Assembly (NCBI GenBank): GCA_003003725.1
Contig: PVWI01000014.1
Location: 1-41,291, forward strand
Direction of reading: 5' to 3'
Length of the DNA: 41,291 nt
Origin: a filamentous cyanobacterium Phorm 6
GTDB taxonomy: Bacteria > Cyanobacteriota > Cyanobacteriia > Cyanobacteriales > Microcoleaceae
Below, piece after piece: positions 1 to 41,291 of this stretch (within the stretch, counting starts at the first letter, position 1; each line of letters opens with the position of its first letter). Below the pieces are notes generated by a model that worked only from the letters and a program-made list of their open reading frames with translations, had not been told where the DNA came from and did no database searches. Made by a program: the position numbers and the translations under genes.

Positions 1-1
1 T

Positions 2-77
2 GTTTTTAGGCAGGGGCTTAAATCCCCTGCCTAAAAACTTCGCACTCAACTGTCAACTGTCAACTGTCAACTGTTAA
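2..77. repeat. Palindrome plus heptamer cassette, copy 1
   Basis: A 37-bp near-perfect palindrome (2-38, arms GTTTTTAGGCAGGGG and its complement around CTTAAAT) is joined by the linker CTTCGCACTC (38-47) to a run of the heptamer TCAACTG (about 48-76). The same three-part arrangement occurs at 13794-13868 and 20484-20557. The heptamer run reaches into the end of tsf. The heptamer class resembles cyanobacterial STRR repeats (family knowledge); the composite structure is seen directly. Confidence 0.85.
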
Positions 78-731
78 AGCACCCATTTGGGCTGCTACTT
101 CATCGGCAAAGTTAGCTTCTACCTTCTCAATGCCTTCGCCCAAGACAAAACGCACAAAGCGGCGCACTTGGACATTTTCGCCGATTTGGGCGATCGTTTG
201 TTTCACCAACTCTTCCACCGAGATATTCTGATCTCTAATAAAAGGCTGATCCATCAAACACAACTCTTTCAAACGCTTGTCAATGCGTCCTTGAACAATC
301 TTTTCTTTAATATTTTCAGGCTTGTTGCCCAAGTCATCTTTGCCCATTTCAATTGCCTTTTCTCTTTCGATAATTTCGGCGGGGATGTCTTCAACTTTCA
401 CGTATTCCACATTCGGGCAAGCTGCAATTTGCATCGCAATATTGCGTACCAAAGCTTGGAAATCTTCGCGGCGGGCAACAAAATCGGTTTCGCAGTTAAC
501 TTCTACCAACACGCCAACGCGGCCACCGGTGTGAATGTAGCTGCCTACGATACCTTCGGAGGCAACTCGTCCACCTTTTTTGCCTGCTGAAGCTAGACCT
601 TTTTTCCGCAGCCACTCAATTGATGTTTCGACATCACCATCGTTTTCGATGAGGGCTTTTTTGCAGTCCATCATGCCAGCGCCAGTTTTGTCTCGCAATT
701 CTTTAACAAGTTTTGCAGATATATCCGCCAT
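60..731 (-). CDS. tsf: Translation elongation factor Ts
   Basis: EF-Ts is the guanine-nucleotide exchange factor that recycles EF-Tu-GDP in the cytoplasm. The 223-residue product begins [20 protein letters not shown], with the conserved [12 protein letters not shown] and an internal TDFVAR motif typical of EF-Ts; the length suits the short bacterial/cyanobacterial form. I chose the ATG at 729-731 over one seven codons upstream because family members start with the MA(D/E)I motif. It lies downstream of rpsB on the same strand, the usual order, but 349 bp away. The last residues (TVDS) and the TGA stop are encoded by the heptamer array at 48-76, so the C-terminus appears to have been rewritten by repeat expansion. 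Identification is secure; the consequence of the tail is inference. Confidence 0.97.
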
Positions 732-752
732 CTTCCTTAAGTTCCCAATCAA

Positions 753-829
753 AATTAGTTATTAGTCGTTAGTCATTAGTCATTAGTCATTAGTCATTAG
801 TCATTAGTCATTAGTCATTAGTTACTAAT
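753..829. repeat. Heptamer tandem array (CATTAGT)
   Basis: About ten consecutive 7-bp units, mostly TCATTAG with a few variants (TCGTTAG, TTATTAG), lie directly upstream of tsf. Period seven and intergenic placement match cyanobacterial STRR-type repeats. Copy number probably varies between strains (inference). Confidence 0.85.
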
Positions 830-897
830 CTTAATGTTAATGATTGGACAGGAGTGAAGAAATACCTGGTCGGCATTAGGCGGGACTTTGTACGTGT

Positions 898-921
898 AGC
901 ACCAAAATTAATTTTGGTGCT
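898..921. repeat. Perfect 24-bp palindrome
   Basis: The arms AGCACCAAAATT and AATTTTGGTGCT are perfectly complementary with no loop. It lies in the rpsB-tsf gap. No T-run follows, so it is not a textbook terminator. Confidence 0.7.
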
Positions 922-1080
922 AACACTAATACAATGAATGCTTTTGCCAGAACTCTACTAATGACTTAGACTCGTGCCATGTACAATTAAAAATCAAAAA
1001 TATCCAACTAAAAATAATAATTATTTTTAATTTTCAATCTTTAATTTTTAATTGCCTGGTTTCAAATTCCGATCGCAATA

Positions 1081-1911
1081 CTAGCTCTCGGTTTCTGCGC
1101 CTTCAGCGTCGGCTGCTTCGTCGGGATCTACATAATTGGGGTCATCCAATTCTTCGATTTCGACATCGTATTCAGCGCCTTCGTAACCACCTTCGTAGTC
1201 GTAGTCTTCGTCACCTTCGCCGACTTGCTGACCGTGACGACCTTCGTAGATGGCATCAGCCAACTTGCCGACAATCAGTTTGATCGATCGAATAGCATCG
1301 TCGTTTGCTGGAATCGCAATGTCTACCAAATCCGGGTCGCAGTTGGTATCCAACAAAGAGACGATCGGAATTCCCAGCTTTTGGCATTCCAACACAGCAT
1401 TATACTCGCGACGTTGGTCTACCAGTACAACTCCGTCGGGAATCTTGCGCATAGTCTTGATTCCGCCCAGATACTTCTGGAGTTTTGCCATTTCTCGGCG
1501 CAACACGGAAGCTTCTTTTTTTGGTAGCAAATCTAGGGCACCGATTTCTTCGCGGCGTTCCAAATCCTTGAGGCGCTCGACACGGGACTTAATTGTCGTC
1601 CAGTTGGTGAGCATTCCACCCAGCCAGCGCTGGTTGACGTAGTAAGCACCGCAGCGTTGAGCTTCTTGGGCTACAATCCCAGCAGCTTGGCGCTTCGTAC
1701 CCACGAACAAAAACTTTTTACCTTTTTCCGAGGCCACTCTCATGTACTCGTAGGCGTCTTCCATAAGCTGAGCGGTTTGCACGAGGTCGATGATGTGAAC
1801 CCCGTTGCGCTCTGTGAAAATGTAGGGAGCCATTTTCGGGTTCCACCGGCGGGTTTGGTGTCCGAAGTGAACACCTGACTCTAACATTTGAGCCAAACTG
1901 ACTACTGGCAT
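1081..1911 (-). CDS. rpsB: 30S ribosomal protein S2
   Basis: S2 is a structural protein of the small ribosomal subunit. The 276-residue product starts [20 protein letters not shown] and carries the S2 hallmarks [23 protein letters not shown] and FVGTKRQA, followed by [15 protein letters not shown]. After about residue 225 there is a strongly acidic Asp/Glu/Tyr-rich tail of about 50 residues, an extension also found in other cyanobacterial S2 proteins (family knowledge). It precedes tsf on the same strand. The start is the ATG at 1909-1911, with a GGAG-like sequence upstream on the minus strand. Identification is secure. Confidence 0.98.
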
Positions 1912-1943
1912 GATATTTTAACTCCTGATTCGGGTTAATCCTC

Positions 1944-1998
1944 CATCCGGTTGTATTTCATCAGACTTGCGCCCTTGAAACACCCGAAAACCCGGATG
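1944..1998 (-). promoter_or_regulatory. Possible rpsB leader hairpin
   Basis: In the 5' leader of the rpsB transcript, CATCCGG (minus 1998-1992) can pair with CCGGATG (minus 1950-1944) about 33 nt upstream of the start codon. S2 autoregulates through leader structures in other bacteria, which makes this plausible. No alignment supports it here. Confidence 0.3.
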
Positions 1999-2447
1999 TG
2001 CGAATTTAAACAACTTCTCTAGTTTATCACCAGAAGCGCTACTTTTTCTGACTATCTGATATCCGTAGGGTTGGGTTATCCGTAGGGTTGCGTGGTGGGT
2101 GGGTGCGCGCCCGCTTGAGTGAGATTTAGTCCGCAGGTTGGGTGCGGGGGGCGCACGCTACGGTTAGAGTTACTAGCAACCGCATCTTAAAAAACCAAAA
2201 ATCGAGCTTGGAGGTTACAAAAGCCTTTGTTAGCCTGTGAGAGAATGGCGTTGGTGCGTGTATTGTGCCTTCTTTAGTTCGATCGAGCTTTGAGCCATTT
2301 TGTTCGATCGACAATTCTGCCAGCTTTACCAGAAAGAATTGGTTTAAAGCCGGAACCCTTAAAGGCGAGAAATTAAAATCAGACTATTCATTACTCCAAT
2401 CCTCTTCCTTCTTTTGTCAAGTGCCCTCATCCCTTCTCCCTTGCAAG

Positions 2448-2475
2448 CTGTCAACTGTCAACTGTCAACTGTTAA
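2448..2475. repeat. Heptamer tandem array (TCAACTG)
   Basis: Four units of TCAACTG end about 41 bp before the antiporter start codon. It is the same heptamer as at 48-76, 10836-10882, 13794-13825 and 20533-20557. Confidence 0.85.
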
Positions 2476-2516
2476 GTGCCTTCTCGATCCGCAAAAACCC
2501 CAAAGCTAAAAACGCC

Positions 2517-4721
2517 ATGCCCATCCCCATTCTCGTCTTGTTGGAAGTTCTAATTGTCATCGCACTTTCCCGACTTGTCGGTTTAGCATTTCGAGCGATC
2601 AAACAACCTCAAGTCATTGGAGAAATTGTAGCAGGAATTATGCTCGGGCCTTCTCTCTTCGGTTTGGTTGCACCCGCCACAGCCGCAGCACTTTTTCCAG
2701 CCGAAGCCGTTCCTTTTCTCAACGTGCTATCTGAAGTAGGGCTGATATTTTTCATGTTCTTAATTGGTTTAGAACTAAATCCCAAGTATCTCAAAAACAA
2801 TTTAGATATCGCGATTTTAACTTCCCACGTCAGCATTTTAGTGCCGTTTTCCCTGGGAAGCATCCTAGCACTGCTGCTGTATCCGATCGTTTCAAATAGT
2901 AGCGTTTCATTTACAGCCTTTGCCCTGTTTTTGGGCGCTGCGATGTCAATTACGGCGTTTCCAGTGCTGGCAAGAATTATTACAGAGCATAACTTGCAGA
3001 ATACAAAATTGGGGACGCTGGCCCTGACTTGTGCTGCGGTAGACGATGTGACGGCGTGGTGTTTGTTGGCGGTGGCGATCGCAGTTACCCGCACTAACTC
3101 AATGATCGGCGCTTTACCAACCATTATTGAATCTTTAATTTACATCGGTTTCATGCTGACTGTAGTCCGCTGGTTCTTACAGCGGCTTTCCAAACACTAC
3201 AACCGCACGGGCAGATTAACGCAGTTAGTCCTCTCCGGCATTTACATGGGAGTTGTAGCCTCGGCTTTAATCACTGAATGGATCGGTATTCACTTAATTT
3301 TCGGTGCATTTTTGCTTGGTACTGCTATGCCCAAAAATGCAGGGCTTACCAGAGAATTAGCAGAAAAGACCGAAGATTTTGTACTGATATTTCTACTACC
3401 AATCTTTTTTGCTTACAGCGGCTTGCGTACTGAAATCGGCCTGCTCAACAGTCCTGAATTGTGGTTGCTGTGCGCCGCAGTTTTGGGAGTAGCAATTATT
3501 GGTAAATACTTCGGGACTTACGTTGCTGCCAGAGTCTGTGGCATTAGCAACCGCGAAGCTTCAGCGCTGGGTTGGATGATGAATACTCGCGGTTTGACTG
3601 AATTGATTGTGCTGAATATCGGTCTTTCTTTGGGCGTAATTTCGCCACTGCTATTTACGATGTTAGTCATTATGGCTTTAGTCACAACTTTTATGACTTC
3701 GCCACTGTTGGAGTGGACTTATCCAAAACGATTAATTCGGTTGGATATCTCAGAAGTTAATTCGGACGATTCAGAATTAGAAGATTCGTCAATGGGTGGA
3801 GAAAACGCAGAAACTAACAAGGAATTACTACCAACTTATCGAATTTTAGTACCGGTTGCTAATCCTAGTACGCAGAAAGGTTTGCTGCAACTGGCGATCG
3901 CCCTGGCGCAGCCTGCTGCTGGTGTGGGCGGTAACGATTTGCAGTCGGCGGCGGTGCATCCTCTGAGTTTGATCGAATTAAATGAAGATTATGCTTTTCA
4001 AAGTACGCCTGCGGAAGCCGATCGCATTATCCAGGAACGCCGCTCGAAATTATCAGAATTGATTGAGAGTTTGGAATTGCCGGATGCGAGAAAATTCGTG
4101 CATCCCATTATTCGGGTTACTAAGGATGTGGCGCGGGAAACGGCGCAAATCGCGGAACTCGATCGCGCGGATTTGATTTTGGTAGGATGGCACAGGCCTA
4201 CTTTTAGCAGCAACCGTTTGGGAGGACGTGTCGGCCAAATTCTCAGCAGCGCTAAGGTGGATGTAGCAATTTTTGTGGACAGAGGCCGGGAACAGTTGAA
4301 TAATTTGTTAGTGCCTTATGCGGCAAATATTCATGATGATTTGGGGTTGGAATTGGCGCTGAGACTGTTAGTTAATAGCGAAGAACGCCGTTTGACGGTG
4401 CTGCGGGTGGCGGTTGACGGGGAAGAGGGAAATGAGCTGAGTTACGAGTTTCAGCGTGTGATGGATCAGTTGCCTGTTGATGTGCGATCGCGCATTGAAA
4501 CTCCGATTGTGGAGGCGGCTGAGCCAATTCAAGCGGTGATTGCTGCTTCTGCTAATGCTGATTTGACGATCGCGGGTACGAGTCGGGAGTGGGGAATTGA
4601 GCGCCAAACTTTGGGACAGTATACTGATGAATTGGCGGTGCAGTGTCATTCTTCGCTGCTGATTGCGCGGTGCTACATGAAAGCGCGATCGCACTTGGCT
4701 TCGGTACTCGCTCAAGGGTAG
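2517..4721 (+). CDS. Cation/proton antiporter (CPA2, Kef-type) with Usp-like tail
   Basis: This is a predicted inner-membrane monovalent cation/H+ exchanger of 734 residues. Residues about 1-395 form a hydrophobic Na_H_Exchanger domain with roughly 12 segments, including [20 protein letters not shown], the AAVDDVTAW motif typical of CPA antiporters (Asp-Asp pair), and [17 protein letters not shown]. Residues about 440-560 (YRILVPVAN) and 594-725 (LLVPYAAN) resemble tandem UspA-like domains, as in other cyanobacterial Kef/NapA-type proteins. I start at the ATG at 2517 because [20 protein letters not shown] matches the family N-terminus; the longer upstream frame includes heptamer-encoded residues. 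No clear Shine-Dalgarno is present. The transported ion (Na+ or K+) cannot be decided from sequence. A small exported protein follows 144 bp downstream. Confidence 0.9.
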
Positions 4722-4724
4722 TTT

Positions 4725-4862
4725 GTTGACTGTTGAGGGTTGACTGTTGACTGTTGACTGTTGACTGTTGTCATTAGTTACCAATTCCCAATTGCCAAAT
4801 CCCAAATCCCAATTGCCAAATCCCAATCCCCAATTCCCAATTCCCAATTCCCAATTCCCAAA
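4725..4862. repeat. Two adjacent heptamer arrays
   Basis: A TTGACTG array (about 4725-4771, the reverse complement of the TCAACTG class with one TTGAGGG variant) is followed by a CCAATTC/CCAAATC array (about 4777-4862). Together they fill nearly all of the gap between the antiporter and the next start codon. The second array ends four bases before the ATG at 4866. Confidence 0.85.
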
Positions 4863-4865
4863 ATT

Positions 4866-5372
4866 ATGATTCATTTAAATTTCAAATTGTTATCATTTTA
4901 CGGTATTTCCCTCGCCATTGTTGCCGTGCTGTTTAAGGTAGTAACTGCTTACGGTGAAACAAATTTAAAGGCTCCTCCGGCACTTGCGGGAAGTTATCGC
5001 TTTGATGCTAACAGTTTGCCCGAATGTCTGAAATCTGATGCTTTGGTATTGACAATCGAGCAATCTGGTGTTTATTTGAGCGGTAATTTGCGATCGGGCA
5101 CTAGCGATGGCGATCGGCAAAAAACAGCCGAGGAGAAACCAGCTTTATTTGGCAAGTGGGAAAATCAACGATTGAGTTTGTCGGGTGCTGTTCCTAATTT
5201 AGCGGGTTGCAGCGAGTCCACAGCAACAGGTGAAAACAGTTCTGTTAAACTGCGAGGAATTGTTGAGAAAGAAAGACTCACGGGAAAAATTAGCCTGAAA
5301 GATGGGGCGGCGGCTACTGATTTTACGGCTCAAAGAGAAGTGGCGGCGAAAAAAGAGAAGCAGCAACATTAG
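4866..5372 (+). CDS. Small exported protein of unknown function
   Basis: This 168-residue protein begins with a hydrophobic signal-like segment (residues 8-27, [20 protein letters not shown]), so it is probably secreted to the periplasm or anchored. The rest is a soluble beta-rich-looking domain (about 38-155) with [19 protein letters not shown] and repeated Leu-Ser-Gly turns, plus two cysteines that could pair. The tail is Lys/Glu-rich. I chose the ATG at 4866 because upstream in-frame residues are encoded by the heptamer array. It follows the antiporter on the same strand and may be co-transcribed. Fifty codons without a stop continue in the same frame after the TAG (5373-5522), which may be a lost C-terminus. 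No function is assigned. Confidence 0.7.
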
Positions 5373-5525
5373 ATCGATCGCGGTGCGCAGCATAATTATC
5401 AAACTCTGTCCTTTGATCCTGTCGAAGCAAGGAATCACAAAGCTTTAAGCGCTCTGGTGGGTTGGCTGGCGATCGAACTCCCCCTGCCGGAACTCGCCCG
5501 CGACGGTCGGTTGCTGCTAAATTGA
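5373..5525 (+). pseudogene. In-frame open stretch after stop codon (possible remnant)
   Basis: Immediately after the TAG at 5370-5372 the same frame stays open for 50 codons to TGA (5523-5525). It reads protein-like (for example HKALSALVGWLAIELPLPEL, with a HIP1-like GGCGATCG). It has no ATG start. It may be the detached end of the upstream gene or of another gene. Evidence is only the open frame and residue composition. Confidence 0.3.
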
Positions 5526-5631
5526 TAAATATACTTAAAAGTCAAAGATTGAAATAAAGTATCTTTCTCGGAGTCGCCGGTTCAAAATTTGTCATGCCCG
5601 AGACCCCGCATACCCGTATAGTTTGTTTGGA

Positions 5632-6258
5632 ATGGATGTTGCCGTGATTTTAATGCCGTCAGAAACTTCGCTTACCGAGTCAAACCCGTTGATTTTAGAC
5701 AGTTTGCCAGACTTGTCGCTGAACGATGGCGGGTGTTCCCGCCGGGCTAGATTGCAAATTGACTTGATGTTGCTGGCGATCGAAGCCTTGTATCTCGGAG
5801 GTGCTGAAGAAATGCTGGCAGTGTCAAAGGAGTTGGAATTGGAATCAATTATCAAAAATCGGGTTGCCTTTTGGCTGATGCGCAATACTAACCCGCTGAG
5901 ACGCTATACCCAGCGCCGCTCCCTGACTGTTATGGAGGCAAAAGCTCTGGTGGCGATCGCCTGTAATATGGCGCGCAAGTTAACCGCGACAATTCGCCAG
6001 TTGCTGCAAGATTCGCAGCAGTTGCGATCGAGAAATATCCCCCTCAACCAGAACTTGCTGCTTGCCGAATATTTAGAACGGTTTCGAGCACACTTTCGAT
6101 CGCGCATGAACCCTAAGCGATCGGTAGTTGTAGCTTACGATTCCGAGGACAAGCTCAACGAATTAGCTTTGAACTTGTTGAGCAAACTGCTATTTTGTAC
6201 AGGCACAGCCGGAATGCAGCGCTTCTGGGTTAGCCTGTTTGATGGAGAAATTGAATAA
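5632..6258 (+). CDS. DUF3038 family protein
   Basis: This 208-residue soluble protein matches the cyanobacterial DUF3038 family as I know it: a helical protein with RLQIDLMLLAIEALYLGGAEEML near the N-terminus and IIKNRVAFWLMRNTNPLRR in the middle. No signal peptide or membrane segment is visible. The start is uncertain: TTG at 5623, ATG at 5632 or ATG at 5653 are all in frame and none has a strong Shine-Dalgarno; I take 5632. Its stop is two bases before the start of the DUF4335 gene, so the two are almost certainly translated from one message. Co-occurrence suggests a joint but unknown role. Confidence 0.85.
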   Translation: MDVAVILMPSETSLTESNPLILDSLPDLSLNDGGCSRRARLQIDLMLLAIEALYLGGAEEMLAVSKELELESIIKNRVAFWLMRNTNPLRRYTQRRSLTVMEAKALVAIACNMARKLTATIRQLLQDSQQLRSRNIPLNQNLLLAEYLERFRAHFRSRMNPKRSVVVAYDSEDKLNELALNLLSKLLFCTGTAGMQRFWVSLFDGEIE

Positions 6259-6260
6259 AA

Positions 6261-7445
6261 ATGACTATTACGCGTCAGTACAATCTGCCAAATTGCACTC
6301 TGGTTCTAGAAGGGTTGAGCGATGGATCGGCAGCTAGCCAATTAGATATGAGGCCAGTGCTTTCGATATTAATGAGCGCTGAATGCTATGTGACAGGTAT
6401 CAGGGAGCCCCTCAGTGGGGGACGAGAATTTTTTGAAAGCTTGGTGAGGGCTGTCAGTAGCTACGCTCAAGAATTTATGAGCGGAGTCCATTATCCCGAT
6501 CGCTACGGCCCGAATTTGGGTATGGTGCAGTTGCACAGAATTGACGGGAATTCCCATCGGTTGACCGTTTTACCCGCAGAAGCAGGCAGCGCCACCCAAA
6601 TCGATCAAAAAACCGAACTGTCGGCACAAGTAGATTTGACGACGGTACAGCTATTTGATTTAGTAGAGGCGATCGATCAGTTTTTTGCAGACACGCAAAC
6701 GCTACCGGAATTGTCGCTGCAATTAACCCCAATTTCTAAGCGTTATATCAAATCAGCCGAACCTTTGGCGAAGCGGAGTTTGCCGGCTGTGGTGGGGGTG
6801 TCGAGTTTGGCTTTGGCTGCGATGGCATTTTTCTTTGTGCCGATACCGGAAATCCAGCGCCCGAGAGATCCGGTGCCACAACCGAATCCTGCGGGCCAGA
6901 ATCTCGGCACGCCGAATTCGGGCGGTTCGGGTTCGCCGAATCCCAATCCCACGCCTCCGGCTGACGGTTTGCTACCAGGGAATCCGACTCCGAAAGCTGA
7001 ATCGAGTTCGCCGACTCCCAATCCCACACCGCAGTCGAACACTTCGCCTGTTTCGCCCTCAGCCACACCGCAGTCGAACACTTCGCCGGAAAGCACGCCG
7101 AGTCCTGTTTCCGAAGCTTTGCCCAGTCCTGGGGCTGCCGCCGTGCCGATTACCGATCCGGCAGAAATTGACCTGTTGAAGGGCAAACTTTCTCAGGAAA
7201 TTGACGGAGTTTTGAAGAATAAGCCTGCTGTTGTTAATACGGAGTTGGTTTATCGGGTGAGTGTGGCTAAAGATGGGGCGATTGTTGGTTACAAGTCGGA
7301 GAATTCTGCCGCAGTCGATCGACCTGAAACGCCGTTTTCGGAATTGCTTTACAAACCGATTGGTAGCAGGCCGCCTGCGGAACCGCTGGCTGATTTCCGA
7401 GTAGTTGTGGCACCGGGCGGCACTGTTGCAGTAACTCCTTGGTAA
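6261..7445 (+). CDS. DUF4335 family membrane-anchored protein
   Basis: This 394-residue protein has three parts. An N-terminal domain (1-165) beginning MTITRQYNLPNCTLVLEGLS is typical of DUF4335. One transmembrane helix follows (about 174-194, LPAVVGVSSLALAAMAFFF). Then a long Pro/Ser/Asn/Thr-rich linker (about 197-300) with internal repeats such as TPQSNTSP twice leads to a C-terminal globular domain (301-394). The ATG at 6261 follows the DUF3038 stop by two bases, indicating translational coupling. Function is unknown; the layout suggests an N-terminal cytoplasmic part and an external C-terminal domain on a flexible stalk. The coding DNA of the linker is itself repetitive, so its length may vary. 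Confidence 0.85.
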   Translation: MTITRQYNLPNCTLVLEGLSDGSAASQLDMRPVLSILMSAECYVTGIREPLSGGREFFESLVRAVSSYAQEFMSGVHYPDRYGPNLGMVQLHRIDGNSHRLTVLPAEAGSATQIDQKTELSAQVDLTTVQLFDLVEAIDQFFADTQTLPELSLQLTPISKRYIKSAEPLAKRSLPAVVGVSSLALAAMAFFFVPIPEIQRPRDPVPQPNPAGQNLGTPNSGGSGSPNPNPTPPADGLLPGNPTPKAESSSPTPNPTPQSNTSPVSPSATPQSNTSPESTPSPVSEALPSPGAAAVPITDPAEIDLLKGKLSQEIDGVLKNKPAVVNTELVYRVSVAKDGAIVGYKSENSAAVDRPETPFSELLYKPIGSRPPAEPLADFRVVVAPGGTVAVTPW

Positions 7446-7448
7446 CGG

Positions 7449-7732
7449 TTCGTAGTCAGGACTTTAGTCCGCATCCATTCAGAGGACTAAAGTCCTCACT
7501 ACGAACCTATTTTATGGGGTTCGTAGTCAGGACTTTAGTCCGCATCCATTCAGAGGACTAAAGTCCTCACTACGAACCTATTTTATGGGATTCGTAGTCA
7601 GGACTTTAGTCTGCATCCATTCAGAGGACTAAAGTCCTCACTACGAACCTATTTTATGGGATTCGTAGTCAGGACTTTAGTCTGCATCCATTCAGAGGAC
7701 TAAAGTCCTCACTACGAACCTATTTTATGGGG
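7449..7732. repeat. Four tandem 71-bp hairpin units
   Basis: Units start at 7449, 7520, 7591 and 7662, exactly 71 bp apart and nearly identical. Each contains two 23-bp arms (left TTCGTAGTCAGGACTTTAG, right its near complement) around a short loop, then CTATTTTATGGG. Units 3 and 4 share the change TCCGC to TCTGC. Every unit could fold separately in RNA or single-stranded DNA. The array fills the gap between convergent genes and may contribute to termination. Related single hairpins lie at 28955-29016, 39423-39485 and 39497-39559. Confidence 0.92.
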
Positions 7733-7756
7733 GGTGTTTTACGGATTTGAGATAAG

Positions 7757-9835
7757 TCAAAGTCCTGTGGGTGCTAGAGGCTCAATGTCTGGGTCAAATC
7801 CCCCGACTTGATTTGTGCGAATTATCCACAAAAATGCTCCTTGTTTTAATAAAACTTTGGCGATTTCATCTTGGGTGCGCCTCGGTAGCATTGTTCGGTA
7901 ACTAATAGCAGCTTTTATCAAGTTCGTTATACCACCGAAAAAGGTTTTTTTCAGTTCCGAATCAATCCCCGCTAATCTGGAATTTTTGCGCCAATCTGGA
8001 CGGAGAATACCGAGGGGAATTAATACTTTTTCTAAACTTTGTCCTAATGCTATTAACTGCTGAAATCTTTGAGTTTGAGCGGCGGTGGGATTAGTATTCA
8101 GCCAGTCTTGAATCTGAGGATTTGACTCAATTTCGGCAGTGATTTTTTTAATTGTAGCGTAAATTGCCTGACTTGAATCTTGGACGCAAGAAGTTGCTGG
8201 CGTGACTAAACTTGCGCCGGTGCCGTCTCCGGTGCGGTAGCGGGCCATCATGATATCGAGTTGCTCGTTTAATTCGCTTAAGGGTGACAGGATGATGCCG
8301 TCAAAATCGTAGTCGCAACACACGCAGTCTAATTTACAAATGATATCGCACACCGGGCGATCGCCCAACCAGCCGCGCTGCAAATCTCCCATATAGCTTT
8401 GCCATTTGCTCGAACCAGCAACAATTCCGTCTGGATTGTGGGCATAAACTTGTTTGTATTCTATATCAAAACGCAGTTCGCTGGTAAATCGATCGCGCAC
8501 AACTTTTGCGACTCCGAAAGCAAAATGTCCGGTGACAATTCCCAGCGGTGCAGATTCGCCTTTTTTGCCACCGATACCACCGAAACAGTGAATCACTATG
8601 CCGATATCTCCTTCTTGCCAAGGTGAGATTAAACCGTTTTTTGTAGCATCATTTGGCATTAACAATACTCTCTTTACTTGCCCTTTTTGCGCTGGTGTAT
8701 TTTGCCAGTTTTCACTGCTTAAATAAGCCAGAGATTTTTTGAGTCCGAAATGTGTTTCATCTGGGATTAATTGGGCAATTCTGCGCGGTTCGATCGCCTG
8801 CAATACAAAAATATTGTCTTCGTCTCTTTCACCGTAAATATACCAGCCATCTGGATTTAATGGCGATTGTTCGATCGAGTGATTGGTAGACCTCGCTATA
8901 CCATTTTTGTCTGGCTGTACTTGCGGAATCCGAATGATTTCAGCGACGCCATCAAATTGTTGAGATATTTTGTTGAAATGCCGGACAATAAATTTGTCGC
9001 TTTCTGGTTCTTTTCGCTGTAAAATTGAGACTAAGCCGCACAAACGTCCAATAATTTGTACTGGTTCGCGATCGATAATTAGTTCCTGCTGATCGCTCTT
9101 GGTGTGGTTGACGACAATCACGGGCCTGCGTAACATCACAGTCACGCTATCTTCGAGTCTCGTACCTGCTAGAGTTGCCAAAGGGCCGACATTCCGCCAG
9201 CCGTTCAATCTATCTGGATGGATGTTGCCAGATTTTTGACTTTTTTTAGTTTGTTTTGTGAAGTTGATATCTTGACTGACTGCGTGGACAAAAAACTGAA
9301 CTTGGCGATTCGTATTCCACTGCAAAGATGCTATTTTACCAATGAAGTTTTGATATTTTTTTGGTGCATTAATCACTTCAAAAAACACTGAACCGTAAGG
9401 CTGACGCTGTTCGTTTGAGGGCAAAATTAAGCGACCATGCCAAAGAGCGATCGGCTTATATAAATGGGCAACTTCTGATGAATCTTCGCAGATTATCTCC
9501 GGTTTAACCGCTTCTGCAATATCATTTTTTTTGCCAAAAATATTAGAAGTTAGATTGCCGTCATTTTCTAGAAATAAGGGTTCTAAAAAAATATTTTCAG
9601 GTTTGGCAAGACTACCGGTTAAATTGCCAGTATTTCCTTTAAATAGCCGTTTAAAAAAACCGTGGTTGCGAGCCAATTTATCCTGCAACCAATTCAGAAA
9701 AATCCGCATAAAAATAAAAGCTGTTAAGCCGAAAATAACTACTAAAGCTATCAGCCCCAAAGTCAAAATGAATTGCTCGAAAGATTGACTGGAAAGTAAA
9801 ATAATTGTCGGTCTGATCAAAGAATATGCTGCCAT
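7757..9835 (-). CDS. Large membrane-anchored protein of uncertain function
   Basis: This 692-residue product has two hydrophobic segments at the N-terminus (about 3-18 and 22-45), followed by a long soluble region. A middle part (about 130-280) resembles a small barrel-type domain. A conserved-looking stretch (about 410-560) includes CFGGIGGKKGE, GHFAFGVAKVVRD, YAHNPDGIVAGSSKWQSYMG and MARYRTGDGTGASLVTPATS. I recall cyanobacterial homologues annotated as predicted Abi (CAAX) proteases, but I see no EExxR-type motif, so I do not assign peptidase activity. The start is the ATG at 9833-9835; a TTG 15 codons upstream is possible. It stands alone on the minus strand. Confidence 0.75.
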   Translation of the reverse strand: MAAYSLIRPTIILLSSQSFEQFILTLGLIALVVIFGLTAFIFMRIFLNWLQDKLARNHGFFKRLFKGNTGNLTGSLAKPENIFLEPLFLENDGNLTSNIFGKKNDIAEAVKPEIICEDSSEVAHLYKPIALWHGRLILPSNEQRQPYGSVFFEVINAPKKYQNFIGKIASLQWNTNRQVQFFVHAVSQDINFTKQTKKSQKSGNIHPDRLNGWRNVGPLATLAGTRLEDSVTVMLRRPVIVVNHTKSDQQELIIDREPVQIIGRLCGLVSILQRKEPESDKFIVRHFNKISQQFDGVAEIIRIPQVQPDKNGIARSTNHSIEQSPLNPDGWYIYGERDEDNIFVLQAIEPRRIAQLIPDETHFGLKKSLAYLSSENWQNTPAQKGQVKRVLLMPNDATKNGLISPWQEGDIGIVIHCFGGIGGKKGESAPLGIVTGHFAFGVAKVVRDRFTSELRFDIEYKQVYAHNPDGIVAGSSKWQSYMGDLQRGWLGDRPVCDIICKLDCVCCDYDFDGIILSPLSELNEQLDIMMARYRTGDGTGASLVTPATSCVQDSSQAIYATIKKITAEIESNPQIQDWLNTNPTAAQTQRFQQLIALGQSLEKVLIPLGILRPDWRKNSRLAGIDSELKKTFFGGITNLIKAAISYRTMLPRRTQDEIAKVLLKQGAFLWIIRTNQVGGFDPDIEPLAPTGL

Positions 9836-10205
9836 AATAAGTAGGTAAGGGCAAAAAAAATATAATATTCCGATCGCCAATTGTAGATATTGTGTTGAAC
9901 TCTCAATGGGTAGAAAGTCTTTGGGATTTTAAAATCCCCAAAGCCAAATGCACCAACTTCCGATATCATTGCACCGATCGCCTGCATTTCATGACCTTTT
10001 CACTACCCGATAGTCGATCGCTCAAAGCCCTTGAGTAACAGATTGCCCAGAATAGCCGGGTTTCGCACAAGTGGTCAGGAACCTGGTGTTTTAAGCTAAA
10101 AAGACAGGTTACAGCCCCTAGAAGCTCCAAAAAACCCGGTTTCTTGGAGTTTTACCGCAGATGTCGGCGGATATGCCGATCGACGCTGATGAATGCAGCT
10201 TTAAC
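9836..10205. other. Intergenic region with dispersed repeat fragments
   Basis: No gene is seen in this stretch of about 370 bp. It contains CCGGGTTTCGCACAAG near 10058, an AACCCGGTTTCTTGGAG motif near 10133, and a CCGCAGATGTCGGCGGATAT motif near 10155. The last two recur in the same order at about 10770-10815, so a block of roughly 60 bp is duplicated on both sides of the DUF29 gene. Confidence 0.6.
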
Positions 10206-10661
10206 TTATTCATCAACAAAACTTACTTTCAAAGCTTCTTCGAGGGTAAAAGGCGATTCCTTGGGGAAAAAGTTTAATTTAATCCCTGTTTCATCCGCAG
10301 CTTTCTGGCAAGCTTTTTCATAACAATTATCAAACACTTGTACAATCAGAGGTTGCAAACTTGGACTATCTTCTAGCAATGCTTCAATACAGATACGCTG
10401 TTCTGCGATGGTACTCCCCCAACTTTGGCTACGTTTTTCTGGCTGATATTCCCATTTGAGTAAGTGCATCAAAAGCACAATTAAACGATTTTTCAATTCT
10501 CGTTTTTCACTTCTGCCCATACTTTCGATTTCTTCAACTAAATTCGGAACATCTATCTGATTAAATTTGCCATTTTTCAATTTATGAGCAGTAGCTTCTA
10601 TCCACAAACAAAAGTCTTGTTCGTAGAGATTGTCTTCTGTTGTAATAGATTGGCTAATCAT
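10206..10661 (-). CDS. DUF29 family protein
   Basis: This 151-residue soluble helical protein shows the DUF29 pattern: YEQDFCLWIEATAHKLKNG near the N-terminus, VEEIESMGRSEKRELKNRL in the middle and LLMHLLKWEYQP after it. DUF29 proteins are numerous in filamentous cyanobacteria, often in many paralogues; their function is not established. I start at the ATG at 10659-10661 because AAAGGA lies at good spacing upstream on the minus strand, whereas the ATG seven codons further upstream would overlap that site. Near-identical repeat blocks lie on both sides, which suggests the gene sits in a mobile or recombinogenic segment (inference). Confidence 0.85.
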   Translation of the reverse strand: MISQSITTEDNLYEQDFCLWIEATAHKLKNGKFNQIDVPNLVEEIESMGRSEKRELKNRLIVLLMHLLKWEYQPEKRSQSWGSTIAEQRICIEALLEDSPSLQPLIVQVFDNCYEKACQKAADETGIKLNFFPKESPFTLEEALKVSFVDE

Positions 10662-10835
10662 AACTAATTTCCTTTCAATCATCCTTTGTTTAAAGCCAGC
10701 AATCGTGTGAGTGTTCAGAAACCGGGTTTGGGTAAAAATAATTCGTTACAGGTTGTAGAAGCTGTAACAAACCCGGTTTCTTGGAGTTTTAACCGCAGAT
10801 GTCGGCGGATATACGCTGATGGACGCAGATGAATG

Positions 10836-10882
10836 CAACAGTCAACAGTCAACTGTCAACTGTCAACTGTCAACTGTCAACA
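10836..10882. repeat. Heptamer tandem array (TCAACTG/TCAACAG)
   Basis: Six to seven heptamer units lie between DUF29 and acnB, mixing TCAACAG and TCAACTG. CAACAGT is the unit I know as cyanobacterial STRR3. The array ends just before the hairpin that follows acnB. Confidence 0.85.
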
Positions 10883-10907
10883 TCATTCCGGTGTAACCGG
10901 AAATGAT
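10882..10907 (-). terminator. Hairpin after acnB
   Basis: Directly downstream of the acnB stop, the minus strand reads ATCATTTCCGG, a short loop, then CCGGAATGAT. This is a stem of about 10 bp with one bulged T. There is no T-run after it, so intrinsic termination is uncertain. Confidence 0.4.
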
Positions 10908-10908
10908 A

Positions 10909-13524
10909 TTACTTACTCAACACGCCTTCGGGAATTCCCAAAATATCCTCAATCCGAGGCATATCTTCCAACGCAATCACTCGCCCTTCATCCTCGAAAC
11001 CAGCAATTTGATCGAAGTTTAAATATCGATACAAATCGTCAGCAAAAGGATTAATCTTTTTCTCGACAATCTCCATGTATTCTTGGACTGTGGGAATTCG
11101 ACCCAACAGCGAACAAACTGCGGCTAATTCGGCTGAACCGAGATAAACTTGCGCGTCTTTGCCCATGCGGTTGTTGAAGTTTCGAGTAGAAGTTGAAAAC
11201 ACAGTTGTTGCATCTTTGACTCGTGCTTGATTTCCCATACAAAGACTGCAACCAGGCATTTCTGTACGAGCTCCAGCGGCTCCAAAAATGCTGTAATAAC
11301 CTTCTTCTTTGAGTTGCTGTTCATCCATCCGAGTTGGCGGACAAATCCACAGGCGGGCTTTCACTTCCCCTGCACCTTCCAACACTTTCGCAGTGGCGCG
11401 GTAGTGACCAATATTTGTCATGCAAGAACCGACAAATACTTCGTCAACCCGATCGCCTGCAACCTCACTTAACAACTTAACATTATCCGGGTCATTCGGT
11501 GCAGCCACGATCGGCTCTTTAATCTCATTCAAATCAATCTCAAGGATTTCCACATACTCCGCATCAGCATCAGCCTCCAGCAACACCGGATTTGCCAGCC
11601 ATTCCTCCATCTTCGCCACCCGGCGCATCATTGTCCGCGCATCTGCATAGCCCCGCGCCATCATATTTTTCAGCAGCGCCACATTAGAGCGAATGTACTC
11701 AGAAACAGTTTCCACACTGAGTTTAATTGTACAACCAGCACAAGAACGCTCGGCCGTCGCATCAGTCAATTCAAAAGCTTGCTCGACTTTCAAATCTGGC
11801 AAACCTTCAATCTCCATAATCCGCCCAGAAAAGACATTTTTCTTGTTCTGTTTTTCGACAGTTAACAAACCTTTTTGAATTGCCACATAGGGAATTGCAT
11901 TTACAATATCCCGCAGGGTTACTCCCGGCTGCAATTCACCTTTAAACCGCACTAAAATTGATTCCGGCATATCCAAAGGCATGACACCCAAAGCAGCAGC
12001 AAATGCTACTAATCCCGAACCCGCCGGAAAGGAAATTCCCAAGGGAAAACGAGTGTGAGAATCGCCACCAGTTCCTACTGTATCTGGCAATAACATCCGG
12101 TTTAGCCAAGAGTGAATAATGCCGTCTCCCGGACGCAAAGCTACTCCGCCCCGTTGAGCCATGAAATCTGGCAATTCATGGTGAGTTTTAACATCAACTG
12201 GTTTGGGATAGGCGGCGGTATGACAAAAACTTTGGATTACCAAATCGGCGCTAAATCCTAAACAAGCTAGTTCTTTTAATTCGTCCCGCGTCATGGGGCC
12301 GGTAGTATCTTGGGAACCAACTGTAGTCATGACTGGTTCGCAGGATGTACCGGGACGAACCCCAACTAAACCGCAAGCTTTTCCGACCATTTTCTGCGCC
12401 AAAGTAAAGCCTTTGTGGGTATCGACTGGGATTGTAGGACGGGTAAAAATAGTGCTGATTTCTAGTCCTAAAGCTTCGCGGGTTTTGTCAGTTAAAGTGC
12501 GTCCAATTAATAGGGGAATTCGACCGCCGGCGCGAACTTCGTCTAATATTGTGTCTGGTTTAAGGGTAAATGTGGAGATGATTTCTCCGGCTTCGTTGGT
12601 GATTTCGCCTTTGTAGGGATGGATGGTGATTACCATGCCTGTTTCCATTTTGGCGACATCGCATTCGATCGGCAATGCACCCGAATCCTCAGCCGTATTG
12701 AAGAAAATTGGGGCGATCGCACTTCCTAGAATATAACCGCCGTTGCGCTTGTTCGGCACAAACGGAATATCATTGCCAATGTGCCACAGCACGGAATTAA
12801 TCGCCGATTTCCGCGACGAACCGGTGCCGACAACATCGCCGACATAGGCTACGGGATGACCTTTTTGTTTCAATTCGGCAATGGTTTGCAGAGCATCGGG
12901 CATTTTGCTTTCCAGCATCGCCAAAGCGTGCAGGGGAATGTCCGGGCGCGTGGTAGCCTGGGGGGCCGGCGACAAATCGTCGGTATTCGTCTCTCCCGGC
13001 ACTTTAAACACCGTTACAGTGATGGCATCAGCTAGTTGCGGGCGACTCGTAAACCACTCGGCATTCACCCAAGAGTCGATGACTTGTTTGGCGTAGGGAT
13101 TGACATCGGACAATTCCAGAACATCGTGGAATGCGTCGAATACTAACAGGGTTTTGCTGAGGGCGCGGGCGGCGGTGGCGGGAATTGCAATTTCGGCTGT
13201 TGGATTGAGCAAATCGATTAGGGAGTGGACGTTGTAGCCGCCCATCATTGTCCCTAGCAGGTAGACTGCCCATTTGGGAGTGATTAGGGGACTGTGGATT
13301 TCTCCTTTGGCGATGCTGGTCAAAAATCCTGCTTTGACGTAGGCTGCTTGGTCTACTCCTGGTGGTACGCGATCGCGCAATAATTCAACTAGGGTTTCTT
13401 CTTCGCCGGCTGGGGGATTTTTCAGCAATTGGCAAAGTTCGGAGGTTTGCTGAGCATCTAGGGGCAGTGGGGGAATTCCCAAGGCGGCCCGTGAGGCTGC
13501 GTGTTGGCGGTAAGATTCAAGCAT
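10909..13524 (-). CDS. acnB: Aconitate hydratase B / 2-methylisocitrate dehydratase
   Basis: AcnB interconverts citrate and isocitrate in the cytoplasmic TCA cycle using a [4Fe-4S] cluster. The 871-residue length is close to that of other AcnB proteins (about 865). The N-terminus [20 protein letters not shown] matches the HEAT-like AcnB domain. The swivel domain contains [13 protein letters not shown], and the catalytic part contains GGDSHTRFP. Cluster cysteines are visible in [12 protein letters not shown] and [10 protein letters not shown]. The TAA stop lies just past the 10882-10907 hairpin. It is a single gene with repeat-rich gaps on both sides. In cyanobacteria the enzyme feeds 2-oxoglutarate formation for nitrogen assimilation (general knowledge). 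Identification is secure. Confidence 0.98.
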
Positions 13525-13793
13525 TTCTGGTGTCTCCTCGGATAGTGTTCGATCGTTGTTTGCTGATCAGTGTACCTTTCAGATTAGGGGTTGTGTACCG
13601 ACATCCGACAAAGTTACTGCTCCGATCAGAACTCAACGCAACTTCAGAAACAGTAGATTTGTATACCAAAGACGGATATGCTTTGAGCAACAAACGCTCG
13701 AACCTGTCAGTTTTGCGGCGTTGTGTTGCATTGTTTTGGTTGAAATTAGTCTGATACGAAGGTAATATCGATCGTCCTCTGCATCTGAAATCT

Positions 13794-13868
13794 TAACAGT
13801 TGACAGTTGACAGTTGACAGTTGAGTGCGAAGTTTTTAGGCAGGGGATTTAAGCCCCTGCCTAAAAAC
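13794..13868. repeat. Palindrome plus heptamer cassette, copy 2
   Basis: This is the reverse orientation of copy 1: a heptamer array (TTGACAG units, 13794-13825), linker GAGTGCGAAG (13823-13832), then the palindrome 13832-13868. The linker is the exact reverse complement of that at 38-47. Confidence 0.85.
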
Positions 13869-13986
13869 AATCCACCTAAAGGTGGGAGCTTAAATCCCCT
13901 GTGATGCAGGTTAGTCATAGCAAAAGGAAGACCTCAATTTAAATGCGCAACAGCTTAGGATTGCAAATTAAATAATTTACACAAGT

Positions 13987-14022
13987 TTGTGGGATGGGCG
14001 GGAGAGCCCGTCCATCCCACAA
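13987..14022. repeat. Hairpin repeat
   Basis: The arms TTGTGGGATGGGCGGG-like and CCCGTCCATCCCACAA form a stem of about 16 bp around GAGAG. It lies inside the acnB-DUF4912 gap and is not followed by a T-run on either strand. Confidence 0.7.
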
Positions 14023-14159
14023 GAATCATCAAATTGTAAGTTATTTAATTCTCATTCCTTACAACCGGAAACGATATCAGTGAGGTCGCTTTCTTCAATT
14101 CTCAAATCTAAAATTTAAAATTTAAAATCGATTTACTAGACCTCCTGCAAAAATAGCTA

Positions 14160-14225
14160 GGAACAGGCAAGATGCCCGTTCCACAGAAAAAATTATTTTT
14201 TTGGAACAGGCAAGATGCCCGTTCC
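14160..14225. repeat. Duplicated 23-bp inverted repeat
   Basis: Two identical copies (14160-14182 and 14203-14225) of an imperfect palindrome beginning GGAACAGGCAAGATGCCCGT lie 43 bp apart. A related sequence (AACAGGCATCTTGCCTGTTC) occurs near 27820. Confidence 0.75.
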
Positions 14226-14302
14226 AAAATTTGATTAAAATGACTTTTGCAAGAGATTTACTCAAGCCCATAGCTGATGTCTAAATACAAAAAACTAAAT
14301 AC

Positions 14303-14336
14303 AAAAAACACCGCTCCTCAAAACAGGAGAACGGTG
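14303..14336 (-). terminator. Intrinsic terminator for the DUF4912 gene
   Basis: On the minus strand CACCG and CTCCT pair with AGGAG and CGGTG in a stem-loop, followed by six T residues (14308-14303). It lies 133 bp downstream of the DUF4912 stop and has the right orientation. Confidence 0.7.
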
Positions 14337-14468
14337 CATAGGGGGTGTTATGGGTTGTTGTCTGGAACTAACCCTAACAAATCATCAGATGTGCAGGTTA
14401 GGCCTTGTGATGGTTCAAAAATTGGCACAAACCCCGGGGATCGCACCCGGTTCGATCGACCATTCTTA

Positions 14469-15923
14469 CTAACCTAACCATTCAACAACAGCATCTTCCT
14501 TAGTATTAGTGCGACGTTCAGGGGTTTCGCGCTCGAATTTCATGTGGACGGCGCGGTTTTGTTCGCCATCTGCGGCTACTGCAAAAATCGGATAGTCAAT
14601 CAAGCCATCTTGGAAAGACATCTGGAAGCGGAAAGTGCCATCAGCATTGAGTTTGATTGGCTGTCCACCAATGTAAACGGTAGCGTCTGGTTCGGTAGCA
14701 CCGTAGACGATCAATTCGGCATCAGCAACCAACCAGAACTGACGAGGGCGCATCGGGGTGGCGAAGCCAACTCCCGACATACCAACACCGGACATACCGG
14801 CACCGGACATGGTGAGACCGGACATCCCGACTCCGGACATGGTGAGACCGGACATACCGACTCCGGACATGGTGAGACCGGACATTCCGACTCCGGACGT
14901 CGTGAGGCCGGACATTCCGACTCCGGACGTCGTGAGACCGGACATCCCGACTCCGGACGTCGTGAGGCCGGACATTCCGACACCGGACATGGTGAGGCCG
15001 GACATGGCGGGTGCGGCCCACATTCCGACGCCAGAGGGGAAGACGTAGGAACTGACAGCTTGTTCGTGGATGCCGACTTGCTGGATGGAACCTGCAACGT
15101 GCTGCATTGATCCGAAGACAGAACCCGCTACGCGCAAAGCTTCGGCTGATTCTGCCATACCGAAGATTTGTTCGTAAATGGCGTTACCGTTGCTGTAGGT
15201 GGCGGCTGCTGTTGCTGCTGCAATTTTCTTGGCCGGGGGAACCAGTTCGGCGAAGGTTTGACCGCGCAAGTCTTCTTCCCAGTCGAGGGTGATGAATTGG
15301 TCTTCGATCCAGTCGCTGGGGTAGACGGGGGGAACGCGAACTTGGGCCGATCGCGCTAATACCAACCAACGGCCATCTGCACAGCGGTAGCCGATGTCGA
15401 TCGCATAATCTCGATCGCTCACGGGGATTGGTACATACCATTCCCGCGCCAGTTCGTCACAGGGATATTCTTGAATGCTGTGGGGACTTTGAATTTCGAG
15501 ATTAACATCTGTAACGTCGTAAATTCGCAGGGCGAGTTGCTGTCCACCTTGGCGGCGCATTTCTTGTTTGCGATCGTTAGAAATATCCCAGTAGGTGTAA
15601 GCCCATTCTGGATCGCGCGGCATTAAAACCACGCGACTTTCGCCATAACCATTGGGCAAATCTGCTAAACCTTCATCGACAGAAGATAGAGAACCACCTG
15701 TTTGATCTTCTTGACCTAGTTCAAATTTTGCTGCTTCCACTGCTTCTTGCGCCTCTAGTGTACGAGATGGGGTGTATGAAAATTTGGTACGCTGAATTTC
15801 TTGAATTGATGCCAGAAGTTGCGATTTCCGCATCCGGCTATAGCGAGAGACTCCACATTCGCTAGCAACTCTGCGGAGTTGTCGCAAAGTCATCTCTTCT
15901 AATGGTGGGCGTTCTTTTGCCAT
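14469..15923 (-). CDS. DUF4912 protein with decapeptide repeat
   Basis: The 484-residue product has an N-terminal helical Rho-N/SAP-like segment (about 8-45, MTLRQLRRVASECGVSRYSR), a DUF4912 domain (about 94-200, with YGESRVVLMPRDPEWAYTYW) and an Ala-rich segment. Then comes a low-complexity run of ten-residue repeats, (T/M)(T/M)SGVGMSGL (about 307-386), and a C-terminal beta-rich domain (393-465, with TEPDATVYIGGQ). I start at the ATG at 15921-15923, preceded by GAGGAG at good spacing, and not at an upstream ATG that lacks it. No signal peptide is visible. The N-terminus suggests nucleic-acid or protein contacts (inference). A terminator lies downstream. Confidence 0.88.
   Translation of the reverse strand: MAKERPPLEEMTLRQLRRVASECGVSRYSRMRKSQLLASIQEIQRTKFSYTPSRTLEAQEAVEAAKFELGQEDQTGGSLSSVDEGLADLPNGYGESRVVLMPRDPEWAYTYWDISNDRKQEMRRQGGQQLALRIYDVTDVNLEIQSPHSIQEYPCDELAREWYVPIPVSDRDYAIDIGYRCADGRWLVLARSAQVRVPPVYPSDWIEDQFITLDWEEDLRGQTFAELVPPAKKIAAATAAATYSNGNAIYEQIFGMAESAEALRVAGSVFGSMQHVAGSIQQVGIHEQAVSSYVFPSGVGMWAAPAMSGLTMSGVGMSGLTTSGVGMSGLTTSGVGMSGLTTSGVGMSGLTMSGVGMSGLTMSGVGMSGLTMSGAGMSGVGMSGVGFATPMRPRQFWLVADAELIVYGATEPDATVYIGGQPIKLNADGTFRFQMSFQDGLIDYPIFAVAADGEQNRAVHMKFERETPERRTNTKEDAVVEWLG
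14766..15005 (-). repeat. 30-bp coding minisatellite in the DUF4912 gene
   Basis: Roughly eight 30-bp units encode SGVGMSGLT(T/M) decapeptides. Units differ mainly in the ACC/ATG-type codon giving Thr or Met. Because units are near-identical and a multiple of three, slippage changes length without shifting frame. Confidence 0.9.
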
Positions 15924-16684
15924 GAGTTTGTTCTCCTCTAATTGGGGATGGCGGGTTAGATTTTTCGGTTCAACACAAATGTGTTGACTTTTTGAGTTAG
16001 AAACTCTTTTAAATGCAAATATTATCGAGCTTCCGAATCTCTCCAACCTTTGAAGCCTTGCTGGTTTTTAGCTTGTCTTGTCCCCAATTGCGATCGGGGT
16101 TTGTGACTTTTTGGCTTCTGCGCGCACCGTTCGATCTAAATAAAACTTCATTTCTCGATTCTTGAATTAACAAGATCGATTTTGTTAGTGCGATCGGTGC
16201 TGCTAGCAACGCTGTGCTCGCAGCACACGCGCTATTCGATTTCCAAAGCTGCTCAATTAATCAAAGCTTTTCTTTGGGATCGCTTTGTGATGATTTAATA
16301 TTGCAGACAAGTTGCTGTCTGGTCAAGGGGTCTTTTGCCTCAATCGTGGGTACTTATACGCATTTTCGTGTGTTTGGGGATCAATATGTCAAAATTCCCT
16401 GACAATAGAATGCTTGTGGGGATCTGTCGCGAACAATAAGTCATCAAATTTTGACATCTTGTTCCCAGGGGGCGATTCCCTTTGGGATAGTTCCGCTTCA
16501 CGGGTTTGTTGATGAGTCTGGGAGTAGCTGTAGCTGTAGGGTGCGTCGCCATTCACAATCCCTTGCATAAAAATCGACTTTTGGAGTAGCGACGCACCAG
16601 TGCCATAGCCGCCGAGTATAAACAAACCCAAAAATTATGTTGTAGCAAGACTTCAGAGAAATGGCATAGCTTGATATTTCTGAT
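15924..16684. other. Intergenic region upstream of the DUF4912 gene (761 bp)
   Basis: No convincing gene is seen. It should contain the DUF4912 promoter. A GGTGCGTCGC/GCGACGCACC inverted repeat (16540-16549 and 16589-16598) encloses a 39-bp loop. AAATTTTGACATCTTGTTCC (about 16446) partly repeats TCAAAATTCCCTGAC (about 16389) in opposite sense. An 80-codon minus-strand frame at 16389-16631 lacks family features. Confidence 0.5.
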
Positions 16685-16975
16685 TCATTCGGGAGTATCT
16701 AGCTTATCAAACAGTTGATTAAAAAAATCTTCCGCTTTTTGCCCTTGGCCTCGATTCATTTGTTCCAAACCAAGTTTAATTCCCTTTAAAGTCTCCAATA
16801 ACTCCACCGCATCTAAAAGTTTCTGATAGGATTCAGCATCCTGAACAACTAACTCTGCTTTCCCGTTGACAGTTAGAACTAAAGGATGTTTGGTTTGCTT
16901 GAGGCGCTGCACAAACTCAGTCGTATTACGTTTGAAATCGGTGAGAGAATGTATGTCTCTTGAAAAGTTTATCAT
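16685..16975 (-). CDS. Phd/YefM-family antitoxin (orphan)
   Basis: This 96-residue protein fits type II antitoxins of the Phd/YefM class. The N-terminus (DIHSLTDFKRNTTEFVQRLK, then PLVLTVNGKAELVVQDAESY) is the DNA-binding, dimerising fold. The C-terminal helices (from about residue 52) would wrap a RelE/ParE-type toxin. No toxin gene lies downstream on the same strand (761 bp of intergenic sequence follows), so it appears to be an orphan. The start is the ATG at 16973-16975. A long inverted repeat at 16981-17011 immediately upstream looks like an autoregulatory operator. It is divergent from the Uma2 gene. Confidence 0.85.
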   Translation of the reverse strand: MINFSRDIHSLTDFKRNTTEFVQRLKQTKHPLVLTVNGKAELVVQDAESYQKLLDAVELLETLKGIKLGLEQMNRGQGQKAEDFFNQLFDKLDTPE

Positions 16976-16980
16976 AATAA

Positions 16981-17011
16981 TGACATTAAATTAGCATCTA
17001 ATTAAATGTCA
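16981..17011. promoter_or_regulatory. Candidate antitoxin operator (inverted repeat)
   Basis: The arms TGACATTAAATTAG and CTAATTAAATGTCA are complementary at 13 of 14 positions around CAT. The element lies 5 bp upstream of the antitoxin start codon. Phd/YefM antitoxins bind palindromes at their own promoters, so this is the obvious binding site. Confidence 0.55.
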
Positions 17012-17042
17012 CATGGTATTTGCGGAGTTTGTCAATCAAATT

Positions 17043-17071
17043 TTGATAGTAAAAAGAGACTGTGACATAAT
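17043..17071 (+). promoter_or_regulatory. Candidate sigma-70 promoter for the Uma2 gene
   Basis: TTGATA (17043-17048) and CATAAT (17066-17071) are separated by 17 bp. The -10 lies 35 bp before the ATG at 17107. No experimental support. Confidence 0.45.
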
Positions 17072-17106
17072 AGAATAGGTAATAGCCGATCGCGAGGCCG
17101 CACAGT

Positions 17107-17682
17107 ATGCTCAAAACTACCATTACCATTCCCCAGACATTCAAAGTAACTCACGAACAGTTCCAGCAAATTGCGGCCGTCAACCGTGACTTAAGGCTAG
17201 AGAGAACTGCTACAGGAGAATTAATCATTATGGCACCCACAGGAAGCGATACAGGCTATCGAAACCAAGATATGTCAGGACAACTCTGGCTGTGGAATCG
17301 CCAAACCAAGCTAGGAGTAGTATTTGACTCTTCTAGCGGTTTTAAACTGCCCAATGGTGCCGATCGCTCCCCAGACGCTTCCTGGGTTAAATTAGAACGG
17401 TGGCAAACTCTCACACCCAAACAACAAGAAGGCTTCGCTCCCCTCTGTCCAGACTTTGTTGTAGAATTGCGCTCTAAGTCCGACAACATGGAACCATTGC
17501 GAGAAAAAATGCGAGAATACATCGCGAATGGATCTCGTTTGGGGTGGTTAATCGATCGCAAAAACCAGAAAGTCGAGATATATAGACAAAATCAGGATGT
17601 GGAAATTTTAAATAATCCCAGCACTTTATCCGGGGAAGATATATTGTCGGGATTTGTCTTAGATTTAACAGATGTTTGGTAG
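17107..17682 (+). CDS. Uma2 family (DUF820) putative endonuclease
   Basis: This 191-residue protein belongs to the Uma2/DUF820 group of PD-(D/E)XK-like proteins, greatly expanded in filamentous cyanobacteria. Signature features are MAPTGSDTGYRN near residue 42, DRSPDASWV (catalytic Asp near 90), PDFVVELRSKSD (Glu 120) and YIANGSRLGWLID near 145. The C-terminal part has short beta-strands (VEIYRQ). Family members are predicted nucleases; no specific substrate or system is established. The start ATG at 17107 follows a candidate promoter. It is divergent from the Phd/YefM antitoxin, but I see no reason to pair them: the genes lie on opposite strands. Confidence 0.88.
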   Translation: MLKTTITIPQTFKVTHEQFQQIAAVNRDLRLERTATGELIIMAPTGSDTGYRNQDMSGQLWLWNRQTKLGVVFDSSSGFKLPNGADRSPDASWVKLERWQTLTPKQQEGFAPLCPDFVVELRSKSDNMEPLREKMREYIANGSRLGWLIDRKNQKVEIYRQNQDVEILNNPSTLSGEDILSGFVLDLTDVW

Positions 17683-17753
17683 TGACATCGAAAGATTCAC
17701 CAACCGCAATATAATAAATTACAGCAGTACATCAATCTCAAATATCAAATCCC

Positions 17754-19289
17754 ATGTCCCTAACGCTTTACAACAGCTTGACCCGCCGCGAATCACCTTT
17801 CGATCCCCTCGAACCCTCAAAGGTGCGGATGTACTGCTGCGGCGTTACGGTGTACGATTACTGCCACGTCGGCCACGCCCGCGCCTACATTGTTTGGGAT
17901 ATGGTGCGCCGATACTTGATGTGGCGCGGATACTCGGTGCGTTACGTTCAGAATTTTACAGATATTGATGACAAAATTCTCAACAGAGCCCGCGAAACAA
18001 ATTCAACAATGGAAGCCGTAGCCGAACGCTTCATCGATGAATATTTTGCCGATATGGACAAGCTAAATATTCTCAGGGCAGACGAATATCCCCGCGCCAC
18101 ACACTCAATGGACGGCATTAAACGGCTGATTCACGAATTAGAAAATAAAGGTTATGCCTATGCCTCTGGCGGCGATGTTTACTATAACGTTAGGAAGTTT
18201 ACCGATTACGGAAAACTTTCCGGCCGCAAGTTGGAAGAAATGCAGGCTGGCGCTAGCGGCAGATTGGAAACCGCAGAAATAGAAGCTCAAAAAAAGCAAG
18301 ATCCGTCTGATTTCGCCCTGTGGAAAAGCGCTAAACCCGGTGAACCTGCTTGGGATTCATCTTGGGGGAAAGGCCGCCCTGGATGGCACATTGAATGTTC
18401 GGCGATGGTGCGCGATTGCTTGGGCGAAACTATTGATATTCACTGCGGTGGTTCCGATTTAACTTTTCCGCACCACGAAAACGAAATTGCTCAATCTGAA
18501 GCGGTGACGGGGAAATCTCTTGCTAATTATTGGATGCACAATGCTTTTGTGACTGTCAATGGCAAAAAGATGTCGAAGTCTTTGCACAATTTTATTACTA
18601 TTCGCGATTTGTTGGAGGGGAATTGGTCGAGTGATTTGGAATCTAACCCCCCCCAGCCCCCCCTTGGTAAGGGGGGGAGTAAGAGTGAAAATGATAAGTC
18701 AAAAGCGGTTGAACCGATGGCGGTGAGGCTGTTTGTATTTATGGCGCAGTATCGCAGTCAAATTGATTTTACCGAAGAGGCGATCGCATCTGCTCGAAAT
18801 GGCTGGAATACGATCGCCGAAGGCTTGCTTTTTGGGCTCCGATATGCCGATAAACTGAGTTGGGATGTTGAGAAAACTGGACAAGATACCAAAGCTGTAC
18901 AGGAATTCCAAGCAGCGATGGACAATGATTTTAATACTCCCAGTGCTTTGACTGTGCTGTTTGAATTGGCTAAGGAATTGGGCAAGGAAGGTAATGTTTT
19001 GGTGCATCAAGGCAAAACTGAAACTGCTGCGGAATTGTTGCAGCAAAAGTGGCTGACTTTGGTGAGTTTAGCGGGGGTTTTGGGTTTGGAAGTTTCGCCG
19101 GAAGCTGACACGGAAATCTCGGTTGGCGGTTTGACGGATGGTGAGATTGAGGCGATGATTCAACAGCGGAAGGATGCAAGGAAAGCGAAAGATTTTGCTG
19201 AGGGCGATCGTATTCGTGATGAACTGAAGGGCAATGATATTACTCTAATCGATCAAAAGGATGGTACAACTATCTGGCATCGCGGTTAA
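17754..19289 (+). CDS. cysS: Cysteinyl-tRNA synthetase
   Basis: CysRS charges tRNA-Cys using ATP and is essential. The 511-residue class I enzyme shows [19 protein letters not shown], with the HIGH-type motif HVGH (39-42) and zinc cysteine near 29. Further zinc ligands are in WHIECSAM (Cys 215) and [12 protein letters not shown], and KMSKS is at 272-276. Between DLLEGN and EPMAVRLF is an unusual low-complexity stretch of about 28 residues (289-316, including [13 protein letters not shown]), encoded by a C/G palindrome at 18645-18682. It lies just after the KMSKS loop region, at the start of the helical domain, a plausible permissive site. The C-terminal anticodon-binding region ([18 protein letters not shown]) is intact. 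Confidence 0.97.
18645..18682. repeat. C/G palindrome inside cysS
   Basis: A run of eight C, AG, eight C, TTGGTAA and seven G forms an imperfect hairpin. It resembles one arm of the intergenic elements at 21842-21979 and 23222-23357 (CCCCCTTAAGAAGGGGG type). The insertion preserves the cysS reading frame. Confidence 0.75.
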
Positions 19290-19301
19290 AATTTAGTTTT
19301 T

Positions 19302-19383
19302 TTAACCGCAGATGAACGCCGATTAACGCAGATAAAATTCCATCCGCGTTCATCTGTGTTCATCTGCTGATATCTGCGGTTAA
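19302..19383. terminator. Inverted repeat between convergent genes
   Basis: TTAACCGCAGAT (19302-19313) pairs with ATCTGCGGTTAA (19372-19383). Inside, AACGC/GCGTT and further CAGAT/ATCTG matches allow a longer structure. A T-rich run precedes it on the plus side and A residues follow, so it could terminate both cysS and the opposing gene. The opposing gene's stop codon is part of the right arm. Similar CGCAGAT motifs occur near 10150, 10800 and 35690. Confidence 0.55.
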
Positions 19384-20330
19384 AAACTCCCATTGACAAA
19401 CTCGGCAACAGCCGCGACAAATTCTGCGGTGGATTCGTAGGGTAAAACATTGCGCCCAGGCATTAATAAACCTTCCGCATTAGGAAAATTAGCTAAATAT
19501 TGCGCTAATCGTTCCTCCGGTTTTTCCTCTTTACCAGCTTGACTAATGCTTGATGCTTGTTCTCCCATGACAATCAGTGTAGGTCGATCGAACTTTTGAA
19601 TCGTGCTACTATAATCCTGCCGCCAAAACCCCGCTAAAAACGAGTAAACCGCATGACGGCTGTCAGGGTTAGCCGCCCCAGCCTGCAAAGCATCCAACCA
19701 TTCGCTGTCAACTTTCGCCGCATCCCCAAACAGTTGTTTGATTGAAAAAGATCGCAGAAATTCAGCGCGTCTGGCGTAGCGGTAAAATGCGTTTCCCAAG
19801 GGAGAATCTAATAAATTCCAGACAATTCTTTGCTGTCTTTCAGTAGAATGTTTGTTCATCACCGCCCAAGCCGGAGGCCCGGCTAACACTAGCCCCCGAA
19901 TTAAATTCGAGTCGCTTTCTCGGTCAATTTTTGCTAAAGCCAAGGCTACTGATAATAGAGCACCTTGCACTATGACGATCGCAGGTTTTTTTACTACAGT
20001 CTCCAAGAAAAACTGCAACTGTGCGGCCCAATCGTCAGGATAGCAAGCCACAGCGGGCATTTCGCAATCACCGCAACCCAAAAGATCGGGATTGTAAATC
20101 GGATTGCTGTTACCTGTTTTGCACCAACTTTCGCAAAATCTCTGCCAAAATACTCTTGACAAACCAACTCCGATCGGATGAATTAATAACAATGGTATGC
20201 TATCTTCTGTTGCAGTAGTTGGATTGTGAAAATCATAGGCGCAGCGATAATTTTTCCATTGGTAAAACAGCGTTGGTGATTTTAGAGGCGAACTGGCAGA
20301 CAAATTTTGCGTTGAATATTGCGGTTGCAT
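19380..20330 (-). CDS. Alpha/beta-hydrolase fold protein lacking the nucleophile
   Basis: This 316-residue soluble protein has the alpha/beta-hydrolase layout: LLLIHPIGVGLSRVFW (oxyanion region, about 48-62), NPDLLGCGDCE (about 80-90), the nucleophile elbow VIVQGALLSVA (119-129) and a late strand RPTLIVMGEQ. The elbow should read G-x-S-x-G but has Gly at the nucleophile position (residue 123), and the usual C-terminal Gly-His is replaced by PGRNVLPYE. Classical serine hydrolysis therefore seems unlikely. Similar VQGAL forms occur in cyanobacterial relatives as I recall, suggesting a conserved pseudoenzyme and not a recent mutation. The stop codon falls within an inverted repeat shared with the convergent cysS end. 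Confidence 0.82.
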   Translation of the reverse strand: MQPQYSTQNLSASSPLKSPTLFYQWKNYRCAYDFHNPTTATEDSIPLLLIHPIGVGLSRVFWQRFCESWCKTGNSNPIYNPDLLGCGDCEMPAVACYPDDWAAQLQFFLETVVKKPAIVIVQGALLSVALALAKIDRESDSNLIRGLVLAGPPAWAVMNKHSTERQQRIVWNLLDSPLGNAFYRYARRAEFLRSFSIKQLFGDAAKVDSEWLDALQAGAANPDSRHAVYSFLAGFWRQDYSSTIQKFDRPTLIVMGEQASSISQAGKEEKPEERLAQYLANFPNAEGLLMPGRNVLPYESTAEFVAAVAEFVNGSF

Positions 20331-20483
20331 ATTATTTTTTTTGGCATAAGTTACTTTTTATTATAATATAAGTAGGGGCGGGCATCGCCCGCCACTACAA
20401 ATCTTGATTTGGGATATTTTTTGGGGAAAAATCAAAAATTACCCAAACACAGGGGATTTAAGCCCCCACCTTTAGGTGGATTG

Positions 20484-20557
20484 TTGTTAGGCTGGGGCTT
20501 AAATCCCCTGCCTAAAAACTTCGCACTCCGAAGTCAACTGTCAACTGTCAACTGTTA
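20484..20557. repeat. Palindrome plus heptamer cassette, copy 3
   Basis: An imperfect palindrome (20484-20519, arms TTAGGCTGGGG and CCCCTGCCTAA), the identical linker CTTCGCACTC (20519-20528), then CGAAG and TCAACTG heptamers (20533-20557). The TAA stop of the DUF4336 gene is in the last heptamer. A second short inverted repeat (CCCCACCTTTAGGTGG) lies just upstream. Confidence 0.85.
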
Positions 20558-21763
20558 AGGAACCTGATCCTTGGCCGGCGGTACAATCCCAATTTTATTT
20601 AAACCTGCATCAATATCCCTAAGTAATTTAAAATCCTGATCCGGCAAAAGATTGATAGTTGAATGTTTTTCGAGAAAGGAGAATGCTTGACGAAATTCGC
20701 GGGGGCTACAGTCGATCGCACCATCAAAGTGACAAGGTATAATTCTGGCAAAATCCCAACTCGCCACCCGCGAAGCCCAATCGAGAGTTTCCCTTGGCGC
20801 GCGGTTGAGAATTAATGTCTGCAAAATCGGCGCGACAAACAACCGCCCTCCTCCCCGCAAAGCCTCAAAACAATGCTCCCAATTTGTTTTCCACTTGAAC
20901 GGAAACAACCCGAAATAAGCTTTTCTAGAACGTTCTGGGGCTATGATGGCGTTGGTGAACACCCCCGACCACGGCGGTACTTCTAGCACGCTGGGGCGAA
21001 AGTACATGGCAAATAGGGCGATTCTCTGCCATCCTTTGCGGCGGTTTTCGTGAGTATCTGCCACCATATCCAAGGCGTTGTCTTTGGCATGAAACAACAG
21101 CGGGTACGAGTCGATTTGGACGATCGCGGGCGGATTTTCGGGAATCGAAACCACGGCATCTGTTAACATCAGTGTGCGCGATCGCCTGTGAAATAGCGCC
21201 ACTTCGGCAAACCAACCTAAGCGTAGATCGATCGGGCCAAGTATCGCCCAATCAAATTGATCCGCAAGCGTTGTTTCGCTGCTGTCGCAGGGAAGTACAG
21301 ACGTGCGTTTAGCCGGCAAACCCAGCCAACTCAGCGGCAAATTCAGCGGAAAACTCCACTGTTGCGGGGCGACAAACACCTGCGCTTGGGGAAAACACCT
21401 CGCAAAGGGGCCGACAAAAACCTTGTGTTCGATGCCGGAAACCGTTGTCAGCAGGATATACTTAACTTCGCCGTGCTCTGCGACTAACTCGTTTACCAAG
21501 CGGATGCACTCAGGCGTAGGTGCAACGGGGGCATAGATGAGAAGGCCTTCGGGTTCGAGTTTAATTACTGTCATCCGAATCGGGACAACTACATAGAAAA
21601 TGCCTTGAATTTGGTCAAAAGTCCAGATTGTATCCTTGACTATTTCCTTGCGGATCGTCCGTCGTTTACCATAGGGATATATGGGGACGATCGGCCAAAA
21701 GGGCCAAGAATAGTCCCGATCGTTAATCTGTACTGATGTTGGTATGCCTTCACCCTCTGCCAA
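20555..21763 (-). CDS. DUF4336 domain protein
   Basis: This 402-residue soluble protein fits the cyanobacterial/plant DUF4336 family. It begins with MAEGEGIPTSVQINDRDYSW and contains TFDQIQGIFYVVVPIRMTVI, GLLIYAPVAPTPEC, AEHGEVKYILLTTVSGIEHK and WAILGPIDLRLGWFAEVALF. The beta-rich order and EHKVFVGPFARCFPQAQVFV resemble a metallo-beta-lactamase-like fold with incomplete metal ligands. CHFDG near residue 343 is the remaining His-Asp pair I can see. No signal peptide. Function is unknown. The stop codon is provided by a heptamer repeat. A start at the ATG at 21763 suits the family. Confidence 0.87.
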   Translation of the reverse strand: MAEGEGIPTSVQINDRDYSWPFWPIVPIYPYGKRRTIRKEIVKDTIWTFDQIQGIFYVVVPIRMTVIKLEPEGLLIYAPVAPTPECIRLVNELVAEHGEVKYILLTTVSGIEHKVFVGPFARCFPQAQVFVAPQQWSFPLNLPLSWLGLPAKRTSVLPCDSSETTLADQFDWAILGPIDLRLGWFAEVALFHRRSRTLMLTDAVVSIPENPPAIVQIDSYPLLFHAKDNALDMVADTHENRRKGWQRIALFAMYFRPSVLEVPPWSGVFTNAIIAPERSRKAYFGLFPFKWKTNWEHCFEALRGGGRLFVAPILQTLILNRAPRETLDWASRVASWDFARIIPCHFDGAIDCSPREFRQAFSFLEKHSTINLLPDQDFKLLRDIDAGLNKIGIVPPAKDQVP

Positions 21764-21841
21764 TGGTGCGACTCCTTGCCGATTATTTTTGGTTTATTTT
21801 TTTTGTACGTGCGTGCGATCGAACTATTGTTAGTTATAGAT

Positions 21842-21979
21842 CAATACGGTTCAGATAAGACAGATCGCCCCTAGCCCCCCTAAAAAAGGGGGGGGACAAG
21901 AAGTTGCTCAAAGTCCCCCTTCTTAAGGGGGATTTAGGGGGATCTCCGGCGAATTAGTAGTGTTAACTGAACCGTATTG
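21842..21979. mobile_element. MITE-like element, left of leuB
   Basis: A 138-bp element is bounded by inverted CAATACGGTTCA and TGAACCGTATTG. Inside it has CCCCCCTAAAAAAGGGGGG and CCCCCTTCTTAAGGGGG palindromes. The core recurs in reverse orientation at 23222-23357. No transposase is encoded. Confidence 0.65.
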
Positions 21980-22033
21980 GACTAAAGTCCTGACTACAAA
22001 ATTATATATTAACTTTTAGCGAACTTGTCCTGA

Positions 22034-22039
22034 TATAAT
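22034..22039 (+). promoter_or_regulatory. Candidate -10 box of leuB
   Basis: A perfect TATAAT lies 35 bp before the leuB ATG. No good TTGACA is seen at 16-18 bp upstream. Confidence 0.4.
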
Positions 22040-22074
22040 CATAAGTTTGCAAGAATTTCTCAACTTTAGTAGAT

Positions 22075-23154
22075 ATGACTCAAAACTACCGCATCACTCT
22101 TTTACCGGGAGACGGCATTGGCCCTGAAATTATCGCTGTGGCGGTAGATGTCCTGAAACTTGTTGGCAAACAATTCGACATCGGGTTTGAATTTCAAGAA
22201 GCTTTAATGGGCGGCGCTGCTATTGACGCAACAGGCAATCCGCTACCGGAAGAAACTTTGCAAAAGTGCCGCAACAGCGATGCAATATTATTAGCAGCAA
22301 TCGGTGGTTACAAGTGGGATAATCTGCCCCGCGAACAGCGCCCAGAAACGGGATTATTAGGGCTGCGCGCCGGATTGGGACTGTTTGCGAATTTGCGTCC
22401 TGCAACTATTTTACCGCAATTGGTTGATGCTTCTTCTTTGAAACGGGAAGTTGTCGAAGGCGTAGATATTATGGTAATCCGCGAACTCACCGGCGGCATT
22501 TACTTCGGCAAACCAAAAGGCATTTTTGAAACCGAAACTGGGGAAAAACGGGGAGTCAATACAATGGCTTACACGGAGTCGGAAATTGACAGAATCGGGC
22601 GCGTTGCTTTTGAGACGGCTAGAAAGCGCGGAAAAAGGCTTTGTTCCGTTGATAAAGCGAATGTTTTGGATGTTTCGCAACTGTGGCGCGATCGCATTAT
22701 TGCCCTTGCTTCAGAATACCCCGATGTCGAACTTTCTCACCTCTACGTTGACAACGCAGCAATGCAGTTAATTCGCTGGCCAAAACAGTTCGATACAATT
22801 GTCACGGGGAATCTATTCGGCGACATTCTTTCCGACGCGGCGGCAATGTTAACTGGTAGTATTGGAATGCTCCCTTCTGCTAGTTTGGGAGCAACAGGCC
22901 CGGGAGTTTTTGAACCAGTGCACGGTTCAGCGCCGGATATCGCTGGACAAGATAAAGCAAATCCGATCGCTCAAGTTTTGAGTGCAGCCATGATGCTACG
23001 CTATGGCTTGAATCAGCCGGAAGCTGCGAATAAGATTGAACAAGCGGTTGTGGAGGTTTTGGATCGAGGTTATAGGACTGGCGATATCATGTCCGAAGGC
23101 ATGAAACTCGTCGGCTGTCGGGCGATGGGCGATGCTTTGATTGAAGTTCTATAA
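22075..23154 (+). CDS. leuB: 3-isopropylmalate dehydrogenase
   Basis: LeuB oxidises and decarboxylates 3-isopropylmalate with NAD+ in leucine synthesis, in the cytoplasm. The 359-residue length is typical. Motifs are [13 protein letters not shown] at the N-terminus, [15 protein letters not shown] (substrate-binding arginines), [12 protein letters not shown] (catalytic Tyr), [15 protein letters not shown] (catalytic Lys), [28 protein letters not shown] (metal Asp residues) and [18 protein letters not shown] (NAD site). The start ATG at 22075 follows a candidate promoter. It stands alone and is bracketed by two inverted copies of a MITE-like repeat. Identification is secure. Confidence 0.98.
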
Positions 23155-23221
23155 AGTCGATCGCATTGTCTGGTAGGGGCGATTTTTTTGAATAATATTG
23201 GACGCAAACCATCTTATAAAC

Positions 23222-23357
23222 CAATACGGTTCACTTAAGACTATTTATGCCCCGGAGATCCCCCTAAATCCCCCTTAAGAAGGGGGACTTTGAGAGCTTT
23301 CTTGTCCCCCCCTTTTTTAGGGGGGTTAGGGGGATATGTCTTAAGCCAAGCGTATTG
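23222..23357. mobile_element. MITE-like element, right of leuB
   Basis: A 136-bp element in reverse orientation relative to the left copy: CAATACGGTTCA at one end, a degenerate CGTATTG at the other. The core palindromes CCCCCTTAAGAAGGGGG and CCCCCCTTTTTTAGGGGGG match the left copy when reverse-complemented. Confidence 0.65.
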
Positions 23358-23423
23358 TCTTATAAACTCGCTCTAATAGCTCTATATTGTTGGTAAAGTC
23401 AGCCCCTACAGAATTCTGTTCAA

Positions 23424-23460
23424 TTCCCAATAACAAATAACAAATAACAAATAACAAATG
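23424..23460. repeat. Heptamer array ending in a start codon
   Basis: Four TAACAAA units (23431-23458) follow CCCAA. The last A of the final unit is the first base of the LD-carboxypeptidase ATG (23458-23460). No Shine-Dalgarno is present. Confidence 0.85.
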
Positions 23461-24426
23461 AGTAACCGAAAATTTCTGCAACCAGGAGATTTGCTCAGGG
23501 CTATTTCGCCTAGCGGCACTCTGCGAGAATTAACTAACTTTGAACGCGGTTTGGAAATTTGGAAATCTCGCGGCTATCGAGTTGAATTAAGTCCTGGTTT
23601 TGACGATCGCTGGGGCTATCTGGCCGGCTCCGACGAAAACCGCGTTCGACAACTCGCAGATGCCCTCAATGACCCAGATTGTCGCGGTATTCTATGCGTG
23701 CGAGGCGGTTTCGGCAGCACTCGACTTTTGGAAAAAGGGAAAGTAGGACAACAGGAAAACGCGAAACTCCAAGAAAGTGAAAATGCCCCATCCCCGATGC
23801 CCGATGCCCAATTCCCGATGCCCGATTCCCATTCCCCGAAATGGCTGATCGGCTTTTCGGACATTACTGCTTTGCTCTGGAATCACGATAAATTGGGTAT
23901 TTGGGGCGTTCATGGGCCACTGCTGGCGACTTTGGGCGCGGAACCAGATTGGTCTGTCGATCGTCTTTTTGACTGTGTAGAAGGTCGTCCTTTAGCATCC
24001 TTGTCAGGGAAAGGATGGGGTGGTGGAAGGGCTACTGGGAGGCTGTTTCCGGCGAATCTGACGGTGGCTACTCATTTGCTCGGAACCCCGTATCAACCGG
24101 ATTTAACAGGTGCTATTCTCGCATTTGAGGATGTTTCGGAGGCTCCTTACAGGGTCGATCGAATGTTGACGACTTGGCGAATGGCTGGGGCGTTTGCAGG
24201 GGTGCGGGGGATTGCTTTGGGGCGTTTCAGCCGCTGCGAGGTTGACTCGAAGATTCCGAGTTTTAGTATAGAGGAGGTTTTGCGCGATCGACTGGGGGAT
24301 TTGAATATTCCCATTGTCTCGGATTTGCCCTTTGGCCACGATGGGGTTAACGCTGCTTTACCGATGGGAATGATGGCTAGTTTGAACGCTGAATCGGGAT
24401 TGCTGATTTGTGAGGAACAATTATAG
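23458..24426 (+). CDS. S66 LD-carboxypeptidase family protein
   Basis: S66 peptidases (LdcA/MccF type) cleave L,D peptide bonds, such as the terminal D-Ala of murein tetrapeptide during recycling, or self-immunity substrates. The 322-residue product shows LQPGDLLRAISPSG at the N-terminus, RGILCVRGGFGSTRLLE, IGFSDITALLW (nucleophile Ser 134), LAFEDVSEAPYRVDRML (Glu 224) and LPFGHDG (His 294), a complete triad. Residues about 93-127 (with PMPDAQFPMPDS) are a low-complexity insert encoded by heptamer-like DNA at 23734-23838. The ATG directly abuts a heptamer array, with no Shine-Dalgarno. Whether it is LdcA or MccF-like cannot be settled. No signal peptide, so probably cytoplasmic. Confidence 0.9.
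   Translation: MSNRKFLQPGDLLRAISPSGTLRELTNFERGLEIWKSRGYRVELSPGFDDRWGYLAGSDENRVRQLADALNDPDCRGILCVRGGFGSTRLLEKGKVGQQENAKLQESENAPSPMPDAQFPMPDSHSPKWLIGFSDITALLWNHDKLGIWGVHGPLLATLGAEPDWSVDRLFDCVEGRPLASLSGKGWGGGRATGRLFPANLTVATHLLGTPYQPDLTGAILAFEDVSEAPYRVDRMLTTWRMAGAFAGVRGIALGRFSRCEVDSKIPSFSIEEVLRDRLGDLNIPIVSDLPFGHDGVNAALPMGMMASLNAESGLLICEEQL
23734..23838 (+). repeat. In-frame heptamer-type insert
   Basis: The segment 23784-23838 repeats CCGATGC / CCAATTC / CCGATTC units of seven bases, the same style as at 4777-4862. It is translated as PMPDAQFPMPDSHSP in the LD-carboxypeptidase, between the RGGFGS and GFSD motifs that are normally separated by only a short linker. Confidence 0.75.
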
Positions 24427-24580
24427 CTGTAATTCGAGATTTGCGATCGGCTAAATAGTCCGGTTGGGTGATGTTAACACTCGATCGTCGAAAGTATCTT
24501 TAAAATAGATACATTGATTTGTGGAAAATCAAGCGCAAACAAAGCAAAAAGATTTTAAAACTCACCAAAAGAGGTTTATT

Positions 24581-25378
24581 ATGAAAGCACATAACGTTTT
24601 AAACAGTATTGCCGCCGCTGTGCTAGTTACAGGATTGGCACTCACAGGGATTTCTTCTAGTGCGGTTGCTGAACAGATCGGAAATGGCGATCGTATAGAT
24701 GGAGTAATTCGCCGCACTTCCCCAATTTACCGTTTCCGAAATATGTGGACTCCCGGTGCTCCGGTAGAAGAATTGCGGGGTCAAGAATACACTTTCAGTG
24801 CTAACGAAGGCGACGACATTCAAGTTTATTTAGACACTAATAGACGCGGCTTTACTCCCGTGATGGTGCTATTTTACGGAAATAACAAACAAGTAGCTTT
24901 TACGCAAGATAATTCTTTTAATTATCGGATTCCCCGTAGCGGTGATTACAAACTGTTAGTGTTAGCAAAAGATGCTGCTAGGGGCGGAGATTATACGCTG
25001 GAAGTTGCGGGAATTGATGGTGGCGACAGACGGACTAGCAATAGGCGCGATGACAGAAACGACAGGGACAGAAACAACCGCAACTACGACGGAGAACGGA
25101 TTTTGCGGGATGATTTTGGCTTGCGACCTCTTGATTGTCGCGTGAGACGTACTATGGTGAGAGTAAGGTTTGAGGATGCCGACAGAAACGAGACTTATTG
25201 CGCTGAACCGAGTCGCCAGTATCCGCAGGGAGATTATTATTACAATTCGCGGACTAGGGATTTAGATTCGGCGAGGAATGATGATGGTAGATTCGATCGC
25301 TCTAATGATGATAGCAGGTTCGATCCAAGTCGAGATCAATGTCGCGTATCTGTAGGCGGAGTGTGCGTGACTAGGTAA
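24581..25378 (+). CDS. Secreted PPC-like domain protein
   Basis: This 265-residue protein has a clear signal peptide (MKAHNVLNSIAAAVLVTGLA to SSSAVA, cleavage before EQIG). The mature N-terminal part (about 35-150) resembles a bacterial pre-peptidase C-terminal (PPC) beta-sandwich, with YTFSANEGDDIQVYLD and FNYRIPRSGDYKLLVLAKD. A highly charged Asp/Arg/Asn-rich linker follows (about 152-180). A C-terminal part with four cysteines (DCRVRR, YCAEP, QCRVSVGGVCVTR) may form disulfides outside the cell. I start at the ATG at 24581 because GAGG lies at good spacing; an upstream GTG frame (24521) would bury the signal peptide. No enzymatic domain is present, so it is probably a surface or binding protein. 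Confidence 0.8.
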   Translation: MKAHNVLNSIAAAVLVTGLALTGISSSAVAEQIGNGDRIDGVIRRTSPIYRFRNMWTPGAPVEELRGQEYTFSANEGDDIQVYLDTNRRGFTPVMVLFYGNNKQVAFTQDNSFNYRIPRSGDYKLLVLAKDAARGGDYTLEVAGIDGGDRRTSNRRDDRNDRDRNNRNYDGERILRDDFGLRPLDCRVRRTMVRVRFEDADRNETYCAEPSRQYPQGDYYYNSRTRDLDSARNDDGRFDRSNDDSRFDPSRDQCRVSVGGVCVTR

Positions 25379-25878
25379 GTGGAAAAAACAATCATCTTTT
25401 CCGAGGAATTGTAGGGGCGGGTTCACCCTAATTTGTAACTCAAATCAACAATATTTATAAACCCGCCCCCACCCATCGGTAGGGTGGGGGCGGGTTTATC
25501 AGTTCTGGGATTTGATGATCTGAATTGGGGTGAACCCGCCCCTACGAATCTTGGTGTTTTAGATATTTTGGGGATTCGTGAAGATGTAATTGCGATCGAA
25601 ATAAAGTGTAGTTAATCCATCGCAAAAGTTCGATATTTCAACTGTTTTATTCGCAATAAATTGGTATATATTCGGCTAGTCCTTAAGTTTTTTTAGGATT
25701 GTAGCGCGGGTTCCGAAACCCGGTTTCTTGGTAGAAATCGGGTTTCTTTGCGTCGCGAGTTTCCATTCAATTAGTTTCCCCAGCGAGTGGGGAGATTATT
25801 GAATTTATTCAATAGTCAGTTGCTGCTTACCAGCTAAAATTTATGAGGCAATTAATTCAGTTTCAAAAACAATGGATA
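25379..25878. other. Intergenic region with nested hairpin
   Basis: No gene is seen before the small minus-strand frame. It holds the nested inverted repeat at 25411-25545, AAACCCGGTTTCTTGG repeat fragments (about 25708-25750), and the first CRISPR-like repeat at 25760-25798. Confidence 0.6.
25411..25545. repeat. Nested double inverted repeat
   Basis: An outer pair of perfect 18-bp arms (GTAGGGGCGGGTTCACCC, 25411-25428 and 25528-25545) encloses an inner pair of perfect 18-bp arms (ATAAACCCGCCCCCACCC, 25457-25474 and 25482-25499). It follows the PPC protein stop by 32 bp. Confidence 0.85.
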
Positions 25879-26182
25879 CTATTGATATTTAAGGCTTCCG
25901 TTTTCATTGTATTCAAGCTCATGATACTTGCCACCTAAACCTAAATCATGTAAGCACCTCTGGTAGTTTATTGGGCCCATATCAAAAGCATTAGTCTGAT
26001 TCAATCTTGCCCATTCAGCTACTCTTAGCTGGCTAGTTACCCCTGAAGCATCAGCTACGGTTTTGACAATCCAATCAAACATCTTTATTTACTCTTTAAG
26101 TTCGTATAATTTAATTATATTCCTATTGATTTTTTTGGGTCAAGTTTCCATTCAATTATTTTCCCCAGCGAGTGGGGAGATT
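25760..26182 (-). CRISPR. Decayed CRISPR locus: two repeats
   Basis: Two 39-bp direct repeats, 25760-25798 and 26144-26182, differ at one base only. On the minus strand they read AATCTCCCCACTCGCTGGGG then AAA-A/C-TAATTGAATGGAAAC, with a TCCCCA/TGGGGA stem around CTCGC and a GAAAC 3' end, both typical of cyanobacterial CRISPR repeats. The 345 bp between them is too long for a spacer and holds a 67-codon frame. A leader-like segment adjoins the right repeat. No cas gene is in the window. I read it as an array remnant. Confidence 0.55.
25879..26082 (-). CDS. Small hypothetical protein between CRISPR-like repeats
   Basis: A 67-codon frame (start MFDWIVKTVADASGVTSQLR, ending GSLKYQ) with soluble, mixed composition and no signal peptide. 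The C-terminal half has a Gly-rich turn (HDLGLGGKYHELEYNENG). I do not recognise a family. Only a weak AAAG precedes the ATG at 26080-26082. It lies wholly between the two CRISPR-like repeats, on the strand on which the array would be transcribed. It could be a chance frame in former spacer/insert DNA or a small gene that inserted into the array. Confidence 0.4.
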   Translation of the reverse strand: MFDWIVKTVADASGVTSQLRVAEWARLNQTNAFDMGPINYQRCLHDLGLGGKYHELEYNENGSLKYQ

Positions 26183-26340
26183 TGCGAGGGTTCCCAAAAT
26201 TATTCGTCAAAACTCCTTCAACTCCGCACCAAAAATTGCTGAAACCCTTGCCCAGTAATGCTGCAAGGGCTATGACCAAACTGCGTCATCTCAGCCATTT
26301 TCCCTTAAGCCTCGCAAATGGTCTGAGTTCGATCGCAATT
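26183..26340 (-). promoter_or_regulatory. Leader-like flank of the CRISPR remnant
   Basis: Adjacent to the right repeat, ATTTGCGAGG (26180-26189) and CCTCGCAAAT (26310-26319) form a perfect 10-bp inverted repeat enclosing a CCCTTGC/GCAAGGG hairpin (26245-26269). This AT-rich, hairpin-bearing sequence at the repeat's 5' side (minus strand) resembles cyanobacterial CRISPR leaders as I recall them. It could instead be an unrelated repeat. Confidence 0.4.
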
Positions 26341-26586
26341 GAAACAAGCCCAAAGAAACCGGGTTTTTTCGCCAATTTTCCGGTGACAACGCATAATTTT
26401 CGCAAAAAAACCCGGTTTCTGACCACCCGTGCGTTCAGAACTAGATTCGAGTTCTGGTCATTGTCTCAGTTTCTTGGGTGATCGCCAAATACACATTTGT
26501 ACACATAAGTATTTTGTCAAAAAGGACGATCGGACAATGGTAAGCTACCAAAGGCATTGAAATATCTAAGGTAGAGAAAAGTTAAA
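26341..26586. other. hemE upstream region
   Basis: It holds an inverted pair AAGAAACCGGGTTTTTTCGCC (in part) and AAAAAACCCGGTTTCTGACC around 26355-26425, then AT-rich DNA with the hemE promoter somewhere in 26470-26586. No gene is seen. Confidence 0.5.
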
Positions 26587-27651
26587 ATGTCGGCATTAAA
26601 TGAAGTTCCCTTACTGTTGCGGGCAGCCCGCGGCGAAACCCTAGAACGCCCGCCCGTGTGGATGATGCGCCAAGCCGGTCGCTACATGAAGGCCTATCGA
26701 GATTTGCGAGAAAAGTATCCCTCCTTTCGCGAACGTTCCGAAATTCCCGAAGTCGCCATCGAAGTTTCCCTTCAGCCGTGGCGCGCGTTTCAACCCGACG
26801 GCGTAATTCTGTTTTCCGATATTGTCACCCCAATGCCCGGTTTGGGCATCGACATGGACATCGCCGAAGGCAAAGGCCCGATTATCGACGCACCCATCCG
26901 CACTCAGCAGCAAATCGACAACCTCCAACCGCTGAATCCCGAAGAAAGCTTGCCGTTTATCAAAACAATCCTGCAATCCCTGCGCGCGGAAGTCGGCAAC
27001 AAGTCCACCGTGCTCGGTTTTGTGGGCGCGCCTTGGACGCTGGCAGCCTATGCGGTTGAGGGTAAAGGTTCTAAGTATTATGCCATCATCAAAAACATGG
27101 CATTTTCCGATCCAACTTTACTGCATCAGTTGCTGTCAAAATTCGCCGATGCGATCGCAGTTTATATGCGCTACCAAATCGACTGCGGCGCGCAAGTAGT
27201 CCAAATGTTCGACTCCTGGGCCGGCCAAATGTCCCCGCAGGACTACGAAACCTTCGCTTTACCATACCAAAAACAGGTATTTGAGCAAGTCAAAAAAACC
27301 CATCCCGACACCCCGCTAATTCTGTTAGTCAGCGGCAGTGGCGGCCTCCTCGAACGCATGACAAAATCCGGCGCGGATATCATCAGCGTCGATTGGACAG
27401 TTGATATGGCCGACGCGCGCCGACGTTTGGGCCCCAACATGAACGTTCAGGGAAATCTCGATCCGGGCGTATTGTTTGGTTCTCATGGGTTTATTCGCGA
27501 TCGAATTCTTGATACAATTCGCAAAGCGGGCCCGCGCGGACACATCCTCAACTTAGGACACGGCGTGTTACCGGGAACCCCCGAAGATAACGTGCGTTTC
27601 TTCTTTGAAACCGCCAAACAAGCTGACAAATTGCTCGCAGTTACTGCTTAA
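26587..27651 (+). CDS. hemE: Uroporphyrinogen decarboxylase
   Basis: HemE removes four carboxylates from uroporphyrinogen III to give coproporphyrinogen III, on the route to haem and chlorophyll, in the cytoplasm. The 354-residue length is typical. Signatures are [20 protein letters not shown] near residue 21, [48 protein letters not shown] and the C-terminal [18 protein letters not shown]. The start ATG at 26587 follows an AAGGTAGAGAAAAG stretch. It is a single gene, with two perfect hairpin repeats following in the next 70 bp. Identification is secure. Confidence 0.98.
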
Positions 27652-27970
27652 ATTTGACAGTCCCAGAGTCCGACAGGGGTTGAAACCCCTGTCTCATAGC
27701 GAAAGTCCTCTTAAGAGGACTAAAGATTAATATTTCAGTCGGTTAAAACTGAGATGTTGCATCATTCTCAATCAGCCTTTCATGGGCCGGACACCCCACA
27801 AAAAAACTTACTTTTTGTGAAACAGGCATCTTGCCTGTTCTTAAAAATGCTTTTCTTCAGTCGGTTTCAACCGACTTTTGCTATTAGCCAGGGGTTTCAA
27901 CCCCTGGCGGATTGCAGGAGAATGAAACAGCCCAATTCTCCCCCATCCCGACTCTTCCCCATTCTGCAAA
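27652..27970. other. Intergenic region with four short hairpins
   Basis: It contains four palindromes in 240 bp: GACAGGGGTT/AACCCCTGTC (27672-27693), GTCCTCTTAAGAGGAC (27705-27720), GTCGGTTTCAACCGAC followed by TTTT (27860-27879) and CCAGGGGTTTCAACCCCTGG (27888-27907). The third could be an intrinsic terminator for plus-strand transcripts. No gene is seen. Confidence 0.65.
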
Positions 27971-28936
27971 ATGAACGCCAAAAAAATTTTCATAACGGGT
28001 GCAAGTGGCTGTATCGGTCACTACATGGCCGAAACTTTGATTCAACAGACAAATCACGAACTTTACTTATTAGTACGCAACCCCGAAAAGTTAAAATTTG
28101 ACTGGAAAGCCCGTCCCGACATCAATATCATACAGGGCGATATGCGAGATATCGATCGGCATTCCGAACTTTTGCAAACAATAGATGTCGCAATTTTAGC
28201 CGCCACCGCTTGGGGAGGAACCCAGGAAGTTTTAGATGTGAATGTCACCAAAACTCTCCGCCTAATTCAATTACTTTCGCCGCAGACTTGTCAACAAGTA
28301 ATTTATTTTTCAACAGCCAGCATTCTCGGTCGAGATAACAATTTACTCAAAGAAGCGGGTGAATTGGGCACAGATTATATTAGCTCGAAATATAACTGCA
28401 TGACGCAATTGTCAGCCTTGAAAAATCTACCTCCGATTACCGCACTTTACCCGACATTAGTATTGGGAGGAGACGCACACAAACCAGTCTCTCACTTGTC
28501 ATCCGGCCTGCCACTTGTCGCAAAATGGATTGGTTTGATTCGCTGGTTTAAGGCAGATGGCAGCTTTCACTTCATCCACGGCGCAGATATTGCCACAGTA
28601 GTTAATTATTTAGTTGAACACCCGTCGGCTGCTGAGGAACCGCGACATTTTGTACTTGGAAATCCGGCGATTACAGCTAATGAAGTAGTAGAACAAGCTT
28701 GCCAATATTTGAATAAAAGGATATTTTTTAGGGTTACTTTGTCAGCTTGGCTAGCCGATTTCTTTATTTGGTTGTTCCGAATTCAGGTTGCTGCTTGGGA
28801 TAGATTTTGCATCAGCTACCGCCATTTTACCTATCAAAATTTGGTCAATCCTGAAAGCGTTGGATTGCCGAGTTACTGCGGCACAGTTGCCGATATGTTA
28901 AGAACTAGCGGTATTCCCGATAAAAATGTAAAGTAG
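27971..28936 (+). CDS. NAD(P)-dependent epimerase/dehydratase (extended SDR)
   Basis: The 321-residue product has an N-terminal Rossmann fold with the glycine motif ITGASGCIGHYM (8-19), an acidic loop region DMRDIDRH and the SDR catalytic pattern: FSTAS followed about 20 residues later by YISSK (Tyr-x3-Lys). The C-terminal half has a hydrophobic segment (about 258-275, AWLADFFIWLFRIQVAAW), which could contact membrane lipids. Substrate is unknown; steroid/isoprenoid- or sugar-type epimerases are possible. It lies 493 bp upstream of the radical SAM gene on the same strand. Because of the gap and an intervening hairpin, I do not call an operon. Confidence 0.85.
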   Translation: MNAKKIFITGASGCIGHYMAETLIQQTNHELYLLVRNPEKLKFDWKARPDINIIQGDMRDIDRHSELLQTIDVAILAATAWGGTQEVLDVNVTKTLRLIQLLSPQTCQQVIYFSTASILGRDNNLLKEAGELGTDYISSKYNCMTQLSALKNLPPITALYPTLVLGGDAHKPVSHLSSGLPLVAKWIGLIRWFKADGSFHFIHGADIATVVNYLVEHPSAAEEPRHFVLGNPAITANEVVEQACQYLNKRIFFRVTLSAWLADFFIWLFRIQVAAWDRFCISYRHFTYQNLVNPESVGLPSYCGTVADMLRTSGIPDKNVK

Positions 28937-29429
28937 AGTTATTTTTTGTGCGAAGGTTCGTAGTGCGGACTTTAGTCCGCTGGCTTACTTGCGGACTAAA
29001 GTCCGCACTACGAACCAATCGCGAGATAGGTCAAATTTACCGGACAGGATATGAGAAGGAAGATAGAAGAGGGAAGAGGAAAGAGGGAATCTGTACCTGG
29101 CGACTAAATGTAGAGTTAACAGTGCGTATCAAAGGACTAATTTACTGTTTAAAAATCTTTTTTCCCCTGATTCCTACACTTTTTAAGCGATTATCGTCAA
29201 TTCAGGGTCAAATAGGATAAGATGTCAGCATTTGCTAACTTTAACAGGGAAGTGACAGCTAAAAATTGTGCTGATTTTCTGCTTGTTAGGGGGTGTCGCC
29301 CCTCATGAAATAGTCGATCGCGCGCAAGATCGTAATTTTAGCCTTAATATTAAGTCTTGAGAGTCGATCGAACTCTCAGACACGCCAGCCCGATCGCAAG
29401 TTGTTTACTGATGTGAGGTTTAACATAAT
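28937..29429. other. Intergenic region (493 bp)
   Basis: A perfect 26-bp-arm hairpin occupies 28955-29016. A purine-rich stretch (AGGAAGATAGAAGAGGGAAG) lies near 29055. TGAGAGT/ACTCTCA around CGATCGA (about 29358-29378) forms a small hairpin in the likely leader of the radical SAM gene. I find no supported gene; a 90-codon frame starting in the hairpin is not protein-like. Confidence 0.55.
28955..29016. repeat. Hairpin repeat of the GGACTTTAGTCC family
   Basis: Arms GGTTCGTAGTGCGGACTTTA (and on to GTCCGC) are perfectly complementary over 26 bp with a 10-base loop. Same inner core as the units at 7449-7732 and 39423-39559, with different outer arm bases. Confidence 0.88.
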
Positions 29430-31022
29430 ATGCGAGTTCTTCTAGTTTACCCCCTGTTCCCGAAAACATTTTGGTCTTACGAGAAAATCCTAGAATTAGT
29501 CGATCGCCAAGTGCTGCTTCCACCGCTGGGTTTGGTCACAGTAGCAGCTATTCTACCCCAAGAATGGGAATTTAAGTTAGTCGATCGTAACATCAGACAA
29601 ATCACAGAAGCAGAATGGGAATGGGCAGAGCTCGTTATTCTGTCCGCCATGATTGTCCAAAAAGAAGACTTACTAGACATCATCCGCGAAGCAAAACGGC
29701 GCGGTAAATCCGTAGCTTGCGGCGGCCCTTACCCGACTTCCGTACCCGAAGAACCCCAAGCCGCAGGCATCGATTACCTGATTCTCGACGAAGGCGAAAT
29801 CACCCTACCGATGTTCGTCGAAGCAATAGGGCGCGGCGAAAAAAGTGGAATGTATCGATCGGACGGCGTAAAACCCGATGTTACCACAACCCCGGTTCCT
29901 CGCTTCGACTTGCTCGAATTAGACTGCTACGATTCGATGTCAATTCAATTTTCGCGAGGTTGTCCCTTCCAGTGCGAATTCTGCGACATCATCGTCCTCT
30001 ACGGGCGCAAACCCCGCACCAAAGAACCCCAACAATTGATTGCAGAACTAGACTGTCTCTACAACCTAGGTTGGCGGCGCGGCGTGTTCATGGTAGACGA
30101 CAACTTCATCGGCAACAAACGCAGTGTCAAACTATTGCTAAAAGACTTAGAAGTCTGGCAAATAGAACACAAATTCCCCTTCAACTTCAACACAGAAGCA
30201 TCCATCGACTTAGCCCAAGACCAAGAATTGATGGATATGATGGTGAAATGTCATTTCAACGCAGTATTTCTGGGAATTGAAACCCCCGACGAAGAAAGCC
30301 TGCAAATGACCAAGAAATTCCAAAATACCCGCAATTCTCTGATAGAATCAGTAGAATTAATTGCCAAATCCGGCTTGCGAGTAATGGCCGGATTCATCAT
30401 CGGATTCGACGGCGAAAAAGCAGGCGCAGGCCAACGCATTGTAGACTTCGCCGAAGCAGCAGCAATTCCGAGCACAACCTTTGGAATGTTGCAAGCTTTG
30501 CCACACACTGCATTGTCCCACAGACTAGCAAAAGAAGGGCGGTTGCGCGACAAATCCGGAAACCTCAACCAGACTACATTGATGAACTTCATCCCAACGC
30601 GGCCACTAGAAGACATCGCGCGGGAATATGTCCAAGCATTTTCTGATGTGTACGATGCTGAGAAATACTTAGACCGCACCTACCGCCACTTCTTGATGCT
30701 GGGTGCACCTACAGCAGATATACCATCAAGAATCCCCAGTTGGATCGACTTGCGAGCACTATTAACTGTGGTTTGGCGGCAAGGAGTCAAGCGTTCAACT
30801 CGCTGGAAGTTCTGGCATCATTTGTTCAGCATTTTCAAGCGCAATCCGGCGGTTTGGGATCACTATTTGACTGTGTGTGCTCACAACGAGCATTTTCTGG
30901 AATACCGTCAAATTGTGCGGGATGAAATTGAAGCTCAATTAGCTGACTTTTTGGCTAACGAGTCTCAAACAGTGTATCAACAACCTGTTGTTGCTGAGGA
31001 AAAGGAAGTGCAAGCGGTTTAG
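29430..31022 (+). CDS. B12-binding radical SAM enzyme with DUF4070-like C-terminus
   Basis: The 530-residue protein has an N-terminal cobalamin-binding Rossmann-like region (1-150; MRVLLVYPLFPKTFW, VAAILPQEWEFKLVDRN, GGPYPTSVPEE). A radical SAM barrel (about 170-370) has the [4Fe-4S] motif RGCPFQCEFCDI near residues 176-187. The C-terminal region (about 390-500) is like DUF4070. Family members include hopanoid C-2 methylase HpnP and related enzymes of lipid or pigment modification; many cyanobacteria carry this particular relative. The start MRVLLVYPLF matches the family. Substrate is unknown, and I do not assign hpnP. It stands alone, followed by a hairpin at 31048-31080. Confidence 0.88.
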   Translation: MRVLLVYPLFPKTFWSYEKILELVDRQVLLPPLGLVTVAAILPQEWEFKLVDRNIRQITEAEWEWAELVILSAMIVQKEDLLDIIREAKRRGKSVACGGPYPTSVPEEPQAAGIDYLILDEGEITLPMFVEAIGRGEKSGMYRSDGVKPDVTTTPVPRFDLLELDCYDSMSIQFSRGCPFQCEFCDIIVLYGRKPRTKEPQQLIAELDCLYNLGWRRGVFMVDDNFIGNKRSVKLLLKDLEVWQIEHKFPFNFNTEASIDLAQDQELMDMMVKCHFNAVFLGIETPDEESLQMTKKFQNTRNSLIESVELIAKSGLRVMAGFIIGFDGEKAGAGQRIVDFAEAAAIPSTTFGMLQALPHTALSHRLAKEGRLRDKSGNLNQTTLMNFIPTRPLEDIAREYVQAFSDVYDAEKYLDRTYRHFLMLGAPTADIPSRIPSWIDLRALLTVVWRQGVKRSTRWKFWHHLFSIFKRNPAVWDHYLTVCAHNEHFLEYRQIVRDEIEAQLADFLANESQTVYQQPVVAEEKEVQAV

Positions 31023-31047
31023 GGTTGGAGAATTCAACCTAATACCC

Positions 31048-31080
31048 AGATATCCGACTTCTTTAAGAAGTCGGATATCT
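31048..31080. terminator. Strong hairpin after radical SAM gene
   Basis: AGATATCCGACTTCT and AGAAGTCGGATATCT form a perfect 15-bp stem with a 3-base loop, 26 bp after the stop codon. No T-run follows, so it may block decay or be a repeat and not an intrinsic terminator. Confidence 0.55.
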
Positions 31081-31480
31081 AAATTGCTTGAACAAGAATA
31101 TCATCTATAGGAATTCTAAATGATTGGCTTGCATTATACGAGAGCAAGATGCTCACATTACAAGGATTCTGGTCTTCCTCGATTTTGCGACTGATTTAGG
31201 ACTGCTATAGCTGTCTAATTTGCTTCCAATCAATCAGGGATTCCATGTTACATATATTCCTTGAAATGTTTCAGCGGTTCATCGAAATTATCAGACATTA
31301 ACGATCTGACGAGCCCAACTACCATAACCATGAGGTTGTTCAAGTTGTTCTTCTAGAGATGATTCAGTTTTTGCGTGTTTCTCAAGTAGATATTTTGCAT
31401 AATGCAATATCTCTTGTTACAGAAATTTTGGTTTTTTAGCCTCTTCATTCAAACGAACTTTCAAATCCTTAATCCGCTAA
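31081..31480. other. Degenerate region with antitoxin remnant
   Basis: AT-rich sequence without an intact gene. Within it lies the broken DUF2281-type frame at 31258-31416 (minus strand). The rest shows no recognisable coding sequence. Confidence 0.5.
31258..31416 (-). pseudogene. Broken DUF2281-type antitoxin
   Basis: On the minus strand QEILHYAKYLLEKHAK then LEEQLEQPHGYGSWARQI reads as the DUF2281 (VapB-like) antitoxin pattern, but has no in-frame start (a stop codon lies just upstream of QEIL) and runs into a stop after about 45 codons. A shifted frame then gives MSDNFDEPLKHFKEYM and a stop, the usual DUF2281 C-terminus. So it is at least frameshifted and lacks its N-terminus. Family assignment rests on my recall of DUF2281 sequences. 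No intact PIN toxin partner is visible next to it. Confidence 0.6.
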
Positions 31481-31961
<481 letters not shown>

Positions 31962-32060
31962 CTACTCTCAAGCAGCTTTGGGATGTTGGCAATTGCCTAG
32001 TTTACTGCTCTATTTTACTATCTAGGGCAAAATGGCGAAAGCAGTTATCTTAAACTAGCA

Positions 32061-32312
32061 GTGGATATCGAACGGGGAATTTTGGCAGGTGGTGGAGAAC
32101 TTCACGCTGATTGTGAAGCTGTGTTGCTTGAAAATGGGAGCAAGCAGGTAAATATTTGGGGAGCAGATTGGTATCCGCTGACACAAGAAGTAGGATATGA
32201 ATCTCTAATCAATATCCGTCCCCGTCAGAACAATCGTTCGATGGAAATTCAAGATCCGATGATTCGAGAAAAAGTTTCTCAGATAGTTCAACAGTTATTA
32301 GGAGGATTATGA
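32061..32312 (+). CDS. DUF5674-like protein, N-terminally truncated
   Basis: The 83-codon frame (GTG start) reads VDIERGILAGGGELHADCEA, NIWGADWYP, SLINIRPRQNNRSMEIQDP, the conserved C-terminal three quarters of DUF5674. Homologues have about 25-30 more N-terminal residues. Upstream in the same frame, codons resembling SSYLKLA continue but contain no ATG or GTG, and a TAG lies at 31998-32000. It therefore looks truncated or decayed, although translation from the GTG is possible. Its TGA overlaps the next gene's ATG (ATGA). Function of the family is unknown. Confidence 0.55.
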   Translation: MDIERGILAGGGELHADCEAVLLENGSKQVNIWGADWYPLTQEVGYESLINIRPRQNNRSMEIQDPMIREKVSQIVQQLLGGL

Positions 32313-32662
32313 GAGATTGGAATGCTTTAAAAGAACGCTATTTACGAGACGAGCTACCTATTCGTTTGGGAAATTTAGCATCGAATTTGGCACGAATTAA
32401 GTCTCGCTGTCAAAATGTAGCTAATGGCGCAATAATTGAAAGTTTACTGCAAGAAAGTAAGCTGTTTATTGAATGGACTGCTCAAGATGCCGAGATAGAG
32501 ATAGCTGCTGAGTTAGTTGAGTTGCAGATTCAGTTAGCTTGCTGGCAATATTCTTGGGCAAGGATTTGGGAGGATGCGGAACAACGAATGAGAGTTGGAG
32601 AAGAGGGAAGGATTTGGTCAGAAAAAGTGCTGAATATGTCTGGTTTGTTGGCTGTGAATTAG
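32309..32662 (+). CDS. Small helical protein of unknown function
   Basis: This 117-residue protein starts MRDWNALKERYLRDELPIRL and is rich in amphipathic helices (Leu/Ile/Ala plus Glu/Arg), without signal peptide or membrane segment. Its ATG overlaps the DUF5674 stop by four bases and is preceded by a perfect AGGAGG, so it is translated with, or independently of, the upstream frame. I do not recognise a family. The tight coupling suggests it is the partner of the DUF5674 protein, whatever the unit does. Confidence 0.7.
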   Translation: MRDWNALKERYLRDELPIRLGNLASNLARIKSRCQNVANGAIIESLLQESKLFIEWTAQDAEIEIAAELVELQIQLACWQYSWARIWEDAEQRMRVGEEGRIWSEKVLNMSGLLAVN

Positions 32663-32783
32663 ATAAGGGCGATCGCTCTTTCATTTTAGGCGATCGGTTA
32701 TCAGAAATAACAAAGGACGATCGGTCTTGATGCGCGATCGGGCGATCGCACTCCATCCAATCATCGCAAAGTCACACTAAAAT

Positions 32784-32813
32784 GCCCAAAGTTCTTTAAT
32801 AAAGACTTCGGGC
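32784..32813 (-). terminator. Candidate terminator
   Basis: On the minus strand GCCCGAAGT pairs with ACTTTGGGC around a TAA-rich loop and is followed by ATTTTAG. It lies 25 bp downstream of the small exported protein gene (32838-33254) in its direction. Confidence 0.5.
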
Positions 32814-32837
32814 CAATCAATCTATTTGTCCACAGAC

Positions 32838-33254
32838 CTAGTGTGCGCCTAAAACTCTGTCAAATCCTTTAAGCATTGTCTTAGCTTCTGCCCCCACAGC
32901 ACCCAAAGCAGTGCAAGGCACAACTAAAGCAGCAGCAGGAGGGAAAACTGTTGTTGCAGCGGCGCTTGCAACGTAGCAAAATCCACTTATGGTTATCATT
33001 GTTGCTATGATTTTTACTCCTTCTCCAGTTCCTTCTATGACTTTACCTATGAAATTATTAGATTGCTCTATGTCTTTTTCATAGGTTCGGGTGTTAGAAA
33101 AATCGCTGATATGACTTGAGCCACCATTTGCCTGAATCTCGATGGGAGGAATGGATGTCATACTGAAATCATCTGAGTAGGCATAGGCTGGCTTGGCAGT
33201 TCCTACGAACGTAATAGCGAATGCAACAAAAATAGCAATTAAAGCTCGTAACAT
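32838..33254 (-). CDS. Small exported protein of unknown function
   Basis: This 138-residue product carries a clear signal peptide (MLRALIAIFVAFAITFVGTA, cleavage probably after AYA near residue 25). The mature part has a polar N-terminal half (SIPPIEIQANGGSSHISDF) and a hydrophobic Gly/Ala-rich C-terminal stretch (about 82-122, with two cysteines) that could insert in a membrane. AAGGA lies at good spacing before the ATG at 33252-33254. It has no family that I recognise. It lies in the accessory island between the DUF5674 unit and the STAND ATPase. A link to either is only positional. Confidence 0.7.
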   Translation of the reverse strand: MLRALIAIFVAFAITFVGTAKPAYAYSDDFSMTSIPPIEIQANGGSSHISDFSNTRTYEKDIEQSNNFIGKVIEGTGEGVKIIATMITISGFCYVASAAATTVFPPAAALVVPCTALGAVGAEAKTMLKGFDRVLGAH

Positions 33255-33420
33255 CTTGGCTTTTCCTTAACGTGGTGATTGGCAAAAAACCAGGGTTTAA
33301 TCCCACAAGTTATTCTTTATACTTCTCTCATTATCTTTAGAAATCTAAGCTTTGTCTAGCCCAAAATGCTCAATTTTGTTGGGACTTTTGTATGCAACTT
33401 CAACTCGCCCTCTATAAAAA

Positions 33421-33458
33421 ATGTTGGGAGATGTTGGGAAATGTTGGGAAATGTTGGG
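33421..33458. promoter_or_regulatory. Four 10-bp direct repeats upstream of STAND ATPase
   Basis: ATGTTGGGAG, ATGTTGGGAA, ATGTTGGGAA and ATGTTGGGTA follow without gaps, so each unit lies on the same DNA face. They directly precede a TACAAT -10 box (33459-33464), which lies 29 bp before the ATG. The arrangement suits cooperative binding by a regulator; the gene's own product carries an N-terminal helix-turn-helix. Confidence 0.75.
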
Positions 33459-33464
33459 TACAAT
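33459..33464 (+). promoter_or_regulatory. Candidate -10 box
   Basis: TACAAT immediately follows the direct-repeat block. No TTGACA-like -35 is present at 16-18 bp; the position is occupied by the repeats. Confidence 0.45.
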
Positions 33465-33493
33465 ACAACCAACCCTGACATCTACCTGACTCT

Positions 33494-34912
33494 ATGAACC
33501 TTAAGGAAATGGTAAAACTCGCAGACGATATGGTGTTTGCTAAAACAGGTAAGCATCTGAATGACTTACAAGAGAAAATCCTGCGCGGGACATGGCAACA
33601 TGAGGATTACAACGAGATTGCCAAGGACGTTAACCTCTCTGAGGCTCGTGTTAGAGAGGTAGGAATGGAATTATGGCAAAGCCTTTCACAAGAGTTGGGG
33701 GAAAAAGTTAGTAAATCGAATTTTCGCTCCGCAATGGAGAGGTTGCAAATCTCCATATTTTCCAAAAATTTTGCACCACAACAAGACTGTGTGCAAATAA
33801 GTTGCGTTAATAACTATTGTGGAGAAGCAAAAAACCTCACCAATACACCTAATTCAACTCAATCAAAAGAACAAACATCTAACTCAAAACAAACTAAAAC
33901 ATCCCATCAAGATTTAAGTGAAATGCAGGAGTTGGGTGATTTCTTCGATCGCACCCACGAACTCCAAACCCTCACAACCTGGATTTTACAACAACACTGT
34001 CGCCTCATCACCCTCACAGGCATCAGCGGCATCGGCAAAACAACCCTAGCAGTACAACTCGTAAAACAAATCAAAGACGAGTTTGAATACGCAGTTTGGT
34101 GCAACATCGACGCATCGCACACCCTAGATGAATTTCAACATAAACTAATACAGTTTTTTTCCCAGTCAGAAAAACTAGATTCATCCCCAACCAACCCGAA
34201 ACGCTTACCACTAATTAAATATTTACAAAACCATCGCTGTTTAGTAGTCTTAGATGACATTCACAACCTTTTCTGTAGTGGCGAATTGGCAGGAAAATAT
34301 AAACCAGAATACGAAGAATATCGCTCTTTATTCAAACAGATAGAAAAATTATCCCATCAAAGTTGCTTTCTGCTAATCGGTTGGGAACAACCGAGAGAAG
34401 TGACTCAATTTAAAAACCCAAATACTCCCATTCGTACCTTACAACTCAAAGGTTTAGACATCGCAGCCGGACGGGAAATCCTGAGAGATTATGGGTTAGA
34501 AGAAAGCGACAACAGTGAAGCACTTATTCACCGCTACCAAGGCAATCCGTTATGGTTGAAAAGCGTGGGTAATCTGATTCAAGAGTTGGGAATCGGCGTG
34601 ACAGAATTATTACTAGATGATACCATATTATTGCCAGAAGATTTGAAAGATGTTTTACAGCAGCAGTTCGATCGCACTTCCGAACTAGAAAAACAAGTTA
34701 TGTCATTGTTGGCGACAGAAAACCAGCCAGTCAACCTAGCAAACTTGCTACAAAACGGACAAATATCATCATCAGATTTACTCAACGCGCTCCAATCTTT
34801 ATCGCGGCGCTGCTTGATCGAAAAAGAAGGAAGTTTTTACACTTTGTCACTTGTACTGAAGCAGTATATCAAAACTCGACGATCGCACTTAACAAACATC
34901 GACAATGAATAA
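33494..34912 (+). CDS. STAND/NB-ARC ATPase with N-terminal HTH
   Basis: The 472-residue protein starts with a helical HTH-like domain (about 1-80; LNDLQEKILRGTWQHEDYNE, IAKDVNLSEARVREVGMELW), of the vWA-MoxR-associated N-terminal type common in cyanobacteria. A linker rich in Thr/Ser/Lys/Asn follows (110-145). The NB-ARC NTPase (about 148-390) has Walker A GISGIGKTT (176-184), Walker B CLVVLDD (249-255), a sensor-like LLIGWEQPRE and the GNPLWL motif (350-355). A winged-helix segment (about 395-460) ends the protein. The usual C-terminal WD40/TPR sensor is absent, so it is either a short subtype or truncated. Such switches act in signalling and in anti-phage STAND systems; the role here is unknown. 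It is controlled by the repeat block upstream. Confidence 0.85.
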   Translation: MNLKEMVKLADDMVFAKTGKHLNDLQEKILRGTWQHEDYNEIAKDVNLSEARVREVGMELWQSLSQELGEKVSKSNFRSAMERLQISIFSKNFAPQQDCVQISCVNNYCGEAKNLTNTPNSTQSKEQTSNSKQTKTSHQDLSEMQELGDFFDRTHELQTLTTWILQQHCRLITLTGISGIGKTTLAVQLVKQIKDEFEYAVWCNIDASHTLDEFQHKLIQFFSQSEKLDSSPTNPKRLPLIKYLQNHRCLVVLDDIHNLFCSGELAGKYKPEYEEYRSLFKQIEKLSHQSCFLLIGWEQPREVTQFKNPNTPIRTLQLKGLDIAAGREILRDYGLEESDNSEALIHRYQGNPLWLKSVGNLIQELGIGVTELLLDDTILLPEDLKDVLQQQFDRTSELEKQVMSLLATENQPVNLANLLQNGQISSSDLLNALQSLSRRCLIEKEGSFYTLSLVLKQYIKTRRSHLTNIDNE

Positions 34913-34917
34913 ACGTT

Positions 34918-35244
34918 TCAAACAACACCGCTTGTCAACTCTTGTTTCCTCAAATTCGGCAACAATGCCAAAACATCCAAATACCACCACCAACGCTGAG
35001 GTGTAATCTCCTCAAATTTGCGCTTCTGGGTTAAATCCACAAATCTCGACAACTCCTCATAAAACTCCCTTGCTTGTTCAACTAACCGTCGATCGGCATT
35101 TGCTAATAAACTTTTCTCTTCCTCACTCAATTGAGATTCAACTTTTGCCAACTCATCTCTAAGTTGCAACATTTCTAAATGTTCAGCCCCACTTACATCA
35201 GGAAATTCAACCATGACACAATAGTTTTTTACCAAAATATTCAT
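34918..35244 (-). CDS. Small coiled-coil protein, second gene of a pair
   Basis: This 108-residue protein has a coiled-coil-like middle (HLEMLQLRDELAKVESQLSE) and a conserved-looking C-terminal half (RRLVEQAREFYEELSRFVDL, ITPQRWWWYLDVLALLP). The Trp-rich motif suggests a partner surface. I know similar cyanobacterial sequences but no function. Its ATG overlaps the preceding gene's stop in ATGA. Its own stop lies five bases from the end of the convergent STAND ATPase, so the genes are tightly packed. Confidence 0.7.
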   Translation of the reverse strand: MNILVKNYCVMVEFPDVSGAEHLEMLQLRDELAKVESQLSEEEKSLLANADRRLVEQAREFYEELSRFVDLTQKRKFEEITPQRWWWYLDVLALLPNLRKQELTSGVV

Positions 35245-35654
35245 AACAAATCCTTAACTAAACCTACATAAACAAACATTGAATTAGCTAGGTAGCTTTC
35301 GGGTTCCTTTGGAGGAAAAGCCGTTTCTAAAATTCCATCTAAGCCCATCATTACCAGCCATATTGTGTTGTTTACACTGCTGGTAACTGTCGGATAAAAA
35401 GTTTTTCCGTAGACATACACATAAACTTTAGCATCAGCATCCCTAACAATAAAACTGATAACTCTATTATATTCTTCAAGGGTCGCATCCGGCCCTAAAT
35501 GGCCTAAATTAATCCTTTTGAGTAAATGAGACATTGCTTTTCCAGGTTTCCATATAATTCCGTCTCTAACCTGTTCAATTGCTTGTACAATCTCTAATTG
35601 CTTACCTTCATCAAAAATCAACTTTAATCTTACCTGAGAAAAACTGAACTGCAA
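35241..35654 (-). CDS. Hypothetical protein, first gene of a pair
   Basis: The 137-residue protein begins MQFSFSQVRLKLIFDEGKQL and contains a helical region IVQAIEQVRDGIIWKPGKAM, then a beta-rich part with VRDADAKVYVYVYGKTFYPT and a hydrophobic NTIWLVMMGLDGILETAF. No signal peptide. I do not recognise a family. It overlaps the next gene by four bases, indicating translational coupling. The ftsH terminator separates it from ftsH, so it has its own promoter. Pairing suggests a two-component unit; the convergent STAND gene makes a shared locus possible. Confidence 0.7.
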   Translation of the reverse strand: MQFSFSQVRLKLIFDEGKQLEIVQAIEQVRDGIIWKPGKAMSHLLKRINLGHLGPDATLEEYNRVISFIVRDADAKVYVYVYGKTFYPTVTSSVNNTIWLVMMGLDGILETAFPPKEPESYLANSMFVYVGLVKDLL

Positions 35655-35676
35655 ACAAACATATCATAACCTATAA

Positions 35677-35711
35677 TCAAAAAACGCAGATGATTTGGAC
35701 TCATCTGCGTT
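35677..35711 (-). terminator. Intrinsic terminator of ftsH
   Basis: On the minus strand AACGCAGATGA, a 7-base loop and TCATCTGCGTT form an 11-bp stem followed by a run of T residues. It lies 25 bp after the ftsH stop. The CGCAGAT motif is shared with repeats near 10150 and 19302. Confidence 0.75.
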
Positions 35712-35735
35712 AATCTATGGTTTAATTCAACCCTG

Positions 35736-37607
35736 TTAAACTGAAGCCGCAGCCTTATCTAAAGGCAGCACTTCAGCCAGTAATTTGTGCAAAGCCTCGC
35801 CTTCAACTACCTCAGTTTCCAACAGTTGCTGCGTAATTGTTTCCAACAATTCCCGATTAGCTTTCAGAATATCCAAAGCTTGCTGATGTGCAGTTTCCAC
35901 AATCTCTTTGACTTCTTGGTCGATCGCCTCAGCAGTTTGGGCACTGACAGCGCGGCGGGCATTTCCCATACCATCGCCGAGGAAAGATTGTTGAGATCGA
36001 TCGTAAGCTAGAGGCCCCAAAACCTTACTCATCCCGTAAGTTGTCACCATTCTCTCGGCTAAATCTGTCGCCTTTTGCAAGTCGTTTGACGCGCCGGTGG
36101 TGATGCTACCGAAGACAACCTCTTCAGCCGATCGCCCACCCAACAGTGTAGCAATCTGACCGCGCAACTCCGACTCATCCAACAAGAAACGGTCTTCCGT
36201 CGGCACTTGCAACGTGTAACCCAATGCAGCCATACCGCGTGGGATGATCGAGATTTTCGCCACTTCGCCGCCGCCAGTCATCACAGCACCAACCATCGCG
36301 TGCCCTACTTCGTGGTAAGCCACAATCTTTTTCTCTTTTTCGTTGAGCACCCGGCTCTTCTTTTCCAAGCCAGCTACAACGCGCTCAAATGCCTCTAAAA
36401 AGTCTTCCTGTGCCACAGCGAGGCGCTTGTTGCGCGCAGCCAGCAAGGCAGCTTCATTGACCAAATTTGCCAAATCTGCGCCCGAAAAACCGGGGGTACG
36501 AGTGGCGATCGCCTTCAAATCAATATCCGGGCCCAACTTCACTGTTTGAGAGTGAATGTTCAAAATTGCTTCGCGGCCAGATAAATCCGGGCGATCGACC
36601 AAAACTTGGCGATCGAAACGACCAGGACGCAACAAAGCAGCATCCAAACTTTCCGGGCGGTTAGTTGCAGCCAGCACAATTACCGTAGTATTGCCCGCAG
36701 CAAAACCGTCCATTTCAGTTAACAATTGATTCAGAGTTTGTTCGCGTTCATCATTACCGCCGTACATACCGCCGGTACTGCGAGATTTGCCGATCGCATC
36801 CAACTCATCAATGAAAATAATACAAGGAGCCTGTTTTTTCGCCTGCTCAAATAAATCTCTGACTCTCGCAGAACCGACACCCACAAATAGTTCTACAAAC
36901 TCCGAACCCGAGATGCTAAAAAACGGCACACCAGCTTCCCCAGCCACAGCCTTTGCTAACAAAGTTTTGCCAGTTCCCGGAGGCCCGACTAACAGCACAC
37001 CCTTCGGAATTCTCGCGCCAATTGCGGTATATTTGTCGGGAGTTTTCAGGAATTCCACAACTTCGACTAATTCAGTTTTAGCCTCTTCTACGCCGGCTAC
37101 GTCAGCAAAAGTAATCTTCGCAGATTCGCCTTCGACGTAGACCTTAGCTTTGCTTTTGCCGATCGACAGCGCACCCTGTGGCCCGCCACCCTGCCTGTTC
37201 ATGAAAAATTGAAATATTGCCACAAAAATCAGCGGCGGAATCACCCAGCTCAAAACACTGCCGATCCAGCCATTTTTAGAAGGGGGAGTTGCCGCAAATT
37301 CAACGCCTTTTTCTTGCAAAAGTTTAGGCAGATCCAGGTCAAAAATCGGCGTAGTTGTCAGCACTTGACCTGGTTGGTCGCCTTCGCCTTTGAGTTGGTA
37401 GCGAATTTCATTTTGCCCTACCGAAGCTCGCACTACATCTTGTTCTTGAACTTGGTGGACGAACAAGCTGTAAGGCACTCGCGGAATTTGCTCCCCGAAT
37501 AAGTTGGGCAAAAAGATGTTTGCCAGCAGAAATAAGCTTGATAGCAATAACAAGACATTGCTAATTTGCCGAAAACGAGGGGGTTGGGGCTGGTCTTTAA
37601 TTGCCAT
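35736..37607 (-). CDS. ftsH: ATP-dependent zinc metalloprotease FtsH (FtsH1-type)
   Basis: FtsH is a membrane-bound hexameric AAA+ protease for quality control of membrane proteins. The 623-residue product has TM1 (about 16-35), a periplasmic/lumenal segment, TM2 (about 117-135), Walker A GPPGTGKT (208-215), Walker B IIFIDE (263-268), the second region of homology ATNRPESLDAALLRPGRFDR and the zinc motif HEVGH (432-436). The N-terminus MAIKDQPQPPRF, and RYQLKGEGDQPGQVLTTTPI, resemble Synechocystis FtsH1 (slr1390) more than FtsH2/3 (from memory). It has an intrinsic terminator downstream. Confidence 0.97.
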   Translation of the reverse strand: MAIKDQPQPPRFRQISNVLLLLSSLFLLANIFLPNLFGEQIPRVPYSLFVHQVQEQDVVRASVGQNEIRYQLKGEGDQPGQVLTTTPIFDLDLPKLLQEKGVEFAATPPSKNGWIGSVLSWVIPPLIFVAIFQFFMNRQGGGPQGALSIGKSKAKVYVEGESAKITFADVAGVEEAKTELVEVVEFLKTPDKYTAIGARIPKGVLLVGPPGTGKTLLAKAVAGEAGVPFFSISGSEFVELFVGVGSARVRDLFEQAKKQAPCIIFIDELDAIGKSRSTGGMYGGNDEREQTLNQLLTEMDGFAAGNTTVIVLAATNRPESLDAALLRPGRFDRQVLVDRPDLSGREAILNIHSQTVKLGPDIDLKAIATRTPGFSGADLANLVNEAALLAARNKRLAVAQEDFLEAFERVVAGLEKKSRVLNEKEKKIVAYHEVGHAMVGAVMTGGGEVAKISIIPRGMAALGYTLQVPTEDRFLLDESELRGQIATLLGGRSAEEVVFGSITTGASNDLQKATDLAERMVTTYGMSKVLGPLAYDRSQQSFLGDGMGNARRAVSAQTAEAIDQEVKEIVETAHQQALDILKANRELLETITQQLLETEVVEGEALHKLLAEVLPLDKAAASV

Positions 37608-37905
37608 TGATAACTGTCATCCTTTAATTTTAACCAGTTTTATTCATCTATTTTCTCATCAAATACGCACGCGGTGTCAAGCGGATTTCCTCACTCGATT
37701 GGGTGGGTTAACCGGGCTGCACCTATTTAGTATTATTAAAAACGAACCGCGAAGGCGCGAAGAACGCGAAGGAAGAGAAGAGCGTTATATTTATGAAGAG
37801 TTGGTTGAGAGTTACTTAATGGTTATTCTTTCTGAATCACTTGAAGATGCTCTCGTTTTTTTCTTCCTTCGCGTTCTTCGCATCTTCGCGGTTCGTTATA
37901 TTTAT
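37608..37905. other. Intergenic region with long inverted repeat
   Basis: Arms of 35 bp (37741-37775 and 37863-37897) match at 33 of 35 positions and enclose an 87-bp loop. The arms contain AACGAACCGCGAAGGCGCGA. An open frame runs through, but it lacks family features. No gene is called. Confidence 0.6.
37741..37897. repeat. Long inverted repeat (35-bp arms)
   Basis: AACGAACCGCGAAGGCGCGA (and on to GGAAG) pairs with its near complement ending CGCGGTTCGTT. Two mismatches. It may be a non-autonomous element; the terminal AACGAACCGCGAAG is a candidate terminal inverted repeat. Confidence 0.7.
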
Positions 37906-38379
37906 TTATGCAGCTTCTGGGTTTAATTGAATCATTTCCCAAGTAGTATAAGTGCCGATCGCACCCCAAATCGCGTAAGGCAAAAGTAACAAAGCCGCGG
38001 TTTGAGAAATCGGCAAAACAGCCAGCAGCAGCACAACTCCCAAAATCTCGCCAACGCCTCCCAAAATTGTCCCTACTTTCAGACTTTTGGCTCTAAGAGT
38101 CGCGGGAATATAGGCAACTGTGACAATTTCTAACAGCAAGTAAACAGCCATCAGCAGCCAAGTTTTGATACTCCCCGGATCGCGTTCCCAGACTACAGCA
38201 GCGCTGCCGGCCCCGCAAGCAAAAATTACCGTCCAAATTAACGGAATCGCAGGCTCAAAAAACATCCAATCCGGTCTTTGAAGTTTGACTGCCCAGTTAA
38301 TATCGCGGAGTTTAAACAACAGAGTGCCGAAGGCGACTGAGAAAGTCACGCCGCCGATTATCATCCAAGATTGCATCAT
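37906..38379 (-). CDS. TspO/MBR family membrane protein
   Basis: The 157-residue protein has five hydrophobic segments, matching the TspO/MBR (tryptophan-rich sensory protein, translocator protein) family. Signatures are RPDWMFFEPAIPLIWTVIFA in the N-terminal third and LLPYAIWGAIGTYTTWEMIQ near the C-terminus. TspO proteins bind porphyrins and tetrapyrroles and respond to light or stress in other bacteria. I take ATG 38377-38379 because the longer frame starts with TTG. It stands alone, facing the same way as ftsH and M48. Confidence 0.82.
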   Translation of the reverse strand: MMQSWMIIGGVTFSVAFGTLLFKLRDINWAVKLQRPDWMFFEPAIPLIWTVIFACGAGSAAVVWERDPGSIKTWLLMAVYLLLEIVTVAYIPATLRAKSLKVGTILGGVGEILGVVLLLAVLPISQTAALLLLPYAIWGAIGTYTTWEMIQLNPEAA

Positions 38380-38491
38380 GGTTCTCAACTTTCAAATTGC
38401 TCGATAGCGAGTTAAGTCGATCGTGCCAACTTACAGCCGAACTTCCATCAGCCTTTAGCAATAACTTCAGCAAAGCCAAACCCAACAATCC

Positions 38492-39337
38492 CTAACCGCC
38501 CGACACATTTTTAGCAAACTCTTCGCGGCCAGAAACCAAATTAGCTGGAACACCGTTAGGGTAATTTTGGGCGATTAAAGCTTGCAACTTTTCAACTCGA
38601 TTTCCAGGGTTTGGATGAGAGCTCAAAAACTCCGGCGATCCCCCGCCCTTCCTAGCAGAACCGAGAATTTCCATTACTTCCACAATACCTTGAGGATTGT
38701 AACCCGCCTCCGTCATAAACCGAAAACCGAGCCGATCGCTCTCAAGTTCATCAGACCTACCGTACCGCAAACCGACAACTTGATTGACAGCTTGAGCAAT
38801 TAATGCTGCTTGTTGTCCGCCCCCGCGATCGTCGCTAGCGGCCACCCCAACCGCCGTTACCAAAGACCTACCCAACTGCTGTTTTGCCAAGTGTTCCGCA
38901 CCGTGGCGCCCGACAACGTGACCTGCCTCGTGCCCCAGTACAGCGGCCAACTGAGCCTCGGAATTCAGTCGCCGCAGGAGTCCGGCGGTAATGAAAACTT
39001 GTCCCCCAGGCAGAGCAAAAGCATTGACAGTTTGGGCGTCTCGCAGCAGGTGGAATTCAAACGGATAAGGCGCTTGTTTCGCCGTTGAACCGTTGATAAC
39101 TTTTTCTCCTACTCTCTTGACATATTGCTGAATTGTTTGGCTTGGATAAAGCCCCCCGTATTGAGCCGCCATTTTGTCTCGCGCCTGCAATCCCAAAACT
39201 ACCTCTTGGCGGGGAGAAAGCTGCACTCGCTGTTTCTCTCCAGTTACGGGATTTTGTACGTTACTGGTAAAATAGGTGATTGCCCCAAAAAATGCCATTA
39301 ATAAGCCGATCGCGAATCGGAATAAAAATTTGTTCAC
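38492..39337 (-). CDS. M48 family metalloprotease
   Basis: This 281-residue zinc protease has an N-terminal membrane anchor or signal segment (about 5-24, LFRFAIGLLMAFFGAITYF). A peptidase domain contains the HExxH motif in LGHEAGHVVGRHGAEHLAKQ (about 135-154) and the third ligand region in ELESDRLGFRFMTEAGYNPQ. The C-terminus has LSSHPNPGNRVEKL, typical of the M48 BepA/LoiP-like group. Most of the protein is probably periplasmic, in envelope quality control. It is divergent from the histidine kinase, with two tandem hairpins between. Confidence 0.9.
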   Translation of the reverse strand: MNKFLFRFAIGLLMAFFGAITYFTSNVQNPVTGEKQRVQLSPRQEVVLGLQARDKMAAQYGGLYPSQTIQQYVKRVGEKVINGSTAKQAPYPFEFHLLRDAQTVNAFALPGGQVFITAGLLRRLNSEAQLAAVLGHEAGHVVGRHGAEHLAKQQLGRSLVTAVGVAASDDRGGGQQAALIAQAVNQVVGLRYGRSDELESDRLGFRFMTEAGYNPQGIVEVMEILGSARKGGGSPEFLSSHPNPGNRVEKLQALIAQNYPNGVPANLVSGREEFAKNVSGG

Positions 39338-39422
39338 AGCAGTTCACCTATAAAGTTTAGCGAGTATAATACCAGACTGACAGCTACCTCTACATCTATC
39401 TGAAGTATCAACAATGAAAATT

Positions 39423-39559
39423 GGTTCGATCGTTCGGACTTTAGTCCGCATCTATTAGAAGGACTAAAGTCCGAACGATCGAACCGTAGGAAAATTGGTT
39501 CGATCGTTCGGACTTTAGTCCGCATCTATTAGAAGGACTAAAGTCCGAACGATCGAACC
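39423..39559. repeat. Two tandem hairpins of the GGACTTTAGTCC family
   Basis: Each has perfect 25-bp arms beginning GGTTCGATCGTTCGGACTTT around a loop of 13 bases. Inner core identical to 7449-7732 and 28955-29016; outer arm ATCGTTC replaces GTAGTGC while pairing stays perfect. Confidence 0.88.
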
Positions 39560-39591
39560 GTTTTGAGTGCGGGTAATTAACCAGACACAAT

Positions 39592-39639
39592 ATTCCCAAT
39601 TCCCAATTCCCAATTCCCAATTCCCAATTCCCAATTCCT
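39592..39639. repeat. Heptamer array abutting histidine kinase
   Basis: About six CCCAATT units end one base before the ATG at 39641, so they occupy the ribosome-binding region. Linker-like GAGTGCG (about 39564-39570) precedes it, a shorter version of the linker in the three cassettes. Confidence 0.85.
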
Positions 39640-39640
39640 A

Positions 39641-40996
39641 ATGTTTCAAACAACCCGCCGCCGCCTTGCTATTTGGTACACTGCCGTTACTGCCGTCTTG
39701 TTACTTGTATTCGCCACGGGTTTCTATTTCTACGTCCGCAATACTTTGATCGATCGCATTGATGATACTCTAAATCATGTTGTGGAAGTAGTAGAACGCA
39801 CACTTGTTATCGAACCGCTAATTTTTGGGACTGCTCAAACTAAGTCTCAAGTGAATATTCAAGCTAGTTTTCGAGACAGCAGCGATGCTGTAGAAGATGA
39901 CCACATTGATTTAGAATGGTTTAGTCCTACGGGGGAATTGCTGTGGTCTACTTTGTCGGAACCGTTGAATATTCCGATTCACACTAACCGCACGGGAGAA
40001 ACGGTTTGGGTAGTTAACAATAAGTTGCAGTCTGAAAACTATTCCCTCAGACAGGTGACGCAGCGAGTGGAAATCGGCCGCCAAGTTTTGGGATATTTGC
40101 GAGTCAGCCATCCTTGGTTTGAGGTGACAAAACCGATTCACCAACTAATTATCGATTTGATTTTGGGCGCGAGTTTAACCTTGATTTGTGTGGCGGCTAT
40201 TGGCTGGCTGCTGTCGGGATTGGCGATGGAACCTGTACGGGAATCATATCAGCGTCTTAAACAGTTTACTGCGGATGCTTCCCATGAACTCAGAAATCCG
40301 ATCGCCACTATTCAAACTAACGTCCAAGTAGCCTTGGCGGAACCGGATATCGAACCTCAACAACATCAACAGTTACAGGTTATCGAACGCCTGACACGCC
40401 GTTTGGGGCGGTTGGTTGACGATTTGCTGTTTTTAGCCAGACAAGATAGTGGAATCGTGCAGCAGCAGTGGGTTGATGTGCCTCTCGATGCTTTGTTGAT
40501 TGAGGTAATTGAAGAACAACTGGCGATCGCCACAACCCAAAATCTGTCTCTTGCTTTGGAAATAGTCGATCGACCTAACACTGAAGACAACTTTACAGTC
40601 TTAGGCGACTGGGATCAACTAGCGCGACTGTTTACCAATCTTGTCAGCAACGCCGTGCAGTACACGCCATCGGGTGGCGAAATTCAAGTAGAATTGCAGC
40701 TTGCAGCTAAAAGCAAAAGAACATCGCCAATGTTAAATCCACCACTACAAGTAAAAATAACAGACACCGGCATCGGCATTTCCCCAGAAGCATTACCGCA
40801 CATATTCGATCGATTCTACCGCGCCGATCCCGCCCGTACCCACCGCAGCGCCGCCGGTTCCGGTTTAGGATTAGCCATCGCCAAAGCCATTGTCGAAAAT
40901 CACCGAGGCCAAATCCATATTGACAGCCAACTCTCTGAAGGTACCGCTGTTACCGTCACCCTCGCTTACCACAAATCAGAAACATCACGCCCCTAA
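39641..40996 (+). CDS. Two-component sensor histidine kinase
   Basis: The 451-residue membrane kinase has TM1 (about 12-32), a periplasmic sensor region (33-165), TM2 (about 168-192) and a HisKA domain with DASHELRNPIATIQTNVQVA (phospho-His near 215). The HATPase domain carries NLVSNAVQYTPSGG (N box, near 332), DTGIGISPEALPHIFDRFYR (G1/F boxes, near 374) and GSGLGLAIAKAIVENH (G2, near 406). No response regulator adjoins it, so its partner lies elsewhere or beyond the window. The signal is unknown. The start codon directly follows a heptamer array and lacks a Shine-Dalgarno. Confidence 0.93.
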   Translation: MFQTTRRRLAIWYTAVTAVLLLVFATGFYFYVRNTLIDRIDDTLNHVVEVVERTLVIEPLIFGTAQTKSQVNIQASFRDSSDAVEDDHIDLEWFSPTGELLWSTLSEPLNIPIHTNRTGETVWVVNNKLQSENYSLRQVTQRVEIGRQVLGYLRVSHPWFEVTKPIHQLIIDLILGASLTLICVAAIGWLLSGLAMEPVRESYQRLKQFTADASHELRNPIATIQTNVQVALAEPDIEPQQHQQLQVIERLTRRLGRLVDDLLFLARQDSGIVQQQWVDVPLDALLIEVIEEQLAIATTQNLSLALEIVDRPNTEDNFTVLGDWDQLARLFTNLVSNAVQYTPSGGEIQVELQLAAKSKRTSPMLNPPLQVKITDTGIGISPEALPHIFDRFYRADPARTHRSAAGSGLGLAIAKAIVENHRGQIHIDSQLSEGTAVTVTLAYHKSETSRP

Positions 40997-41178
40997 AACT
41001 TCCTCTCCTCCCTCTTCCTCTGCGCCCTCTGCGCCCTCTGCGGTTAATAAAAAAAATCTACCCCTCAAACCCTGATTCTTCCTACCTCTGCCCCAAACCC
41101 AGCTATTAAAATTCAATTCCGCGATAGCTTAACATAAACTTTGTTGGAAATCTCGATCGAACTTGTGAGGAGTTATTT

Positions 41179-41291
41179 ATGTTTCGCCACAATCTACCGT
41201 TCAAAAAAATCAGCTTACTAGCAGCCACCTGCGGGGGTTTACTCGTCAGTCTCGCGACACTTTCCCAAGCAGGCGGCCCCCCGCCCCAACA
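41179..41291 (+). CDS. Exported protein, 5' part only
   Basis: The reading frame starts at ATG 41179, preceded by GAGGAG at good spacing. It encodes a signal peptide (about MFRHNLPFKKISLLAATCGG then LLVSLATLSQA) and continues GGPPPQ to the window edge. The rest of the gene lies outside, so the product cannot be identified. The Pro-rich start of the mature protein suggests a secreted or surface protein. Confidence 0.65.
   Translation, partial: MFRHNLPFKKISLLAATCGGLLVSLATLSQAGGPPPQ

Follow-up and report, generated by a model that had tools for sequence, protein, structure and literature searches.

Two CRISPR repeats that enclose a small gene lie between hemE and a conserved open reading frame (ORF) in the stretch of DNA analysed here (hereafter the window; 41,291 nt). 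The features of this locus are, in order of position:

24521–25378, plus strand: 285-aa ORF, the locus's conserved neighbour on the left; no family above cut-off
25758–25797, minus strand: R2, the terminal CRISPR repeat, distal to the leader; identical to the core of the array repeat
25798–25878, minus strand: 3′ flank of the small gene, inside the giant ‘spacer’; AT-rich palindrome TATTGAATAAATTCAATA adjoining R2
25879–26082, minus strand: small gene for 67 aa (MFDWIVKTVADASGVTSQ...), a member of a 15-sequence family
26114–26143, minus strand: sigma-70-like promoter, TTGACC-18-TATAAT; 11 of 12 consensus matches
26143–26182, minus strand: R1, the CRISPR repeat on the leader side, with a single change from GGGGAAAC to GGGGAAAA (minus strand)
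26183–26319, minus strand: CRISPR leader body, recognized by alignment to array leaders and bounded by a 13-nt inverted repeat
26587–27651, plus strand: hemE (TIGR01464), conserved right neighbour that anchors the site

R1 and R2 are 40 nt each, identical at 39 positions, and separated by 345 nt (385 nt start to start). The original prediction, a decayed CRISPR locus without cas genes, had named two near-identical repeats with one mismatch, a stem and a GAAAC 3′-end on the minus strand, and this description is borne out: on that strand both form a hairpin of CUCCCC, a loop and GGGGA (−9.4 kcal/mol each, z of about −2) and end in GGAAAC. R2 matches the core of the array repeat at 36 of 36 positions and R1 at 35 of 36. 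The 39-mer proposed from the sequence is a genuine CRISPR repeat, for its pattern occurs 44 times in the own genome, with 42 of the matches in three arrays and two at the window locus. A search of this genome with positions 25740–26340 gave 45 matches, namely the query, one weak other and 43 repeat copies on three other contigs, where they form ordinary arrays of 17 (C413), 18 (C187) and 8 repeats (C129, at a contig end). The pattern is present in 22 of the 29 genomes of the genus, and its reversed control gave no match; in Rfam, none of eight matches reaches the gathering score. The C187 array adjoins the type III-B genes Cmr4, Cmr6 and Csx1 and a partial Cas1. This Cas1 (L010:5358–5954) matches only the second half of the Cas1 models and may therefore be truncated; Cas1 and Cas6 families are also present at other places in the genome. 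Beside the window locus, as had been claimed, no cas gene was found among the 26 distinct window ORFs scanned, each library covering part of them (NCBIfam 7 ORFs, Pfam 10 and PADLOC 10).

The same site was compared in the genus. hemE was matched in 26 of the 29 genomes (all except G293, G294 and G299), and the sequence upstream of it was inspected in every one of the 26 over up to 1.5 kb, and over a longer stretch in seven (L058–L061 and L063–L065); less than 1.5 kb is present at two of the 26 loci, L043 and L056. An ordinary array occupies the site in at least seven of these 26 genomes, the own one counted among them, and has 3 to 23 repeats: 23 in G264, 13 in G250, 10 in G303, 8 in G292, 7 and one short copy in G302, at least 5 in G301 (contig end) and 3 in G092. 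Six genomes have the gene-bearing form (G000, G298, G001, G179, G297 and G277), two have faint repeats (G166 and G209), and in 11 no repeats were seen within the stretch inspected (up to 1.5 kb). Since the G302 array begins about 1.6 kb upstream, more distant arrays are possible in these 11, and seven is a lower bound. The orthology extends beyond the repeats: the 60 nt outside R2 are identical at 57, 55 and 56 positions to those that flank the terminal array repeat on its outer side in G264, G303 and G302, respectively, and G303 keeps 91% identity to window positions 25385–25757. Nested inverted repeats of a GTAGGGGCGGGTTCACCC element lie at 25406–25550 of the window, with further copies upstream of hemE in L014 and L046. 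The orthologous arrays support the reading of the locus as a decayed CRISPR locus. One might still take R1 and R2 for a chance pair of dispersed, non-CRISPR repeats, as just two copies lie at the window locus, 345 nt apart; a generic dispersed repeat is ruled out by the three arrays of the same repeat in the own genome and by those at the orthologous site, which leave this reading next to no probability. One chromosomal site gives a comparable series of full array, gene-bearing frozen array, faint relic and no array seen, by which the question of how arrays die becomes testable.

What the window locus does not have is regular spacers (about 35–50 nt, unique) and a complete leader. Its single interval is 345 nt long, while the intervals in the ordinary arrays compared are 32–53 nt, with single exceptions of 62 nt (C129) and 114 nt (G302). 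The latter, at L065:2957–3070, conceals one more repeat with a 1-nt loss. The right flank had been predicted to be the leader, which holds for the leader body and fails for the whole: positions 26183–26319 can be aligned with array leaders, both those of the intact orthologous arrays and those of C129, C413 and C187, and the 43 nt that should join this body to the repeat are gone. The arms of the inverted repeat, ATTTGCGAGGGTT at 26180–26192 and AAGCCTCGCAAAT at 26307–26319, are 92% complementary, and both are found with at most one mismatch in the leaders of four of the five intact orthologous arrays checked. By BLAST, the leader body is 82–88% identical in G264, G303, G301 and G302; at that cut-off the match is only partial in G292 and G092, and G250 gives none. 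The 43 nt between repeat and leader body are present in nine of the 11 ordinary arrays compared, the exceptions being G302, with foreign sequence in their place, and G092, with a deletion. They are absent from all six gene carriers, and no copy of them with up to 3 mismatches lies anywhere in the window. In G302, about 450 bp of other sequence lie between the last repeat and the leader body (L065:3107–3559). G092 (L044/L063), a non-carrier with a three-repeat array, lacks 66 nt of the G250 leader by a deletion that begins exactly at the repeat edge and differs from the 43-nt loss of the carriers. A two-repeat array in G179 (contig C21; L121:2197–2305) has its repeat-side leader end whole, and the sequence that follows has a start-like stretch, ATGAATTC, and looks coding.

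The gene-bearing form has also lost a promoter-like element, T(G/A)GACA-19-TA(T/A)(A/G)AT, a pattern composed after viewing the leaders and found in seven of the 10 array leaders scanned; it is absent in C413, C187 and G302, yet C413 and C187 are otherwise normal-looking. Spacer uptake is described in a review as requiring the leader and at least one repeat (PMC9048733). Judged from its sequence, the window array, with the 43 repeat-adjacent nt gone, looks dead for spacer uptake and is probably dead for crRNA transcription as well. The 43 nt are likely to be a critical element of this repeat family.

The wide spacing of the repeats had been ascribed to something that replaced the spacers or was inserted into them, and the interval indeed contains a conserved gene. 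Relatives of this 67-aa gene were found at eight loci in genome contigs, and it is present in 12 genomes from two genera, the own one among them, out of 291 of the order. The 15 family sequences have 35 invariant columns in common, and none of the 12 genome matches has an in-frame stop. Two lineages within the genus, one at the hemE site and the other beside rbfA, differ by dS of 0.92–1.22 and dN of 0.06–0.10 (dN/dS of about 0.06–0.08; G300 excluded from the codon set), which indicates that the gene is under strong purifying selection. Its candidate promoter, TTGACC-18-TATAAT, lies downstream of R1 and abuts the R1 core, with one base within the 40-nt repeat; it scores best of five sites in a promoter scan of the stretch, in which shuffles gave 1.4 expected. 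G298 and G179 have a similar promoter, G277 has TATCAT, and the first hexamer of G297 is TTTATC. On the other side of the gene, the inner 66 nt of the 3′ flank (to 25881) are kept in all six carriers, and the outer 18 nt are lost together with R2 in G179, G297 and G277. No known family for the protein was found in Pfam, NCBIfam, PHROGs or PADLOC, tblastn at E up to 1 matched nothing in phages or plasmids, and no match in viral contigs was confirmed. The best hits of a PDB sequence search have E of only 0.27 and 0.34. No fold is assigned, because the AlphaFold model (three helices, pLDDT 70.5) is weak and its best Foldseek E is 1.7. The insert was also considered as a protospacer and rejected as such: 102 intervals from ten loci, compared with the insert, the window and five gene loci, matched over 11–20 nt only (best E 0.002), with the one exception of a repeat inside a 114-nt interval.

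The rbfA lineage adjoins that gene in five genomes (G033, G285, G288, G109 and G300); on the far side, a CRR42-like gene is in view in four of them. Repeats of the window kind were not found at the rbfA-site copies in the loci scanned, and all repeat-flanked copies of the gene are at hemE. The four hemE carriers with both rbfA and CRR42 in view (G298, G179, G001 and G297) have the gap without the 67-aa gene, and no genome among those searched has two copies. Where both genes are in view (L078–L103), the rbfA–CRR42 gap measures 147 to 821 bp and seems by eye to hold different small genes in several species; it is perhaps a hot spot for small inserts. When the insert was compared with 61 genomes of the family, near full-length matches were obtained in the six hemE copies only; the five rbfA copies matched over the gene and G299 over the promoter. 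In G299 (C6:63088–63156; L120:9589–9657), the promoter of the gene and half a CRISPR repeat stand fused (62/71 identical, E 9e-19); the gene itself is absent, and the 19.5-kb region inspected there contains no hemE.

The carriers are scattered over the gene trees. On the hemE tree (25 of 26 genomes used; G300 left out for length) the six stand in several places, some forks being unresolved, and the five present on the GH3 tree are likewise not together (G000 is absent, as GH3 is only a fragment on its contig). G297 falls with G219 and G291 on the GH3 tree (100/100) but apart from both on the hemE tree, as expected if its hemE region was replaced. Synonymous changes among carriers are rarer in the ORF than in hemE: a one-sided Fisher test gives P<0.05 for 10 of the 15 carrier pairs and, at the rbfA site, for five of six. 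These are guide values only, since the pairs share ancestry and are not independent. Identity of the window to G001, G179 and G297 is at least 90% from 25816 to about 26215 and then drops, whereas that to G298 stays high well past this point and that to G277 sinks to 85% across R1 and the promoter. The scatter of carriers on the gene trees suggests lateral spread, although it could also reflect an old polymorphism with losses.

R1 of G001, G179 and G297 is identical at 40 of 40 positions to that of the window (38 in G298 and 36 in G277), while the adjoining leader in these three is 78–85% identical; the promoter is identical at 60 of 60 positions in G001 and G179. Such conservation, which holds even for G001 with no other exact pattern copy, is unexpected for a pure relic unless its spread was recent, and points either to recent transfer or to selection on R1. 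We favour transfer, because R2 is missing from three of the six carriers (G179, G297 and G277) and because R1 of G277, like R2 of G001, has lost the repeat hairpin (−3.7 kcal/mol, z of about 0). The odd hairpin-less variant occurs as R2 in G001 (L022:1789–1825) and as R1 in G277 (L023:1761–1797), as if the R1 and R2 sequences had been exchanged between them. G297 holds 69 pattern repeats.

We consider it probable (roughly 0.8) that the locus is the remnant of a dead CRISPR array that carries a kept 67-aa gene and that, so altered, has passed between species. The orthology with arrays, the repeat identity, the leader homology, the 43-nt loss, the conservation of the gene and its scattered distribution are observed, and we infer the following order of events. 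The array would originally have lain between the 285-aa ORF and hemE, where it is still whole in relatives, and the small gene with its own promoter would have come between two repeats. The remaining repeat-spacer units would then have been lost, probably via recombination between repeats. Deletion of the 43 leader nt beside the first repeat would have removed a presumed integration anchor as well as the promoter-like element, so that the locus would neither acquire spacers nor yield pre-crRNA from the usual start. The 67-aa gene would have been kept and expressed from the putative promoter beside R1, and the altered locus probably moved between species by homologous recombination through its flanks. 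As none of the genomes searched shows the gene inside a fuller array, its capture in a live array is a step that we infer.

Alternatively, the repeats could be working parts of the gene, with Cas6 cutting R1 and R2 or binding R1 and so tuning a small mRNA to the CRISPR system of the host, in the manner of ectopic repeats such as CreTA. The conservation of R1 above that of its leader and the promoter that abuts it fit this proposal, as do Cas6-family matches in five of the six carriers. However, R2 is dispensable, being gone from half of the carriers, the repeat hairpin has been lost from R1 in G277 and from R2 in G001, G297 gave no Cas6 match (by a single model, positive in just two of 14 control genomes), and R1 would lie outside an mRNA that starts downstream of it; together with the deleted array promoter-like element and the 345-nt spacing, this makes such tuning quite improbable. 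Slightly less improbable, though still unlikely, is that gene and repeats make up a mobile cassette, with CRISPR repeats serving as its recombination edges, which travels from array to array in the way of a giant spacer. The promoter with half a repeat in G299, the conserved tract of G001, G179 and G297 and the gene at other sites in other species would agree with it. Against this stand a single extra place in 388 genomes among the matches listed (2 candidates per genome scored), the rbfA-site copies without such repeats, the confinement of repeat-flanked copies to hemE, and the similarity of G298 far past the tract that G277 interrupts by a dip. A broader proposal, which we regard as unlikely but somewhat less so than the cassette, is that arrays can capture an entire gene in the manner of a giant spacer and subsequently freeze by a deletion starting exactly at the leader-repeat junction, giving up local immunity for a spreading repeat-bounded cassette. 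The 66-nt deletion of G092, which starts from the repeat edge, is a hint that arrays may die at the very site that Cas1 cuts.

A dead array remnant with a kept gene resembles several known systems in part. It shares with orphan or decayed arrays, which have no adjacent cas genes and are used in trans, a repeat found in arrays elsewhere, one of them beside III-B genes, and a leader body with no cas genes found beside it; it differs from them in having only two repeats, an interval of 345 nt with a conserved gene and promoter, and the loss of the 43 repeat-adjacent leader nt in all six carriers. Ectopic CRISPR repeats such as those of CreTA likewise lie singly or in pairs apart from a regular array, next to a small unit that is expressed, but the CreTA repeats are described as extensively degenerated and produce a guide RNA (PMC9458426). 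The window repeats, in contrast, are nearly perfect, although two degenerate copies occur in other carriers; no interval of guide length lies between them, and the unit codes for a protein. Racr, the phage RNA anti-CRISPRs with solitary repeats (PMC10651486), are alike in their isolated repeat unit, whereas the window locus is what is left of an array beside hemE, relatives have full arrays at the orthologous site, and phage records and viral contigs yielded no relative of its gene. Among the literature matches listed, which cover few subscription papers, none reports a conserved gene as the sole ‘spacer’ of an array. Decayed arrays themselves are already known; what is new is an array insert that is a conserved gene with its own promoter-like sequence, and in some Microcoleus-type cyanobacteria a dying CRISPR array can thus become the home of such a gene.
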